Of a stretch of 64,000 nucleotides of DNA, positions 1 to 64,000 are shown piece after piece. Every line of letters begins with the position of its first letter. The first letter of the stretch is position 1. The DNA is from Candidatus Gastranaerophilales bacterium. Its GTDB lineage: Bacteria; Cyanobacteriota; Vampirovibrionia; Gastranaerophilales; JANQFW01. The notes under the pieces are model-generated. The model was not told the origin of the DNA. It made no database searches and was given only the letters and a program-made list of their open reading frames with translations. Location of the stretch: NCBI GenBank assembly GCA_028277625.1, contig JANQFW010000038.1, positions 1-64,000 on the forward strand. The letters are read 5' to 3'. The translations under genes were made by a program, and so were the position numbers.

Positions 1-316
1 GCAAAACAAATTTATAGAACAAGCTTGGGAAGAGGCAAAGCAAGAAGTAAAAGAGAAAGCTTTGTATATCAGAGCTTGGGACAGGCTAGATAATTTTAAG
101 CTTGGTAAATATAAACTTGTAAAAAACAGCTCTAGCCATAAGCTGGCAAATTTAAAGATTTATAAAGAAATACCCAAAGGGGTAAAGCTGGTTAATACTG
201 GTTTAGCACCCGATACCAATGTTTTAAAAGATGAAAATAATCAAATAAATAATAATATAATAGACATAAATAGCAATAAAAAAGAAGAATTAAATAAGAA
301 AAAGCCACATTATTAG
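1..316 (+). CDS. 3' end of a hypothetical gene (paralogue of the gene at 43489-45075)
   Basis: The reading frame is open from base 2, so the ORF-track start at 62 is internal and the gene begins left of the window. The visible tail reads QNKFIEQAWEEAKQEVKE and ends EELNKKKPHY. It is nearly identical to the C-terminus of the 528-aa minus-strand protein at 43489-45075, including the FKLGKYKLVK block and the last 14 or so residues; the region between is more diverged. The composition is charged and Lys/Glu-rich, probably coiled coil. No family is recognised. A strong hairpin terminator follows. The two copies are about 43 kb apart in opposite orientation, suggesting a small dispersed family. Confidence 0.8.
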   Translation, partial: QNKFIEQAWEEAKQEVKEKALYIRAWDRLDNFKLGKYKLVKNSSSHKLANLKIYKEIPKGVKLVNTGLAPDTNVLKDENNQINNNIIDINSNKKEELNKKKPHY

Positions 317-343
317 TGAGCTTAATGTAAAAAACATACAATT

Positions 344-397
344 AAAGCCAATAATAACTTTTTGCTAAACAAAAGGGTAATTATTATTGGCTTTTTT
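344..397. terminator. Bidirectional intrinsic terminator
   Basis: A perfect 14-bp inverted repeat (AAAGCCAATAATAA / TTATTATTGGCTTT) flanks a 23-nt loop and is followed by a T-run on the plus strand. On the minus strand the stem is also followed by a short T-run. It lies between the convergent left-edge gene and argH and probably ends both transcripts. Confidence 0.85.
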
Positions 398-428
398 ATA
401 TATATCTATAATATACAAGCACAAAATT

Positions 429-1808
429 TTAAAGTAACAAGTATTTATTATTATTTTCAATAACTTTTTCTATAGCTTCTTTAGATGGTCCACCAGGCAG
501 ATTGCGCTTGTTTACACATTCTTCAAGACTAATAGCCTTATAAACAGACTCATCAAAAACATCAGAAATAGACTTATACTCATTTATACTAAGCTCATCA
601 AGCATTTTATCATGTTCAATGCAATAATATACCAGCTTTCCAAGAATTTCATGAGCATCCCTAAACGCCACACCTTTTTTAACAAGATAATCTGCCGCAT
701 CAGTAGCATTAGTAAATCCACCCTGAGCAGCTTTATACATATTATCTTTTTTAACACTCATAGTCTTAATCATTTGCGTAAAGACCGACAAAGATGTTTT
801 AACAGTGTCAATAGCATCAAACACTGCTTCTTTATCCTCTTGCATATCTTTATTATATGCCAAAGGGAGGGACTTCATAACAGTAAGCATTGCTATTAAA
901 TCACCATAAACACGCCCGGTTTTCCCTCTAACCAATTCGGCAATATCAGGATTTTTCTTCTGTGGCATAATACTACTACCGGTACTATAAGCATCATCCA
1001 ACTCTACAAAGCTAAATTCAGAAGAGCTCCACAATATAGTCTCCTCGCAAAATCTGCTTAAATGCATCATCAAGATAGATAAACAGCTTAATAACTCAAT
1101 AACATGGTCCCTGTCAGAAACAGCATCAATACTATTCTGGGTAATAAAGGGGAAGTCGAGTTCATCAGCAACAACATCCCTATCTAATGGATAAGTAGTA
1201 GTTGCCAACGCTCCAGACCCAAGAGGTAAAACATTCATACGCTTGTAGCAATCATCAAGTCTTGCACGATCACGCTTTAGCATCTCAAAATAAGCCAAAA
1301 CGTGATGTGCAAAAGATATAGGCTGCGCCCTCTGCAAATGAGTATACCCCGGCAAAATTGTTTCTTTATGTTGTTTAGCTGTATTATTTAATACCACTTG
1401 CAACTCTTTTATAAGGCTAGAGATATTAATAATCTCTTCTCTAAGGTACATCTTAATATCCAAAGCAACTTGATCGTTTCTGCTACGTCCTGTATGCAAT
1501 TTTTTACCCACATCACCAATTCTGGATATAAGCTCTTTCTCAATGTTCATATGAATATCCTCAGCCTGAACATCGAACTCAACTTTGCCGGCCTCAATAT
1601 CTGTAAGTATTTCTTTTAAAGTCTTTTTAATACTTTCAGCATCTTGCTTAGGTATGACACCTTGATTTCCAAGCATTCCCACATGTGCAATACTACCGAG
1701 AATGTCTTGCTTATACATTCTTTGGTCAACATCAATGGACGAATTAAAATCATCAACCATTGAAGCAGTAGATTTACTAAAGCGACCTCCCCAGAGTTTC
1801 ATAAGCAT
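429..1808 (-). CDS. argH: Argininosuccinate lyase
   Basis: Cleaves argininosuccinate to arginine and fumarate, the last step of arginine synthesis (cytoplasmic tetramer). The protein is 459 aa, the usual length. It begins LWGGRFSK and carries the fumarase/ASL superfamily signature [12 protein letters not shown], whose loop contains the catalytic Ser, plus [12 protein letters not shown] and the HTHLQ-type motif as [13 protein letters not shown]. It lies 12 bp downstream of argG, so it is co-transcribed. Two starts are possible: ATG at 1808, 4 nt after AAAAGG, or ATG at 1802, which gives the family-typical MKLWGGRF. I cannot choose firmly. Confidence 0.97.
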
Positions 1809-1820
1809 TCATCCTTTTAA

Positions 1821-3038
1821 TTACTTAATATTATCTTTGTTAGCTTGCATCATTAATGCATTGACCTTTAACGGCAGACCAAACAGATTTATAAATCCTT
1901 CAGCATCTTTATGATTATATAGTTCACCGGTAGTAAAGCTAGCTAAGCTTTCATTATATAACGAATACTGTGAAGTAGAACCCGCAGGTATTATATTACC
2001 CTTGTATAATTTTAGTTTTACAGTACCTGTAACCGTTCTCTGTGTTGCATCAACAAATGCAGATAAAGCTTCTCTTAATGGTGTAAACCACTCTCCACTA
2101 TATGTTAATTCGGCAAATTTAATTCCAATCATTTCTTTATAAGCTATTGTCTGCTTATCAAGACACATATGCTCAAGCTCCTCGTGTGCTGCATAAAGAA
2201 TAGTTCCGCCCGGTGTTTCATACACACCTCTTGACTTCATTCCAACAACTCTGTTTTCTAACAAATCAATAGTACCAATGCCGTTCTTACCACCGATTTC
2301 ATTTAATTTATAAACTAATTGAGCAGGGCTTAGAGCTTCGCCATCAACTTTAACAGGAATGCCCTTTTCAAATTCAAGCTCTACATAAGTTGGTTCATCC
2401 GGTGCATTTTCTGGTGTAACAGACATCTGCAGAAGCTTGTTATAATTAGGCTCATTAGAAGGATCTTCTAATTCAAGGCCTTCGTGGCTAAGATGCCACA
2501 GATTTCTATCTCTACTGTAGCTTTCACCTTTCTTAACAGGCACTTCTATATTTCTCTTCTTACAGAATTCAATAGCATCTTCTCTAGATTGAATATCCCA
2601 TATCCTCCAAGGAGCAATAATCTTTAAGTGTGGTGCTAATGCCTTAATCGTTAATTCAAAACGAACCTGATCGTTACCTTTACCGGTAGCACCATGACAA
2701 ATCGCTTCTGCACCTTCTTTTAAAGCAACATCAACTAATTTCTTAGCGATTAATGGTCGAGCAATAGACGTACCAAGCAAATATTTACCTTCATATACAG
2801 CACCAGCTTTTAACATAGGCCATACATAGTCAGAAGTAAACTCTTCATCAACTTCTTCAAGATAGTATTTACACGCCCCGGTTGAAAGAGCTTTTTGCTC
2901 CAAACCTTCGGTCTCTTTACCCTGGCCAACATCAACACATACAGCGATTACCTCATAGTCATAGTTTTCTTTTAACCAAGGTATAATAACTGTAGTATCT
3001 AATCCGCCGGAATAAGCTAATATCACTTTTTTCTTCAT
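1821..3038 (-). CDS. argG: Argininosuccinate synthase
   Basis: Joins citrulline and aspartate with ATP hydrolysis to AMP to form argininosuccinate. The N-terminal PP-loop ATP pyrophosphatase motif [10 protein letters not shown] is intact, as are [14 protein letters not shown] and [15 protein letters not shown]. At 405 aa it matches bacterial ArgG. An AAGGAAGG ribosome site precedes the ATG. It heads the argGH pair and is separated from carB upstream by a 170-bp gap that probably holds its own promoter. Confidence 0.97.
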
Positions 3039-3208
3039 TTATATGATCCTTCCTTTAGTGATTTCTTGCCTTTTATATATTACAGAATACTAGCAATATA
3101 GTTTAATTATCAATAGTTTAATTTAATTTTTTTCGTAAAATACACGATTTAGTTTAGATATTCACTTTATTATAAAGACTTATATCTTTATTTAAAGTTT
3201 TTTAATAT
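3039..3208 (-). promoter_or_regulatory. Intergenic region upstream of argG, possible promoter
   Basis: These 170 bp separate carB from argG, whereas all other gaps inside the arginine block are 1-24 bp. Read on the minus strand it holds TTGATA and, 18 nt on, TATTCT as a weak -35/-10 candidate. No clear terminator hairpin for carB is visible, so read-through is also possible. Confidence 0.3.
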
Positions 3209-6200
3209 TTATTTTTTGACTTTTAATAAATTTTTATTAATATAATAATCAATAGTTTCGTACGTAAGCTCAGCGTTATCCTTTAAAGACTTAAGAGCAA
3301 CAAGATAAGCATTAATAGTATCCAGTGAAGTAAATCCAGGTATCTTATACTGCTCAGCAATTGCCCTAATTTTAAACCCGCTGCGTTTTGGATTCTTACC
3401 TAAAGTCGGTATATTAAGACTCATAGTAATCTCACCCGCCTTGATCTTTTGCTCTATCAACTGTGAGTCATGACGATCAATAAGCTCAACATCAAGGCCT
3501 TTTTGCTGATAGAATTCACCAGTATGCTTTGTAGCTATTACTTTAAATCCAAGATCAATAAACTCTTTTATTGTATTTAAAGATTCTTCTCTAGCCTCAG
3601 GCTTTAAAGATACAAGCAAGCAGCCACTTTGAGGAAATGCAAATCCAGCCCCCTTAAATGCCTTTATTAAAGCCCTATCATAAGTAGTGTCAACACCAAG
3701 CACTTCACCGGTAGACTTCATTTCAGGGGTTAAAGCAACGTCAACATCATTAAGTTTTTGGAATGAAAATACAGGAGCTTTAACAGCTACCAAATTACTT
3801 GAAGGCTTTAATCCGGTACCATATCCTAAATCTTTTAGGTTCTCACCTAAAATAGCTTTAATAGCAAGATCAACCATAGGAACCTTTGTAACTTTACTAA
3901 GTATTGGCACAGTACGAGAGGCTCTAGGATTGACCTCTATTACATAAACCTCTTCATCCTTTACGACAAACTGAATATTCATCAAGCCGATAACCTGTAA
4001 AGCTTTTGCCAGTTTTGCAGTATAGTCAACCAAGGTATCTAAAACCTTTTGAGATATTGTTTGAGTCGGATATGTACAGAAGCTATCACCGGAGTGAATA
4101 CCAGTTCTTTCGATATGCTCCATAATTCCAGGTATTAAAATATCATTCCTGTCGGAGATTGCATCAACTTCAACCTCTTTACCTTCAATGTACTGGTCAA
4201 TAAGAATAGGATGATCAGGTGAAAGGGAAGCGGCTTCTTTCACATAAGATTTTAATCCATTTTCATCATAAACAATCTGCATAGCTCTACCACCTATAAC
4301 ATAAGAAGGTCTTACCAACACAGGAAAACCAATACTTCTGGCAGTAGTTATAGCATCTCTCAAGTTAGTTACAGCTGCGCCTTTTGGTTGTTTAATATCT
4401 AATTCTCTTAATAATCTTTCGAATCTTTTTCTGTCTTCTGCAACGTCAATAGATTCTACAGAAGTACCAAGTATCTGAACACCTCTTTTTAAAAGCTTTG
4501 GCGCAAGATTAATCGCAGTTTGCCCACCAAATTGAACAATTACACCCTGCGGCATTTCTTTTCTGATTACGTTATAAACATCTTCAATATACAGAGGTTC
4601 AAAATACAACTTATCTGCTGTATCAAAATCAGTACTAACTGTTTCAGGATTGTTATTTATAATAATTGATTCATATCCAGCTTTTTGAATACCCCAAGCA
4701 GCATGAACAGAGCAATAATCAAACTCTATACCCTGACCTATTCTTATTGGGCCTGAGCCTATTACTATTATTTTTTTATTTTTAGTTATTTCATTTTCAT
4801 CTTCTTTCTCAAAAGTTGAATAATAATAAGGTGTAGCAGATTCAAATTCAGCGGCACAGGTATCTACCATTTTATAAACAGGATATAAATTATGCGCTCT
4901 TCTTAGTGTATCAAGTGTTTCCATTGACTCACCTGAGAGGTCTACTATCTCAGGGTCGGTAAAACCGCTTGACTCTGCCTTATGAAGAAGCTCAACAGTT
5001 AACTCTTCTGCCTCTAAACGATTTTCTATATTTACTATATTGCCGATTTTATTGATAAACCAAGGGTCTATTTTAGTAATTTCAAATATTTCTTCGGTAG
5101 AAATACCTTTTCTTAAAGCTTCAGCTAGCACAAAAACTCTTTTATCATCACAAATATGAAGCTTATCAATAACTTCATCTTGCGAAAGCATTTCCAACTT
5201 GGGACTTCTTAATCCATTCCCTTTACCCTCAAGAGATATTACAGCTTTCAAAAATGAACTTTCAAAAGTTCTATCAATTGCCATTACCTCGCCTGTAGCT
5301 TTCATCTGGGTTCCTAGCTTTCTATTAGCATAAGAAAACTTATCAAAAGGCCATTTAGGAATTTTTGTTACTACATAGTCAAGCGCAGGCTCAAATGACG
5401 CCATTGTTTTCTTTGTAACATAGTTAGGTATTTCGTGTAAATTCATACCAATAGCAATTTTAGCTGCAATTTTGGCAATAGGATAACCAGCTGCCTTGGA
5501 TGCCAATGCAGAAGATCTGCTAACCCTTGGGTTAACTTCAATCACAACATACTCCATACTTTCAGGATTAAGTGCATATTGAACATTACACCCACCTTCA
5601 ATCTCTAATGCTCTTATTATTTTAATAGCAGAGGTTCTTAGCATATGGTATTCTTCATCTCTCAATGTCTGAGAAGGAGCAACAACTATGCTATCTCCAG
5701 TATGAACTCCAACAGGATCAAGATTTTCCATATTACAAACAACTATACAGGTATCATTAGAGTCCCTCATTACCTCATATTCAATCTCTTTCCAGCCAGC
5801 AACGCTTTGTTCCAACAATACTTGATTAATTCTACTATGCAATAAACCTTTGTGTAGTATGTCTTTTAATTCTTCATTATTATGTGCAATGCCACCGCCA
5901 GTACCACCAAGGGTATAAGCCGGCCTAATAATCACAGGAAAACCTATTTCTTTAACAAAAGCCTCGCCATCTTCCAGAGTGCAAACGATTTGGCTTTTAG
6001 GCACAGGCTCTTTTATTTCCTTCATTAAATCTTTAAAACTTTCCCTATCCTCTGCTTTTTTAATTGTATCAAGAGAAGTACCCAGCAATTTTACATTATA
6101 TTTATCTAAAATCCCTGCTTCTTGAAGCTCAACAGCAATATTAAGACCAGTTTGCCCACCTAATGTAGGTAATAATCCGTCAGGGCGTTCTTTATCTATA

Positions 6201-6430
6201 ATATAAGACAAAATCTCTACATTTAAAGGCTGTATATATACCCTATCTGCCATATTATCATCTGTCATGATAGTTGCAGGATTACTATTTACAAGGACCA
6301 CTTCCATATTTTCTTCTTTTAAAGATTTACACGCCTGAGTACCGGCATAATCAAATTCTGCAGCCTGTCCAATTATAATAGGACCAGATCCAACAACCAA
6401 AACTTTTTTAACTTCTTTATTTGCCGACAT
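3209..6430 (-). CDS. carB: Carbamoyl-phosphate synthase large subunit
   Basis: Makes carbamoyl phosphate from bicarbonate, two ATP and ammonia channelled from CarA, feeding arginine and pyrimidines. At 1073 aa it is full length, with the two homologous ATP-grasp halves visible: VVGSGPIIIGQAAEFDYAG near residue 12 and VIGSGPIRIGQGIEFDYCS near residue 558. Each half has its GGTGGGIA / IGGRAMQIV lid motif. The C-terminal MGS-like allosteric domain begins near residue 935. The ATG lies one base after the carA stop, with a GGAGAGGGG ribosome site inside carA, indicating translational coupling. Confidence 0.98.
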   Translation of the reverse strand: MSANKEVKKVLVVGSGPIIIGQAAEFDYAGTQACKSLKEENMEVVLVNSNPATIMTDDNMADRVYIQPLNVEILSYIIDKERPDGLLPTLGGQTGLNIAVELQEAGILDKYNVKLLGTSLDTIKKAEDRESFKDLMKEIKEPVPKSQIVCTLEDGEAFVKEIGFPVIIRPAYTLGGTGGGIAHNNEELKDILHKGLLHSRINQVLLEQSVAGWKEIEYEVMRDSNDTCIVVCNMENLDPVGVHTGDSIVVAPSQTLRDEEYHMLRTSAIKIIRALEIEGGCNVQYALNPESMEYVVIEVNPRVSRSSALASKAAGYPIAKIAAKIAIGMNLHEIPNYVTKKTMASFEPALDYVVTKIPKWPFDKFSYANRKLGTQMKATGEVMAIDRTFESSFLKAVISLEGKGNGLRSPKLEMLSQDEVIDKLHICDDKRVFVLAEALRKGISTEEIFEITKIDPWFINKIGNIVNIENRLEAEELTVELLHKAESSGFTDPEIVDLSGESMETLDTLRRAHNLYPVYKMVDTCAAEFESATPYYYSTFEKEDENEITKNKKIIVIGSGPIRIGQGIEFDYCSVHAAWGIQKAGYESIIINNNPETVSTDFDTADKLYFEPLYIEDVYNVIRKEMPQGVIVQFGGQTAINLAPKLLKRGVQILGTSVESIDVAEDRKRFERLLRELDIKQPKGAAVTNLRDAITTARSIGFPVLVRPSYVIGGRAMQIVYDENGLKSYVKEAASLSPDHPILIDQYIEGKEVEVDAISDRNDILIPGIMEHIERTGIHSGDSFCTYPTQTISQKVLDTLVDYTAKLAKALQVIGLMNIQFVVKDEEVYVIEVNPRASRTVPILSKVTKVPMVDLAIKAILGENLKDLGYGTGLKPSSNLVAVKAPVFSFQKLNDVDVALTPEMKSTGEVLGVDTTYDRALIKAFKGAGFAFPQSGCLLVSLKPEAREESLNTIKEFIDLGFKVIATKHTGEFYQQKGLDVELIDRHDSQLIEQKIKAGEITMSLNIPTLGKNPKRSGFKIRAIAEQYKIPGFTSLDTINAYLVALKSLKDNAELTYETIDYYINKNLLKVKK

Positions 6431-6431
6431 T

Positions 6432-7496
6432 TTACTTCCCCTCTCCTATTGACTCTAGCCACTCTTTAAATAAATAACTTGCATCTTCAGGCCCTGGCCC
6501 AGCTTCCGGGTGAAACTGTACAGAGTGAATATTCAGGTCAGGACAGCTATAGCCCTCTATTGTATTGTCATTCACATTAACATGTGTAATTTGAATATTA
6601 CTAGGCAAACTTTTGTCAGATACTGCATATCCATGATTTTGAGAAGTCATGGTTACTCTATTGTTTCTTTTATCAATAACAGGATGATTACTACCTCTAT
6701 GACCAAATTTAAGCTTATAAGTATCTGCACCAAGGGCTAAAGAAACTATCTGATGACCTAAACAGATACAAAATATAGGCAGTTTTCCGATTAAATTCTT
6801 GGCAGTACTAATAGCTTCATGTACATCTTTGGGATCTCCAGGGCCGTTTGAAAATAAAATCGCATCAAGTTTATCATTTAATATTGCTTGAGATGATGTA
6901 TTCCAAGGATATATATAAATTTCACACCCTAATTGCTTTAAATATTTAATAATATAAGACTTTACACCAAAGTCTAAAATACCCACCTTTTTGCCGGATG
7001 CAGGGATAATTTCCTTTTGCTGACGCGAAACATTAGCCACGACATCAGAGGGAAATTTGTATTTTTCAAGCTTATTTACTAATTCATCAGTTATTTTCTC
7101 AGTTGTAACAATGCAATTCATAGTACCTTGCTTGCGGATCTTCTTTGTTAGCATTCTAGTGTCAACATCTGCAATGGCAAAAATATTATTATCTTTTAAG
7201 TAATCAGAAAGATTTCCGGTACTTTTCCAATTACTTTCCATTTCACAGTATTCTTTTACTACAAATCCATTTACTTTTATTGATTCCGATTGTACATCAT
7301 CAAGATTTACACCGTAATTACCTATCAAAGGATAAGTCATTACTACAACTTGTCCTGCATAAGAAGGATCAGTGAGAACCTCTTGATATCCTGTCATGCC
7401 GGTATTAAATACAATTTCGCCCATCACTGTTTTTTCCGCACCAAAGGATGTGCCCTCTATGATTGTTCCATCTTCCAATAATATATACGCTTTCAT
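6432..7496 (-). CDS. carA: Carbamoyl-phosphate synthase small (glutaminase) subunit
   Basis: Hydrolyses glutamine and passes ammonia to CarB. The N-terminal CPSase_sm domain is followed by a class I glutamine amidotransferase domain with the nucleophile Cys245 in CICLGHQ and the His/Glu pair in QFHPEAGPGPED. It is 354 aa, typical. AGGAGAT lies 7 bases before ATG. It follows argD by 10 bp and precedes carB by 1 bp, so it belongs to the arginine operon. Because this cluster is arginine-linked, the enzyme may be the arginine-controlled isozyme or the only one; the window cannot tell. Confidence 0.98.
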   Translation of the reverse strand: MKAYILLEDGTIIEGTSFGAEKTVMGEIVFNTGMTGYQEVLTDPSYAGQVVVMTYPLIGNYGVNLDDVQSESIKVNGFVVKEYCEMESNWKSTGNLSDYLKDNNIFAIADVDTRMLTKKIRKQGTMNCIVTTEKITDELVNKLEKYKFPSDVVANVSRQQKEIIPASGKKVGILDFGVKSYIIKYLKQLGCEIYIYPWNTSSQAILNDKLDAILFSNGPGDPKDVHEAISTAKNLIGKLPIFCICLGHQIVSLALGADTYKLKFGHRGSNHPVIDKRNNRVTMTSQNHGYAVSDKSLPSNIQITHVNVNDNTIEGYSCPDLNIHSVQFHPEAGPGPEDASYLFKEWLESIGEGK

Positions 7497-7506
7497 GCCA
7501 TATCTC

Positions 7507-8688
7507 CTATAAAGTTTCTTTTAATATCGCAATTGCCTTATCAACTTCTTCTTTGCTAATTATTAAAGGCGGTACAAACCTTATAACATTTGATCCAGCC
7601 CCAACTAATAAAAGACCATTATTTAAACATTCCAAAATAACATCAGCAGCTGGCTTATCAATCTCTATACCCTGCATAAGCCCAACACCTCTAATATCCT
7701 TTATACATTTTTTTTCTTTTTTTAGGTTTTGCAAGCATTCGCTTAAGTATTCACCTATTTCCCAGGTACTTTTTAATATATTTTTATTTAAAAGAAAATC
7801 TAATACCGTAAGCCCGGCCGAACAAGCTAAAGCATTACCGCCAAATGTACTTGCATGATCTCCTGGCTGAAAAGCCCGAGCCACATTTTCTATCGCAAGT
7901 ATTGCGCCAATTGGACAACCTCCACCTAAGCCCTTTGCTAAAGCAATAACATCAGGCGCAACATCATAATATTCATAAGCAAATAAATATCCTGTTCTGC
8001 CCATTCCACATTGCACTTCATCATAAGCAAGAACTATATTATTTTCATCACAAATTTTTCTTACTTCTTGCAAATATTCTTTTGATACAGGTCTAATACC
8101 ACCTTCACCCTGTATTGGCTCTAGGATTATCCCACAGGTATTGTCTGACATTTGCGCTTTTAAAGATTCTATATCATTAAATTCAGCATATTTAATGCCT
8201 GGCAATAATGGAATTAAGCCTTCTTGATATTTATCTTGACCTGTTGCAGTAATAGCCCCATAAGTTCTACCATGGAAAGATTGTTTGATAGTAATAATTT
8301 CAAAACAATCATCTCCTTTAAATTTTTTACCATACTTCCTACATAATTTTAAAATACCCTCAATAGCTTCTGCTCCGCTGTTACAGAAAAATACCTTGTC
8401 AAAAATACTATTTTCAACAAGGCACTTAGCTAATTCTATTTGAGGTTTATTCCAATATAAGTTTGAAATATGGATTAATTTCCCGATTTGGTCCGTCAGG
8501 TTTGAAATAAAATCTTTATTATTATAACCAAGTGTATTAACAGCTATACCAGATACAAAATCAAGGTATTTTTTGCCATTTGTATCAGTGACATAGCAGC
8601 CATCTGCACTTTCTATTGTGACAGGAAAGCGCTTATATGTATTCATTACGTATTTATCACCAAGTTCAAGCCAATTTTGCTCAGACAT
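7507..8688 (-). CDS. argD: Acetylornithine aminotransferase
   Basis: PLP-dependent class III aminotransferase that converts N-acetylglutamate semialdehyde to N-acetylornithine. Motifs include FVSGIAVNTLG, the AYDEVQCGMGRTG cofactor-binding stretch and the Schiff-base Lys in VIALAKGLGGG. At 393 aa it is the normal size. The position between argB and carA in an argCJBD order supports ArgD over other omega-aminotransferases. AGAGGAAGAAA precedes ATG, and it lies 9 bp after argB. Confidence 0.95.
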   Translation of the reverse strand: MSEQNWLELGDKYVMNTYKRFPVTIESADGCYVTDTNGKKYLDFVSGIAVNTLGYNNKDFISNLTDQIGKLIHISNLYWNKPQIELAKCLVENSIFDKVFFCNSGAEAIEGILKLCRKYGKKFKGDDCFEIITIKQSFHGRTYGAITATGQDKYQEGLIPLLPGIKYAEFNDIESLKAQMSDNTCGIILEPIQGEGGIRPVSKEYLQEVRKICDENNIVLAYDEVQCGMGRTGYLFAYEYYDVAPDVIALAKGLGGGCPIGAILAIENVARAFQPGDHASTFGGNALACSAGLTVLDFLLNKNILKSTWEIGEYLSECLQNLKKEKKCIKDIRGVGLMQGIEIDKPAADVILECLNNGLLLVGAGSNVIRFVPPLIISKEEVDKAIAILKETL

Positions 8689-8697
8689 TTTCTTCCT

Positions 8698-9579
8698 CTA
8701 TTTCTCTATTTGGGTCCCAATTCCCTTATGAGTAAATATCTCTAATAACAAGCTGTGTTCAACTCTACCATCTAAGATATGAACGGTCTTTACACCAGCT
8801 TCAACACCAGAAACACAACACTCAACCTTTGGTATCATCCCACCTGATATGATTTTTTGCTCAATATAACTCGCCACTTCTTTGACAGTCATTCTTGATA
8901 TTAAAGATTCACTATCATTTACATCTTTTAAAACACCTGGTACATCTGTAAGATATACAAGCTTATTAGCATTTAAAGCACCGGCAATTGCACTTGCAGC
9001 ATAATCAGCATTTATATTATAGCCATTACCGCTACAGTCTTTACCCACAGGTGCTATTACCGGAATAAAATCATTGTCGATTACTGCCTTTATTAAGTCA
9101 GTATTTACTTTTTCTACTTCACCTATCTGCCCTGCGTCTTTACCATTGATATACTTCTTTTTTGCAGTTAAAATATTGCCGTCTTTACCGCTTACGCCTA
9201 CAGCATTTACCCCTAGTGTCTGCAAATTAGAAACTATATCTTTATTTACCTTACCAGAAAGAACCATTTCAACAACTTCCATTGTTTTAGCATCAGTAAC
9301 CCTTAATCCATCGACAAACTCGGGCTCCTTACCTATTTCATCCAACATATTATTAATACTAGGACCACCCCCGTGTACAATAACAGGATATATACCTACT
9401 CTTTTTAATAACACAATATCTTGAAAAACCTTTTGTTTTAATCGCTCATCAAGCATTGCGCTGCCACCATACTTAATAACAAAGATATTTCCCGAAAATT
9501 CTTTGATATAAGGTAATGCTTCTATTAGTACATTAGCCTTTTCAATATATTTTTGCATTGTATTATTAATCACTTCCAT
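8698..9579 (-). CDS. argB: Acetylglutamate kinase
   Basis: Phosphorylates N-acetylglutamate, usually the arginine-feedback step. The amino-acid-kinase fold motifs are FVIKYGGSAM near residue 33, VIVHGGGPSIN and SGGMIPKVE near the end. At 293 aa with a roughly 20-residue N-terminal helix before the first Lys motif (NNTMQKYIEKANVLIEAL), it looks like the arginine-sensitive hexameric type, which carries such a helix (inference). The helix start is supported by an AAGGGAG site before the first ATG. Spacing to argJ upstream is 12 bp. Confidence 0.96.
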   Translation of the reverse strand: MEVINNTMQKYIEKANVLIEALPYIKEFSGNIFVIKYGGSAMLDERLKQKVFQDIVLLKRVGIYPVIVHGGGPSINNMLDEIGKEPEFVDGLRVTDAKTMEVVEMVLSGKVNKDIVSNLQTLGVNAVGVSGKDGNILTAKKKYINGKDAGQIGEVEKVNTDLIKAVIDNDFIPVIAPVGKDCSGNGYNINADYAASAIAGALNANKLVYLTDVPGVLKDVNDSESLISRMTVKEVASYIEQKIISGGMIPKVECCVSGVEAGVKTVHILDGRVEHSLLLEIFTHKGIGTQIEK

Positions 9580-9591
9580 TATTTTGCTCCC

Positions 9592-10812
9592 TTATGACCT
9601 ATATTCGCCATTTATTTTTACGTATTCATAACTTAAATCACAACCCCAGGCTTTGGCCTCAGCAGTACCTTGATTTAAATCGATTTGTGCTTTTATTTCT
9701 TTTTCTTCTAATATTTCTAAAGCTCTATCTTCATTAAATTCAATAGGTTTACCATTATCAACAAGTGTTATCTCACCGGAATTACTTTTAAATAAAACAT
9801 TAATCTTATCAAAATCAAATTTAACACCAGAGTAGCCCATTGCTGCTACAATCCTGCCCCAGTTTGCATCCTCACCAAAAAAAGCGGTTTTAACAAGACT
9901 AGAGTTAATAACAGTTTTGCACATTTTCTTGGCATCTTCTTTAGAATTTGCTGAGCGCACGTGTATTTCGATAAACTTGGTTGCACCCTCGCCATCCTTA
10001 ATGATTTGCTTGGCTAGATATCTGTTAATTTTATCAAGTGCCTGCTTGAACATATCATACTCTGTAGAATCAGGCATAATTTCAGGAATATCAGTCTTAC
10101 CGTTAGCTAACAGTACAACCATATCATTTGTACTCGTATCCCCATCAACAGAAATCATATTATAACTGTCATCAACACTTTCTTTAAGCATTTTTTGCAA
10201 TAAACTAGAGCCAATATTGGCATCTGTAAATAAAAAAGAAAGCATAGTCGCCATATTAGGATGAATCATTCCAGAACCTTTTGCTTGCCCAACTATTTTA
10301 ACAGGCTTATCAAATAGTTCAAGTTCAATAGTAATCTGTTTAGTAAATGTATCAGTAGTTAAAATACCTTCTGCTGCATCGTTAAAAGCCTCTTCTCTAT
10401 TATCCAGGGCTGGTATATTATCTTGAATACCTTTAGAAATCAAGTTAATAGGTAAAACCTGACCGATAATTCCTGTTGAAGCAACAAAAACTTCTTCCTT
10501 GTTTAGATTAAGACCATCTGCAAGATCTTGTGCCATTTGTTGAGCGTGAACTTTTCCAATTTCACCGGTACAAGCATTAGCATTACCACTATTTATAACT
10601 ATAGCCCGTATTTTATTACCATCATCTAATAATTTTTTATTCCATAGCAAAGGTGCTGCTTTCAAAGCATTCCTGGTGAAGACTGCCGCTGCATTGCAAT
10701 TATTCTTGCTATAATAGATGGTTAAATCTTTTCTTTTTCTTTTTATCCCTATATGACTACCTACTGCAAAAAATCCATTCGGGGCAATGACTTTCTCTCC
10801 TATGACTTTCAT
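9592..10812 (-). CDS. argJ: Glutamate N-acetyltransferase / ornithine acetyltransferase
   Basis: Transfers acetyl from acetylornithine to glutamate and, in bifunctional forms, also acetylates glutamate from acetyl-CoA, allowing a cyclic arginine pathway. The protein is 406 aa and contains the self-cleavage site in HPNMATMLSF with nucleophile Thr189. Autocleavage into alpha and beta chains is expected. AAGGAGAG precedes ATG. No argA or argE is seen in the window, consistent with the cyclic route, but absence here proves little. Confidence 0.96.
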   Translation of the reverse strand: MKVIGEKVIAPNGFFAVGSHIGIKRKRKDLTIYYSKNNCNAAAVFTRNALKAAPLLWNKKLLDDGNKIRAIVINSGNANACTGEIGKVHAQQMAQDLADGLNLNKEEVFVASTGIIGQVLPINLISKGIQDNIPALDNREEAFNDAAEGILTTDTFTKQITIELELFDKPVKIVGQAKGSGMIHPNMATMLSFLFTDANIGSSLLQKMLKESVDDSYNMISVDGDTSTNDMVVLLANGKTDIPEIMPDSTEYDMFKQALDKINRYLAKQIIKDGEGATKFIEIHVRSANSKEDAKKMCKTVINSSLVKTAFFGEDANWGRIVAAMGYSGVKFDFDKINVLFKSNSGEITLVDNGKPIEFNEDRALEILEEKEIKAQIDLNQGTAEAKAWGCDLSYEYVKINGEYRS

Positions 10813-10836
10813 TATTCTCTCCTTGATAAAATCTGG

Positions 10837-11880
10837 TCAAGCAGGAAATATAGGCACATGCGATATGCCTAACTTTTCGTCCAGCTCAAACATAATATTC
10901 ATATTCTGCACTGCTTGACCTGCTGCACCTTTTATTAGGTTATCAATACAGCCAATGATTATAATTCTTCCGGTTCTTTCGTCTATAGTAAAACCAACAT
11001 CAAAAAAGTTAGAACCTTTTACCCATCTTGTTTCGGGGTGTATACCTTCCTTGGCTATTCTTACAAAAAATTCTTTTTCATAGTATTTTTTATAAACATC
11101 TAAAATATCATTATAACTAATATCTTGATTTAATATGGCATAGCTGGTAGTTAGCAGGCCTCTATTCATCGGTATTAGATGAGGTGTAAATACCAAACTG
11201 ATATCTTCACCAGCTGCTATAGATAACTCTTGTTCTATTTCTGGAGTATGTCTATGTGATAAGAGCTTGTAAGCTTTTAATGATTCATTACATTCTGTAT
11301 AGTGAGTACCAATATTTAATGCTCTGCCGGCACCGCTTACACCTGATTTTGCATCTATGATAATACTATTTCTGGAAATTAAATCTTCTTTTAATAAAGG
11401 ATATAAACTTAAAATACTACACGTTGTATAGCATCCTGGATTGGCTACTAGCCTTGAATGCTTTATATCTTCTCTTTTTATTTCAGATAAACCATACACA
11501 GCTTCTCCTAAAAGCTCAGAGCTACAATGCTCGGTTTGATACCATTGCTCATATATGTCTTTATCATTTAATCTGTAATCTGCACCTAAGTCTATTACTT
11601 TGACCTTATCTAGTATGTTTTTATTTATTTTTTTTGATGCAATACCATGTGGCAGAGCTAAGAATATTACATCAAGATCATTCGCCATTTTTTCAAGGTC
11701 TTCTTCTTCGCAAGTTGCTTGAAAAATCCCGTTAAAGTTGTTGTATATATCATTATACTTCTGTTCGGCATAACTTTTAGATGTAATGGTCTTTATTTCA
11801 ACCTGGTGATGTTGTACTAAAATCCGTGCCAACTCTTCACCCACATATCCTGTTATCCCTACTATTCCAGCTTTTATCAT
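10837..11880 (-). CDS. argC: N-acetyl-gamma-glutamyl-phosphate reductase
   Basis: NADPH-dependent reduction of N-acetylglutamyl phosphate. The N-terminal nucleotide-binding GITGYVGEELARI and the catalytic Cys150 in VANPGCYTT are present. The ORF-track start at 11901 is wrong, because the AAGGAGG ribosome site lies inside that extension; ATG at 11880 gives MIKAGIVGITG and 347 aa. It is the first gene of the argCJBD-carAB operon and sits behind a leader with a strong terminator hairpin. Confidence 0.96.
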   Translation of the reverse strand: MIKAGIVGITGYVGEELARILVQHHQVEIKTITSKSYAEQKYNDIYNNFNGIFQATCEEEDLEKMANDLDVIFLALPHGIASKKINKNILDKVKVIDLGADYRLNDKDIYEQWYQTEHCSSELLGEAVYGLSEIKREDIKHSRLVANPGCYTTCSILSLYPLLKEDLISRNSIIIDAKSGVSGAGRALNIGTHYTECNESLKAYKLLSHRHTPEIEQELSIAAGEDISLVFTPHLIPMNRGLLTTSYAILNQDISYNDILDVYKKYYEKEFFVRIAKEGIHPETRWVKGSNFFDVGFTIDERTGRIIIIGCIDNLIKGAAGQAVQNMNIMFELDEKLGISHVPIFPA

Positions 11881-11917
11881 TATATTCAACCTCCTTATCA
11901 CTACTCTCTATATATAC

Positions 11918-11951
11918 AAAAAACCTCCTATATAGTTATAGGAGGTTTTTT
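11918..11951 (-). terminator. Strong hairpin in the argC leader (attenuator or ncRNA terminator)
   Basis: A perfect 15-bp inverted repeat (AAAAAACCTCCTATA / TATAGGAGGTTTTTT) around a 4-nt loop is followed by a T-run in both directions. It lies only 38 bp upstream of the argC ATG, so on the minus strand it interrupts the path into the arginine operon. Either it attenuates the operon or it ends a small RNA made from the leader. On the plus strand it cannot serve rpsP, which starts downstream. The stem contains an AGGAGG. Confidence 0.85.
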
Positions 11952-12110
11952 AAAGCTTATTTATTAATTTAACCAAAGTAAAAACAGCATTAAAGTTTCA
12001 GCAATCCTCCTGAAGAACGATTGAACGGCATCGTGACCTGTTTTCATTTTTGGTTAAAATCATTATTGTTGCCTACTTCTCTAAATTTATTAATATTCTA
12101 AATAAAACAT
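11952..12110 (-). ncRNA. Structured leader RNA candidate upstream of argC
   Basis: Read on the minus strand, TTAACCAAA...AAAACAG pairs with CTGTTTT...TTTGGTTAA across about 50 nt, and an inner CAATC/GATTG hairpin encloses TTCTTCAGGAG. This closed structure sits directly before the 15-bp terminator and argC. I tested T-box, glnA-type, c-di-GMP, guanidine, SRP, 6S and tmRNA hallmarks by eye and none fits. It may be an arginine- or glutamine-responsive attenuator or a free small RNA. Only the pairing is seen; the function is inferred. Confidence 0.4.
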
Positions 12111-12297
12111 AATTAAATATCAAGATGCCTTAGCTTGATTTGCTGGAAACCTTGAAGATTTATTTTTTTTGATATATTATATTTGCTAGTGGCTTATGAT
12201 TGTGATATCAATAGTTATAGTATTCATTTTGATAATTTGAAAAATATTTTTAAATTAGTATATTATATATAGATAGACCAAAGGAGAAAATTAAATC
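12111..12297. other. Divergent intergenic region between argC leader and rpsP
   Basis: It must hold the promoters of rpsP (plus) and the arginine leader (minus). On the minus strand, 12262 to 12230 reads TATACTAATTTAAAAA then TTTTTCAAATTATC, a partial match to the dispersed upstream element described elsewhere in this annotation. No coding region is seen. Confidence 0.35.
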
Positions 12298-12630
12298 ATG
12301 GTAAAAATTCGCTTAAAGCGTTTTGGAGACAAAAAAAATGCTATTTATAGAATTATAGTAATAAATAGCGCGGCTAAAAGAGAAGGTAGACCTATAGAAC
12401 AAGTAGGCTTCTACAATCCAAAAACAAAAGAATTAAGATTAGATAAAACAAAAGCTACAGAATGGCTTAAAAAAGGTGCTCAGCCAACAGACACAGTTAA
12501 ATACTTAATTGATAACTCAGATGAAAATGGCAACTTAATCAAAAAAGAAAAAGAAGGCCAAGCAAAATTATCTAAAAAAGCTAAAGCTAAAGCAGAAGCT
12601 GAAAAGCAAAATTCTGAAAGCGCTGCATAG
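12298..12630 (+). CDS. rpsP: 30S ribosomal protein S16
   Basis: Small-subunit protein bS16, needed for 30S assembly. The start [19 protein letters not shown] and VGFYNP are diagnostic. The core is about 85 aa; a Lys/Ala/Glu-rich tail of about 25 residues follows ([12 protein letters not shown]), a common variable extension. GGAGAAAA precedes ATG. It is alone here, without the rimM-trmD-rplS genes that often follow. A terminator lies about 40 bp downstream. Confidence 0.97.
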
Positions 12631-12667
12631 ATAAAAAGGCAAAGTATATTAGAATAAGTTTAACCGG

Positions 12668-12698
12668 AAAGAGAGCTTTAAAACTCTCTTTCTTTTAT
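12668..12698. terminator. Terminator between rpsP and the convergent operon
   Basis: AAAGAGAG and CTCTCTTT form an 8-bp stem with an A/T-rich loop, followed by TCTTTTATT on the plus strand. It ends rpsP and may also serve the converging gene at 12702. Confidence 0.7.
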
Positions 12699-12701
12699 TG
12701 G

Positions 12702-13076
12702 CTAAGATTTCTCCTTCAGTGCTTCTTTTAAAGCAATTTCTAGCGTGCTTATTTTATTTTCTAATAATTTTATTCTCTCAGAGCTTTCTTTTGTCTCTAT
12801 TTCAGCTCTTTCTACACTTCTGCTTTCTTTTTTAATTGCTTCTACCCAAGCAGACTCTCTAATTTTCATTAGTATAACACCCAGCAAAGTACCGTAAATC
12901 GCCATTAATATAATAAGAGCAGCTGTCATAGTTGTTTTAATAGGCTGATCAGGCCAATACATTATTTCTGCTGATAAACCTTTATTCATGTAGGCAAAAA
13001 ACAATATGTCACATATCACTATTAATACTAATATCAAATAAATTCTCTTAATGTTCTTGTTTAAAAAATCTTTCAT
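12702..13076 (-). CDS. Small membrane protein with two TM segments and a coiled coil
   Basis: Function not recognised. Residues 10-29 (IYLILVLIVICDILFFAYM) and about 49-70 (MTAALIILMAIYGTLLGVI) are membrane spans. The last 50 residues form a Glu/Lys/Leu heptad-like coiled coil. The layout resembles LapA/DUF1049 proteins, but I see no diagnostic motif. AAAGGAG precedes ATG, and it starts 6 bp after the pseudouridine synthase, so it is the last gene of the operon starting at 15437. Confidence 0.75.
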   Translation of the reverse strand: MKDFLNKNIKRIYLILVLIVICDILFFAYMNKGLSAEIMYWPDQPIKTTMTAALIILMAIYGTLLGVILMKIRESAWVEAIKKESRSVERAEIETKESSERIKLLENKISTLEIALKEALKEKS

Positions 13077-13082
13077 TTTAAA

Positions 13083-14048
13083 TCAACTCCTTTGACCTAA
13101 TATTCTCATCAACTTTTGTATTTCTTGATCAGGTTCAATTTCTATAACTATTTTATCAGTTTTTTCTAAATTTTCATCAGAAATATTTAAAGGAAGTTCA
13201 GGATTTGGCTTGTAGAACGACAATTTATAAGCCTGAAGAGCCTGCCCACTTAACTTAATATTTATATTATCTCCGCCATACAATGGATCACCTGCAACCG
13301 GATGATGGATATGAGACATATGCACCCTTATTTGATGAGTACGCCCTGTTTCTAAAGTAGCCTCCACATAAGTAAATCGATTAAAGCGCTCTAGAACTCT
13401 CCAGTGTGTAACTGAATGCCGGCCTTTCTCAATAACTGCCATTTTATGACGATGAACAGGATGCCTGTCTATAGGGGCATCTATAGTTCCAGTATCGTCT
13501 TTTATATTTCCCAACACAGCTGTCAAATATTGTCTTGTAGCTATTTTGTACTTTAATTGCTCAGCCAAAAACTTATGAGCATAATCATTTTTTGCAATCA
13601 TCAGTAAGCCGGATGTATCTCTATCCAACCTATGCAATATTCCTGGGCGCATTATACCGTTTATGCCGGAAAGCTTTCCTTCACAGTAATACAAAAGCGC
13701 ATTGACAAGGGTGTCTGTTCTTTCTTTGCTGGTAGGGTGAGTCAACATGCCTGCTGGTTTATTTACAACAAGCATATTATCATCTTCGTAACAAATCTCT
13801 AATGGTATATTTTCTGCAGGTAAATCTAAAGGCTCTGCATCAGGTATTTGTATAGCAAGCTTATCAGCATATTTTAGCTTATAAGAAGTTTTGCTTACAA
13901 TATCATTTACCAGAACACTTTGCTTATCCCTTATTAATTGTTGGACTCTACTGCGTGAAATATTTGGAATAAGATTAGTCACAAAAATATCAAGCCTAGT
14001 GCCCGCATCTTCTAAATCAATTTCAGCTTTGAAAAGACTTTGGTTCAT
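13083..14048 (-). CDS. RluD-family ribosomal large-subunit pseudouridine synthase
   Basis: Isomerises uridine to pseudouridine in 23S rRNA. An N-terminal S4 RNA-binding domain (RLDIFVTNLIPNISRSRVQQ) precedes the RluA-type catalytic domain with HRLDRDTSGLLMIAKN, whose second Asp is catalytic, and the GRTHQIRVHM motif. At 321 aa it matches RluD/YlyB. Its start overlaps the end of lspA by 26 bp, the common lspA-rluD pairing. Target positions cannot be read from sequence, so no symbol is given. Confidence 0.93.
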   Translation of the reverse strand: MNQSLFKAEIDLEDAGTRLDIFVTNLIPNISRSRVQQLIRDKQSVLVNDIVSKTSYKLKYADKLAIQIPDAEPLDLPAENIPLEICYEDDNMLVVNKPAGMLTHPTSKERTDTLVNALLYYCEGKLSGINGIMRPGILHRLDRDTSGLLMIAKNDYAHKFLAEQLKYKIATRQYLTAVLGNIKDDTGTIDAPIDRHPVHRHKMAVIEKGRHSVTHWRVLERFNRFTYVEATLETGRTHQIRVHMSHIHHPVAGDPLYGGDNINIKLSGQALQAYKLSFYKPNPELPLNISDENLEKTDKIVIEIEPDQEIQKLMRILGQRS

Positions 14049-14520
14049 CTACCTTTTCTTTATCCTTGCTCCTCAGAGGAAAATTTAATATTATTATTAT
14101 AATAGCACCAATATTTATTGATGCATCAGCAATATTAAAAACCGGGAAATTAATAGAGTCTAATTGAATAAAATCTATAACGTAATTATAAAAGAGCCTA
14201 TCATATAAATTGCCTAAAGTTCCACCTAGTATAAGATTCCAGGCGATCAGAGGAAGAATTCGCATAGTATTTGCATTTTTTAATAAAAAATATAAAATTA
14301 TTAAAGATACACTCAATGAAAAAATAATTAGAAAAACAATATTATTTTCTAGAATGCTAAAAGCCGCGCCTTTATTATAAATTTTGGTAATAGATAAAAT
14401 TTGATTTATTATGGTAAATTTTTCAGAGTAATCGATAACGCTCTCTATATAAATTTTTGACAATCTGTCAATAATAAATATTATAAGAGCTATAATTACA
14501 AAATATTTTTTTTTATTCAT
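14023..14520 (-). CDS. lspA: Lipoprotein signal peptidase (signal peptidase II)
   Basis: Membrane aspartyl protease that cleaves prolipoprotein signal peptides after lipidation. Four TM helices are apparent. The catalytic Asp pair lies in GGTLGNLYDRL and VFNIADASI, and NKGAAFSI is conserved. It is 165 aa, typical. It starts 2 bp after the secreted protein gene and overlaps the pseudouridine synthase gene. Confidence 0.95.
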   Translation of the reverse strand: MNKKKYFVIIALIIFIIDRLSKIYIESVIDYSEKFTIINQILSITKIYNKGAAFSILENNIVFLIIFSLSVSLIILYFLLKNANTMRILPLIAWNLILGGTLGNLYDRLFYNYVIDFIQLDSINFPVFNIADASINIGAIIIIILNFPLRSKDKEKVDEPKSFQS

Positions 14521-14522
14521 TC

Positions 14523-15437
14523 TTAAATTTTACTTTTTGCAAAATTACTACAATTCTTCTTTTTTAGAAAAAAAGTACTTTCGGGTATTACGTTCACTCT
14601 TTGGTATAACAGTACCAGTCCTGTTAGTTTAATATCAGGGTGCGCATGGACATCTTCGGCCATTTCGGTATAGCCCACGGATGCCGCTGCAAACTCGTTA
14701 TTGTTGGTCTTATTAGATTGCATAACTCTTTCTAACAAGCCTGAAGATGAAGGAATTTGCCTAAAAACTTCTTGTGGATTGATAGAAGGATGCACTATCG
14801 GCTGTCTAGTAATTGAACCTAATGCAAACATGCCCGCCGGAACCTCAGCTTGCAGTGTAGCTGTGTAAGTATCTCCTGCTAAAACTTGCTCTGGCGCATA
14901 AAAGTCCACTGTTAAATTTTTTGCTGAGCCATACTTTATTATTGTCTTTTCAAATAAAATTCTATCAGAAACAATTTGCCAGCTTTTACCAAATCGTTGT
15001 AAATAAAGAACATTATCAGTCTGGCTTTCAAATACGCCTCTATCATGTGTAATGTCTGATTTTTTAAATGATACTCCTGTTATATACTCATTAAGATCAA
15101 CAGCAGCTTGATTACCATTTATTCGCACATTTGTTATTTTTAAATTATACTTCAAATTGGGATAATTTACCCAGGCTTTACCTACTAGCTCAAAGAGTTT
15201 TTTACGGTCTATACCATCTGCACTCTTGTATTTGTACGATATATAATTTTTTAACTCATCTTTTTTATGTAAATTTAAAGTATTTGAAAATTTTTCTAAA
15301 AAAGCTACAACTTCTTTTACCAATAAATTATTCTGCAAAGAAATATTTACGTTGAAATCTTTTTTATTTGCTAACGAAGGTAATGCGTTAACGTTCATTA
15401 TTAAGACAGCTAATAAAAAAATAATCGCTTTTTTCAT
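14523..15437 (-). CDS. Secreted protein of unknown function with NTF2-like region
   Basis: A signal peptide is clear (MKKAIIFLLAVLIMNVNALP, cleavage near SLA-NKK). Residues about 30-165 look like an NTF2/SnoaL-like alpha-plus-beta domain (WVNYPNLKYNLKITNVRINGN). Residues 170-275 look like a beta-rich domain (VDFYAPEQVLAGDTYTATL, then GFTEM-like VGYTEMAEDVHAHPDI). No enzyme motif is seen. It heads the operon with lspA, suggesting an envelope role, and is preceded by a copy of the dispersed upstream element. Confidence 0.75.
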   Translation of the reverse strand: MKKAIIFLLAVLIMNVNALPSLANKKDFNVNISLQNNLLVKEVVAFLEKFSNTLNLHKKDELKNYISYKYKSADGIDRKKLFELVGKAWVNYPNLKYNLKITNVRINGNQAAVDLNEYITGVSFKKSDITHDRGVFESQTDNVLYLQRFGKSWQIVSDRILFEKTIIKYGSAKNLTVDFYAPEQVLAGDTYTATLQAEVPAGMFALGSITRQPIVHPSINPQEVFRQIPSSSGLLERVMQSNKTNNNEFAAASVGYTEMAEDVHAHPDIKLTGLVLLYQRVNVIPESTFFLKKKNCSNFAKSKI

Positions 15438-15492
15438 CTATATACTCCACTTATAATTGATTTTAGGCTAAATGAAATAACCATCAACTTAT

Positions 15493-15569
15493 AATATTTA
15501 CTACTGCTCCTCAATTGAATTTTAGACTAATCTTTTCAGATCTCTGAAAAGAATTTTTGAGTTAGTATA
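15493..15569 (-). promoter_or_regulatory. Dispersed upstream element, copy 1 (compact)
   Basis: Read on the minus strand: TATACTAACTCAAAAA, then CTTTTCAGAGATCTGAAAAG (perfect palindrome), then ATTAGTCTAAAATTCAATTG and AGGAGCAGTAGTAAATATT. It ends 56 bp before the start of the secreted-protein operon. TATACT resembles a -10 box, but no good -35 is seen. Confidence 0.65.
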
Positions 15570-15682
15570 ATATTATCATTTTAACAACAAAACACTTAAA
15601 TTGTACAGAAGCCGAATATTTGGGATTAACCTTTACATTTTATTGATTTATAAGTTTTTTTGAGTAATTATTTTTTTTAGAT

Positions 15683-15782
15683 TATACTAATCTCTGAAAA
15701 GAGATTTTTAAATTATACTAATTCTAAAGTGCTTTTCAGAAAAAATTATTAATTAAATTTAAATAAAGAAGAGTATAAACAG
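15683..15782 (+). promoter_or_regulatory. Dispersed upstream element, copies 2a and 2b (tandem partial)
   Basis: Two successive starts, TATACTAATCTCTGAAAAG at 15683 and TATACTAATTCTAAAGTG at 15714. The second continues through CTTTTCAGA to AGAAGAGTATAAACAG. It ends 35 bp before the acyl-CoA dehydrogenase ATG, in the gene's orientation. Confidence 0.55.
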
Positions 15783-15817
15783 TTTATTAGCCTAATAATA
15801 GGTAAGAGGACATAATA

Positions 15818-17002
15818 ATGGCAGTTGAAACAGTATTACAAGGACTGGAAAACAGCAATTTTACACTTACAGAAGAACAACAAGATATTAAAAAATGCGT
15901 TAGAGAATTTGCAGAGGCTGTAATTCCTGAACGCGCAGCACAAATAGATGAAGATGCTAAATTTCCTTGGGATATCTACGAGGAAATGATTAAAAGTGAC
16001 TTGGTTGCTGTTCCATATCCTGAGGAATACGGGGGATTAGGGTTAGATCCTGTAGCAGAATGTATAGTTGTTGAAGAATTATCAAGAGTAGATTTATCTT
16101 GTTCCTTGGCTTGTATGGTTAATAGCCTTGGCAGTAAGCCTATTTTATTAGGTGGCAACGAGGAACAGAAGAAGAAATATATAACACCTATTGCTAAAGA
16201 GGGAAAAATATGTGCTTTTGGCCTTACCGAAGCTGGTGCCGGAAGTGACTTTATGGGAATACAAACAAAAGCAGTTAAAAAAGGTGATAAATATATAGTC
16301 AATGGCTCAAAATTATTCATAAGTCATGGTAATCTAGCAGATTTTATTACTGTATTTGCTAAAACAGATCCAAAAGCAGGAATCAGAGGACTGTCTTGTT
16401 TTATCATTGAAAAGGGTTACCCGGGCTTTAAAGTAGGAAAAACAGAACACAAATTAGGAATAAGAGGTTCAGAGACTGCTGAGTTAATATTTGAAGATAT
16501 GGAAGTTCCTGCTGAAAATCTTTTGGGATCTGAAGGTTCAGGCTGGAAAATAGCAATGAACACTCTTGACTGCTCTAGACCTGGTGTTGGCGCACAAGGT
16601 GTGGGTGTTGCTCAAGGAGCTTTGGATTGTGCGTTTAAATATGCTCAAGAAAGAGAACAGTTTAACCAACCTATTGCAAACTTTGAAGCTGTTCAAAATA
16701 TGCTGGTTGATATGGACATTAGAATACAAGCAGCTAGATTGATGGTTTACAGAGGAGCAGAAGCTGTTAAAACTAACAACAAAAATAAAGCAATGTATTC
16801 ATCTTTAGCTAAATGCTATGGTGGTGATGTTGCAATGAGAGTAACAACTGATGCGGTTCAAATCTTAGGTGGCTACGGATATACAAAAGAATTTCCAGTA
16901 GAAAGAATGATGAGAGATGCTAAAATTACCCAAATTTACGAAGGAACAAACCAGGTGCAGCGTATGGTTATCAGTAGACATCTCCTTAAAAACTATAAAT
17001 AG
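15818..17002 (+). CDS. Acyl-CoA dehydrogenase
   Basis: FAD enzyme that introduces a trans double bond into acyl-CoA. It is 394 aa with the N-terminal helical, middle beta and C-terminal helical domains. Signatures are GLTEAGAGSDFMGIQT (FAD/substrate) and QILGGYGYTKEFPVERM, followed by QIYEGTNQVQRMVISRHL, whose Glu is the short/branched-chain-type catalytic base. AAGAGGAC precedes ATG. No thiolase, enoyl-CoA hydratase or electron-transfer flavoprotein is adjacent, so the substrate is open; butyryl- or isovaleryl-CoA type is likely. Confidence 0.93.
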   Translation: MAVETVLQGLENSNFTLTEEQQDIKKCVREFAEAVIPERAAQIDEDAKFPWDIYEEMIKSDLVAVPYPEEYGGLGLDPVAECIVVEELSRVDLSCSLACMVNSLGSKPILLGGNEEQKKKYITPIAKEGKICAFGLTEAGAGSDFMGIQTKAVKKGDKYIVNGSKLFISHGNLADFITVFAKTDPKAGIRGLSCFIIEKGYPGFKVGKTEHKLGIRGSETAELIFEDMEVPAENLLGSEGSGWKIAMNTLDCSRPGVGAQGVGVAQGALDCAFKYAQEREQFNQPIANFEAVQNMLVDMDIRIQAARLMVYRGAEAVKTNNKNKAMYSSLAKCYGGDVAMRVTTDAVQILGGYGYTKEFPVERMMRDAKITQIYEGTNQVQRMVISRHLLKNYK

Positions 17003-17032
17003 TCAATAGAAACAAAAATTAAATAAATATAA

Positions 17033-17070
17033 AGCAGCTACATTAAATTTTTTAAAGTAGCTGTTTTTAT
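17033..17070 (+). terminator. Terminator after acyl-CoA dehydrogenase
   Basis: CAGCTAC / GTAGCTG stem followed directly by TTTTTATT. Confidence 0.75.
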
Positions 17071-17251
17071 TAAAATCAATAAATAAGCCTAAAAATATAA
17101 AAACAATTTCTTTTTTTTCCCTTTAAACTATTGCATTTAAGTAATGTAAGTTTTAAATTATTATACAGATGGCCTTTTTTTTAAAATTTTATTATTAGAG
17201 TAAAGATAAAGAAAGAAGTATAGGATTTTTTATGAGTAGAAAAGGAGAAAA

Positions 17252-18808
17252 TTGTTGGTTAAATACAATCAAAAATGTGGCGTTTATTCCACATCCGATG
17301 TTGAAGAAAGACACATAACGTCGCAGAGCCTAAACAATACTTCTGTAAATTTAAAAAAAACTAACTTTCAAGTTTTTGAAGAAATTGAGTATGAAACAGG
17401 TTTAGACTTAAACAATATCGAAACTCCTATACTGGATGCGTTAGAGAACTACTCAAATAACCCATCCATACCACTACATATTCCAGGGCACGCACGAGGT
17501 GAAGGTGTATTCCCTAAATTCAGGGACATAATTGGATCAAAAATAATAAATATTGACACAACCGACGAATTCGACAACCTAGGAACCTTACATCCTGCGA
17601 CCGGACCTATTAAAAAATCTCAAGAATTAACCGCACAAGCCTTTGGTGCAAAAAACTCCTTTTTTCTTATAAATGGATCATCTGTCGGGAATCTTGCATT
17701 AGCGTTAACAGTCACTAAGGAAAATCAAAAAATAATAGTTGCAAGAAATTGCCATCGTTCTGTAATCAGTGGATTAACTATGACAGGCGCTATCCCTATT
17801 TGGGTTACGCCAGAATGGAAGGATGAATGGGAAATATGGGGAACTATAAATCCTGCTGAAATAGAACACCTACTGAATGAAAATCCTGATGCCACTACTG
17901 TATGGATTACAAATCCAACTTATGAAGGAATTGTTAGCAATATTAAAAAGATAGCTGCAATATGTAAAAAAAGAAATATAACCTTATTAGTAGACGAAGC
18001 TCACGGCTGTTTGTGGAATTTTCACGAAAAACTGCCTCAACCAGCTCTTAATTGCGGAGCTGATGCTGTTGTGCATTCTATACACAAAACCGGCGGTAGT
18101 TTTTCGCAGAGTTCTGTTTTGCACATAGGTAAAGAATCTAAAATTTGTGAAGAAGAACTTGAAGCAAACCTTAAAATTCTACAATCGACCAGTCCTTCTT
18201 ACTTATTACTTGCCAGTCTAGATTCTGCAAGGGCTTATTTATCTTCTGAGTATGGACTGAAAAAAGTTGATGCTGCTGTAGAAAATGCGATATTACTTAG
18301 AAAATGGCTGAATAGCCTACCTCGTGTAGAATGCCTTGAGCCAGAAGGTCAAAATATAGCTGTTGATCATACTAAGATATTCTTAAAAATTGATGGATTA
18401 AGCGGTAAAAGACTTGAGAGCATTCTAGAAATTGAATATCATATTGAAGTAGAAGCTGCAGCGGATAACGGAATTTTGGTACTGGTAAATATTGGGAATA
18501 CAAAGTCTGAGCTGGAATACTTCTGGGAGTGTATGCACTCTATTGTCAGTAGTAATTATTCTGACATTAGTTATTTAAATAAAACAAAATACATGCCTTA
18601 CTACGTGCCTGAGATGGTTTATTCTCCACGTAAAGCTTTTATGAGTGCTAAAGAAAAAATCTCTACAGAAGACTCTATTGGAAGAATATCTGCTGAGGTA
18701 ATTGCAGAGTGTCCGCCTGGAATTCCTATACTAATGCCGGGGGAAAAAATTACCGAAGAACATCTTCCTTATATTAGAAGGTTAAAAACAATTAATGTTA
18801 TCAAGTAA
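17252..18808 (+). CDS. Orn/Lys/Arg decarboxylase family protein
   Basis: Fold-type I PLP decarboxylase of the Orn/Lys/Arg group, short form without the N-terminal wing domain (518 aa, like SpeA/Cad/YaaO proteins). Visible are IPLHIPGHARGEGVFPKF, the FLINGSSVGNLAL phosphate-binding loop, LLVDEAHG with the pyridine-N Asp and SIHKTGGSFSQ with the Schiff-base Lys. The C-terminal domain ends ECPPGIPILMPGEKIT. The start is TTG at 17252 or TTG at 17255, behind AAAAGGAG. About 45 residues precede the family core. An arginine decarboxylase role in polyamine synthesis would fit, but substrate is not determined. Confidence 0.9.
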   Translation: MLVKYNQKCGVYSTSDVEERHITSQSLNNTSVNLKKTNFQVFEEIEYETGLDLNNIETPILDALENYSNNPSIPLHIPGHARGEGVFPKFRDIIGSKIINIDTTDEFDNLGTLHPATGPIKKSQELTAQAFGAKNSFFLINGSSVGNLALALTVTKENQKIIVARNCHRSVISGLTMTGAIPIWVTPEWKDEWEIWGTINPAEIEHLLNENPDATTVWITNPTYEGIVSNIKKIAAICKKRNITLLVDEAHGCLWNFHEKLPQPALNCGADAVVHSIHKTGGSFSQSSVLHIGKESKICEEELEANLKILQSTSPSYLLLASLDSARAYLSSEYGLKKVDAAVENAILLRKWLNSLPRVECLEPEGQNIAVDHTKIFLKIDGLSGKRLESILEIEYHIEVEAAADNGILVLVNIGNTKSELEYFWECMHSIVSSNYSDISYLNKTKYMPYYVPEMVYSPRKAFMSAKEKISTEDSIGRISAEVIAECPPGIPILMPGEKITEEHLPYIRRLKTINVIK

Positions 18809-18838
18809 AAATTTTATTAATTTTAAATTTATTATTTT

Positions 18839-19315
18839 TTAGTCCTCAATTAGGATATCATTTTCTGGCCCTATTTGAGGATTTTCTGTTTTTTCATACC
18901 AGTATGCAGCTGCTAAGCCACTAAAGGAATTAAATAGTGCACTTAAGCCTGCAATAAAGCTCATAAACATCAAAATTATTAATATACTTACCCCTAAGTC
19001 GGACATTGAGTCTGTAAGACTTTTAGACTTAGGGACTAAGGAAAAAAATATGGCTAAATTAAATGGAATGTTAACAAGCATCGCTGTAAAGGCTGATGTA
19101 AAGCCTGAAACTCCACCAATAAATGCACCGTCTTGTATAGTTAAAATACCGACAAAAGCATTTTTCTTTAAATAAAATACCACCATTGCCCCTACGAGTG
19201 TAAAAACAAGAATAATTATGCATTTGAATAATAAAAATGGTACTAAGTATATAAGTCCAAAAATAAATCCTATTACAGCTCCCAACCAAAGCGATGATTT
19301 TAATAACAACCCCAT
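18839..19315 (-). CDS. Four-TM membrane protein of unknown function
   Basis: The ORF-track start (TTG, 19330) lies in the ribosome site. ATG at 19315, 8 nt after GAGGG, gives a 158-aa protein beginning MGLLLKSSLWLGAVIG. Four hydrophobic segments are spaced through the protein, with Gly/Ala-rich helices, and a short acidic tail (ENDILIED) faces outward or inward. It resembles small DUF-type integral membrane proteins that pack with homo-oligomers. No catalytic motif is seen and the neighbours give no hint. Confidence 0.7.
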   Translation of the reverse strand: MGLLLKSSLWLGAVIGFIFGLIYLVPFLLFKCIIILVFTLVGAMVVFYLKKNAFVGILTIQDGAFIGGVSGFTSAFTAMLVNIPFNLAIFFSLVPKSKSLTDSMSDLGVSILIILMFMSFIAGLSALFNSFSGLAAAYWYEKTENPQIGPENDILIED

Positions 19316-19715
19316 AAAACTTACCCTCAAAATAAAAAACTATGCCTTTATTTTAAACTATAAGGGAAATATAAACAATGACTTTTTTATGCTGGAATAA
19401 TTAAATAGCTTATAATAAGCTATATTTTTAGTTTAAACTTTTGCCTACTGATTGAAGGCACTGATACTGCTAACACTTATATTCTCCTATCTATAATAAA
19501 TACATTTTTAAATTCTATTTTCTTTTATATTTTATCTATAAAAAACTTATAAATCACCAAATTTATAAGTAAATATTACAAATCATAATATATATTAGAA
19601 TATCTTTAATTTAGTTTATAAACAGTGTAGTAGTTGAAGAATAAAATAAAGATGTTTATAATTCTAAAGTATAGAATTAAAACTTAGTTATTTAAACTTT
19701 ATAAAGGGAGATGTT
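19316..19715. other. Intergenic region upstream of GH13 gene
   Basis: 400 bp, A/T-rich, with no convincing gene. A perfect inverted repeat TAGCTTAT-A-ATAAGCTA at 19406-19422, followed by TTTTTAG, could be a terminator-like hairpin or operator between the divergent genes. Nothing else stands out. Confidence 0.4.
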
Positions 19716-21989
19716 GTGGATATTTTGAATAATTCTAACGTAGTCGATGAAGTCAAAAGGGCTGAAAACCTAAACTTAAATACCTTTAATGATGAAAAAT
19801 TAAAGGATAGCTTAAGCTATGGGGCTAATTATCTGGTTAATAAGCTGGTTAAGTTTAAAGTTAACGCGCCAAAAGCAATAAAAATGTGGGTAGAAATTAC
19901 TAATGAAAATATTACAACACCCCTGATGCAAGAAGACGAAACTGAATTATTAAAGGATTTAAAACAAAGTCCGCACAGCTACCTAAGTGGAAAAAATCAG
20001 GAAACGTTAATTATTCCTTTGCAAGGAAAAAATGGTAAGTTTGAAGCAATCGTAGATGATGTAAAACCAGGGAGTAAGTACAGATATATTTTTATAAATC
20101 ACAAAGGCAAACTCTTAACAAGAAACGACCCACGCTCAGCATCATTGCCATTTGATGTACATGGTTGGTCAGAAACAGTTGATCATAATGCTTTTGATTG
20201 GGGAAGTAATGAAAGTGATTGGATAACAGGAGTAGATCCAAGACGATTAAAACATCTCGAAGATAAAAAAAACTACGGCGCACCGCCAAAAATGATTATA
20301 GATGAAGTAAACATTGCTGTTTTAGGTGGATATAAAAATGCAAAAAAAAGAATAGATAAAATTGTAGAATTAGGAGTAAATTCAATTGAGATAATGCCTG
20401 TTGCAGAGTTTGCAGGTAGATTTAACTGGGGATATGACGGTATAAATAATTTTTGCCCAAAGAGTTCTTATGGAAAGCCAGAAGATTTAAAAGAATTAAT
20501 CAGGTATGCCCACGAAAAAGGCATAAGCGTAATCATGGATGTTGTTCCAAATCATATTGGTCCAATAGGATCCGTTCAAAATGATTATGGTCCTTGCTTT
20601 GATAATAACAAATCAAGCCCTTGGGGCAAGGCTATTAACTTTGAAGGTTCTGGCAGTGAATATATGAAAAAATATATGGTTGATATGAGCCTTAACTGGC
20701 TGGCTAATTATCATTGTGACGGTTTAAGATTTGATATGACAAAATTTATGGATTCTGATATTACTATGAAATTAATATCTAGTACAATAAGAAATCACGA
20801 GAGAACTAAAGATGCTATCTTAATTGCTGAGGACGGAAGAAACTCTAAAAGAATATGTTCACCTCTGCTGCCTAATGAAATTGTTAATCCACTAGAAACA
20901 GCAAAAGCTGCGCATAAAGATCATAGCATCTTATACAATCTTGGATATAGCGCACAATGGGGGTTTGATTTCCAGCATACACTAGAGGCCCTGGTTACTA
21001 AAAAAAGTATTATGGGGCTAGAGCCAAGTCTGGAAGATCTTCAAAGTGAATTCCATACAGGCGTAAGGAAACATGATTATTACAATTGGGAGAGGACTTT
21101 AGATAAAATTCCTGAGCCCCCTGCCAATACTCATGTTGTATATCATACAAGTCACGATGAAATAGGCAATCGTGGAGCCAAAAGGCTTGTATTAAAAATA
21201 CTTTCCTCAAAATTAAAGCTAAATAAAAGAATACATGGCGGACAAAAAGAAACAAGCAAAATCCTATTTGAGCTTATAAAAAGAAGAAGTACAGGCGCGA
21301 ATATTTGGGATTATAGTTTTCAAAAAAATATTGGAATAAAAAAACAGATAACTAAAACTGAATTTGAACATGCCTACAAAAGCGCTCAGGCTCTTTATAA
21401 AGTTGCAACAGGTACTGTATTTGCATATCCTGGTCCTAAGATGTTTATGATGGGAGATTTAGAAGGCGAGCTTAGCCCTTTTAAGTTTTTTGCAGAATAT
21501 CCTCTGAAAAATAACAAGAATGACATTCATATTGCAAATAAGGTAAGTAAAGAAAAAGGATATGATGTTGGAGAACCTGCGCTAAAAGATTCTATGCTTT
21601 ATCAAAAAGAATATACTGATCCTGAATTTAAAGAGCACATTCAGCGCTACTGCTGTGACCTTATAAAAATTTATAAAGAAAACAGAGCACTTACTAATGT
21701 TAAAAAAATGAAAACCCATATATATAAGCATAACGACGTAATGCATGTACACAAATGGAATAATTTTAATGTAGTTATAGCTGTTATGAATTTTTCTAAT
21801 AAAGATTATAAACACTTTAAGCTAAAAAATTTACCAAAGGGCACTTGGCAAGAGCTTATAAATAGTAATGACAAACAGTATGGCGGCAATGGACATCTAA
21901 AAAATAATTCTTGTCATACGGACAATGACTATCAACTAAGTATAATGCTGCCAAAAGATAGCTTTATAATCTTTAAAAAAATTGAGTAA
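19716..21989 (+). CDS. GH13 alpha-glucan enzyme (TreZ/branching-enzyme-like)
   Basis: 757 aa. An N-terminal CBM48/E-set domain (about 45-145) precedes an (alpha/beta)8 barrel with all four GH13 regions: VIMDVVPNHIG, DGLRFDMTKF (nucleophile Asp), ILIAEDG (acid/base Glu) and YHTSHDEIGN (third Asp). FNWGYDGINNF and SPWGKAINFEGSGSEYM resemble malto-oligosyltrehalose trehalohydrolase more than GlgB. A roughly 60-residue insert follows region IV (KLKLNKRIHGGQKETSK). The GTG start at 19716 is supported by AAAGGGAG. It likely acts on glycogen-type glucan in the cytoplasm; glgC lies elsewhere in the window. TreY is not adjacent. Confidence 0.85.
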   Translation: MDILNNSNVVDEVKRAENLNLNTFNDEKLKDSLSYGANYLVNKLVKFKVNAPKAIKMWVEITNENITTPLMQEDETELLKDLKQSPHSYLSGKNQETLIIPLQGKNGKFEAIVDDVKPGSKYRYIFINHKGKLLTRNDPRSASLPFDVHGWSETVDHNAFDWGSNESDWITGVDPRRLKHLEDKKNYGAPPKMIIDEVNIAVLGGYKNAKKRIDKIVELGVNSIEIMPVAEFAGRFNWGYDGINNFCPKSSYGKPEDLKELIRYAHEKGISVIMDVVPNHIGPIGSVQNDYGPCFDNNKSSPWGKAINFEGSGSEYMKKYMVDMSLNWLANYHCDGLRFDMTKFMDSDITMKLISSTIRNHERTKDAILIAEDGRNSKRICSPLLPNEIVNPLETAKAAHKDHSILYNLGYSAQWGFDFQHTLEALVTKKSIMGLEPSLEDLQSEFHTGVRKHDYYNWERTLDKIPEPPANTHVVYHTSHDEIGNRGAKRLVLKILSSKLKLNKRIHGGQKETSKILFELIKRRSTGANIWDYSFQKNIGIKKQITKTEFEHAYKSAQALYKVATGTVFAYPGPKMFMMGDLEGELSPFKFFAEYPLKNNKNDIHIANKVSKEKGYDVGEPALKDSMLYQKEYTDPEFKEHIQRYCCDLIKIYKENRALTNVKKMKTHIYKHNDVMHVHKWNNFNVVIAVMNFSNKDYKHFKLKNLPKGTWQELINSNDKQYGGNGHLKNNSCHTDNDYQLSIMLPKDSFIIFKKIE

Positions 21990-22016
21990 TTTAGTAGTAA
22001 GGGTACAAAAGGCTCT

Positions 22017-23057
22017 TTAGTATGGACAAATACAATTTTGCCTTTGCTCTTCAAAGACCTTGCCAGGCTTACCAAATAGCATTCTTGGGAGTAAAAATCT
22101 TTTACCTAGCATAACTTGAGCGCCATTACTTAGACAATAAAGATTTTTGGTAGTTATATTTGCATTATCCAGCAAACAATTGAGCTTGCCAAAAGTAACA
22201 TGCAAACTTCTGGTAGCGCAATCTACGTTTCTGGTAATATTTCTTAGGTTTATAGACGTGTATTTTAAGCTTTCCATAGTATCGTCTAAATTTTTCATCG
22301 TCATAGCTAACTCTCTAGAGGTAGTTATTTTATCAATATTTTCCGTGAAAGACTCAACATTTGTAGTGATATCTATTATATTATCTTTAAGCTTTTTGTC
22401 TTTGGTAATAGAATTAATATTTTGGGATATTTTTTCTATATTTTGAGCTGTTCTGCTGAAAGCAGCTATTGTTTTATTTATACTGATTCGATTTTCTTTT
22501 ATTATAGAGTTTATTTCATCTACAGCTTGCTCAACTTTTTTTGTTGTTTTGTTAATATTTGTCATTGTTTCGGTAAAGTCACCACTAACTGTATCTAGAG
22601 TACCTTTTTCCAATTGCTCTTCTATAAATGCGTCAAGGCTTGGGGCGGCTTCGGCTTGTATTACAATATTATGCCTCAGCTTTTTTTTAGAAGGTTTTTC
22701 TGGCAGATTTAGCTGGATGTATTCTTTATTTGTATTTTTGTTAATTTTTAATGTTGCTATGATATTACTCGGCAGCTTCATAAACATAGACTTTAGCCTA
22801 AAGTAAGCATAAGTCTTTTTTAAGTCATCGCTTAGTTTTATTTTATATATTTTACTGATTTTATGCCCTTTAAATTCAACAACTGTACCTTTGGGTACAA
22901 TCTGAGAATCTTGAAATTCTAGAATAATTGTAGGTTTTAGCACGTATTTAAAAATATATAAAATAACGAATACTGATAAAAAAACAACGGGAATAATTAA
23001 AAATATTTTTTTGTGCTTTGTAAAAAATGCAATTATTGTATTTATAAAATTAAGCAT
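22017..23057 (-). CDS. MCE/MlaD-family protein
   Basis: One N-terminal TM helix (KIFLIIPVVFLSVFVILYIF) is followed by a single MCE-type beta domain (VPKGTVVEFKGHKISKIYKI) and a long helical region of Asn/Thr-rich heptads. This is the layout of lipid-transport substrate-binding MlaD proteins of diderm envelopes. The ORF-track TTG start falls inside a conserved upstream element; ATG at 23057 with CAGGAG gives 346 aa. The permease and ATPase partners (MlaE/MlaF) are not adjacent. It ends with a Cys-bearing tail (RQNCICPY). Confidence 0.8.
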   Translation of the reverse strand: MLNFINTIIAFFTKHKKIFLIIPVVFLSVFVILYIFKYVLKPTIILEFQDSQIVPKGTVVEFKGHKISKIYKIKLSDDLKKTYAYFRLKSMFMKLPSNIIATLKINKNTNKEYIQLNLPEKPSKKKLRHNIVIQAEAAPSLDAFIEEQLEKGTLDTVSGDFTETMTNINKTTKKVEQAVDEINSIIKENRISINKTIAAFSRTAQNIEKISQNINSITKDKKLKDNIIDITTNVESFTENIDKITTSRELAMTMKNLDDTMESLKYTSINLRNITRNVDCATRSLHVTFGKLNCLLDNANITTKNLYCLSNGAQVMLGKRFLLPRMLFGKPGKVFEEQRQNCICPY

Positions 23058-23100
23058 AAAAAACTCCTGCGCTTTTACAGGATATTCTATACAAAATTCT

Positions 23101-23213
23101 TTTATATTTATACCGCTTATCAATTAAATCTAGTATTAATCTTTTTACAGTATAGTTTAATTTACGAGCCATAACTCAATTAACTAATCTAAAAAGTTTT
23201 TTGAGTTAGTATA
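23101..23213 (-). promoter_or_regulatory. Dispersed upstream element, copy 3 (before mlaD-like gene)
   Basis: Minus strand: TATACTAACTCAAAAAACTT, TTTTAGATTAG, a spacer, then CTGTAAAAAGATTAATACTA and GATTTAATTGATAAGCGGTA. The 3' end lies 44 bp before the revised ATG at 23057. Confidence 0.65.
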
Positions 23214-23291
23214 ATTTCCCGACTCTATAGAATTAGAAAAAGAAAAGCCTTACTATTCTTTTTATTTCAATAATAAAGCTTTAAAGTTTTA

Positions 23292-23450
23292 TTATAATTT
23301 TGTTAATAAAAGATAATAAATAGAAAATAAACTAAGAGAAACTGCAGCAAACCACCAAATCATAACTGGATGCTGATTTTTACATATGCTTAAGATTTCA
23401 TCAAACATAGACATTTCTGTGTCTAAATGTGTATCAGTCATTTTCTTCAT
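23292..23450 (-). CDS. 52-aa single-TM membrane protein
   Basis: The ORF-track start (TTG) lies in the upstream element; ATG at 23450, behind GAGGGG, gives MKKMTDTHLDTEMSMFDE and 52 residues. A single C-terminal helix (VMIWWFAAVSLSLFSIYYLL) would anchor it, leaving a short acidic N-terminus. No function is recognised. The good ribosome site, the conserved element directly upstream and the isolated position argue that it is a real gene. Confidence 0.6.
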   Translation of the reverse strand: MKKMTDTHLDTEMSMFDEILSICKNQHPVMIWWFAAVSLSLFSIYYLLLTKL

Positions 23451-23463
23451 AATCCAACCCCTC

Positions 23464-23577
23464 AATATTTTATTACTGTTCACCAATTTAATTTTAGATT
23501 AACCTTTTCAAAAGCTAGTTTAATTTATTACTTTTAATAATCTGAAAAGTATTTTTTAGTTAGTACATAACCTAGGA
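23464..23577 (-). promoter_or_regulatory. Dispersed upstream element, copy 4 (before 52-aa gene)
   Basis: Minus strand: TGTACTAACTAAAAAATA, CTTTTCAGATTATT, about 25 nt of spacer, then TTGAAAAGGTTAATCTAAAA and TTAAATTGGTGAACAGTAAT. It ends 13 bp before the ATG, so the ribosome site abuts it. Confidence 0.65.
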
Positions 23578-23874
23578 AACTAAATTTGAATGCCGAGTTA
23601 ACTAACCTTGTATATATGTATTTTTAATTATTTTAGGTACAGAAGCATCATCCGGTTGGATTAGACCCATTAAATTTTAAAAAATATTAATAAAAATACT
23701 TGATATTAGTGCATTTTCAGAAAAAGATGCATTGTTAAAATTTATTAACAATCCCACATAAAATAAATATTTATGACTTATCTAAAATTTATCCCCTTGA
23801 GCAAAACTAGCCAATTTGTCTTTTATAAATTTTTATACTATTTTATATATTGCAATAGATAAATTTAAATAATT
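23578..23874. other. Intergenic region upstream of PAS kinase
   Basis: About 300 bp, A/T-rich. It contains a small inverted repeat TGCATTTTC / AAAAGATGCA near 23711 and no clear promoter or gene. Confidence 0.4.
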
Positions 23875-24957
23875 ATGAATAATCAGAATATTTATAAAAA
23901 TATATATGAAAATATCGCAACACCAATAATAATATGCGATAGTGAGTTGAAAATCATGCTTGCCAATAACGCCGCAAGCGAGCTTTTTAATGAAAAAAAA
24001 GAAAACCTTTTAGGTAAAATTTTATCTGATTTAATTTTATTGCCACAAGAGGGCTGCCCCATCTGCAAAGGCAATATAAATTCAAAATTCCTACCAGAAG
24101 ATTATGAGCACACAGCAGAAATAAAAAATAATAATAACGAAATAATTTCTGTAAGCGTTAAACATAAATTAATTGAAGACAACATATATATTTGCCAGTT
24201 TATATTATTAAATGATTGCTCAAAACTAAACCAAGCACATATAGACTTTGTAAGCACAGTTAGCCACGAGCTAAGAACGCCTCTAACAAGCATAAAAGGA
24301 TTTGCAGACACTTTACTAAGCGCTGGCGATAGGCTAGATAAAGAACAACAAAAACGCTTTATCACTATAATAAAAACACAAATAGATAGATTAACAAGGC
24401 TCGTGGAAGACTTATTAACCGTATCCAGGCTCGAAGCAAAAAAAGATAACTCTATTTACAAGGCAATAAACTTAAATGACTTTGTTGACATAATTATACA
24501 AACTATATCACCAAAAGCGGAGGAACACTATATATACAAAAATATTATACCTAATTTACCACCGATATGGGCTGACTCTGATAAGCTAGAGCAGATTTTA
24601 ACTAACCTGGTTGATAATGCAATAAAATACTCACCCAAACAAACACAAGTAACAATAACTGCAAACTATGAACCAGAAAATCCTGACTATATACAGATAA
24701 AAATAATAGATCAAGGTGTTGGAATAAAAGAAGAACACTTAACAAAAATATTTACAAAATTTTCAAGGCTGGACAATCCACTCACCCGTCAGATAGACGG
24801 CACCGGGTTAGGATTATACATAACAAAATCCCTTGTTGAGTCTATGAATGGTATAATAAGTGTACAAAGCGATGGTAGCGGCTCAACTTTTATTATAAAA
24901 CTACCCGTCGCAACGCCGGAATTACAAATTAGCAAAAAGTTTTCAGAGAAAGACTAA
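23875..24957 (+). CDS. Cytoplasmic PAS-domain histidine kinase
   Basis: 360 aa without a TM segment. A PAS domain spans residues 1-115 and contains an unusual CPIC pair (Cys61, Cys64) that could bind metal or respond to redox. HisKA follows with His131 in STVSHELRTP, then HATPase_c with N (LTNLVDNAIKYSP), G1 (IDQGVGI) and G2 (GTGLGLYITKSL). The ribosome site is weak, but the PAS fold begins at once, so the start is likely right. The REC protein 5 bp downstream is its probable partner. Confidence 0.9.
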   Translation: MNNQNIYKNIYENIATPIIICDSELKIMLANNAASELFNEKKENLLGKILSDLILLPQEGCPICKGNINSKFLPEDYEHTAEIKNNNNEIISVSVKHKLIEDNIYICQFILLNDCSKLNQAHIDFVSTVSHELRTPLTSIKGFADTLLSAGDRLDKEQQKRFITIIKTQIDRLTRLVEDLLTVSRLEAKKDNSIYKAINLNDFVDIIIQTISPKAEEHYIYKNIIPNLPPIWADSDKLEQILTNLVDNAIKYSPKQTQVTITANYEPENPDYIQIKIIDQGVGIKEEHLTKIFTKFSRLDNPLTRQIDGTGLGLYITKSLVESMNGIISVQSDGSGSTFIIKLPVATPELQISKKFSEKD

Positions 24958-24962
24958 TATTT

Positions 24963-26267
24963 ATGTTTACGCAAGTAGTTCTAATTATTGACTCAAGAAA
25001 AGAGCTTTCTCAAAAATATAAAAAAATTATCCAACAAGAAAGCTATATCTATCCGGTAATAGCTAATGATTTAGATGAGGCAATAACAATTGTTGAAACC
25101 CTTGAGCCTGATTTAATTTTATTGGCAGACAGCTTTAACGAAAAATTACCCACTTTATGTACACAAATAAGAAGCTCATCACAAGCTTTTCGACCTGTAA
25201 TTGTTGCAATTTCAAAGTCCAGTTATCTAGAAGATAAGCTTAATGCATTAAAGTCCGGCGCTGATGATTACCTAAGCGAGCCTATACAGTCAGAAGAGTT
25301 TTCTCTCAAAATATTTGTTCACTTAAGAAGGCACATAGAAGAGTTATCTGACCCTATAACATCATTGCCTATTGCTAATATTACATATAGAACCCTAAAA
25401 AGAGCAATAAATTCAAAAATATCATGGGCAATGCTCTATGTAGATATCGATAGCTTAGATGCGTATAACCAAATTTACGGCGACCTGGCAGCTGACAAAG
25501 TATTGCAGGCTTACACTGCAATAATAAAATCCGCAATAGGCAAGAGCGACTATTTAGGTCATTTAAATAACAACAATTTTATAATCATAACCAGCCCAGA
25601 AAAATCTGACAAAATTGCAGCATTCTTAAACTATGCATTTGATTCTATCGCCCCAAAATTTTATTCAGAAGAAGATTCCAGCAGAGGCTATTTAATTTTA
25701 GATGGAAATTATAAAGTAGGCAGGAAGATTCCACTTATTTCTACCAGCATAGGCGTAATATCAAACCTATGCAGAAACTTTAATGACTACAGAGAAGCTA
25801 TTAACGAAGTTATTAATACATACAAACTTGCTAAAAATCAACCGGGATCTTCGTGGGTTAGCGATAAGCTAAAAATCTGCACGGTTGAGTCATGTATAGA
25901 CAAAAAAACAGAGCCTACAAAGATTTTAATTGTTGAACCTGATGCAGCACTAGCATTTTTGCTAAAAACAACGTTAGAAATGCAAGGCTATAATATAGAG
26001 GCCACCAATAATTTAAATGAAATAAGCGACATGATTCAGAGCTATAATCCTAATTTAATAATATTAGATGCGGATCAAGAAAATTATGACAAATGCTTTA
26101 ATGCATGTTCAATAATAAAAAAGCAACATAGCCAAATTAAAATTATAATATCTACAACAATTCATGACAAAATACAAGTCCTAAATGCAGGTGCGGATTT
26201 GTACTTGCCAAAACCGTACGAGCTTATGACTTTATTTAATTGGGTTGATAAATTTTTAAATAATTAA
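24963..26267 (+). CDS. REC - degenerate GGDEF - REC response regulator
   Basis: 434 aa. An N-terminal receiver (VVLIIDSRKELS, LLADSF with phospho-acceptor Asp, then Lys in the LSEPI region replaced by Ser) is followed by a GGDEF-like domain (LYVDIDSLDAYNQIYGD) whose signature is LNNNNF instead of GGDEF, so cyclic-di-GMP synthesis is unlikely. A second receiver (KILIVEPDAALAFLL, IILDADQ, LPKPYE) looks complete. There is no DNA-binding domain. It is coupled to the PAS kinase upstream and probably acts by protein contacts. Confidence 0.85.
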   Translation: MFTQVVLIIDSRKELSQKYKKIIQQESYIYPVIANDLDEAITIVETLEPDLILLADSFNEKLPTLCTQIRSSSQAFRPVIVAISKSSYLEDKLNALKSGADDYLSEPIQSEEFSLKIFVHLRRHIEELSDPITSLPIANITYRTLKRAINSKISWAMLYVDIDSLDAYNQIYGDLAADKVLQAYTAIIKSAIGKSDYLGHLNNNNFIIITSPEKSDKIAAFLNYAFDSIAPKFYSEEDSSRGYLILDGNYKVGRKIPLISTSIGVISNLCRNFNDYREAINEVINTYKLAKNQPGSSWVSDKLKICTVESCIDKKTEPTKILIVEPDAALAFLLKTTLEMQGYNIEATNNLNEISDMIQSYNPNLIILDADQENYDKCFNACSIIKKQHSQIKIIISTTIHDKIQVLNAGADLYLPKPYELMTLFNWVDKFLNN

Positions 26268-26312
26268 TAAGCTAACAGGCATAAGTCTCGCTGCTAATAT
26301 TCAGGCGTTTAT

Positions 26313-26807
26313 TTAAGTGGCATTTTTTTCCAAAGTCAAAAGTTGTTGCTTAATAGATACATCACCTAAATATCCGCCTAAATATCCACCCAATCCTCCA
26401 TTGGCTCTTATAACCCTATGACAAGGGAATACTATGGGAAGAGGATTTTTAGAATTTGCATTAGCTACAGCCCTCTGGCCGGTAGGCTTATTTAACAACT
26501 CAGCAAAACCCCTATAACTTATTGTTGTTCCATAAGGTATCTTTAATAATCCATTCCAAACATGCTGCTGAAATTTTGTACCAAAAATAAATTCTGTATC
26601 AATATCAAAAGTTTTGGTCTCACCTTTTAAATATTGATCAATAGATGATTTAGCGCTACTCAAAAAATCAATTTCTTCCTTAATTAAGTTATCTATGCTT
26701 TGATCTAATTTGTTAAAGCTTATTTTAACAAGTTTTTCATCTTTAGAATATAAAAAAAGTGAACCTATTCCTTCAAAATTATAGTCAAAGTAATATATTT
26801 TATCCAT
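26313..26807 (-). CDS. ogt: Methylated-DNA-protein cysteine methyltransferase
   Basis: Repairs O6-alkylguanine by irreversible transfer to an active-site Cys. The motif PIVFPCHRVI holds the acceptor Cys, preceded by the helix-turn-helix (YRGFAELLNKPTGQRAVANA), whose Arg finger flips the base. It is 164 aa, the size of Ogt without the Ada regulatory domain. Its ATG overlaps the kinase stop by one base (TAATG), so translation is coupled. Confidence 0.93.
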   Translation of the reverse strand: MDKIYYFDYNFEGIGSLFLYSKDEKLVKISFNKLDQSIDNLIKEEIDFLSSAKSSIDQYLKGETKTFDIDTEFIFGTKFQQHVWNGLLKIPYGTTISYRGFAELLNKPTGQRAVANANSKNPLPIVFPCHRVIRANGGLGGYLGGYLGDVSIKQQLLTLEKNAT

Positions 26808-29527
26808 TATTCGCTAACTCTTTCCATCGTTTGCTTCTGATCTACACACTCCGGTAATGTAAAGTAAAAAGTGGTACCAACGCCTTCTTTACTGGCAAAG
26901 CCAATTTCACCGCCCATTTTTTCAATAATAGCCTTTGTAATACTTAACCCTAAGCCACTACCTCCTCTTTTTCTTGAAGATGAAGCATCAACTTGATTAA
27001 ATTTTCTAAATAGCTTCTTTTGGCTTTCCTCCGGTATTCCTCGACCGTGGTCAATCACTAAAAACTTAATATTATCATTCTCTTTATCGATTATAATCTC
27101 TACAACATCACCACTCAAGGTAAACTTAGCTGCATTAGACAGTAAATTAGAAAAAACCTGCATAAAGCGGCTTCTATCTACTTTAATCTTATAACCTTGA
27201 AGGTTAATGTTGCTCTTTAACATGTATTCAACCTGAAATTGTTTACCATAAGGCCTAGTCATATCTATGCTATTCTTAACCAGCGGTATAACTTCAGATA
27301 CCTCCATGTTAAATTCCATTTTATTTTGCTTTATTTTTTCCAAATCTAGTATGTCATTAACAAGATTTAATAATCTAACGCTATTATTTTCTGCTATTTC
27401 AATCATTTTGGTATATTTATCCGGGATATCACCAACTATTCCACTTAACAATAATTTTAAAGAGCCATGAATTGCAGTAATAGGAGTACGTAACTCATGA
27501 CTGATAGTTGCAATAAACTCATCCTTTAAAGTGTCCACTTTTTTACGTTCACTTATATCTCTTATAACCAGAATTGTCTTGGATTCACCATCATATATAA
27601 TAGTTGTCAGATATACTTCCACAGGAAATTTGTTGCCTGTTTGCTGAATAGCTTCTAATTCGACTGATTGTATTTTTCCAATGCTCTCTTGCGGCACGTT
27701 TGAATTTTTCATATATAAACTTTTAAAGTCAGGTATTAATAACTCAATACTATTATTAGTTAAATCTGCCTCATCATATCCAAAAATATCTATAACCCTA
27801 GAATTAAAGCTTTCAATGCAATTATTATTTGTTAAGGTTATAATACCTTCCTTAATACCTTGCAAAATAGATGTTGTATAGTTTTCACGCTCTTCTAACC
27901 TGCTTGACATCCTATCTTCAAACACTTTTATTAAAATTTGCTGAGAAATATTATTTAAACTATCTATTTCATCCTGACCTAAGTATCTACTCTTGTCATT
28001 TAATAAAAATATACCACCAATTAACTGCTGGTCAGTAGTTACAGGATAAATTCCAATATAATTAAATTGCTTTTGTTTATAATAGTCTATGATTTCAGTA
28101 TTTTCACCAAAAAATTGATCCAAATCATCAATATTCACAAAATCTTTCGCATCTTTAAGCTTGTTAAACCAAAAATCTATTCTTTCTGCCAGCTTATAGT
28201 TATCTATGGGCTTATTTCCGTTAAGGTTATAAATCCAGGACTCTTTGCCTTTTCCATCTTTATCAAAAAACTGTACAATTCTTACTTCATTAACTTGCAA
28301 AGTATTAGAAATTTCCTCACAGATATTGTCTAATGTTAAATTTAAATCATCATTTTTAGTTAAAATATTAGAAACTTTATGCAATAAAAGTTTCATTTCA
28401 CTGCGCTTTTGCAATATATTTATTGTCTCTATTTGTTTTATTGACAAAAACAAATTTTCTGCTATTTCTTCAACAAGTACTTTTTCATCACGAGTCCATC
28501 TTCTCACGCTAGATTGAGTGAAAACAATTAGCCCCCATTCTTTATTTACCCCTTTGATTTTACCAGCAATAAAAGACTTGGTGGCATTTTTTAAAAAAAC
28601 TTTTTTAAACGGCTCAGGCAAATTAGAATTTTCTATATCATCAATATCTAATATATTTTTATTAAAAAATATATTATCTACCTCATCTTTTGGATATCTT
28701 ACTCCACAAATGCTAAAAGCCTGCTCTTCAGTATGCTCTTTTACCAATTTTACTATTAATTCACCTTCATTTTTTGAGTATTTAATTAAAAGAACCCTAG
28801 AAGACTTTAACAAATCAGCAAGAGCAATACACAATTTGGAAAAAGGGTCTGTATAATCAGGCGTCGATTTGACAACTCTATTTATTATTCCTGTTAATAA
28901 AATTTGCCTTTCTGACTTTTGACGATTATAATTTATTCGTTTCTGGAGTTTTAATGCTATTACTGCCTGTATTAAAACAAAAGCTGCAAATATAAATTTA
29001 AATAATTTAAAATGATTTTGACTTTGCTCTCTATACTGAATGCTTAAATCATTTATTTCTCTTATAAACAAAGATAATTGAGTTGATAGGCTAGAATATT
29101 CTTGAAAAAACTTTAAAGGATCATCATTAAAAGACAAATTATCTAAATCAAGCCACGTATATTTAATTTCATCCCATAAAGTTATTAACTTTGGAGATGT
29201 ATTTAATAAATAATTATAAAATCCATCAAGCTTGTCTACCTGATTGCTTATTTTATATCTTAAAATTAAAGCTTTTTCTTTATCTTCATGTAGCAATGCT
29301 GTCCTTCTGAATGTAATGTACTCAGTTATACGATTTGACAATAAAGTTATATTATTTACATATTTAATAGTTTTATTCTCATTTGTATACAATTTAATTT
29401 CAAAATAGAATTGCGCAAATAAATTAATTAATATACATAGATTAATAATTAAAAGCAAGAAAAAGTATAGATTAAACTCTTTTATGCTAATTAGTCTAGA
29501 TATTAAATATTTAGTAATATTTTTCAT
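26807..29527 (-). CDS. Membrane histidine kinase with GAF-GAF-PAS sensory array
   Basis: 906 aa. TM1 (about 18-42) and TM2 (about 172-195) flank a roughly 130-residue periplasmic helical bundle. Then come two GAF-like domains (about 215-365 and 385-545), a PAS domain (about 550-660), HisKA with the phospho-His in TISHELRTPITAIHGSL and HATPase_c (VFSNLLSNAAKFT, DHGRGIP, GSGLGLSITKAI). No receiver is fused and no response regulator is adjacent. The following gene is ogt, coupled by TAATG. The ligand is unknown. Confidence 0.9.
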   Translation of the reverse strand: MKNITKYLISRLISIKEFNLYFFLLLIINLCILINLFAQFYFEIKLYTNENKTIKYVNNITLLSNRITEYITFRRTALLHEDKEKALILRYKISNQVDKLDGFYNYLLNTSPKLITLWDEIKYTWLDLDNLSFNDDPLKFFQEYSSLSTQLSLFIREINDLSIQYREQSQNHFKLFKFIFAAFVLIQAVIALKLQKRINYNRQKSERQILLTGIINRVVKSTPDYTDPFSKLCIALADLLKSSRVLLIKYSKNEGELIVKLVKEHTEEQAFSICGVRYPKDEVDNIFFNKNILDIDDIENSNLPEPFKKVFLKNATKSFIAGKIKGVNKEWGLIVFTQSSVRRWTRDEKVLVEEIAENLFLSIKQIETINILQKRSEMKLLLHKVSNILTKNDDLNLTLDNICEEISNTLQVNEVRIVQFFDKDGKGKESWIYNLNGNKPIDNYKLAERIDFWFNKLKDAKDFVNIDDLDQFFGENTEIIDYYKQKQFNYIGIYPVTTDQQLIGGIFLLNDKSRYLGQDEIDSLNNISQQILIKVFEDRMSSRLEERENYTTSILQGIKEGIITLTNNNCIESFNSRVIDIFGYDEADLTNNSIELLIPDFKSLYMKNSNVPQESIGKIQSVELEAIQQTGNKFPVEVYLTTIIYDGESKTILVIRDISERKKVDTLKDEFIATISHELRTPITAIHGSLKLLLSGIVGDIPDKYTKMIEIAENNSVRLLNLVNDILDLEKIKQNKMEFNMEVSEVIPLVKNSIDMTRPYGKQFQVEYMLKSNINLQGYKIKVDRSRFMQVFSNLLSNAAKFTLSGDVVEIIIDKENDNIKFLVIDHGRGIPEESQKKLFRKFNQVDASSSRKRGGSGLGLSITKAIIEKMGGEIGFASKEGVGTTFYFTLPECVDQKQTMERVSE

Positions 29528-29575
29528 TAGAATAAATAATCCATATGATTATGATAATGAGTTAATATAATCTAC

Positions 29576-30088
29576 TTAGACAGTTATATGATTTAAAGTA
29601 CCACTTGCAAAACAATTTCTTACATGACAGATTGCAATGGCCATTGCGTCACTAGAATCATCCAATTTAGGAATCTGATCACTTTTTATAATTAACTTAA
29701 TCATTTCTTGTACATCACTTTTATTCGCCCTTCCGTATCCTGTAACAGTTTGTTTTATAACCAACGGAGTATACTCATTTATGGAAATTCCAAACTTCCT
29801 TAGCGTCAGCAAAATTACACCCCTTGCTTCACAAACAGGAACGATCGTTTTAGCATTCTTAAAAAAGAATAACTCTTCAACAGATGCAACATTAGGCTTA
29901 TATAGCCCTATAAGATAACTCAAATCTTGCGAAATTTCTAATAATCTACTTGGCTTATCCAATGACCTATCAGTTTGTATAGAACCCGACTCTACTACAC
30001 TATAGTGTTCTTCTCCATCAATTATTTGAGCATCTATTATCGAATAGCCCACTATTGCCATTCCAGGATCTATACCTATTATTCGCAT
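29576..30088 (-). CDS. ruvC: Holliday junction resolvase RuvC
   Basis: Metal-dependent endonuclease that cuts Holliday junctions. The catalytic acidic residues are Asp7 (IIGIDPGMAIVGYS), Glu in SVEELFFFKNAKT and the C-terminal Asp pair in LDDSSDAMAIAICH. It is 170 aa, typical. ruvA and ruvB are not adjacent. It ends 48 bp before the kinase start. Confidence 0.95.
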   Translation of the reverse strand: MRIIGIDPGMAIVGYSIIDAQIIDGEEHYSVVESGSIQTDRSLDKPSRLLEISQDLSYLIGLYKPNVASVEELFFFKNAKTIVPVCEARGVILLTLRKFGISINEYTPLVIKQTVTGYGRANKSDVQEMIKLIIKSDQIPKLDDSSDAMAIAICHVRNCFASGTLNHITV

Positions 30089-30282
30089 TATATCTACCTA
30101 ACTAATCAAACCTAAATATTTTTTTATAAGCAGTAAAAAAAATTTACTTATACAAACTTAATCTTACTATATAAACACTTGTTTGAGAATATTCATTTAA
30201 GATAAATTAAAGTAAGGAAATAATTAATTTTTTTTAATAATCACTTTAATAACTGACTAGTCAAACCAAAAAGGGCATAAAA

Positions 30283-30759
30283 ATGAAATTTTTTTGGGCG
30301 TCATTATTAATTCTAACATTATTGCCAATTAAAACTGTTGCGAATCAGGCTAAGATAAAAATCAATAATATAGATATAACTGCTGAAGTTGCTAGCACTC
30401 CTGAATTAAAAAGGCAAGGGCTAATGTTCAGAAAATATTTACCCGAAAAAAATGGGATGATTTTTATATTTGATCACCCTCAAAAAACAAATTTTTGGAT
30501 GAAAAATGTAAACTTTCCATTAGACATCATATTTATCAATAAAAACAAAATCATTAAAATATATAAAAATCTTCCAACTTGCAAAAATAAACCATGTCCT
30601 ATTTATCCATCCAAAGTACTTACAGAATACGCACTTGAATTAAACGGTGGCTTTTGTCAAAAATATGGAATTAAAACAGGACAAAGCATTATTTTTGATA
30701 AAAAGCTTGAATTTTTAAGAAAAAACCTGCAAAATAATAATAAAGGAATTAAATTATGA
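30283..30759 (+). CDS. Secreted DUF192 family protein
   Basis: A signal peptide (MKFFWASLLILTLLPIKTVA) precedes a complete DUF192 domain: RQGLMFRKYLPEKNGMIFIF, then FWMKNVNFPLDIIFI and the C-terminal ALELNGGFCQKYGI. A Cys pair (PTCKNKPCPIYP) could form a disulfide in the periplasm. Function of the family is unknown. It overlaps the next gene by 4 bp (ATGA). Confidence 0.85.
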   Translation: MKFFWASLLILTLLPIKTVANQAKIKINNIDITAEVASTPELKRQGLMFRKYLPEKNGMIFIFDHPQKTNFWMKNVNFPLDIIFINKNKIIKIYKNLPTCKNKPCPIYPSKVLTEYALELNGGFCQKYGIKTGQSIIFDKKLEFLRKNLQNNNKGIKL

Positions 30760-31127
30760 ATAATTATTTTAAAAAATATAAGAAGGTTTGCTTAATTGCA
30801 TTATTAGCTATTTTGTTTATAACTTATACTTTGCCGGCATTTGCATTAAATAAATACAAAGTAGTTTTTTTCTATGCAAATTGGAACGCAGATAGCAGGC
30901 AAGCAAAGCATGATTTATCCTATTTAACTAATCAGCATACTAATATAGACCTTATTAATTTAAATATAGATCAAAATACAACATTAGATACGGCAAGAAA
31001 ACTTGGATTAAGAGTTCCTAATAAAATTCCTTACATAATAATAATGAACAGTAACGATAAAATTCTTTATAAAAAGAAATACTCAGAATCCGCTTATAAA
31101 AAAATTAATAACATTGTTTCTAAATAA
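30756..31127 (+). CDS. Secreted thioredoxin-like protein lacking the CxxC pair
   Basis: An N-terminal signal anchor (residues 10-31) precedes a thioredoxin fold: VVFFYANWNADSRQAKHDL, where the usual WCxxC is WNADS, and VPNKIPYIIIM with the cis-Pro before Tyr. Redox catalysis is therefore unlikely. It is translationally coupled to the DUF192 gene. Its stop directly abuts the stop of the convergent exonuclease gene (0 bp). Confidence 0.75.
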   Translation: MNNYFKKYKKVCLIALLAILFITYTLPAFALNKYKVVFFYANWNADSRQAKHDLSYLTNQHTNIDLINLNIDQNTTLDTARKLGLRVPNKIPYIIIMNSNDKILYKKKYSESAYKKINNIVSK

Positions 31128-32066
31128 TTAAAAAATGTTCTTTTCCGGTTTTTGTACGACTATTGAACGAGATTCATTCACTTGTACTCTTGCCTGACTC
31201 AACTTTTCTTTAATATCATCATCCAAGCTAGTACCATTTACCATTCTATCTATTAATCCATTATTTAATTTTACTGCTCTATTAAAGGCACCTATTTGCT
31301 CTAGCACATCTTTAATTTGCTCAAACTCATATGCATACTGTATCCTACTTGTACAAGTTAAAACTTCGCCTGTAGTTGCTTCAATATCGTTCCCACCTTC
31401 TTCAAAGTAAACTTTAAAAACCGACTTAATGTCAAATAGTTCAGCTTGCAAAGTTTGTATTGATTGCTGGATCCTTAAATATCTTTCAAACAAATAATTT
31501 ACGTTGTTAACCTGCGATAATTGCCAGTCATGCTTTTGATCATATAAATCTTTTAAGTATGGATAAGCTAATGCCAACCCTCTTGCATCAGCCATTGCCC
31601 TATGTCGTACATCCGGTTTAATATAAAATCTTTCCAATAGCGCTAATAAACCATGAGAAGGCTCATCAGGAAAAACTTCTTTATACAGTTGCTGAGTATC
31701 TATTTTTTTATTTTTTAATGAGGTCCCATATAGCTCACTGCAAGCTTGATTTAAAAAACTATAATCAAATATAACATTATGAGCAACTAAAGGATAATCG
31801 CCTATAAATTCAAGTATTTTAGGCAAGACTTCTTGCATTGTAGGTTTGCCTTCGAGCATCTCTGGTGTAATGCCGTGAATATTCATACTTGATTGACGGA
31901 TATCTTGTTTTGGGTCAATTAAAACTTCATATTCATCTACAATTTTATTATCTACAAGTTTTAATGCAGCAAATTCAATTATCTTTTCTCGTTTATAGTC
32001 TAAACCTGTCGTTTCTACATCCAATACAATTAATATATTATTTTCTTCCATCATTAATAATCTCAT
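31128..32066 (-). CDS. DEDDh exonuclease, DNA polymerase III epsilon-like
   Basis: 3'-5' exonuclease domain with Exo I (LDVETTGL), Exo II (HNVIFDYSFL) and Exo III (HRAMADARGLAL). The nuclease occupies residues 10-180; the remaining 130 residues are predicted to contain a helical arm and a small beta region (LTCTSRIQYAYEFEQI). It resembles the stand-alone PolC-type exonuclease/DinG-like N-domain or DnaQ; a proofreading role is not established. Start is ATG 32066 or the MM pair at 32054/32051; ribosome sites are weak for all. A copy of the upstream element ends at the start. Confidence 0.85.
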   Translation of the reverse strand: MRLLMMEENNILIVLDVETTGLDYKREKIIEFAALKLVDNKIVDEYEVLIDPKQDIRQSSMNIHGITPEMLEGKPTMQEVLPKILEFIGDYPLVAHNVIFDYSFLNQACSELYGTSLKNKKIDTQQLYKEVFPDEPSHGLLALLERFYIKPDVRHRAMADARGLALAYPYLKDLYDQKHDWQLSQVNNVNYLFERYLRIQQSIQTLQAELFDIKSVFKVYFEEGGNDIEATTGEVLTCTSRIQYAYEFEQIKDVLEQIGAFNRAVKLNNGLIDRMVNGTSLDDDIKEKLSQARVQVNESRSIVVQKPEKNIF

Positions 32067-32067
32067 T

Positions 32068-32150
32068 AAGTATTTATTACTGATCTTTTCAGGGTCTCTA
32101 TTTATTCTAACATGCTTAAATAGCCTGAAAAGTATTTAGGGATAATACTA
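32068..32150 (-). promoter_or_regulatory. Dispersed upstream element, copy 5 (before exonuclease gene)
   Basis: Minus strand: TAGTATTATCCCTAAATA, CTTTTCAGGCTATT, spacer, then CTGAAAAGATCAGTAATAAA TACTT. The middle TCTAAAATTTAATTGATGAG part is missing. The 3' edge touches the putative ATG. Confidence 0.5.
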
Positions 32151-32187
32151 CTTAAATCATAACACAAAACGATATTTTAATACTAAT

Positions 32188-32219
32188 ACAAAAAAAGAGC
32201 CTTTCGACTCTTTTTTTGT
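32188..32219. terminator. Terminator after the lepA-glgC-trx operon
   Basis: 12-bp near-perfect stem ACAAAAAAAGAG / CTCTTTTTTTGT with an 8-nt loop, T-runs on both strands. It lies 24 bp after the thioredoxin stop. Confidence 0.85.
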
Positions 32220-32242
32220 ATAAATTATTTATAAATTTATGT

Positions 32243-32704
32243 TTATTTTTCGCATTGCCTAAGTTTTTTACTAACATTTAAAAATGTATCTATCTCTTGC
32301 CTCATCAATTTAGGATTAGCATATATCCCTTGGCTGATAAAAACTTTAAGCTTATACTTTGGTTCATACAGATAAAACGAAGGAAATCCACCAACCATAA
32401 AATCTTTGACTTGTTGAATATGCTTCTTCTCTTCCGCATTAATCATCACAAAGCTAAGATCCGATTCGTATTCTTTGCGCAAATCATCCAATATCGGTGC
32501 GAATCTTTTGCAATACGTACACCAGTCAACATAAAAATTAACTGCAATTGGTTTATCTCTTTTGATTGCTTGATCCCAATTGACTTGGGTTGCATAATCA
32601 GAAGGCAGTAACTTTTTCTTAGGAGGTACAGCATTAACACCTCCTAATGAAATTATTGAAAAAGAAATAAGAACACATATAATTGTCAATATTTTTTTTA
32701 TCAT
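32243..32704 (-). CDS. Secreted thioredoxin-fold protein
   Basis: A signal peptide (IKKILTIICVLISFSIISLGGVNA) is followed by a thioredoxin-like domain with the redox pair in VDWCTYCKRFAP and the cis-Pro in GGFPSFYLY. Such periplasmic thioredoxins usually reduce or isomerise disulfides or feed cytochrome-maturation proteins. The ORF-track TTG start lies in the leader; ATG at 32704, 9 nt after GAGG, gives 153 aa. It is the last gene of the lepA-glgC operon. Confidence 0.85.
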   Translation of the reverse strand: MIKKILTIICVLISFSIISLGGVNAVPPKKKLLPSDYATQVNWDQAIKRDKPIAVNFYVDWCTYCKRFAPILDDLRKEYESDLSFVMINAEEKKHIQQVKDFMVGGFPSFYLYEPKYKLKVFISQGIYANPKLMRQEIDTFLNVSKKLRQCEK

Positions 32705-32720
32705 TGGATTATTCCTCAAT

Positions 32721-33953
32721 TTAGATTATTGCACCCTTTGGTACAACTGTAATACCAGATTCAGTTACATAAAAGCCTCTAGCTAAGTCTTCTTCAACAT
32801 TATAGCCAATTTTGGTGTAAGGTGGAATATCTACATTTTTATCAATAATTGCTTTTTTAATTTCGGCATGTCTACCGATGGTTACATCTTCCATCATAAT
32901 CGTCTCTCTTACATAAGAAAAACTATTAACTCTAACATTTGGAGCCAGAACACACTTACTTATTTGACCACCACTAACAATACAGCCATCTGAAACTAAA
33001 GAACAAGTTGCCATACCAACTCTTTCAGTTTCTTCCCACACAAATTTTGCAGGTGGATAGTTATGATTAAACGTTCTTATAGGCCAATGATTGTCATACA
33101 AATTAAACTCAGGCTGAATTTCTAATAAGTCCATATTTGCTTGCCAGTATGAATCAATACTTCCCACATCTCTCCAGTAACCCCTTTCTTTTTCTGAAGT
33201 ACCTGGCACAAAGTTACGGCTAAAGTCATAAACCATAACATTACAACGTGGAAACATATTAGTAATTATATTTCTACCAAAATCATAATTAGTTTCGTCT
33301 CTCGCAGCATCCTCTTCCAACTCTCTTATTAATACATCTTTATTAAAGATATAGTTGCCCATTGATGCTAATACAAGATCTGGCCTTCCTGGTATTGTTT
33401 TTGGCTCTTCTTTTGGTTTTTCCTTAAAACCAATTAATCTCCAATTTTCATCAACTTCCATAATACCAAATTCAGAAGCCTCTTCTTTTGGTATAGGAAT
33501 CGCTGAGATAGTTAAATCCGCATTTTTTTCATTATGATAGTCAAGCATTTGCCTAACATCCATTTTATAAACGTGATCGCCACCAAATACGCAAACATGT
33601 CTGGGGTTTTCATCATAAATAAAATTAATATTTTGGTAAATAGCATCAGCAGTGCCCCTGTACCACTCACTTCCTGTTCTCATCTGAGCCGGAACAAGGT
33701 CAATGTATTGCCCTAAAATAGGGGAAGTTGGCCAACCTCTTGAAATATGCTTATTCAAAGAGTCTGACTTAAACTGTGTAATAATCTTAATTTTGTAAAA
33801 ACCTGAGTTTACAAAATTATTTAAAACAAAATCAATAATACGATAACGTCCACCATACGGGACAGCAGGTTTTGCTCTATCCTTTGTTAGCGGATAAAGT
33901 CTTCGACCTTCACCACCTGCTAAAATCATTACTAAAACATCATCATTGTACAT
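32721..33953 (-). CDS. glgC: Glucose-1-phosphate adenylyltransferase (ADP-glucose pyrophosphorylase)
   Basis: Makes ADP-glucose for glycogen. The nucleotidyl-transferase signature AGGEGRRLYPLTKDRAKPAVP begins the protein, FKEKPKEEPK carries the glucose-1-P-binding Lys, and the C-terminal left-handed beta helix has hexapeptide repeats near residues 300-400. At 410 aa it matches bacterial GlgC. It follows lepA by 9 bp and precedes the thioredoxin gene by 16 bp, which is an unusual operon for glycogen synthesis. Confidence 0.95.
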   Translation of the reverse strand: MYNDDVLVMILAGGEGRRLYPLTKDRAKPAVPYGGRYRIIDFVLNNFVNSGFYKIKIITQFKSDSLNKHISRGWPTSPILGQYIDLVPAQMRTGSEWYRGTADAIYQNINFIYDENPRHVCVFGGDHVYKMDVRQMLDYHNEKNADLTISAIPIPKEEASEFGIMEVDENWRLIGFKEKPKEEPKTIPGRPDLVLASMGNYIFNKDVLIRELEEDAARDETNYDFGRNIITNMFPRCNVMVYDFSRNFVPGTSEKERGYWRDVGSIDSYWQANMDLLEIQPEFNLYDNHWPIRTFNHNYPPAKFVWEETERVGMATCSLVSDGCIVSGGQISKCVLAPNVRVNSFSYVRETIMMEDVTIGRHAEIKKAIIDKNVDIPPYTKIGYNVEEDLARGFYVTESGITVVPKGAII

Positions 33954-33962
33954 ATGCTAATC

Positions 33963-35756
33963 CTAATCTTCCAAACTTAACAATGCCATAAACGCTTCTT
34001 GAGGTACCTCTACTCTACCTATAGACTTCATTCTTTTTTTACCAGCTTTTTGCTTTTCAAGGAGTTTTCTTTTTCTGGAGATATCCCCCCCGTAGCACTT
34101 GTCAAGAACATTTTTTCTAAGCGCTTTAACGTTTGTTCTCGCTATAACCTTTCCTCCAGTAGCTGCTTGAATAGGAACTTCAAACATCTGCCTTGGTATT
34201 AGTTCTTTAAGCTTGCTGGCAAGCTTCTGCCCCAGATAGAACGCACTGTCCTTATGGACAATCGTGCTAAGAGCATCAACCATCTCTCCTGACAAAAGAA
34301 TATCAAGTTTTACAAGGTCGGATTTCTTATAACCCGAATACTCATAATCCATACTTGCATAACCTTTTGACCTGGACTTTAATTGATCATAAAAATCTGT
34401 TATTAATTCACTCAATGGAATTTCATATTCTAATTTTACCCTTGTAGTGTCAATATAGCTCATATTCAAATAGATGCCTCTTTTTGTCTGAGCAAGATCC
34501 ATTAATGCACCTACATAATCATTAGGAGTAATGACATTGACTCTTACATAGGGTTCTTCAATTTGTTCTCTATGTTGGGGTGACGGCAAATTTGCCGGGT
34601 TATCAATACATATAACCTCACCGTCTGTCTTGGTTACTTTATAAATGACACTGGGTGAAGTAGTTATCAAAGGTATGTTATATTCTCTTTCGATTCTTTC
34701 CTGAGCAATTTCCATATGCAGCAGACCTAAAAAACCGCACCTGTAGCCAAATCCTAAAGCCGAAGAAGTTTCCGGCTCAAAAACAATACTTGAATCATTT
34801 AGTCTTAATTTTTCAAGGGCTTCTTTTAAATCCGCATACTGGTCACTTTCAACAGGATACATTCCACAAAATACCATTGGACTGGCATTTTTATATCCTG
34901 GTAAAGCTTCTTGAGCAGGTACATCTGCTTTGGTAACAGTATCACCTACAAGTTGCTGGACTTCTTTAATAGAAGCGGCAAGATATCCTACCTCGCCTGT
35001 TTTCAATTCGTTTATTTTACACCTTTGGGGTTTCATATAGCCCAACTCAGTAACATCATAATCCTTGTCAGATGCCATAAATTTTATTTTATCACCAGCT
35101 TTAATAGATCCATCTACTACTTTAAAGTAAGCTATTGTACCCAAAAAAGCATCATAGTAACTATCAAAAACCAAGGCTCTTAATGGTTTATCGGATGTAT
35201 TCTTCGGTGATGGAACATACTTCACGATTGCTTCTAATACGTCTTCTATCCCAATACCTGTTTTTGCACTTGTTAAAACGGCATTAGAAGTATCAATACC
35301 AATTATATCTTCTATTTCTTGCTTTACTCTCTCAACATCAGCACTAGGCAAATCTATCTTATTTATTACAGGAATGATTTCAAGATCATGCTCTATTGCC
35401 AGATAAACATTTGCAAGAGTTTGCGCTTCTACACCTTGAGTAGCATCCACCACAAGCAAAGCACCTTCGCATGCAGCAAGGCTTCTTGATACTTCATAAT
35501 TAAAATCCACGTGCCCCGGGGTATCAATTAAGTTTAATACGTACTCATCTCCTTGTGCAGCTTTATAATCCATCCTAGCTGCCTGCAATTTTATGGTAAT
35601 GCCTCTTTCTCTCTCAATATCCATGGTATCTAAGAGTTGATCCATCATTTCTCTTTCTGAGATAGTCTTTGTTTGTTCTAATAATCTATCTGCAAGAGTT
35701 GATTTACCGTGATCTATATGAGCTATTATACAAAAATTTCTTATTTTATCTATCAT
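33963..35756 (-). CDS. lepA: Elongation factor 4 (LepA GTPase)
   Basis: Translation GTPase that can back-translocate the ribosome. The N-terminal G domain holds [16 protein letters not shown] (P-loop), [12 protein letters not shown] and [11 protein letters not shown]. The domain order through the CTD is complete at 597 aa, ending in the LepA-specific positively charged tail ([16 protein letters not shown]). It is the first gene of the lepA-glgC-trx operon and divergent from rpsT. Confidence 0.97.
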
Positions 35757-36070
35757 ACGCCAACTTTTATTTGTAAATAAACATTACTATTATTATCTAT
35801 ACTATAGGCTTACTTTACAAGAAAAACTTTTTATTTTTTAAAAATTATTTTTTCTTTCCACCAAGTCTAGTTAATCTCAAAGCAAATTATTACTTATTTA
35901 CTGTAAATTATACCTTTTATTAGTTAAATAAAAAAATACTTTAAGAATGTTAAATTCTCTATAAGTCTATTTACATGAAATTATTATGTAATATAATCAA
36001 ATTTGAACTCACCATCCTCTCAAATTTACAATTTGAAAATAATATAAAAGATTAAATAGGAGATAAAAAC
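35757..36070. other. Divergent promoter region lepA / rpsT
   Basis: 314 bp of A/T-rich DNA. It must hold the promoters of lepA (minus) and rpsT (plus); I see no strong -35/-10 pair and no repeat from the dispersed family. The rpsT ribosome site AGGAGAT ends it. Confidence 0.4.
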
Positions 36071-36367
36071 TTGGCTAATATCAAATCCGCAAAAAAGCGC
36101 GTATTAATTAATGAAAGAAACAGAAAAAAAAATGTGGCTTTAAAATCATCAGTAAGTACAGCCATTAAAAACGTTTTAGTAGCTATCAAAAAAGGTGAAT
36201 CAGAACAGATTGACGCTTTGATAAATGTAGCCTACAGTAGAATTGATAAAGCTGTCAGCAAAGGGGTTTTCCATAAAAACAATGGCGCAAGAAAAAAATC
36301 TCGCCTTGTTGAAAAAGTTAATAAGTTTAAAACTGAACAATCTGCACAAGTAGAGGCACAAGCTTAA
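36071..36367 (+). CDS. rpsT: 30S ribosomal protein S20
   Basis: Small-subunit protein bS20. MANIKSAKKRVLINERN and ALINVAYSRIDKAVSKGVFHKN are diagnostic. It is 98 aa. The start is TTG, behind AGGAGATAAAAAC. A UUG start is also known for E. coli rpsT, where it takes part in autoregulation, so the start codon may be conserved for control (inference). Confidence 0.96.
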   Translation: MANIKSAKKRVLINERNRKKNVALKSSVSTAIKNVLVAIKKGESEQIDALINVAYSRIDKAVSKGVFHKNNGARKKSRLVEKVNKFKTEQSAQVEAQA

Positions 36368-36422
36368 ATATAAAAAGCTTTAGCTTTAAACAAGAAATTA
36401 AATATAGATTTCTATTCCTTGT

Positions 36423-36459
36423 AGTCCTAGTTGTTACAAACAGATGGGACTTTTTTTAT
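36423..36459 (+). terminator. Possible rpsT terminator
   Basis: AGTCC and GGACT pair across 19 nt, followed by TTTTTTTATA. The stem is short. Confidence 0.5.
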
Positions 36460-36478
36460 AGCTGTTTTATAGATTTTT

Positions 36479-36516
36479 AAAAGCATCTGGGATATATAAC
36501 CTCAGATGCTTTTAAT
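36479..36516. terminator. Bidirectional terminator between rpsT and ricT
   Basis: An 11-bp stem AAAAGCATCTG / CAGATGCTTTT with a 13-nt loop sits between convergent rpsT and the PSP1 gene, T-rich on both sides. Confidence 0.75.
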
Positions 36517-36544
36517 TATTTATATTAAAAATACATTAATATAT

Positions 36545-37474
36545 CTATATATTAGAAGTAAAGCTTTGTTCATCATCCTCAAGCTCTGATATGTCAATAC
36601 TAGACTCTTCTTCGTCTTGCTGTTGTTGATACTGCATTGGTAAATCAATTTCAATTCCTGAAACTTCTTCTTCAATCATCTCAATGTCTTTTTTGCCATA
36701 CTCTTTAATACGGCCATCTTCTAGCTTAACTGCAACTTTACCATTTAAAAAGTGCAAAGAGCAAACTCTACCAATACCATCAGGTGTCATAACACCACTT
36801 CCAACAGGTGGCATACCTACCGCAGCCTCAATGTATGTAGAATATTCGTAATTTAAGCAACATAACAGTCTGCCGCAACAACCTGAGATTTTACCGGGAT
36901 TTATAGGCATTCCCTGATCTTTCGCAAGTTTTATATTAATTGATGTAAAGTCCTTTATAAAAGTACAACAGCACAAAGAATTTCCACACAAACCCATACC
37001 TTCGATTATAGAAGTCTCATCCCTAACTCCTATGTGACGAAGGTCGATTCTTACCTTTCTAAATGTCTGAGTTAAGTCTTTAAGCAGATCTCTAAAGTCA
37101 ATCCTGTGAGGTGCTGTAAAATAAAATGTAAGCTTCCTTCTGTCTAATGTATATTGAGCTTTTACAAGGCGCATTGCAAGTTTATGCTTTTCAACTAATT
37201 CCTGGGTTTTACTGAAAGCATATATTTCCCGCTCCTCGTTTTCTTTATAAATTTCCTCATCTTCTTTACTAAGTACTCTTATAAAATCTACTGGATCTGG
37301 AAGCTTATCACCCCATTTTTTTATGACACAACCGGGTATCCTTTTTGCTCTGGCTACTTCCTCGCCTTTTTCTGTTCTTATCACAACCAGTTGCATATGC
37401 TCAACATTTGCAGACCCTGGTACAGAAAGAGGATGCAGCCTATTCTTTAATAATCTTACCCCATACTTATACAT
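36545..37474 (-). CDS. ricT: PSP1-domain protein, RicT (YaaT)-like
   Basis: RicT-type proteins bind Fe-S clusters with RicA/RicF and affect RNase Y in Bacillus. The PSP1 C-terminal domain and Cys cluster are clear: GLCGNSLCCCTF and SGCCGRLLCCLNYE, nine Cys in all within about 55 residues. The C-terminus carries an acidic Asp/Glu/Gln tail. It is 309 aa. No dnaX/holB neighbour, which often accompanies it in Firmicutes, is seen. Function in this organism is inferred. Confidence 0.85.
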   Translation of the reverse strand: MYKYGVRLLKNRLHPLSVPGSANVEHMQLVVIRTEKGEEVARAKRIPGCVIKKWGDKLPDPVDFIRVLSKEDEEIYKENEEREIYAFSKTQELVEKHKLAMRLVKAQYTLDRRKLTFYFTAPHRIDFRDLLKDLTQTFRKVRIDLRHIGVRDETSIIEGMGLCGNSLCCCTFIKDFTSINIKLAKDQGMPINPGKISGCCGRLLCCLNYEYSTYIEAAVGMPPVGSGVMTPDGIGRVCSLHFLNGKVAVKLEDGRIKEYGKKDIEMIEEEVSGIEIDLPMQYQQQQDEEESSIDISELEDDEQSFTSNI

Positions 37475-37891
37475 ATTAATTAATTCCTTTTGACTAGTTT
37501 AGTTTGAAATTTTATCTTCATAACTATTATACGATTTAATTTAAATAAATAAAATTAAATATTTATTTTCTGAAAAAAAGTATAAAATATAAAGATTTTA
37601 TAAAGCCTACATTGTGTACATGATAAACTTATTATATAGGTAAAAATCGGCTATACTAACTCTAAAATACATTTCAGATTATTAAATCTTATTAAATTTT
37701 ACAAAATAACCTATATCCTAAAAAGAGTAATCTTGAATTTGATTTTGAAGCAGTGTAAGTACTTTATACTGATGTAAAATTGAGGTATATAAAGCTTCTG
37801 AATTTCCAAGTAAACATAAACACTAATAGAGCTTATATCGGGTAGATTAAAATGGTGATAATCATCATCAAAGGTAGAACAGGTGGTAGTA
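37475..37891. other. Divergent intergenic region with upstream element
   Basis: 417 bp. Contains copy 6 of the dispersed element (37652-37766) and a roughly 125-bp leader before the aminotransferase start. The shadow ORF here is not a gene. Confidence 0.5.
37652..37766 (+). promoter_or_regulatory. Dispersed upstream element, copy 6
   Basis: TATACTAACTCTAAAATA, then CATTTCAGATTATT, spacer, CCTAAAAAGAGTAATCTTGA and ATTTTGAAGCAGTGTAAGTA. It is in the orientation of the downstream aminotransferase, 125 bp before its start. Confidence 0.6.
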
Positions 37892-39010
37892 ATGATTCCA
37901 ATATTAGACTTAAAAGAACAATACAAAAGTATGCAGAAAGACATAAATAAAGCAGTGCTAGACGTAATGCAATCAGGCAGCTATATTCTAGGTAAAAACC
38001 TTAGTACATTAGAGTCAGAAATTGCTTCATACTGCGAGTCAGAACATGCAGTAGGTGTAGCGTCAGGCACAGATGCATTACATCTAGCACTAAGAGCTTT
38101 AGACATTGGTCCTGGTGACGAGGTGATTACAGTATCATTTACTTTTGTGGCAACAGTTGAAGTAATTGCTTTAACCGGAGCAACTCCTGTATTCATAGAA
38201 GTAGATGAAAATACATTTAATCTGGCCTATAGGGATTTAGAGAAAAAAATAACCCCTAAAACAAAAGCTATTATACCTGTTCATCTTTACGGCCAAGCTG
38301 TTGATATGTCTCCAATTTTAAAAGCTGCAAAAAAATATGACTTATATGTAGTAGAAGATTGTGCTCAAGCAATAGGCAGTACTTATAAAGGCAAAAAGGT
38401 TGGATCTTTAGGTGATATGGGATGTTTTAGTTTCTTTCCTACAAAAAACTTAGGCTGCTTTGGTGATGGCGGGATGATAACAACAAATAGCAATTACCTT
38501 GCAGATAAGCTTAAAGTTCTAAGAAATCACGGAAGTCAAACCCGTTATTACCATGATGAAATAGGCTTGAACAGCAGATTGGACGAAATACAGGCAGCTA
38601 TTTTAAGAGTAAAGCTTCCTTACCTTGACGGGTGGAATAAAAAAAGAAGAGAAGTTGCAAATTACTATAATCAATTGCTACAAGATGTAGAAGAAGTTAA
38701 AATACCTTATGAATTAGACGACACATATTGTATTTATAATCAATACACAGTACAAGTTCCAAATAGAGATAAAATCAATCACGACATGCGTGAGAAAAAC
38801 ATAATGTCAATGATTTACTATCCTGTTCCACTACATTTACAGAAGGCTTATAGCTATTTAGGCTATAAAGAAGGTGATTTACCTATTACTGAAGCACTAT
38901 CAAATGTTGTGTTATCATTACCTAATTTCCCTGAGATAACGCAAAAACAGCAAGAAACTGTCGTAGAAACTTTAAAAAATGCAATTATAAAAACAAAAGC
39001 AACAGTATAG
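37892..39010 (+). CDS. DegT/DnrJ/EryC1-family aminotransferase
   Basis: PLP enzyme making amino sugars on nucleotide-sugar precursors. The PLP Lys lies in FFPTKNLGCFGDGG; VGVASGTDALHLALRAL and VVEDCAQAIGSTY complete the signature. The ORF-track GTG start is 9 nt upstream of an ATG preceded by AGGTGG; the ATG gives MIPILDLKEQYKSM, the family's normal start. It likely supplies a cell-surface glycan sugar, but no glycosyltransferases are adjacent. Confidence 0.9.
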   Translation: MIPILDLKEQYKSMQKDINKAVLDVMQSGSYILGKNLSTLESEIASYCESEHAVGVASGTDALHLALRALDIGPGDEVITVSFTFVATVEVIALTGATPVFIEVDENTFNLAYRDLEKKITPKTKAIIPVHLYGQAVDMSPILKAAKKYDLYVVEDCAQAIGSTYKGKKVGSLGDMGCFSFFPTKNLGCFGDGGMITTNSNYLADKLKVLRNHGSQTRYYHDEIGLNSRLDEIQAAILRVKLPYLDGWNKKRREVANYYNQLLQDVEEVKIPYELDDTYCIYNQYTVQVPNRDKINHDMREKNIMSMIYYPVPLHLQKAYSYLGYKEGDLPITEALSNVVLSLPNFPEITQKQQETVVETLKNAIIKTKATV

Positions 39011-39029
39011 CATTTATAACACACTTAAA

Positions 39030-39069
39030 ACATAGCAAAAGACTGAATTATGTCAGTCTTTTGCTATGT
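39030..39069. terminator. Bidirectional terminator (aminotransferase / Usp)
   Basis: A perfect 17-bp stem ACATAGCAAAAGACTGA / TCAGTCTTTTGCTATGT with a 6-nt loop between convergent genes. T-richness is modest on both sides, but the stem is very stable. Confidence 0.8.
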
Positions 39070-39084
39070 CTATTTAATTATTTT

Positions 39085-39966
39085 TTATTTTAAAAGCAAA
39101 ACTGCCCTGGTTGCATATTCATAAACTCTGGCGCTAACGCTACCTATGATGAAGTCTTGAATTTTATTTCGTGAATGAGCACCTAATATAATGACACCTG
39201 CATCCAAGGATTCGGCTTCTTTTATTACTGTGTCAGAAATGTGCCCCATAGAAGAGTAACGCTTAGTTACATTACATCCATCTGCGACTAATTGCTTGTT
39301 AATCTCAGCCATAAACTCATCAGCCACAATTTTAGATTCTTCTAAGATTTTGTCAACATCAGTGTAAACATAAGAATCAGGAGGAATAATTTCATATATA
39401 GGAGGTATTACATGCAATAAATTTATATGAGATCTACCTTTTGCAACAAAGTTAGGTAAGTTTGCAGCTGCCTTTTTTGTAGATTCAGTATTATCGGCGG
39501 CAAAGATGACATTAAAATCTTTATCATCAGCTACGTCAGTATCTCTTTTTATTACAAGAACAGAACTTTTACAGCTTCTTGATACTTTATAGTTTACACT
39601 GCCAAGCAGCAGCTTTTCTAGGTTTGATTTACCATGTGCACCCAATGAGATCAAATCATAGTGATTGTTTGACTGCTCACGCAATATTTCTCTTACGGCA
39701 TCGCCTTCTCTGCTAATAAACTTATAGTTTATCTTTTTTTGCTCTAGATAATCTTCTACTAAAGCAAATTCAGATTTTCTGGCTTCGTGCCCTAAATATT
39801 CATCGGGGTTTTTATAGAAAATCTCTTCTTCTATAGGGTTAGCTTCGTTGACATTTAGTAGTGTTAGCTCCAGGTTTTCATGCCCAATTATGTTTAGAGT
39901 GTTTTTTACTATTTTTTTGGCAAAATCAGGTTCATCAATTGGGATTAAGATCTTTCTCTCGCTCAT
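39085..39966 (-). CDS. Tandem universal stress protein
   Basis: Two UspA domains (about 1-150 and 155-293). The first has the ATP-binding GAHGKSNLEKLLLGSVNYKV; the second has GAHSRNKIQDFIIGSVSARV, matching the G-2x-G-9x-G(S/T) pattern. Such proteins respond to starvation or redox stress and may bind ATP or a small-molecule signal. AGGAGG precedes ATG by 8 nt. Transcribed alone. Confidence 0.9.
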   Translation of the reverse strand: MSERKILIPIDEPDFAKKIVKNTLNIIGHENLELTLLNVNEANPIEEEIFYKNPDEYLGHEARKSEFALVEDYLEQKKINYKFISREGDAVREILREQSNNHYDLISLGAHGKSNLEKLLLGSVNYKVSRSCKSSVLVIKRDTDVADDKDFNVIFAADNTESTKKAAANLPNFVAKGRSHINLLHVIPPIYEIIPPDSYVYTDVDKILEESKIVADEFMAEINKQLVADGCNVTKRYSSMGHISDTVIKEAESLDAGVIILGAHSRNKIQDFIIGSVSARVYEYATRAVLLLK

Positions 39967-40114
39967 GGCATTGACCTCCTAATAATTCTTATACATATAT
40001 TAACAATATTTTGAGGGTAGAATTCACCCACTAAATGGTAGTATCTCTAAAAAGTTAAGATTTATAAAGTTAGCAAATTAGATAAATAAAATTTGAAATC
40101 CATAAACAATCTGT

Positions 40115-40128
40115 GCAATTATAATTGC
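40115..40128. repeat. 14-bp perfect palindrome upstream of nusB
   Basis: GCAATTATAATTGC in the roughly 270-bp gap before nusB. A possible operator; no further support. Confidence 0.25.
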
Positions 40129-40238
40129 GGGGGATTAACTAATTAAAATTAAAGTTCTTACTACTTTAAAAAAGTTTTTCTTTGAGCTTTAATAACAATG
40201 AAAAATCATATTTTTTTATAGAAAGAAAGGTTGAACAC

Positions 40239-40931
40239 GTGAATGCTCGCAGAGCGGCTAGAGAATTAGCGATAATCATATACTCCCAATTATTAAAAAA
40301 CAAACATGATTTGCAAAACAAAGATTTGCAAGCTTTAATATTAGAGTCAATACGTACATTGACCAAAAATGAAGAAAATGAACTCAAGCAGTCCATCGTA
40401 GAGGTGTTTAAAATTAAAGAATTCATAGAGAACTATGAATTTGAACACCCTAATAACTTGAAGAAGCCTATAGGTTCTAAGCTGATACCTGTATCAATAC
40501 CTCTGACATCTGATATGATAGGCCGCATTGATACTATTTTAAATGCAGCAGACAGAGCTTTATCTGCTATTGAAATTGCTGAATTTAATGCATTAAGTGA
40601 GAAACAAGAGGTAAAAGATTACGTCTTAAAACTTATTAATACGTACAAAGAAAACAGAAAAACAATTAATGAACAAATAGACAAGTACTCTAAAGGTTGG
40701 AATATAGAACGGTTAATACGTATTGACCGACATATTTTAAGAATTGCAGTAACTGAAATGTTTTTCTTTGATGATATACCAACGAGAGTATCAATAGATG
40801 AAGCTGTTGAATTAGCAAAGAAATACAGCAGTGAAGAGAGTTCAAGTTTTATTAATGGCATTTTAAGAAAAATAGTTGACGGAAATAAATTGCCTGAACA
40901 ACAAACCTTGAGGGGTAAGCGTGGTGTTTAA
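40239..40931 (+). CDS. nusB: Transcription antitermination factor NusB
   Basis: All-helical RNA-binding factor for rRNA antitermination. The conserved N-terminus is NARRAARELAIIIYSQ, and RIDRHILRIAVTEM plus PTRVSIDEAVELAKKYS are family hallmarks. The TTG start in the ORF track adds 19 unsupported residues; GTG at 40239, after AAAGG, matches the usual start and gives 230 aa. There is a roughly 70-residue insert compared with E. coli NusB, as in cyanobacterial homologues. It overlaps ftsY by 11 bp. Confidence 0.93.
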   Translation: MNARRAARELAIIIYSQLLKNKHDLQNKDLQALILESIRTLTKNEENELKQSIVEVFKIKEFIENYEFEHPNNLKKPIGSKLIPVSIPLTSDMIGRIDTILNAADRALSAIEIAEFNALSEKQEVKDYVLKLINTYKENRKTINEQIDKYSKGWNIERLIRIDRHILRIAVTEMFFFDDIPTRVSIDEAVELAKKYSSEESSSFINGILRKIVDGNKLPEQQTLRGKRGV

Positions 40932-41991
40932 TCTATTCAAGAAAAAAGAAAATCAGCAACAAGTAGATAACAAACAAGATATTTTAAAGCCAGAAGAGCA
41001 AGCAGAAAATCTTGATAAGGATAAAAGAGATGAGCTTTCTCTTGAAGGAACTTGTATTAACGAAAAGCTTGATGCTGAAGATTCTTTTGCAATTTCTGTA
41101 GGGAACCTAAAAGAAAAAGTATCTAAAACAAGCGAAGGTCTTGTATCATCAATAATCTCTTTTGCTACAGGCGCAGAAACAATTGATGATGACATGCTTG
41201 ATGAAATAGAAGATAAATTAATAGTAGCTGACATCGGTATGGATACTGCTGTTGAAGTTATTGAAAAAATTCGTGAGAAAAAGAATTCTATTAGGCCGGA
41301 GCAGCTTAAGGATATCTTTAAGCAAGAGTTTGCACAGATTTTAAAAGAAGCAGGTTCTAATAAGATTAATCTGAAAGAAAATCAGCTGAATATAGTCTTA
41401 GTAACCGGGGTAAACGGAGTTGGCAAAACTACATTAATTGGCAAATTGGCGCACCGCTACAAAAGTCAGAACAAAAAAATTATTATAGCTGCTGCTGATA
41501 CCTTTAGAGCTGCGGCTCAAGAACAATTAGAAATTTGGGCAGAAAGAGCAGGCGTAGATATAGTAGGGAAATATGATTCTGACCCGGCAGCTGTAGTATT
41601 TGATGCTATTAAAAAAGCTAAAGATGACTGTGCGGATATTGTTATTGTTGATACTGCCGGGCGATTACACAATAAATTCAACTTGATGGAAGAATTAAGA
41701 AAGATAAAAAAAATTATAGATAGAGAAGCACCTGATGCATTATCTGAGTCTATCCTTGTTATTGATGCAAATACGGGACAAAATGGTCTTAAGCAAGCTC
41801 AGGTATTTAAAGAAGCTGTTGATTTAACATCTGTGGCGGTGACCAAGCTGGATGGTTCTGCAAAGGGCGGTATAGTAATTGGCATATCAAAAGAGTTAAG
41901 CTTGCCGGTAAAGTTAATAGGTGTTGGCGAAAAAATCAGTGACCTTAAAGATTTTAATGCGGAAGATTTTGTTTCAGCGGTGTTTGACTAA
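40921..41991 (+). CDS. ftsY: SRP receptor GTPase FtsY
   Basis: Docks SRP-ribosome complexes at the membrane. An acidic N-terminal linker (about 60 residues) is followed by the NG domain: TGVNGVGKTTLIGKLAH (G1), DTFRAAAQEQLE, DTAGRLHNKFN and TKLDGSAKGG. 356 aa. The start is GTG at 40921 after GAGGGG, overlapping the nusB stop. It lies next to ffh, a logical pairing of the two SRP GTPases. Confidence 0.97.
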   Translation: MVFNLFKKKENQQQVDNKQDILKPEEQAENLDKDKRDELSLEGTCINEKLDAEDSFAISVGNLKEKVSKTSEGLVSSIISFATGAETIDDDMLDEIEDKLIVADIGMDTAVEVIEKIREKKNSIRPEQLKDIFKQEFAQILKEAGSNKINLKENQLNIVLVTGVNGVGKTTLIGKLAHRYKSQNKKIIIAAADTFRAAAQEQLEIWAERAGVDIVGKYDSDPAAVVFDAIKKAKDDCADIVIVDTAGRLHNKFNLMEELRKIKKIIDREAPDALSESILVIDANTGQNGLKQAQVFKEAVDLTSVAVTKLDGSAKGGIVIGISKELSLPVKLIGVGEKISDLKDFNAEDFVSAVFD

Positions 41992-42009
41992 TAATAGAGG
42001 TAAGTTAGG

Positions 42010-43404
42010 ATGTTTGATTCGTTATCAGATAGATTACAAGATATAATCAGAAAAACTTCCGGGAATGATAAACTTTCGGATGATAATATAAGCGATACTC
42101 TTAGAGAAATAAGACGTGCCCTGCTAGAGGCTGATGTTAGTTTAAGAGTAGTAAAATCCTTTATATCTAAAATAAAAGACAAGGTGGCCGGTGAAGAGGT
42201 TACTAAGAGTGTAACTCCGGGGCAACAACTGGTAAAAATTGTTTATGACGAACTTGCTGAGTTGATGGGTGGAAGCAACACCCCTATGTCTAATGAGGGT
42301 AAACCTAATATAATAATGTTATTTGGTTTACAGGGTTCGGGTAAGACAACCACTGCCGGCAAATTAGCTATAAAACTGAGAAAAGAAAACAGAAATCCGT
42401 TGTTAGTTGCTGCTGATGTTTATCGTCCTGCGGCTATCAAACAGTTGCAAACAATTGGAAAGCAGATAAATATTCCTGTATTTACTATTGATAATAGTTC
42501 TGATGTTAGAAGTATTGTATCTTCTGCGGTGGTGCATGCTAAAGAGAATGGTTTTAACACCCTTATTGTTGATACTGCCGGGCGTTTGCAAATAGACAAT
42601 GAGCTTATGGCTGAGTTGGTTATTTTAGAAAGATTATTTGAACCTGCTGAAAAGCTTCTTGTTATTGATGCTATGACAGGTCAGGAGTCTATTAACGTTG
42701 CTGAGTCGTTTAATGAGCATTTGGATGTTACCGGTGTTATTCTTTCTAAGCTGGATGGTGATGCTCGTGGTGGTGCGGCGCTTAGTATAGCTCATGCAAC
42801 GGGTAAGCCAATTAAATTTATTGGGATGGGCGAAAAGCTTGATGCTTTAGAGGCTTTTTATCCTGATAGGATGGCTCAAAGAATCCTTGGAATGGGTGAT
42901 ATTGTTAGCCTTGTAGAAAAAGCTCAGGAGAATTTTGATATTGAGTCTGCTAAAGAGCTGGAAAAGAAAATGAGAAAGAGTGAGTTTTCGCTTGAAGACT
43001 TTATGAAAATACAGAAACAAATGAAGTCTCTTGGCTCTATGGATCAGATACTTGGGATGCTACCTATACCCGGGCTTAATAAAGATGCTAGGCAGGAAAT
43101 TGCACATGTGGGTGAAACACAGCTAAAAAGAATTGAGGCTTGTATTCATAGTATGACTCCTGAGGAAAGAAGAAAGCCGGAGATTATTAAAAGCAGTAGA
43201 AAGAAAAGAATTGCCGGTGGGTGTGGATTGCCTATTGACGAAATTAACAGGTTTTTAAAAGAATTTGATAATATGAGAAAAATGATGAAGCAAATGGCTG
43301 ATATGACATCTACGATGAGAAAAAATCCTAAAAAGATGAGTAATATGATGAATATGCCTGGCGGATTAGGTGCACTAAAAGGCAAATTTCCCCCCTTCAA
43401 ATAA
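42010..43404 (+). CDS. ffh: Signal recognition particle protein Ffh
   Basis: GTPase that binds 4.5S RNA and signal peptides. Domains: N (1-85), G with FGLQGSGKTTTAGKLA, DTAGRLQ and SKLDGDARGG, then the Met-rich M domain with GCGLPIDEINRFLKEF and MMKQMADMT. 464 aa, near the usual size. It follows ftsY by 18 bp. The SRP RNA gene is not visible in this window. Confidence 0.97.
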   Translation: MFDSLSDRLQDIIRKTSGNDKLSDDNISDTLREIRRALLEADVSLRVVKSFISKIKDKVAGEEVTKSVTPGQQLVKIVYDELAELMGGSNTPMSNEGKPNIIMLFGLQGSGKTTTAGKLAIKLRKENRNPLLVAADVYRPAAIKQLQTIGKQINIPVFTIDNSSDVRSIVSSAVVHAKENGFNTLIVDTAGRLQIDNELMAELVILERLFEPAEKLLVIDAMTGQESINVAESFNEHLDVTGVILSKLDGDARGGAALSIAHATGKPIKFIGMGEKLDALEAFYPDRMAQRILGMGDIVSLVEKAQENFDIESAKELEKKMRKSEFSLEDFMKIQKQMKSLGSMDQILGMLPIPGLNKDARQEIAHVGETQLKRIEACIHSMTPEERRKPEIIKSSRKKRIAGGCGLPIDEINRFLKEFDNMRKMMKQMADMTSTMRKNPKKMSNMMNMPGGLGALKGKFPPFK

Positions 43405-43411
43405 AAAAAGA

Positions 43412-43453
43412 CAATGACAATCTCCCTTTTGTAATACAAAAAGTTTGTCATTG
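43412..43453 (-). terminator. Minus-strand terminator of the 43489 gene
   Basis: CAATGACAA / TTGTCATTG stem; read on the minus strand it is followed by TCTTTTTTTATTT. It lies 35 bp after the stop of the 528-aa protein and just beyond the ffh stop. Confidence 0.65.
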
Positions 43454-43480
43454 CAGTCAAAAGTATTTAATTTTCAGATT

Positions 43481-43510
43481 AAGTCCCTTTAATAATGGGG
43501 CTTTTTCTTG
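43481..43510 (+). terminator. Possible ffh terminator overlapping the opposite gene end
   Basis: AAGTCCC pairs with GGGGCTT (one G-U) around 9 nt, followed by TTTTCTTG on the plus strand. It overlaps the 3' end of the convergent gene. Confidence 0.5.
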
Positions 43511-45075
43511 TTTAGTTCTTCTTTTTTAGTACTATTTATGTCTATTATATTAGAATTTTCACTATTATATTCATCTTTTATAATATTTTCTTTTTTATTA
43601 TTTTTAAAAATATTAGTATCGCCTGCTGAAGCAGCATCAGCCACCTTTGCAACAACAGGTATTTCTTTATATGTCTTTATGTTCTCCAGCTTAGAGCTAG
43701 AGCCGGTTTTTACAAGTTTATACTTGCCTAGCTTAAATTTATCAAGCTTATCCCAAGCATTGATATACAGGGCATGTTCCTTTACCTCTTGTTTTGCCTC
43801 TTCCCAAGCCTGTTCGATAAATTTGTTTTGCTCTACGGCGTATATTTTAGTCTCTTTACGCCTCTTAGCTTTGTATATTCGTTCTTCTCTGTCGCGTTCT
43901 TTGCAATCTTTGTAATACTCGTAGTGTTCATTATACATTTGCTCTTCTTTTTCCGGGGTTGCAGGTTCATCTTTCCAGGTCTCATAACTGAAATATTTGA
44001 TTTCGTCTTTTTTGTATGGGTCGTAGTATTTGTTACGGGCTAATCGAAGATAGTCATCTTTTAAACATATATTATGCTTGACTTTTTCGAGTTCAAATTG
44101 GGATTTGCGCACACAACGAACTTTGTAGAGTAGCTCTTTGTGTGCGTCTATTATTCTAATCAGAGGATTGCCTGAGAAACCCTCGTGGTAAGGTGGATAG
44201 GAGATATCTTTAGTGTCTGAACTTGGGCAATCCTTTGGTATTGGAAGATGTACAATTTCTTTAACATCACTATATCCAACCTGGTCCGGGACTTGATCCA
44301 TAAACAAGTCTTGATTCAAGTGTATTTGCTTTAGTTCACTTAATATTTTTTTAGTAACGTTTGTCAGCTTTTTGAATAATCGTTCGCTTTCAGCGGTTTC
44401 TTCCGGTAATTCGTATTCATTGATTGACCAAGGTCTTAGCACTACAAATTCTGTAGGGAATTCTATTTTAAGTTCTGCGAAATCGCGCAGCATCAATGGA
44501 AAAATGTCTGACCATTTATGATAATTATCAAATTTATCTTTTATTATTTCGACTTCTTCGAGGATTCTTTCATTTATTTCACTTAAGGCACTAACGGCCT
44601 TTAGCTGTTTTGTAGAAAATTTTGATCTTATTTCCTCAGGTATAAAAGTCCTTACTAGTGAATAAGTTTTCTTTGCGAGGTCTTTTAATCCTGTTGAATT
44701 TGTTTTAAAGCCTTCCGGTTCTTTGGGTTTTCTTCTGTGCCAATCTTTTGCCTGTTTTCTGTCTTCTATGGCTTCTATTATATTCATTGTAAAGCCTTGA
44801 AGAGTCATGTTTATGAATTCCATTTTTTGAATCAGGGCTTTACTCCACTCTCCGGTGCGCATTATATTCAAAAATTCTTTGCCTACTACATCAAATTCCA
44901 TTTCTGAAGTTTTTATTGCTTCTTCCATTCGACCTTTTAAGCCCATTAGGTTAGCGTTTTTTGTCCAACGGCGCAGGATGACAATTTTATTACGCAGTCT
45001 GTAATATATAATTGCTGCGTATTTATCGTTGTTTTTTTGAGGTTTATCTTCAGCTTTTGCAGGTTTGATTACCAA
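43489..45075 (-). CDS. Charged hypothetical protein, paralogue of the left-edge gene
   Basis: 528 aa, Lys/Glu-rich, mostly helical, no signal peptide, TM segment or enzyme motif seen. N-terminal half is predicted all-alpha (YYRLRNKIVILRRWTKN; LKDLAKKTYSLVRTF). The C-terminal 100 residues carry EQAWEEAKQEVKEHALYI and KFKLGKYKLVK, repeated almost unchanged in the left-edge fragment. Start is TTG behind AAGGGG. It may be a lineage-specific structural or secreted protein. The nearby FKG operon is on the same strand but separated by 280 bp. Confidence 0.65.
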   Translation of the reverse strand: MVIKPAKAEDKPQKNNDKYAAIIYYRLRNKIVILRRWTKNANLMGLKGRMEEAIKTSEMEFDVVGKEFLNIMRTGEWSKALIQKMEFINMTLQGFTMNIIEAIEDRKQAKDWHRRKPKEPEGFKTNSTGLKDLAKKTYSLVRTFIPEEIRSKFSTKQLKAVSALSEINERILEEVEIIKDKFDNYHKWSDIFPLMLRDFAELKIEFPTEFVVLRPWSINEYELPEETAESERLFKKLTNVTKKILSELKQIHLNQDLFMDQVPDQVGYSDVKEIVHLPIPKDCPSSDTKDISYPPYHEGFSGNPLIRIIDAHKELLYKVRCVRKSQFELEKVKHNICLKDDYLRLARNKYYDPYKKDEIKYFSYETWKDEPATPEKEEQMYNEHYEYYKDCKERDREERIYKAKRRKETKIYAVEQNKFIEQAWEEAKQEVKEHALYINAWDKLDKFKLGKYKLVKTGSSSKLENIKTYKEIPVVAKVADAASAGDTNIFKNNKKENIIKDEYNSENSNIIDINSTKKEELNKKKPHY

Positions 45076-45355
45076 GGTTAAGTACCCCTTTTTTATTGTT
45101 CATAACCTACTTAAATTAAATAGAAAATACTTTATGATGGGCATCTGGTAATTAATCAAGTTTTTATAAAGATATAATTTATATTCTTAGTATATATTAT
45201 AACAGTTTTAAAATAGGATTGCATGAAAAAAATCGAATTTTTAGAAAAAGGTGCTACTTTTTTAACATAACGTTACAAGGTTTTATTTTTAGAATTTACT
45301 TGGTTTTATTTTATAACAAAATAATTGCCTGGAAGAGTGGAAATGTTTTTTAGTT
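45076..45355. other. Intergenic region before the FKG operon 3' end
   Basis: 280 bp, A/T-rich. A short hairpin (AAAAAGGT / ACTTTTTT) around 45245 may end the FKG operon on the minus strand. Nothing else is seen. Confidence 0.3.
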
Positions 45356-46651
45356 TTATTTTTGAGCCGGTTTATCTCTTAATTGATTAGCAAATCTTCT
45401 GGCTAAAGAGTCAAAGTCGCTGCCTCTTCTTGCTTCTATTTCTACTTCCAGGTATTCTCCATTATTATTCTTAAAAAGTATATCACCTGCTTTTATAGTT
45501 TTGTCTATACTTTTTTCACGTATTACTAATTCTTTATTAGTTGTGTTTTCCCAGAAATAATTTTGTGGGTGTCCCTCTTGATCAATGATAGATGCTACAT
45601 TGAGTCCTCCTGGATTATTAAATATTTTGACTCCATCCTTATATTCAGTTGTTGTAACACCAGTGTTGGTATGTGTTGTTTTTTTTATTACATCTGATCC
45701 TTTAGGGTATGTTGTTGTTATACTGCCATCAGGATATTTAGATACCTTGGTTCCATTTTTATAATCAGTTATTGTAATACCAGTATTGGCATATGTTGTC
45801 ATTTTTATTTTGTCTGATTCTTTAGGGTATCTTATTATTTTGTTGCCATCGTTTTTTAAAAGTTCAGTATGGCCATCTTTATATTCTGTACGGGTGTCAC
45901 CAGAAGTTTTATAAAAAGTCTGTTTTGATATAGGAGAGAGATTAGGGTGCATTACTACCCAGCTACTTGGGTAGTCTATGAACATGCTACCGTCAGAATA
46001 TTTGTTATATGGGTCGCCATCTCTTGTTTTTCCTGTTTCTGTTACGATAGGTTCTACTGTGACAGGCATTAGGCCTTGCCCTTGTATAGGTTGTGTATAA
46101 TCAGTCATGAAAGGCCCTTGTGTTGGAGCATGATAGCCGGGCATAATATAAGGAGTTGGGGCAGGCTGCTGCGATAAGCCGGCTGTTTGAGATTTTGCTT
46201 GTCGTTCTCTTTTGTGATCATAAGCAAGTTGTTTTGCTAAGTCGCTGAATTTGCCGGTTGTTTTTACAAAATTGTTTTCACCACATTGATAAACTATTTC
46301 TCCCGGCTTAATACCTCCTGGAATATTAGTAAAATAGCCGTCAAGTCCAGAGGGTTTGTTTGGATCTGCGCTTTTTGATCTCCCCCATAGAAAAGCTTCT
46401 GTTTCGCCATTAGGAGTATAATAGAAAGCTGTTTTTACTCCATCTTCTTTATTTTTATATGTATGAAAGCCGGTCTTTGTGTATACTTTTTCTTTGTCTC
46501 CATTTGGGTATGTTATTCTTTCAATATGTTCTTGGGGTGATTCTTGAGGTTGTGAGGGGCCAGCAAGATTAAAATCATTGTCATTAGAGTTTGGTCTGCC
46601 GGTACCTACTTTAAAATTTATTGCATTTGGTATACTATAGCCTTTTATCAT
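45356..46651 (-). CDS. FKG-type repeat protein, third gene of tandem set
   Basis: 431 aa. The N-terminus MIKGYSIPNAINFK is shared with the next two genes. Residues about 90-155 and 365-425 each carry a module (FLWGRS..., then GEIVYQCGENNFVKT; and FWENTTNKELVIREK, GDILFKNNNGEYLEVE, FDSLARRF). Between are tandem repeats of the type YPKGSDVIKKTTHTNTGVTT with EYKDG, an antiparallel beta pattern like bacterial MORN or YD-type sheets. A Pro/Gln-rich linker (GLSQQPAPTPYIMPGYHAPT) lies near 160-185. Function unknown. Confidence 0.7.
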   Translation of the reverse strand: MIKGYSIPNAINFKVGTGRPNSNDNDFNLAGPSQPQESPQEHIERITYPNGDKEKVYTKTGFHTYKNKEDGVKTAFYYTPNGETEAFLWGRSKSADPNKPSGLDGYFTNIPGGIKPGEIVYQCGENNFVKTTGKFSDLAKQLAYDHKRERQAKSQTAGLSQQPAPTPYIMPGYHAPTQGPFMTDYTQPIQGQGLMPVTVEPIVTETGKTRDGDPYNKYSDGSMFIDYPSSWVVMHPNLSPISKQTFYKTSGDTRTEYKDGHTELLKNDGNKIIRYPKESDKIKMTTYANTGITITDYKNGTKVSKYPDGSITTTYPKGSDVIKKTTHTNTGVTTTEYKDGVKIFNNPGGLNVASIIDQEGHPQNYFWENTTNKELVIREKSIDKTIKAGDILFKNNNGEYLEVEIEARRGSDFDSLARRFANQLRDKPAQK

Positions 46652-46672
46652 TTAGATTTAATCCTTTTAAGT

Positions 46673-47095
46673 TCAGAGTTCTTTATAATCAAACGATCCA
46701 TCTGGTTTCATGCTTGCTAGAACTTGAGTGCCATCTTCTCTTGTTATTAAAAAAGCGCTACTGGAAAGTGGTTTTACATTGGCTTTTTTCCCACTAGGAA
46801 AAGTGCAAGTTAAAGATTTGTTAGAGTTTTGAATTAAATCTGCTTTAAGTCCGTCAGGTCTGGAAACTTGAAAAATTCCAGATTGTTCTGCGACGACAGT
46901 AGATCCATCTGAAAAAGTTGTCTTTTTTTCAGATGGTTGCATTAAAGTATTAATTAAATATTCTTTTGAGCTTCTAGCTGTATTTTTATTTATCTCTTGA
47001 GTTAAAGCTTCCTCTTCGGATTTAGATTTGATTGAGCGATTTGAATTTTTTCCTTTGAAGTTGATTGACTTGGGTATGTTATAATTTTTTATCAT
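46673..47095 (-). CDS. Short FKG-type repeat protein, second gene
   Basis: 140 aa. MIKNYNIPKSINFKG heads it; the rest is one run of beta repeats (TTFSDGSTVVAEQSG, VSRPDGLKADL, TFPSGKKANV, REDGTQVLASMKPDGS). It lacks the C-terminal FLW/GDIIF module of its neighbours. It lies 13 bp after the 822-aa gene and 21 bp before the next, so all three are one operon. Confidence 0.65.
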   Translation of the reverse strand: MIKNYNIPKSINFKGKNSNRSIKSKSEEEALTQEINKNTARSSKEYLINTLMQPSEKKTTFSDGSTVVAEQSGIFQVSRPDGLKADLIQNSNKSLTCTFPSGKKANVKPLSSSAFLITREDGTQVLASMKPDGSFDYKEL

Positions 47096-47108
47096 TTTAA
47101 AACTCTTT

Positions 47109-49577
47109 CTAGTGTTTGGCTTTTTGCTGTGCTTTATATTGTTTCATAAATATTGGGGCTAAAAAGTTAAAGTCTTTTACATTAAGCTGTTCATTCACCT
47201 CTATAAAGTGACCTTCAGGTGTTTTAAAAATTATAGTACCAGACGCTAGGGGTTCTTTTTTTGAACCAGTTTCATTTAGTAGCAGTAATTTATTTATTTC
47301 CGGTTTCTCTTCTAATTCTGTCCATTTACCGTCTAGTTTTTCCCATAAGAAGTCTTGTTGCTCACCTTTTTTGTTAATGAAAGAAGCTACTTTTAAGCCT
47401 TTATTTTCAGGGGTGGTTATACAAACGTCATTTTTTATAGTTTTATTACAACCATTTTTTTTTATTATTACAACATTATTGCTATTGAAGTAGTCTAAAG
47501 TTTCTTGTACATCATAATCATAAGGATATTTTGTTCGGACACAATTCTGCTTACTGTTATCTTTAGTGAATAAAGTTTTAAGCTTTCCGTTTTTGTAGTT
47601 TGTTTCGGCATATTTTTTGCCTTTGGTTGCTTCTTTATAGCCATAGATTATTGTATGGACTTTGTCAGTATCTTTGGTGTTTGGATATATTATTTTAGTA
47701 TTAAAGCTTCTTAAAGAAAAAGTTTCTATACTATTATTTTTATAAGTAGTTTTTATCGTTTTGTCTTTTATGTTTATAGTCGTATTTGTTTTATTTGAGT
47801 CTTTTGGATAAGTAATTTCAATATTTTCGTTATCATTTAATAAAACAACAGAAATGCCATTATCATAAAGTTCTGTTGTTTTATTTTTGTCACTTGTTTT
47901 TTTTATAACAGACGCAGATGGTATGCTTATATTATTATTTTGATCTTTTTTTATAGTTATACCATCAGGAAAGTTTATTGCCAGATTTCCAGATTCATTA
48001 ACTTTGTACTTAGTTTGATTATCAATATCAGATAAGAAGGAACTGGTACTAGCTTTGCATTGAGCAAAAATTTCTGTAAATCTATCTTCTTGAAGAGGAG
48101 GATATTTCTCTTGAACTTTAGAACGAAGAATATTAGCAAATTTGTCCTTATACTTTTTTGCAATATCTGCAAAGTCGCCTTTATCATTAACTTTTGTGTA
48201 TTCGATATTAGATGGTGTAAAAATTATATCGCCTTTTTTAAAAGGAATTTTAAATCCGTCTTTATCGTCTTTAAGGAATGTGTAATAGTTAGAGTCTAGA
48301 TCTGTCCATTCGTCACTTAGCTTTTTCCATAAATAAATCTTTTTTTTGCCCTTTAAGTCTTTAGTCAAGGCTACGCATAGATGGTCTTCAGGGGTTTCTC
48401 TTATTGTAAGACCACTTTTATAAAAGCGAAGAAAAGAGTTGCCTGTAAGGTACTTTACTGTTTCGTTTATTTCATATTCTTTTGGGAATTGAGTTCTAAT
48501 ATAAAAAACTTTGCCTGTATTAGCATCATTAAAAGTTGTTTTTATAAATCCATTTTTAAATTTTGTCATGAAAGAGCCGGTGTTAAAAAAATCTATTGTT
48601 TCTTTTATTTTTGATTTGTTTGGATATACAGTTTTAATACTATTCTTATTTTTATCTTCATTATTATTAAATAAAGAACTTTTCTCTCCATTTTTATAAT
48701 AAACGACAAGACTTTTGTTATCTAAATAGTATACTGTTTTTTCTTCTTTTATATCAGGGGTATCAGGATATACTGTTTGAATACTTTTGTCCTTATTGAA
48801 AAAGCTTTTTATTGTTCCATTAGGGTAAGTTATTCTTATGTCACCGCTGTTTCCGTATATTAGAGTGCTTTTTGCACCATCTTTGATACCAATGTTATTA
48901 TGACCTTTAAGAAATAGTTTTTCAGTGAGGCCATTTTTGTATGAGGTTACAATACTACCCTCATCATATATTAAAGTCTCATCTATTTCAGAATCTTTAG
49001 GGTATTTGATTTTAGTCTCATATGGATGTGTTTTATTTATAATTTTTAAGGTTTCATCATCATAAAGTACATATGCCTGTGTTTTATCATCAATGGCTTG
49101 AGAAATATTTTTATTATATAAGTTTATTTCATTCTGTGCATGTTTTTCTAAAATTTCTCCGTTAGGAAAGCGTACTAATATATTTCCTATTTCATCAAGT
49201 TTATATAAGGCATGTTTAGGAACTTCTGAGAAGAGCGCTACACTATCTGTTTGATGTTTGAGCATTTCATTTAAGCCCGGAATAAAGTATTCATTCTCTA
49301 AGTCAGGTAAATCAGGGTATAATGAGTGTAAAGCTGGATTTGGAGAAGTTGGGGAAAGAGGGGGGGGGGCTAGTAGAAACTGTTTAGCTTCTGGGTTTAA
49401 AGGTGTCTCCAGAAAAGCTGGTCGGCCCGGAAGTGGAGGAAATGTTTTTGAGGATTCTGCTGTATCACTTGGCTGTCTTGAATTTTGCTGTCCAGGCACA
49501 GCCCCTCTAGCTTCCGGATTTACTCCATTAGTGCCCTTGAATTTTATAATTTGGGGTCTATTATAGCTTTTTATCAT
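47109..49577 (-). CDS. Large FKG-type repeat protein with a homopolymer tract
   Basis: 822 aa. MIKSYNRPQIIKFKG starts it; a Pro-rich linker (about 45-85) includes APPPLSP encoded by a C10 run. Then come two homologous halves (about 115-485 and 515-820): each has LYKLDEIGN-like start, repeats of YP-(K/N)-x-ETVYY/NTTI and a C-terminal module (IYLWKKLSDEWTDLD / FLWEKLDGKWTEL, then GDIIF / GTIIF, then FADIAKKY / FNFLAPIF). No signal peptide or TM helix is seen. It may be exported by an unrecognised route. Confidence 0.7.
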   Translation of the reverse strand: MIKSYNRPQIIKFKGTNGVNPEARGAVPGQQNSRQPSDTAESSKTFPPLPGRPAFLETPLNPEAKQFLLAPPPLSPTSPNPALHSLYPDLPDLENEYFIPGLNEMLKHQTDSVALFSEVPKHALYKLDEIGNILVRFPNGEILEKHAQNEINLYNKNISQAIDDKTQAYVLYDDETLKIINKTHPYETKIKYPKDSEIDETLIYDEGSIVTSYKNGLTEKLFLKGHNNIGIKDGAKSTLIYGNSGDIRITYPNGTIKSFFNKDKSIQTVYPDTPDIKEEKTVYYLDNKSLVVYYKNGEKSSLFNNNEDKNKNSIKTVYPNKSKIKETIDFFNTGSFMTKFKNGFIKTTFNDANTGKVFYIRTQFPKEYEINETVKYLTGNSFLRFYKSGLTIRETPEDHLCVALTKDLKGKKKIYLWKKLSDEWTDLDSNYYTFLKDDKDGFKIPFKKGDIIFTPSNIEYTKVNDKGDFADIAKKYKDKFANILRSKVQEKYPPLQEDRFTEIFAQCKASTSSFLSDIDNQTKYKVNESGNLAINFPDGITIKKDQNNNISIPSASVIKKTSDKNKTTELYDNGISVVLLNDNENIEITYPKDSNKTNTTINIKDKTIKTTYKNNSIETFSLRSFNTKIIYPNTKDTDKVHTIIYGYKEATKGKKYAETNYKNGKLKTLFTKDNSKQNCVRTKYPYDYDVQETLDYFNSNNVVIIKKNGCNKTIKNDVCITTPENKGLKVASFINKKGEQQDFLWEKLDGKWTELEEKPEINKLLLLNETGSKKEPLASGTIIFKTPEGHFIEVNEQLNVKDFNFLAPIFMKQYKAQQKAKH
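49360..49369 (-). repeat. G10/C10 homopolymer tract in coding sequence
   Basis: Ten consecutive G on the plus strand, C10 in the coding strand at codon 70-73 of the 822-aa gene. In DNA of about 30 percent GC this is far longer than chance. Slipped-strand changes would frame-shift the gene. Confidence 0.85.
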
Positions 49578-50129
49578 TTTTTTAGAATACCTTTATTTGT
49601 TTAAAGTTGTTGACTTTTATTGAGGTTTTGCCGGTTTAAAAGCTGGAGCTTCAGTGCTTAATTCCTCATTTTGAAAATCATTTTTCTTTTATAGAATAAT
49701 AAACATTGAAACAAAAATATTTAAATACTTTAATATATTATGTTTTATTTTTTACAAAACTTAGTAAGAAGTGGTACTAAAGTATTGTTAAATCTTTATT
49801 TTTTTATGCTTAATAAATAAAAAAGACTACTTAAAATATTAATAGAAATAACAGGCAAGACTGTTTTTTTGTTTTTTACATATATTAACTTATTTTAAAA
49901 AAGCCATGTATAGAGATTTTGAGTCTGTTTATTTTAGGATTTAGGACAAGTTTTATTTTATAAAAAATTAATTAAAAGGGGGGCAAGTTGTTTTTATTAA
50001 TAAATATTTCGTTTTATAAATAATTTTTATCTACACTATTCTGTAAAATAAAAAAATTTTATATAATAATAGAATGTTTTTATTTAGCTAAGGTTTTTAA
50101 GTGTTGAGAGTTATAAGAGGACAGTTATT
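49578..50129. other. Intergenic region between FKG operon and pilT
   Basis: 552 bp. On the minus strand 49617-49690 encodes a short tail (NEELSTEAPAFKPAKPQ stop) without a start, a possible remnant of another FKG-type protein C-terminus. A G6 run lies near 49980. pilT's ribosome site AGAGGAC closes the region. No full gene is seen. Confidence 0.4.
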
Positions 50130-51242
50130 ATGGATCAGGAAATGGAAAATAATAATATCCCTGAAGAAGAAAAGTTTGAAATTGAGTCATTCCTTAAATT
50201 TGCGGTATCTCAGAATATTTCTGACATTCATTTGAGAAAAGATACGCCACCTATGGTAAGAAAAGACGGAACTATTCTTAAGTCTAAATCAGCGCCTTTG
50301 TCAGAAGAAGATATGCAAGATATTTTAGATAAGATTATTCCGCAAAAACTAAAAGCAAAGATGGGCGATGCTTTTGACTTTGATTTTTCTTATGAAATCT
50401 CTGGTGTGTCACGATTTAGGGTTAACTTGCTTCATGATCTTGGTAGTATAGGGTTTGTCTTTAGGGTTGTTCCTTATGTTGTGCCGGCTATGGAAAAATT
50501 AATACTTCCGCCTGTGCTTAAGAAGTTTACAACTTTAAATAATGGATTGATACTTGTAACAGGTCCTACAGGTAGCGGTAAAACAACTACGCTTGCCTCT
50601 ATATTGGATTTTATGAATCAAAACAGCCAAAAGCATATTATAACCCTAGAAGATCCTATCGAATTTATGCACTCTAATAAAAAATGTGTGTTTACTCAGC
50701 GTCAATTAGGGCTTGATACGGATTCTTTTCCTCATGGGCTTAAATATGCCTTAAGGCAAGATCCTGATGTTATTCTAATTGGTGAGATGAGAGATAGAGA
50801 AACAATATCCAGTGCATTAAAAGCTGCAGAGACCGGTCACTTGGTATTTTCTACTTTGCATACAACTGATGCAGTGCAGACTATTAATAGGATTATAAAC
50901 TCTTTTGAACCACATGAAAGAGAGTCTGTAAGACTGCAAGTTGCCTCAACTTTAAGGGGTACTGTTGCTCAAAAACTTGTGAAGCGCAAAGATAAAGGTA
51001 GGGTTCCTGCGACTGAAATACTTGTAGTTACACCCGCAGCAAGAGATTATATAATTAGAGATGAAGTTGATAAAATATACGAGCTTATTCAGGATGGTGA
51101 TTATAGTGGTATGATGAGTATGAACTTATCTTTGTTTAAGCTGGTGAAAGCTGGCTTGATTACTCAGGAGATGGCCTTAGAATCGTCAGATACGCCTAAT
51201 GAAATGGAACAGCTTCTTAAAGGGGCGTTCCATGGGACCTAA
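50130..51242 (+). CDS. pilT: Type IV pilus retraction ATPase PilT
   Basis: Hexameric motor that disassembles pili. N-terminal PAS-like domain, then Walker A GPTGSGKTTTLAS, Asp box TLEDPIEFMH, Walker B DPDVILIGEMRDRET and His box TGHLVFSTLHTTDA. 370 aa. The C-terminus has the PilT-type SMNLSLFKLVKAGLI. No other pil genes are adjacent, so the pilus itself is encoded elsewhere. AGAGG precedes ATG. Confidence 0.95.
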   Translation: MDQEMENNNIPEEEKFEIESFLKFAVSQNISDIHLRKDTPPMVRKDGTILKSKSAPLSEEDMQDILDKIIPQKLKAKMGDAFDFDFSYEISGVSRFRVNLLHDLGSIGFVFRVVPYVVPAMEKLILPPVLKKFTTLNNGLILVTGPTGSGKTTTLASILDFMNQNSQKHIITLEDPIEFMHSNKKCVFTQRQLGLDTDSFPHGLKYALRQDPDVILIGEMRDRETISSALKAAETGHLVFSTLHTTDAVQTINRIINSFEPHERESVRLQVASTLRGTVAQKLVKRKDKGRVPATEILVVTPAARDYIIRDEVDKIYELIQDGDYSGMMSMNLSLFKLVKAGLITQEMALESSDTPNEMEQLLKGAFHGT

Positions 51243-51271
51243 GATTGTATAAAAAATTTTGCTAGACTGCA

Positions 51272-51304
51272 AAAAAGACTTTCTCGAACTGAGAAAGTCT
51301 TTTT
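51272..51304. terminator. Bidirectional terminator (pilT / MFS)
   Basis: 14-bp stem AAAAAGACTTTCTC / GAGAAAGTCTTTTT with a 5-nt loop between convergent genes; T-runs on both strands. Confidence 0.9.
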
Positions 51305-51332
51305 AAATATATATCTTTATATTTAGTTGGTA

Positions 51333-52598
51333 TTAAACACCAATTTTTTCTTTTTCTTCTTTTGATACAGCGGCAGAAGATTTTTGTGATTGAAGGTCTG
51401 CTGCTGTTGCAGGTACTGCCGGTGTCATTGTTTTAAATCCTACAAACGCTAGGTACAACAATGATACTGTGCCAGCTGAAATTAAGCCTGTTGCTAAAGA
51501 ACTTGTTACATCGCTTATGTAACCTACTATTGGTGTTATTACAGCGCCACCAATGATAGATGTACATAGAATACCAGCTACTGTGGCTTCTTGACGCTTG
51601 CCAAAAGAGTTAACAGCTAGTGTAAATATACTTGGGAACATAATTGAAGTAAAGAATCCTGCAGCGATAAATGCAACTAGAGATACATTACCGAATCCTG
51701 CAGGTGCTAATGTTGCGATGTATAGAGATGCTAAACATCCAACTGAGTATAAAATTAATGCTTTTGATGTATTTAAGAAGTTTAAAACAATACCGCCTGT
51801 GAATCGGCCAACAGCTTGCAGTGCCCAGTATAGGCCTGCGTAGCCTGCTGCTGTAGCTTTTTCGAAACCATGAACTTCTATTAGGAATGTAGCTAACCAG
51901 GTGTAGATTGCAACTTCTATACCTACATAGATGAAGATACCTGCTGCGAATAATAACATTTTAGAATTTTTTAATAGATTAAAATAGTCTTGAGCGGTTG
52001 GTTTTTTAGTTTGCTCTGACTTATCTGTTTCTGGAATGTTAATGAATAGTGCTGCTAAAAGTATTAAAGAAGTAAAGCCTGCAAATATAAAATAAGCTGC
52101 TTTCCATTCTAAGCCCAGTGTGTTTGTTGTCAGGCCGATTAAGAAGCCTGCACAAGAGCCGCCAACACCACATAAAGCTTGCATTAATGTAAGGTTACGT
52201 GAGTATTTATTTGGATCGTCATCTAATTTTTTTACCAGAAGGTTACCTACCATTTGTATGGCTGTAACACCGGTTCCTATAATAAATAGTGAAAGAATGC
52301 CTACTTCAAAAGAGGGGAATAAACCAAATAAGACGGATCCTGTTATTAAAAGGCCTAGTGCCCATATTAAAGTTTTTTTGTTTCCAATAGAATCTAGTAA
52401 AAAACCTTGAGGTAAAGATGTTAAACCATAAGCAACGAAAAATGCTGAACCTAAAAGGGCAATAATTGAATTGCTTAAGTTAAAGCTGTCTTTCCAATAA
52501 GGCAACAATGCTCCAACAAAGTTTGTGATTAGAGCAAATGTGAAAAAATTCATTAATAATAATAAAAATAATGGAATTTTTGACTTGCTACCTGACAT
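51333..52598 (-). CDS. MFS sugar transporter (FucP/GluP-like)
   Basis: 421 aa, 12 TM segments. NFFTFALITNFVGALLPYWK and AYGLTSLPQGFLLDSIGNKK resemble the fucose/glucose-galactose:H+ symporter group. The C-terminus ends in a Lys/Glu cytoplasmic tail. Substrate is not determined. AAAGGAG precedes ATG. It is divergent from secD. Confidence 0.85.
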   Translation of the reverse strand: MSGSKSKIPLFLLLLMNFFTFALITNFVGALLPYWKDSFNLSNSIIALLGSAFFVAYGLTSLPQGFLLDSIGNKKTLIWALGLLITGSVLFGLFPSFEVGILSLFIIGTGVTAIQMVGNLLVKKLDDDPNKYSRNLTLMQALCGVGGSCAGFLIGLTTNTLGLEWKAAYFIFAGFTSLILLAALFINIPETDKSEQTKKPTAQDYFNLLKNSKMLLFAAGIFIYVGIEVAIYTWLATFLIEVHGFEKATAAGYAGLYWALQAVGRFTGGIVLNFLNTSKALILYSVGCLASLYIATLAPAGFGNVSLVAFIAAGFFTSIMFPSIFTLAVNSFGKRQEATVAGILCTSIIGGAVITPIVGYISDVTSSLATGLISAGTVSLLYLAFVGFKTMTPAVPATAADLQSQKSSAAVSKEEKEKIGV

Positions 52599-53029
52599 TA
52601 ATTTTTCTCCTTTGTTAATACTTTGAGCTTTTATACTTAGCTAAAATGCTTATTTTTTAATTTTGTTAAACTGTATCAGAATAAGTATAAAAACTCCCTA
52701 TCAATTAAACGCTTAAAAATTTTTTAAAGTGTCATGTTTGTATAAAAAATTCATAAAACAAATTTATTTATTTTTTTTTAGTAAAGGCGTAATTTTAATA
52801 CTTTTTGGCAAATAAACATAAATCCCCTTGTATTATATGTTCATGATTTTCTTTATGTTATATTTGACATAATTAAATTTCAAGCATTTTTTAGCAGAAT
52901 ATATTGATTGTTATTTAATAAATAAGGTTTTTAAAAATAAATTTAGTAAAATTTATAAAAATAAAGTATAATATTTTGAGTAATAACTACAAATGAGAGA
53001 TTTTAGATTAAACTTGGGTGGTGAGATTA
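52599..53029. other. Divergent region MFS / secD
   Basis: About 430 bp, very A/T-rich. A TATAAT box at 52967-52972 with a poor -35 (TTAGTA) is a weak secD promoter. No gene or repeat found. Confidence 0.35.
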
Positions 53030-54337
53030 ATGAAACAAAGAAAGATAACTTTTTTAATTATTTTAGTTTTGGTTATAGCAAGTATTTTTGTTATTTTAAC
53101 CAAGCCAACCAAGCTAGGGTTAGACCTGGTAGGGGGATCCAGAATTGTTTTGCAAGCTCAAAAACCTGCTAATGTTGCAGAAATAACAAATGATATGATG
53201 AGTAGCTTGAAAGCAGCTATTGACAGAAGGGTTAATGCTTTTGGCGTTGCAGAAACAATAGTTCAAAGAATTGGTAAAGATAGATTGCTTGTTGAAATAC
53301 CAAATATTAGTGATCCTGAAAAGGCAAAAGACTTTTTGGGTAAAACTGCAGAACTAGAATTTAAAGAACAAAAAAAAGGCTTTCGAGGAGAAGAGACATG
53401 GGTAAGCACTGGTTTATCCGGTAAAGATTTGAAATTGGCTAAAGTTGGTACTGACCAATCTGCTCGATGGGTTGTATTAATAGAATTTAATAGCAAGGGG
53501 GCAAAAAAGTTTGCTGATTTAACCAGAAGACTGGTTGGCAAGCCAATGGCTATTTTCTTTGATGGAGAATTAATTTCTGCGCCTGTCATAAATGAAACTA
53601 TTGCAGGCGGTAGTGCTCAAATTAGCGGTGGTGAAGGCGGATTTAAGTTAGCTAAAGCAAAAGAAATGGTTGACTTCTTAAATGCAGGGGCGTTGCCTAT
53701 ACCTGCACTAATTATTGAAGAAAATTCTGTTGGGCCTACTTTGGGCTTTGACTCTATACAAAAAAGTAAAATGGCCGGGATGATAGGTATTACTTTAGTA
53801 ATGATTTTTATGCTTGTTTATTATAGAGTACCAGGTTTTATTGCTAATATTGCTCTTTTGATTTATGGGCTTATTATTTTTGCTTTGTTTAAACTTATAC
53901 CGGTTACTTTGACATTGGCAGGTATTGCGGGCTTTATTCTTAGTATTGGTATGGCTGTTGATGCTAATATTCTTATTTTTGAGAGAACAAAAGAAGAACT
54001 TAAGGCCGGTAGGACGCTTTTTACTGCAATAAATGCCGGATTTGACAGAGCTTTTACAAGTATTTTTGACAGTAATATGACTACAATTATATCTTGTGTA
54101 ATTCTTTATCTATTAGGGACAAGTATTGTTAAAGGATTTGCTTTAACGCTGGCTATTGGTGTTGTGGTTAGTATGTTTACTGCAATTACTGTTACCAAAA
54201 ACTTTATGCATTTAATGTTTGGTACTGGTCAGTTAAAGCACCCTGAGTGGTTTGGTTTGAAAAAAGATCAAATTGCAAAAGGTTTTAATGCAAAAGATAC
54301 TAGCCCAAGAAAAGCAAAGCTTGGTGTTCTTGATTAG
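53030..54337 (+). CDS. secD: Protein translocase subunit SecD
   Basis: Uses proton motive force to pull preproteins out of SecYEG. One N-terminal TM, a periplasmic P1 domain (GLDLVGGSRIVLQ; AAIDRRVNAFGVAE), then five TM helices with the RND signature AGFILSIGMAVDANILIFERTKEEL. The GTG start in the ORF track overlaps a GGTGAG ribosome site; ATG at 53030 gives 435 aa. P1 is shorter than in E. coli (615 aa), as usual outside Proteobacteria. It is co-transcribed with secF. Confidence 0.95.
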   Translation: MKQRKITFLIILVLVIASIFVILTKPTKLGLDLVGGSRIVLQAQKPANVAEITNDMMSSLKAAIDRRVNAFGVAETIVQRIGKDRLLVEIPNISDPEKAKDFLGKTAELEFKEQKKGFRGEETWVSTGLSGKDLKLAKVGTDQSARWVVLIEFNSKGAKKFADLTRRLVGKPMAIFFDGELISAPVINETIAGGSAQISGGEGGFKLAKAKEMVDFLNAGALPIPALIIEENSVGPTLGFDSIQKSKMAGMIGITLVMIFMLVYYRVPGFIANIALLIYGLIIFALFKLIPVTLTLAGIAGFILSIGMAVDANILIFERTKEELKAGRTLFTAINAGFDRAFTSIFDSNMTTIISCVILYLLGTSIVKGFALTLAIGVVVSMFTAITVTKNFMHLMFGTGQLKHPEWFGLKKDQIAKGFNAKDTSPRKAKLGVLD

Positions 54338-54375
54338 TTTTTGAATATTATTTATTGGAAAAGGGAGATATAAAA

Positions 54376-55521
54376 TTGAGTAGTCCGTTTTTAAGAGATA
54401 AAAATATAATAGATGTTGTTAAATATAAATGGTTATGGGTAGCATTTTCAGCTATTTTGATTGTGCCGGGAATTATTGCTATGGTGTATTCTATGACAAC
54501 TTATCAAACCCATTCTCCTATGAAGTTAGGTATTGATTTTACCGGTGGTACTTTGGTCCAGTATGGTTTTGAAAAGAAACTAGAAAATACTGATATATCT
54601 AAAGTAAGAGAATCCTTAAATAAAGCCGGTATAGAGACAGCTGTTATTCAGATAGATCAGGCTTCTAAAAGTATAAACGAGCAATCAGTAAAAGATAAAG
54701 ATGTTGAGCCTGTTATTGAAAGTGTTAAAGAACCTAATGAAGTAACAAATAAAGATAAAGCTAAAAAGACAGAGGTTAAACTCGACTCTAAAAAAGTAGA
54801 AGTTAAAGAGGGAGTTAAAACCCCTGATGTTGTTAATCCTGAAAGTAAAGCGGGTATAAAAAGTATTGTTTCTATAAGAACAAAGTTTTTAGATAAAAAC
54901 GACTCTAAGAAAATGAACGTAGCATTAAAAGAATCAATAGGCGAGTTTGTGCCATTGCAAGTTAGCTCTATTGGTCCAACGCTTGGAAAAGAGTTGTTTC
55001 AAAATGCTATAGTTGCTCTTTTATTATCTTTTGCTGCTATAGTTATTTATTTAACTGTTAGATTTAAGTTTGATTATGCTATGTTTGCTTTAGTTGCACT
55101 TTTCCACGATGCGTTATTTGTTTGTGGTGTGTTTTCTATATTGGGTCTTGTTTTTCACACTGAGATAGATAGTTTGTTTATTACAGCTATTCTTACTGTT
55201 ATTGGATTTTCTGTACATGACACTATTGTTGTGTTTGACAGGGTTAGAGAAAATTCAAGATTCCTTGTTAAGAAAATGTCTTTTAATGACATTGTTAATG
55301 CTAGTGTTAACCAAACTTTGGCAAGAAGTATAAACACTTCTGTTACTTCTTTGGTTACCTTAATGGCTTTATATTTCTTTGGCGGGGTTACTACTAGAGA
55401 TTTTGTTTTGGCAATGACTTTGGGTATTGCGATTGGTACTTATTCCAGTATATTTAATGCAAGTACTTTGCTTGCTATGTGGAGAAGCAGATCTGCACAA
55501 CCAAAGAAAGCTGCTGCATAA
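54376..55521 (+). CDS. secF: Protein translocase subunit SecF with charged insert
   Basis: Partner of SecD. Six TM helices with GIDFTGGTLVQY and VIGFSVHDTIVVFDRVREN. TTG at 54376 behind AAGGGAG gives MSSPFLRDKN and 381 aa; the ORF-track start lies upstream of the ribosome site. A Lys/Glu/Val-rich low-complexity stretch of about 65 residues (about 95-161) interrupts the P1 domain and is not in typical SecF. It follows secD by 38 bp. Confidence 0.93.
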   Translation: MSSPFLRDKNIIDVVKYKWLWVAFSAILIVPGIIAMVYSMTTYQTHSPMKLGIDFTGGTLVQYGFEKKLENTDISKVRESLNKAGIETAVIQIDQASKSINEQSVKDKDVEPVIESVKEPNEVTNKDKAKKTEVKLDSKKVEVKEGVKTPDVVNPESKAGIKSIVSIRTKFLDKNDSKKMNVALKESIGEFVPLQVSSIGPTLGKELFQNAIVALLLSFAAIVIYLTVRFKFDYAMFALVALFHDALFVCGVFSILGLVFHTEIDSLFITAILTVIGFSVHDTIVVFDRVRENSRFLVKKMSFNDIVNASVNQTLARSINTSVTSLVTLMALYFFGGVTTRDFVLAMTLGIAIGTYSSIFNASTLLAMWRSRSAQPKKAAA

Positions 55522-55550
55522 TTAATTAAAATTAAGTTTGTAAATATACT

Positions 55551-55579
55551 AAGAGGCTGTCCGAGAGGGTGGTCTTTTT
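55551..55579 (+). terminator. Terminator after secF (AAGAGGCTGTCC family)
   Basis: GGCTGTCC / GGGTGGTC pair fully with G-U pairs around a GAGA loop, followed by TTTTTG. A near copy lies at 57313. Confidence 0.75.
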
Positions 55580-55599
55580 GCTTTAACGCAATTATTTAT

Positions 55600-56538
55600 A
55601 TGTTTAGTTTTTATTTATCTTGGTTAAGGAAAGAAGAGTTTTTTTATATTATGGTTAAATGTTTAAGTGTTCCAAGTTTATTTATTAAAAAAAGAGATAA
55701 ACAACCAAAACTAATAGAAGGAAAAAAAGATAGACCGGTTGTTGCTATCGTAGATGACTATTCTAGAATAATTCCAAAGTCAAAAGATTTAACTCATGGT
55801 GAATTGGTAGAAAAAACATTGAAAGCAACTTGTCCAACAGTTGATGTCATTAGATTTGATCTTACTAGTGTTAAGATATCTGCGGATTTTGATAAGAAAG
55901 CTGAAAGGGTTAAAATCTCTACAGCTTACGAGTCTCTTGATAATAATAAAATCTCTGCAGCTTTTGATGAGATAGCTGGAATGTTAAAATCAGGAAAAAA
56001 AATTGATGCGGTTAATATCTCTCTAGGCGCCTCTTTAAATCTTTTTCCTCAAAATTTGGAAAAAAATGTATTTAAACTTATGAAAGAAATACTTCTTATA
56101 GAAACAAGCGTTTTTACTAGTTTTTTTAAGCTTAATAAGTCTACTAGAGAAAAATTGAAAAAAGAAATAAAAAAAATAAAAAATAAGAATATTGACTGCC
56201 ATGATTTATTAAATTCATTGGAGAATTTAGCAGCACAAGAAAAGGTAAAAATTTTTGTTTCAGCAGGAAATAAAGGTTGTGGATATATAAATTCCTATTC
56301 ACTTGCTAAGAATGTAATAACTGTAGGCTCCTGTAATGCTATAAGATTTAAAAAAATATATTCATCACCGTTATTGGCAGATCAATATGAACATGGAGTA
56401 TTTAGATTAAAAGACGGAAAAATGTACCCTTTAAGAATTAGATCTAATTTTTACTTGCCACGTCAATGTTTTAAAGGAACATCTCTTTCTACTCCTGTAG
56501 CTGTAGGGAAATATTTGAAAAGTTTGTTCAATAAATAA
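55600..56538 (+). CDS. Small subtilase (S8 peptidase), copy A
   Basis: 312 aa. Catalytic Asp in VAIVDDYS, His in LTHGELVEKTL, oxyanion Asn in VSAGNKGCG and Ser295 in GTSLSTPVAVGKYL are all present. There is no signal peptide and no propeptide, so it may act inside the cell. A Lys-rich helical insert (about 170-205) separates His and Asn. Start is uncertain: ATG at 55600 lacks a ribosome site, and ATG at 55651 (MVKCLSVPSL) has AAGGAAAGAAGAG further upstream. It is paired with copy B, 21 bp on. Confidence 0.8.
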   Translation: MFSFYLSWLRKEEFFYIMVKCLSVPSLFIKKRDKQPKLIEGKKDRPVVAIVDDYSRIIPKSKDLTHGELVEKTLKATCPTVDVIRFDLTSVKISADFDKKAERVKISTAYESLDNNKISAAFDEIAGMLKSGKKIDAVNISLGASLNLFPQNLEKNVFKLMKEILLIETSVFTSFFKLNKSTREKLKKEIKKIKNKNIDCHDLLNSLENLAAQEKVKIFVSAGNKGCGYINSYSLAKNVITVGSCNAIRFKKIYSSPLLADQYEHGVFRLKDGKMYPLRIRSNFYLPRQCFKGTSLSTPVAVGKYLKSLFNK

Positions 56539-56559
56539 AAGAAAGAAAACTTAGTTATT

Positions 56560-57294
56560 ATGCTTAATTTATTTAGTGTTATATCTGACTCACGGTCGGC
56601 TTTTAAACCAAAGGTTGTAATTATTGATGATTTTGTTAATAAAGAAGAGGGGCTCAATCATGGGCAATTAGTAAAAGGATGTTTGCTAGAGACATGTCCA
56701 GAGGCTCAAATAGAAACAATAAATATAGGTAAAACTAAAGCAGGTAGGGCATGTGTTAATACCTTTAAATTAGCAAGGGATTTAAAGGACATAGCTAAAA
56801 GACTAAATGGGGGAGAAAGGATTGATGCTGTAAATTTGTCTATTAGGTCTGACTTTGATGTGCCTGAACAATATACTTCATTTGCGGAAAATCCTTTTGT
56901 TATTAGCCCTGAATTTAAAGAAGAAATAAAAGCAGAAATAGCTGCTAATGTAGCAGAAAAAAAAGCAGAAAAAGAAATTTTTAAAAAGATTAAAGAATTG
57001 GTAAAACTTGGTAAAACAAAGATATTTTTGTCAGCAGGAAGCGATGGACCAGGTAAAGTAAATATTTATTCAACTATTAATGGTGTAACAACTGTAGGCG
57101 CTTGCAATAGCTTGGGTAGAGTAGAAAAATATTCTTCTACTTTGTTTGCTGATACATTTGAAGATGGAATATCAACATTAAGAAAAAAGTCTAAATTTTT
57201 TCGCTTTTTTTCAATTAGTGTTGTTAGGCATGGTGCATCTTTTTCTACGCCAAGGGCATTAGGGAAGTATCTGAAAGCTTTGTATAGGAGATAG
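56560..57294 (+). CDS. Small subtilase (S8 peptidase), copy B with altered oxyanion residue
   Basis: 244 aa. Asp in VIIDDFV, His34 in LNHGQLVKG and Ser227 in HGASFSTPRALGKYL are kept, but the oxyanion Asn of SAGN is Ser (LSAGSDGPG). Activity may be weak or specialised. It shares the closing block S-TP-A-GKYLK-L with copy A, indicating a tandem duplication followed by divergence. It also lacks a signal peptide. A terminator resembling that of secF follows. Confidence 0.75.
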   Translation: MLNLFSVISDSRSAFKPKVVIIDDFVNKEEGLNHGQLVKGCLLETCPEAQIETINIGKTKAGRACVNTFKLARDLKDIAKRLNGGERIDAVNLSIRSDFDVPEQYTSFAENPFVISPEFKEEIKAEIAANVAEKKAEKEIFKKIKELVKLGKTKIFLSAGSDGPGKVNIYSTINGVTTVGACNSLGRVEKYSSTLFADTFEDGISTLRKKSKFFRFFSISVVRHGASFSTPRALGKYLKALYRR

Positions 57295-57312
57295 AACATT
57301 TTTAATATACTT

Positions 57313-57341
57313 AAGAGGCTGTCCGCGAGGATGTTTTTTTT
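57313..57341 (+). terminator. Terminator after subtilase B (AAGAGGCTGTCC family)
   Basis: AAGAGGCTGTCC then GCGAGG and TTTTTTTTG; same family as the secF terminator, with one mismatch in the stem. Confidence 0.65.
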
Positions 57342-57612
57342 GCATTTTTATTTATTTTAATTTTCTTTTGAATGTATTGAATCTGCCCTGTTTGACTATA
57401 TGGAAATTTATTTTTTGTAAAATTATAAAAGAAAAATAAATGTTACATTTTATAACATTAGTTTGTTGTATTTATCTACAAAATTTAACAAAAATAACTG
57501 TAAAATATATGTTGATTAACTCTTGAAGATAAAGTAAAATTGTTAAGTCTGAGAGTTATATTGTTTGTCTTTAAAAAATATATACAAGTGTTTACTTTAA
57601 GGAGCTATTGGT
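57342..57612 (+). other. Region upstream of the chemoreceptor with promoter candidate
   Basis: About 270 bp (318 bp from the subtilase B stop). TTGATT (57512) and TAAAAT (57535) are 17 bp apart, a fair sigma-70 promoter. AAGGAGC closes the region before ATG. No gene seen. Confidence 0.45.
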
Positions 57613-59346
57613 ATGTTTGATTTTTTGCAAAAAATTTCCATTAATAAGAGACTACTTTTATTATCTTTTTCTGTAGGTTTGATAATTTTTATTGCAAATG
57701 GATTTTCTGTTTTTTATATAACGGAAAAAACGCTTTATAAAGAGCAATCTACAAGAATAGCAGTAATGGTAGAGTCTATTGTTGAATTAGCAGATAAATA
57801 TAAAGCAGAAGTCAACGAGGGAAAATTAACTGAAGAAGAGGCTCAGGCTAAAGTCAAACAAGTAGTTAGAGATATACGTTTTGATAATGGTAATTATGTG
57901 TGGATTCATGATTATAATAATCATTTTGTCGAACATCCTTTAATTCATTCTAAAAACTTTATTGATGCGTCAGGACTTCAAGATAAAAAAGACAAAAACA
58001 AATATTTAGTAAAGGATATGACAGCATTAGCCAAAAAAGAAGGCGAAGGTGTTTATATATACAATTGGGTAAGTAAGAATGATAAAAATAAAATCGTTCC
58101 TAAAATGTCATTTGTTAAGAATATATCTGACTGGAATTGGGTAGTAGGTACGGGTGTTTATTTGGAAGGTGTGAAAAGAGAAATATTAACAAACATACTT
58201 CTTTGTACAGGATTTAATTTTATTGTTTTTATTTTAGCAGTTATTGTTTGTAATATAACTATTGGCCAAAGTATTAATAAACCAATTAAAGCTTTAATTG
58301 GTCTTAGTAATAAGCTTGCGGATAACGATTTAAGCTTTGAAATTGCTGATGATAAAAATAACACAGAAATAGGTGAATTAAAAAGAGCTTATAAGTCATC
58401 AGTGACTAGTTTGAAGGGGCTTATTCTTGAAGTTTTAAACTCTGTAGAGCAAGTATCTGATAGTTCTAAAAAAATGGAGAGTATTACTTTACAGCTTTCT
58501 GAAAGTGCTGAGCAAACTGCTGAAAGTATAGGAAAACTTGCTACCGGTTCAAATGAACAAGCGCAAGACTTGAATGAAAGTTTAGAAGAGTTTAACAGTA
58601 TAAATTCTTCTGTTAAAGATATTATTGAAAATATGAATAATACTGTTAATATTTCAATAGAAACAGAAGAAATTGTAAGTGAAGGTCAAAATGAGTCGAG
58701 CAAAGCTATTAATAAAATGAATACAATTAAAACCGTATCTAATAATATATCATCTACGATTAATGAATTAGGGGATTTGAGCTTAAATATCGGTGAGATT
58801 GTAGATTTAATTAAAAATATTGCAAGACAAACAAACCTATTAGCCCTAAATGCTGCTATTGAAGCAGCTAGAGCAGGTGATCAAGGTAAAGGCTTTGCGG
58901 TAGTTGCAGAGGAAGTTAAAAAGCTTGCGGATCAATCTGCTAAAGCTACTGATACCATTAATGACATGATTACTGAAGTTCAAACAAAAACAAATGATGC
59001 GCTATTAAATATGAATAATGGCGTAAAAGAAATTGAAGAAGGTGTAGATATAATTGATAAAGTGGGTGAGTCTTTAGATAAAATATTGAGCTCAACCAAA
59101 TTAACTAATAGTGATGTAAGCCAGGTTGCTAATATGTTAAATAGTCTTGCGGTTCACTTTGATAGTATATCTGATAAAATGGAAAATATAGCAGCTATTA
59201 CAGAAGAATCCGCAGCTATTTCTGAAGAGATAGCTAGTACAACAGAAGAACAATCAGCAAACTCTAGTGAAATAGCTAATAATGCTGAAAAAGCCAATAA
59301 ATCTATTGAAGAATTAAAGCTTATAGTTTCTAAATTTAAGGTATAA
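57613..59346 (+). CDS. Methyl-accepting chemotaxis protein with Cache domain
   Basis: 577 aa. TM1 (12-35), a periplasmic single Cache domain (about 40-190; [30 protein letters not shown]), TM2 (about 195-218), HAMP ([19 protein letters not shown]), then a cytoplasmic signalling domain with the hairpin tip [21 protein letters not shown]. Cache domains of this type often bind small organic acids. No che genes are adjacent. A chemoreceptor and PilT hint at type IV pilus- or flagellum-linked motility. Confidence 0.92.
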
Positions 59347-59384
59347 GCTTGTTATAGACTTAAATTAAAATATAATTACATAGC

Positions 59385-59425
59385 AAACTAAAGGCTTCTT
59401 CTTTTTTGAGGAAGCCTTTGGTTCG
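59385..59425. terminator. Hairpin after the chemoreceptor gene
   Basis: AAAGGCTTC / GAAGCCTTT stem with a 12-nt U-rich loop. No clear T-run follows, so it is only a possible terminator. Confidence 0.45.
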
Positions 59426-59498
59426 TCTTCTAATATATACGTAAACAAGGAGACTGGATATATTGATCAACTTCTATATTAAAAGAACTGGTATGCAA

Positions 59499-59840
59499 TT
59501 AGTGTGCAAAAATTGCTTTTTGTTTGTTTTTTTGGGTTGAATCTTGCAACATTTTTAAATAAGCATCGAAAAATGTGAGCGTATCTGTAATGCTGTCTAT
59601 AAATGATTCTATTAGGTCACTGTGTTCGTTACTAGATTCAACTGACTTACAGGAGTTTGATTTTTTGCCTTTTTTAACTTTTTTATCAGAATTATTTTTT
59701 GTTTCTTTAAGTTTGTTCTTTTGAATACTTAAAAAAACTGAATTGAACTGGCAAAATGCTTCTTGATCAGGTTTAGGAGTATATTGAAAGTGATTTTGTG
59801 CCATGATGGCTGAAAAACATAGATTGGTGTTACTAGCCAT
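59499..59840 (-). CDS. Small hypothetical protein (113 aa)
   Basis: No family recognised. MASNTNLCFSAIMAQNHFQY at the N-terminus, a Lys-rich middle (KKVKKGKKSNSCKS) and an amphipathic C-terminal helix (DLIESFIDSITDTLTFFD). An AGGAGGTC ribosome site is strong. It shares a TTAAC-ACG-GTTGAA motif upstream with the 60004 gene. Two Cys are present, but no signal peptide or TM is seen. Confidence 0.65.
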   Translation of the reverse strand: MASNTNLCFSAIMAQNHFQYTPKPDQEAFCQFNSVFLSIQKNKLKETKNNSDKKVKKGKKSNSCKSVESSNEHSDLIESFIDSITDTLTFFDAYLKMLQDSTQKNKQKAIFAH

Positions 59841-59908
59841 TCTAAAGACCTCCTAAAAGAGTATTTTATTTTTAAAATGATGATTTTATAAATATTTAAA
59901 TAAAAGTG

Positions 59909-59922
59909 TTAACACGGTTGAA
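59909..59922. promoter_or_regulatory. Candidate operator upstream of 59499 gene
   Basis: TTAACACGGTTGAA, 69 bp before the 113-aa gene; resembles two sites upstream of the 60004 gene but with a shorter spacer. Confidence 0.35.
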
Positions 59923-60003
59923 CATATTTTAATGTGTTTTTTTATACGGTTTTATGTTTAGAATGTTTTTGCGCTATAAAAGTCCTCCATAATTTTGTAA
60001 CTA

Positions 60004-60696
60004 TTAACTAGCTTTTGGTTTTAATAAGCTATCTACTACTGCTTTTGATAATCCATTAACTAAAAAGTTTACCGGATTGTTGTCATCCTCCTTTGGCGGA
60101 GCGTTATCTTTTTTTGCTGGAGTTAATGCACCTGCAATCATTGACTCTGCAATTGCATTAAAAGGATCTTCTTTTTTTGCTTTACCTCCTTCTTTTTTAT
60201 CAGTTTTAAATGCACTGTTAACCATTGATTCTGCAATTTTACTTAGTGGATCTTCTTCTTTTTTATCAGGTGTGAATGTATTTTTAATAATTGATTCTGC
60301 AATTTTGTTAAAAGGGTCTTCCTTTTTAGAGGTTGTCGGGGGCTTTTCTTTCTTTTTGCTATCTTTTGCTTTATTATCAGCTTTTGGGTCTAGTCCTTTT
60401 TTAAGAGCATCTGTTAGTTTTTCTTTAATCGCTTTTGACAACTGTTTTTGTATAGCATTACCTAGTTGCTGCTTAGCAATGTTTGCCATTGCATCTTTAA
60501 GCAATTTGTCTACAGAATTTTCTTTATTTTGACCTGATCCTGTTCCGTCTTGATTATTTTCACAGACTTGGGGTTTACTGCCAAAGAGAGGTTCTTCCTT
60601 ATTTTGACAAACTTTGCTTGTTTGACCTTGTTGGCCATTAAAGTTGTATTTTGCTACTGGTGGTAAATTGGGACCACATGAACCATTTGCTGACAT
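60004..60696 (-). CDS. Hypothetical protein with KKEDPFNxIAESxI repeats
   Basis: Revised start: ATG behind GAGGAGG gives MSANGSCGPNLPP and 230 aa. The N-terminal 60 residues are polar and Cys-containing (GSCGP, KVCQNK, QVCENN). A helix (LLKDAMANIAKQQLGNAIQK) follows. Three repeats of about 30 residues follow (KKEDPFNKIAESIIKNTFTP; EEDPLSKIAESMVNSAF; KKEDPFNAIAESMIAGALTP), ending VNGLSKAVVDSLLKP. No TM. It may be a scaffold or secreted structural protein. Confidence 0.65.
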   Translation of the reverse strand: MSANGSCGPNLPPVAKYNFNGQQGQTSKVCQNKEEPLFGSKPQVCENNQDGTGSGQNKENSVDKLLKDAMANIAKQQLGNAIQKQLSKAIKEKLTDALKKGLDPKADNKAKDSKKKEKPPTTSKKEDPFNKIAESIIKNTFTPDKKEEDPLSKIAESMVNSAFKTDKKEGGKAKKEDPFNAIAESMIAGALTPAKKDNAPPKEDDNNPVNFLVNGLSKAVVDSLLKPKAS

Positions 60697-60739
60697 GCTC
60701 AAACCTCCTCAATATAGTGCTTAAAGTGATGATTAGTTA

Positions 60740-60756
60740 TTGAACTCACGGTGTAA
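60740..60756. promoter_or_regulatory. Candidate operator 1 upstream of 60004 gene
   Basis: TTGAAC-TCACG-GTGTAA, an imperfect inverted repeat 44 bp before the start. Confidence 0.4.
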
Positions 60757-60811
60757 AAAAGTTTGGAGAGCTTTGATAATTACTATACAAATAAAGCTAT
60801 AGTAATAAAGC

Positions 60812-60828
60812 TTAAACTCACGGTTTAA
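60812..60828. promoter_or_regulatory. Candidate operator 2 upstream of 60004 gene
   Basis: TTAAAC-TCACG-GTTTAA, a perfect 6-bp inverted repeat with the same 5-nt centre, 72 bp from operator 1. Confidence 0.45.
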
Positions 60829-61092
60829 ATGAATTATAGAATGAGTACTTTCGATGTAAATAAAGCTAAATTAGTGATAAATTTTAAAATACTTGCTAAA
60901 TAATGCTACGATGGGGAATGAATAATTTTGATAATAAAATTTTTATTTGAATGGGCTATATATATATAAAGTTATTTTTTTCATGAAAATTGCATGTTTT
61001 CTATATAAAACATGCATAAATTTAAAAAAATTATTATTTTTTAGCTTGCAATATTATTAATTTAGAGTGTTTTTATAATTTTAAATATATGA

Positions 61093-61205
61093 TATACTAA
61101 CTCTAAAAGACTTTTCGGATTATTTAATAATGTTAACTTTAATAAAATAGGTTACTCTCTGAATATGGAAATCTAAAGTTTAATTGATGGGCAGTATAAA
61201 TAGAA
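61093..61205 (+). promoter_or_regulatory. Dispersed upstream element, copy 7 (before CDF gene)
   Basis: TATACTAACTCTAAAAGA, CTTTTCGGATTATT, spacer, CTGAATATGGAAATCTAAAG and TTTAATTGATGGGCAGTATA. It ends 34 bp before the TTG start. Confidence 0.65.
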
Positions 61206-61238
61206 AATTAAAGATAAAAGACTTGGAGCCAAAAAGTT

Positions 61239-62162
61239 TTGGATGAAAAATTTATAAAAACAAGAGCCGCATTTTTTTCAATACTATCAAATAGCTTTTT
61301 AATAATTTTAAAATTTATAGCCGGCTTTGTAACAGGCAGTATTAGTATATTATCAGAAGCATTGCATTCTTTTTCTGACTTGCTGGCCTCTATTATTGCC
61401 TTTATATCCGTGAGGATTTCTTCGGAACCTGCGGATGTTGAGCATCAATATGGGCATGGCAAGTTTGAAGATCTTTCCGGAGTAATAGAAGGAGCTTTAA
61501 TCCTTATTGCGGCTATTTATATTATATATGAATCTATAAACAAAATAATGTCAGGTCATATAGAGCTTATAGAGAGCAACCTTGCAATATTTGTAATGGC
61601 TTTTTCCTGTATATTAAATTTGATTGTTAGTAAATATTTATTTAAGGTAGCTAAAAAAACAGACTCTCTTGCTTTATATGCGGATGCACAGCACTTAAGA
61701 ACTGATATCTATACTTCTTTAGGTGTATTAATAGGTTTGGTTTTAATAAAATTTACAGGTATCTTTATAATAGACCCTATTGTTGCTATTATTGTGGGGA
61801 TAATAATTATAAAAGCTGGTGTTGACCTTTGTATAGAAGGTGGTAAAAACCTTTTGGATACTTCCTTGCCAGAGTATGAGTCATTTAAAATAAACAAAAT
61901 TATAAAAGAATCAATTTCTGATAAAATTGTAGACGTGAAAAATGTTAAAACAAGAAAGTCTGGAAACCAAAGAGTTTTAGAGTTTGTATTGGTTGTTGCA
62001 AAAGATTTATCTGTAAAAGAAGGTCATGATTATTGTGATTATATAGAAAAAATCATTAAAGAAGAAATTGGTAACATAATAATAACCATACACTTAGAAC
62101 CCTGTGATGGGGCTTGTGATAGTTGTGACTTAAGGATTGAAAACAGGTGTTATATAAAATAA
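61239..62162 (+). CDS. Cation diffusion facilitator (divalent metal exporter)
   Basis: 307 aa, six TM helices. Metal site A is seen in ALHSFSDLLAS and DAQHLRTDIYTS (His-Asp/His-Asp), with DVEHQYGHGKFE between helices. The C-terminal cytoplasmic domain ends in a Cys-rich tail (LEPCDGACDSCDLRIENRCYI), unusual for CDF proteins and perhaps metal-sensing. The start is TTG, 11 nt after GGAG; no in-frame ATG lies nearby. Substrate (Zn, Fe or Mn) is not readable. Confidence 0.9.
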   Translation: MDEKFIKTRAAFFSILSNSFLIILKFIAGFVTGSISILSEALHSFSDLLASIIAFISVRISSEPADVEHQYGHGKFEDLSGVIEGALILIAAIYIIYESINKIMSGHIELIESNLAIFVMAFSCILNLIVSKYLFKVAKKTDSLALYADAQHLRTDIYTSLGVLIGLVLIKFTGIFIIDPIVAIIVGIIIIKAGVDLCIEGGKNLLDTSLPEYESFKINKIIKESISDKIVDVKNVKTRKSGNQRVLEFVLVVAKDLSVKEGHDYCDYIEKIIKEEIGNIIITIHLEPCDGACDSCDLRIENRCYIK

Positions 62163-62170
62163 AAAATTTT

Positions 62171-63106
62171 TTATCTTATATATTTTGAACCTTGGAAAGA
62201 GCTTCTTTTATCAAGTTCTTGGTCGATGGCATTTAAAAGTTTAAATTTTTCGCATAGCCAGTTTGGAGCAACAAGTATTCGCTTAAGCCCATTACCGGCT
62301 AATCTATGTATTGTTACTTCTGGGGGCAATAGTTCTAAAAAGTCACAGACTGTATCTATATATTCTTCTGAGGAGAGTAGTTGAAATTCGTTATTTAAAT
62401 ACATTTTTTCTAATTTAGTATTTTTTAAAACGCATAATAAATGAATTTTTACACCATTTATGCCTAAATCAGCTAATGCTTTTGCCGTTTCTAAAATGTC
62501 TTTTCTTGATTCTCCGGGTAGTCCTATTATTACATGTGCACAGATGTTAATGCCTTTATTTTTTGTTAGGTTTACGGCATGTAAAAAGTCTTCGTAGCTG
62601 TGGCCTCTGTTTATGTGGTTAAGGGTTTTATTATGAATTGTTTGTAGGCCGTACTCTACCCAAACATAATGACTATTTGTATAGCTGCTTATTAGATTTA
62701 TTTTTTCTATATCCACGCAGTCAGGGCGTGTGCCTATAGATAATCCTATAACATCTTTATGTAAAAGAGCTTCATCATAGATATTTTTTAATCTTTCTAC
62801 AGGGGCATAGGTATTAGAGTAAGCCTGGAAGTATGATATGAACTTTTGGGCTTTGAATCTGCTCTTTAATTTTTCTACACCAGTTTCAACTTGTTGTTGA
62901 ATAGAAAGAGAATTGCAGTGAGCTCTGGAGAAAGAGCCACCTTCTTCACAAAAAATACAGCCGCCTGATGATATTCTTCCATCTCTGTTAGGGCAGTCAA
63001 AACCTGCATCTAAAGTTATTTTATAAACTTTACAGCCAAACTTGTCTTGCAGGTGTTGGCTGTATTGATTATATTTTTTGGGTATAAACCCGTTTCGTTC
63101 TCTCAT
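62171..63106 (-). CDS. Radical SAM protein, TIGR01212/YhcC-like
   Basis: 311 aa. KITLDAGFDCPNRDG and GGCIFCEEGG carry the Cys of the 4Fe-4S cluster (family-specific spacing). GLSIGTRPDCVD, YGLQTIHNKTLNHINRGHSY and ICAHVIIGLPGE are family hallmarks. Substrate unknown. It starts 3 bp after the small zinc-ribbon gene and is co-transcribed. Confidence 0.88.
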   Translation of the reverse strand: MRERNGFIPKKYNQYSQHLQDKFGCKVYKITLDAGFDCPNRDGRISSGGCIFCEEGGSFSRAHCNSLSIQQQVETGVEKLKSRFKAQKFISYFQAYSNTYAPVERLKNIYDEALLHKDVIGLSIGTRPDCVDIEKINLISSYTNSHYVWVEYGLQTIHNKTLNHINRGHSYEDFLHAVNLTKNKGINICAHVIIGLPGESRKDILETAKALADLGINGVKIHLLCVLKNTKLEKMYLNNEFQLLSSEEYIDTVCDFLELLPPEVTIHRLAGNGLKRILVAPNWLCEKFKLLNAIDQELDKRSSFQGSKYIR

Positions 63107-63109
63107 TTT

Positions 63110-63298
63110 TTAAGAATTAGCTTCGCTTATATTTAAGCTGCCTTGGTTTATAGATGCAGAGTATACATAGTGCTCACCACATTTTGGGCAGACTACTTCT
63201 TGAGAATTATTGTCTTTTAGCTCTACAACTTCAAAGAGAGTTTTGCAAGATGATTGAACACATCTAATTGCTAAGGATGCTCTGATGATTCTAGCCAT
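63110..63298 (-). CDS. Small zinc-ribbon-like protein (62 aa)
   Basis: Two Cys pairs, CVQSSC and CPKCGEHY, spaced as in a zinc ribbon, with an aliphatic beta pattern between. AAAGG precedes ATG. It is placed directly before the radical SAM gene. Function unknown. Confidence 0.7.
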   Translation of the reverse strand: MARIIRASLAIRCVQSSCKTLFEVVELKDNNSQEVVCPKCGEHYVYSASINQGSLNISEANS

Positions 63299-63390
63299 AA
63301 TAAAAACCTTTCTTATAAAAAATACATTAGTTTACTAAATTTATTATCTAATAATTTAGCGGATAATAAAATAGTAGTAATTTTGTATTT

Positions 63391-64000
63391 TTATACTAAT
63401 TCTTGTTTTTTTAGTTCGGCTCTTATTTTGTCCAGGCCAGATTGAATGATCCTAGATACTCTTGAGGATGATATATTCATTTCATCGGCAAGATCTTTGA
63501 TTTTTCTGTTTTTAAAAAATCTGTTTTCTAAAACCATTCTTTCTCTTTGAGGTACTTTTTTTAATGCTCGTTTGATTGCAGAGTTTAGTTCTTTAAATTC
63601 CAGATTTTCTTCCGGTGTAAAAGAGCTGTCTTTTATTTGGGTTGGATTTTCTGCGTCTGCTAACTCATCAATTGACAGGATGGTTTCGTAGATAGCCTCT
63701 CTTACTTGAGTTTTGCTGAGTTCTTCAATGTCTTTGGCTGATTCGTTATTTTTTTCGAATTCGCTAAGCTCTTCTTTATGCTTGGAGTGTTTAAAAGAGT
63801 ACCATTTGTATCTTCTTCTCAGCTCGTTTTTGATAGCCCATTTAATAGCTGTTGAAATATAAGATATATTGAATTCAGTGCTTTTTTTGTTATTGGTAAG
63901 CAATATATGTACTGCCATTGCCCCAATGTTAACAAGTTCTGAATAATCAATTAAATGAGAAGAGATTGATAGTCTTGAATATTCAACGCGAGCTATTGTT
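63391..64000 (-). CDS. Sigma-70 family factor, 5' end beyond the window
   Basis: The ORF-track Met is internal: the frame stays open to base 64000, reading ARVEYSRLSISSHLIDYSEL, then VNIGAMAVHILL, which fits sigma region 2. WAIKNELRRRYKW follows. Region 4 is ALKKVPQRERMVLENRFF with the helix-turn-helix IKDLADEMNISSSRVSRII. The acidic linker in between is region 3-like. It looks like an alternative factor (FliA/SigB-like) rather than the main sigma. Targets are unknown. Confidence 0.85.
   Translation of the reverse strand, partial: TIARVEYSRLSISSHLIDYSELVNIGAMAVHILLTNNKKSTEFNISYISTAIKWAIKNELRRRYKWYSFKHSKHKEELSEFEKNNESAKDIEELSKTQVREAIYETILSIDELADAENPTQIKDSSFTPEENLEFKELNSAIKRALKKVPQRERMVLENRFFKNRKIKDLADEMNISSSRVSRIIQSGLDKIRAELKKQELV

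What the first reader, a model, noticed from the sequence alone, without database searches (positions are those of the whole stretch)
49360..49369. C10 homopolymer at codon 70 of the 822-aa FKG protein: possible phase variation
A run of ten C (coding strand) is exceptional at this base composition, and its position early in the first gene of an operon is where slippage switches expression. Poly-C/G tracts of 8-12 are known phase-variable switches in other AT-rich bacteria (Campylobacter, Helicobacter). In this window it is the only such tract. The encoded APPPLSP lies in a Pro-rich linker that tolerates change.
Basis: partly seen in the sequence, partly recalled or inferred. Interest (0 to 1): 0.7.

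Follow-up and report, generated by a model that had tools for sequence, protein, structure and literature searches.

The report
C10 tract, possible gene switch
A run of ten C bases near the start of one gene could turn that gene on or off by copying slips, which is possible but unproven; following it up showed that gut relatives of this bacterium carry up to dozens of pilus-protein genes with just such a switch, mostly in the off position.

Summary
The tract is real: G10 on the + strand, C10 on the coding strand, 49360-49369, codons 70-73 of an intact 822-aa gene. Lengths 8, 9, 11 and 12 end the protein at 87-93 aa. Codon usage alone gives such a run in this linker with probability about 6e-4. 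So it can act as a slippage switch, but selection for switching is not shown. Only the ON length is seen. The two paralogues lack a tract and no other gene has the N-terminal signature. Runs of 8 or more are at chance genome-wide; runs of 10 are in slight excess (3 against 0.08-0.5). MutS and MutL are present.
The organism belongs to Gastranaerophilales (non-photosynthetic gut Cyanobacteria). One family of that order is full of poly-G tracts (8-15 nt), about 30 nt after an ATG and just before a prepilin cleavage motif. Of 155 distinct loci, 30 are in frame and 125 out of frame, all 155 open back to the tract; the reversed-pattern control is zero in every genome. Two sister species differ by one G in an otherwise gap-free 95.5%-identical gene. 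I found no description of this in the open literature searched. The window tract lacks that architecture and is not a proven member.

The parts
49360..49369 (-). C10 homopolymer (coding strand), codons 70-73 GCC CCC CCC CCT
47109..49577 (-). 822-aa gene carrying the tract, frame intact at C10 (ON)
49533..49577 (-). N-terminal signature MIKSYNRPQIIKFKG, shared with the two downstream genes
49290..49532 (-). Pro-rich linker holding the tract (approximate bounds)
49298..49300 (-). stop (TAG) met if the tract is C9 (92-aa product) or C12 (93-aa product)
49312..49314 (-). stop (TGA) met if the tract is C11 (88-aa product) or C8 (87-aa product)
46673..47095 (-). 140-aa FKG paralogue, 13 nt downstream, no tract
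45356..46651 (-). 431-aa FKG paralogue, 21 nt downstream of the 140-aa gene, Tcp10_C-like repeats (E=2.4e-6, below the curated cut-off), no tract
50130..51242 (+). divergent gene upstream (PilT-like ATPase by eye), which makes the 822-aa gene the first of its strand run
   Evidence: family name from reading the sequence, not tested

Best explanation
The C10 run is a slippage-prone tract in a tolerant Pro-rich linker. It makes the 822-aa gene mutable between ON (C10, C7, C13) and OFF (C8, C9, C11, C12), where translation ends 87-93 aa in and the two genes that follow at 13- and 21-nt gaps could lose expression by polarity. Mechanically it works like a contingency locus. Shown: the tract, the frames, the excess over codon-choice chance. 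Inferred: that it changes length in living cells. Not shown: that switching is selected for. I put about 0.4 on a selected switch and about 0.5 on an incidental mutable tract that arose by in-frame slippage or codon drift.
For: Tract and frames. Probability of a run of 10 from synonymous codons in the linker 6e-4, and excess of 10-mers genome-wide. The order contains gene switching by G/C tract length: a same-order sister-species pair with 95.5% identity over 1110 nt whose only gap is G11 against G10, truncating one protein; paralogous prepilins at G9 (OFF) and G10 (ON) in G009; 155 prepilin loci with 30 ON and 125 OFF. Tracts of eight or more mediate switching in Campylobacter jejuni (PMC6321876).
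Against: Only the ON state is seen, in a single assembly. Runs of 8 or more are not enriched in this genome (8 seen, 4.7-9.6 expected). The paralogues and other tract loci do not form a class of switchable genes. Poly-C on the coding strand at nt 209 is unlike the order's poly-G leader switches. MutS1 and MutL are present. No orthologue in the same genus covers the tract.
Confidence: 0.55

Rival explanations
1. Selected contingency locus: the tract is kept because ON/OFF switching of a surface or secreted FKG protein operon is useful.
For: Position in the first gene of the cluster, short OFF products, lineage-restricted protein, and same-order use of G/C switches.
Against: No tract in paralogues, no second state seen, no enrichment of runs of 8 or more, and no sequence evidence that the protein is exposed.
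Confidence: 0.4
2. Chance or neutral: an accidental string of Ala-Pro-Pro-Pro codons, stable in practice because mismatch repair is intact.
For: MutS1 and MutL present; the number of runs of 8 or more matches chance.
Against: Chance per linker about 6e-4 and about 0.1-0.5 runs of 10 expected per genome.
Confidence: 0.3
3. Transcriptional or ribosomal slippage at the tract (phenotypic rather than genetic switching) makes a fixed share of truncated product.
For: Homopolymers of this length can be slippery for RNA polymerase (general knowledge). In one genus of the related family many tracts are G10 and one short of in frame, which frameshifting at the RNA level could rescue.
Against: Not tested. 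The window gene is already in frame, so slippage would only lose product.
Confidence: 0.1
4. Assembly or sequencing error in tract length.
For: Long G runs are hard for short reads (PMC9187656), and this is a draft in 146 contigs.
Against: C10 keeps an 822-aa frame on both sides; any error not a multiple of 3 would have broken it.
Confidence: 0.05

Closest known systems
Campylobacter jejuni poly-G/C phase-variable genes (phasome; PMC6321876)
   Same: AT-rich genome, G/C tract of 8-12 inside the reading frame, predicted ON/OFF by slippage
   Different: There many tracts, tract-length excess and measured switching; here one candidate, no excess of runs of 8 or more, and no measurement
Bifidobacterium breve sortase-pilus G-tract switch (PMC9187656)
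   Same: Gut commensal, G tract in the first gene of a cluster, slippage joins two frames; close parallel to the prepilin tracts found in the related family
   Different: Sortase-dependent pili of a Gram-positive, two loci; the related family has up to dozens of prepilin-type genes per genome; the window gene is not a pilin
Neisseria PilC poly-G switch (from general knowledge; only papers naming it were listed)
   Same: Poly-G near the N-terminus of a pilus-related gene
   Different: PilC is a tip adhesin or assembly protein, not a large family of prepilins

Membership tests
Simple-sequence (homopolymer) contingency locus: the window C10 | G/C tract of 7-8 or more within or upstream of a gene | tested here: met
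   C10 at 49360-49369
Simple-sequence (homopolymer) contingency locus: the window C10 | Changes not a multiple of 3 switch the product off | tested here: met
   87-93 aa products at C8, C9, C11, C12
Simple-sequence (homopolymer) contingency locus: the window C10 | Tract longer than chance and codon usage allow | tested here: met
   6e-4 per linker; genome tail 3 against 0.08-0.48
Simple-sequence (homopolymer) contingency locus: the window C10 | Length differs between strains or within a population | not testable with these tools
   No reads; no orthologue covering the tract in held genomes
Simple-sequence (homopolymer) contingency locus: the window C10 | Several genes of the same class carry tracts in the genome (supporting feature, not strictly required) | tested here: not met
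   FKG paralogues lack tracts; other tracts are intergenic, at a 3' end, or mostly in ordinary glycine codons
Poly-G-switched prepilin of Gastranaerophilales (asked of the window gene) | ATG, about 19-40 nt, G8-15, then FTxAExL prepilin motif in a frame open back to the tract | tested here: not met
   Window gene: C on the coding strand, nt 209, no motif; own genome 0 hits
Poly-G-switched prepilin of Gastranaerophilales (asked of the relatives) | Mixture of in-frame and out-of-frame lengths with otherwise intact genes | tested here: met
   30 ON, 80 one short, 45 one too many, 155/155 open back to the tract
Poly-G-switched prepilin of Gastranaerophilales (asked of the relatives) | Prepilin N-terminal domain | tested here: inconclusive
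   One of three examples over the Pfam N_methyl and TIGR02532 cut-offs; the other two show only sub-threshold pilin matches

The most novel reading that the evidence does not exclude
Gastranaerophilales use G/C-tract slippage as a large contingency system: up to dozens of prepilin genes per genome, mostly OFF in assemblies, plus some other genes. The window's C10 would be a variant of it that switches an FKG repeat-protein operon in a family that lacks the pilin version. The prepilin part alone I hold at about 0.85; the probability given here is for the window tract also being a used switch.
Probability: 0.3. Interest if true: 0.75.

Novelty: new member of a known kind. Interest (0 to 1): 0.55.

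Why it matters
If the window tract switches, an uncharacterised protein operon of a gut cyanobacterial relative is under stochastic control. More important is what following it revealed: in Gastranaerophilales, a gut lineage known almost only from metagenomes, some genomes hold up to about 50 counted prepilin-type loci behind poly-G tracts, most out of frame in the assembly. That would give each cell a different pilus set, would make standard annotation miss or split these genes, and can be tested at once on existing long-read metagenomes.

Tried and rejected
Orthologues of the 822-aa protein: none in 84,980 named species ('own' records may be left out) and only a 29% fragment in the one same-genus genome, so strain comparison failed. 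My first signature pattern was mis-spaced (zero hits) and was corrected. Mismatch-repair loss as the cause of poly-G abundance: rejected, MutS1 and MutL are present in tract-rich genomes and in this one. Conserved glycine codons as the explanation of the relatives' tracts: rejected, since most are out of frame. Structure of the 431-aa paralogue was requested but had not finished. Two Pfam calls failed on wrong coordinates.

Full report
What is there. The + strand has ten G at 49360-49369, so the coding strand has C10. It lies at nt 209-218 of an intact 822-aa gene (47109-49577, -), as GCC CCC CCC CCT = A70-P71-P72-P73. It is the only C/G run above 7 in the window. Two paralogues follow at gaps of 13 and 21 nt (140 and 431 aa). 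The three share MIKxYxxPxxIxFKG, which is found nowhere else in the genome with up to two mismatches. The 431-aa protein has a sub-threshold match to Tcp10_C repeats (E=2.4e-6).

Is it chance? Redrawing synonymous codons from 103 sampled genes gives a run of 10 or more in codons 46-95 in 0.06% of trials. For the genome, codon redraw and Markov models of order 1, 3 and 5 expect 0.08-0.48 runs of 10 or more (3 seen; Poisson P 7e-5 to 0.013), 0.5-2.1 of 9 or more (5 seen; P 2e-4 to 0.07) and 4.7-9.6 of 8 or more (8 seen; P 0.10-0.74). The background sample includes stretches chosen because they hold tracts, so the higher expectations may be inflated. Of the eight runs, three are glycine codons of conserved enzymes by eye; one (G10) is intergenic before a sugar-kinase-like gene; one (C9) lies 47 nt upstream of a Wzc-like gene; one (G10) is at the end of an 84-aa ORF; one (G9) is in frame inside a 309-aa ORF; and one is the window tract.

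What a slip would do. C9 gives 92 aa, C11 88, C8 87 and C12 93. No well-placed internal start is evident; the first in-frame ATG after the tract is codon 105, without a clear ribosome site. Loss of the downstream genes by polarity is inference.

Related genes and strains. The 822-aa protein has no relative in 60 genomes except a 29% fragment in the one same-genus genome, G001, which, like a second partial match, does not cover the linker. G001's own runs of 9 or more include G14 and G10 outside any long ORF and a G9 in frame near a C-terminus. Length variation at the window site is therefore untested.

The order. A contig-length match (431,082 and 136,118) identifies G046 as Ca. Gastranaerophilus phascolarctosicola Zag_221, so the window's order is Gastranaerophilales. 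Counting C9 words in 97 genomes gave 8 in this genome but tens to hundreds in many f2 genomes. In 100 kb of G062, runs of 6-9 are absent while nine runs of 10-12 exist: a bimodal distribution.

Where those tracts sit. In 340 kb sampled from three f2 genomes, 17 of 25 tract entries (two halves of a gap-split tract count separately) are followed by a prepilin-type motif, against 53 of 3400 random positions. An ATG about 28-30 nt upstream is usual. The pattern G8, 0-30 nt, FxxAE[x]L is found in 39 of 97 genomes, with its reversed control at zero everywhere. With an ATG required, 54 of 382 genomes of the class match, all within the order; none of the 96 genomes listed as 'same class' does; the control is again zero; G042 has 52 counts and G046 49 (a few loci count twice when two ATGs fit). 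That scan was incomplete, so exclusivity is not shown.

ON and OFF. In 75 usable loci of that scan 15 are ON and 60 OFF, with OFF products mostly 12-20 aa. A few OFF calls are loci cut by the end of the fetched stretch or in frame but short. Pooling all fetched loci, 155 distinct ones give 30 in frame, 80 one G short and 45 one too many, and all 155 frames are open back to the tract. That fits neither plain coding (all in frame) nor random thirds (P=1.6e-4; loci are related, so this P is optimistic). Both off frames stop within 8 codons in 60% of tract loci against 22% of 41 prepilins without a tract. Direct variation: G012 and G007 carry a radical-SAM-like gene (by eye) 95.5% identical over 1110 nt whose only gap is G11 against G10, truncating the G012 product. 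G009 has two near-identical prepilin leaders with G9 (OFF) and G10 (ON). An acyltransferase-like gene in G012 is OFF at G12. Some G046 tracts are scaffold gaps (GGGnnGGG), as expected if assembly breaks there.

Limits. Tract lengths come from assembly consensus. Many g2 tracts are exactly G10 and one short, so RNA-level frameshifting is a live alternative there. Mismatch repair genes are present. Full-text searches pairing the lineage names with phase variation, homopolymers or pili found no description, and the single-cell genome paper of this order mentions type IV pili genes only; most subscription papers and preprints are not covered.

Verdict. The window tract is a plausible but unproven switch of a known kind (interest about 0.3 on its own). 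The stronger result, outside the window, is a large poly-G prepilin switch repertoire in the related family (about 0.75); the overall score lies between.

Noticed in passing
Relatives G046, G013, G022, G042, G062, G222, G256, G385 and others; e.g. L062:10909-11924, L157:5299-6255, L161:5640-6623, L229:4508-5236: Poly-G tracts (8-15 nt) between an ATG and a prepilin cleavage motif, up to about 50 counted loci per genome, mostly out of frame; control pattern zero in every genome.
   Followed up: yes
L152:5549-5559 (G012) and L155:4668-4677 (G007): Sister-species orthologues, 95.5% identical over 1110 nt, differing in length only at the G tract (11 against 10), truncated against full; radical-SAM-like by eye.
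   Followed up: yes
L151:4933-4944 (G012): G12 puts an acyltransferase-like (hexapeptide-repeat) gene out of frame.
   Followed up: partly
L022:7866-7874 (own genome C61): C9 lying 47 nt upstream of a Wzc-like polysaccharide gene; could act on transcription.
   Followed up: no
L072, L073 (G062): A recurring sequence (SCSTLTLKSDEARELPLGESE...) sits between the G tract and the prepilin motif in several genes, as if an element had inserted there.
   Followed up: no
G088, G090, G092, G094: Genera g32 and g33 show no full MutL match and only a sub-threshold MutS1, yet have few G/C tracts.
   Followed up: no
window 55600-57294: Two adjacent short subtilisin-like ORFs (HGE/HGQ and GTSLSTP/GASFSTP motifs by eye).
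   Followed up: no
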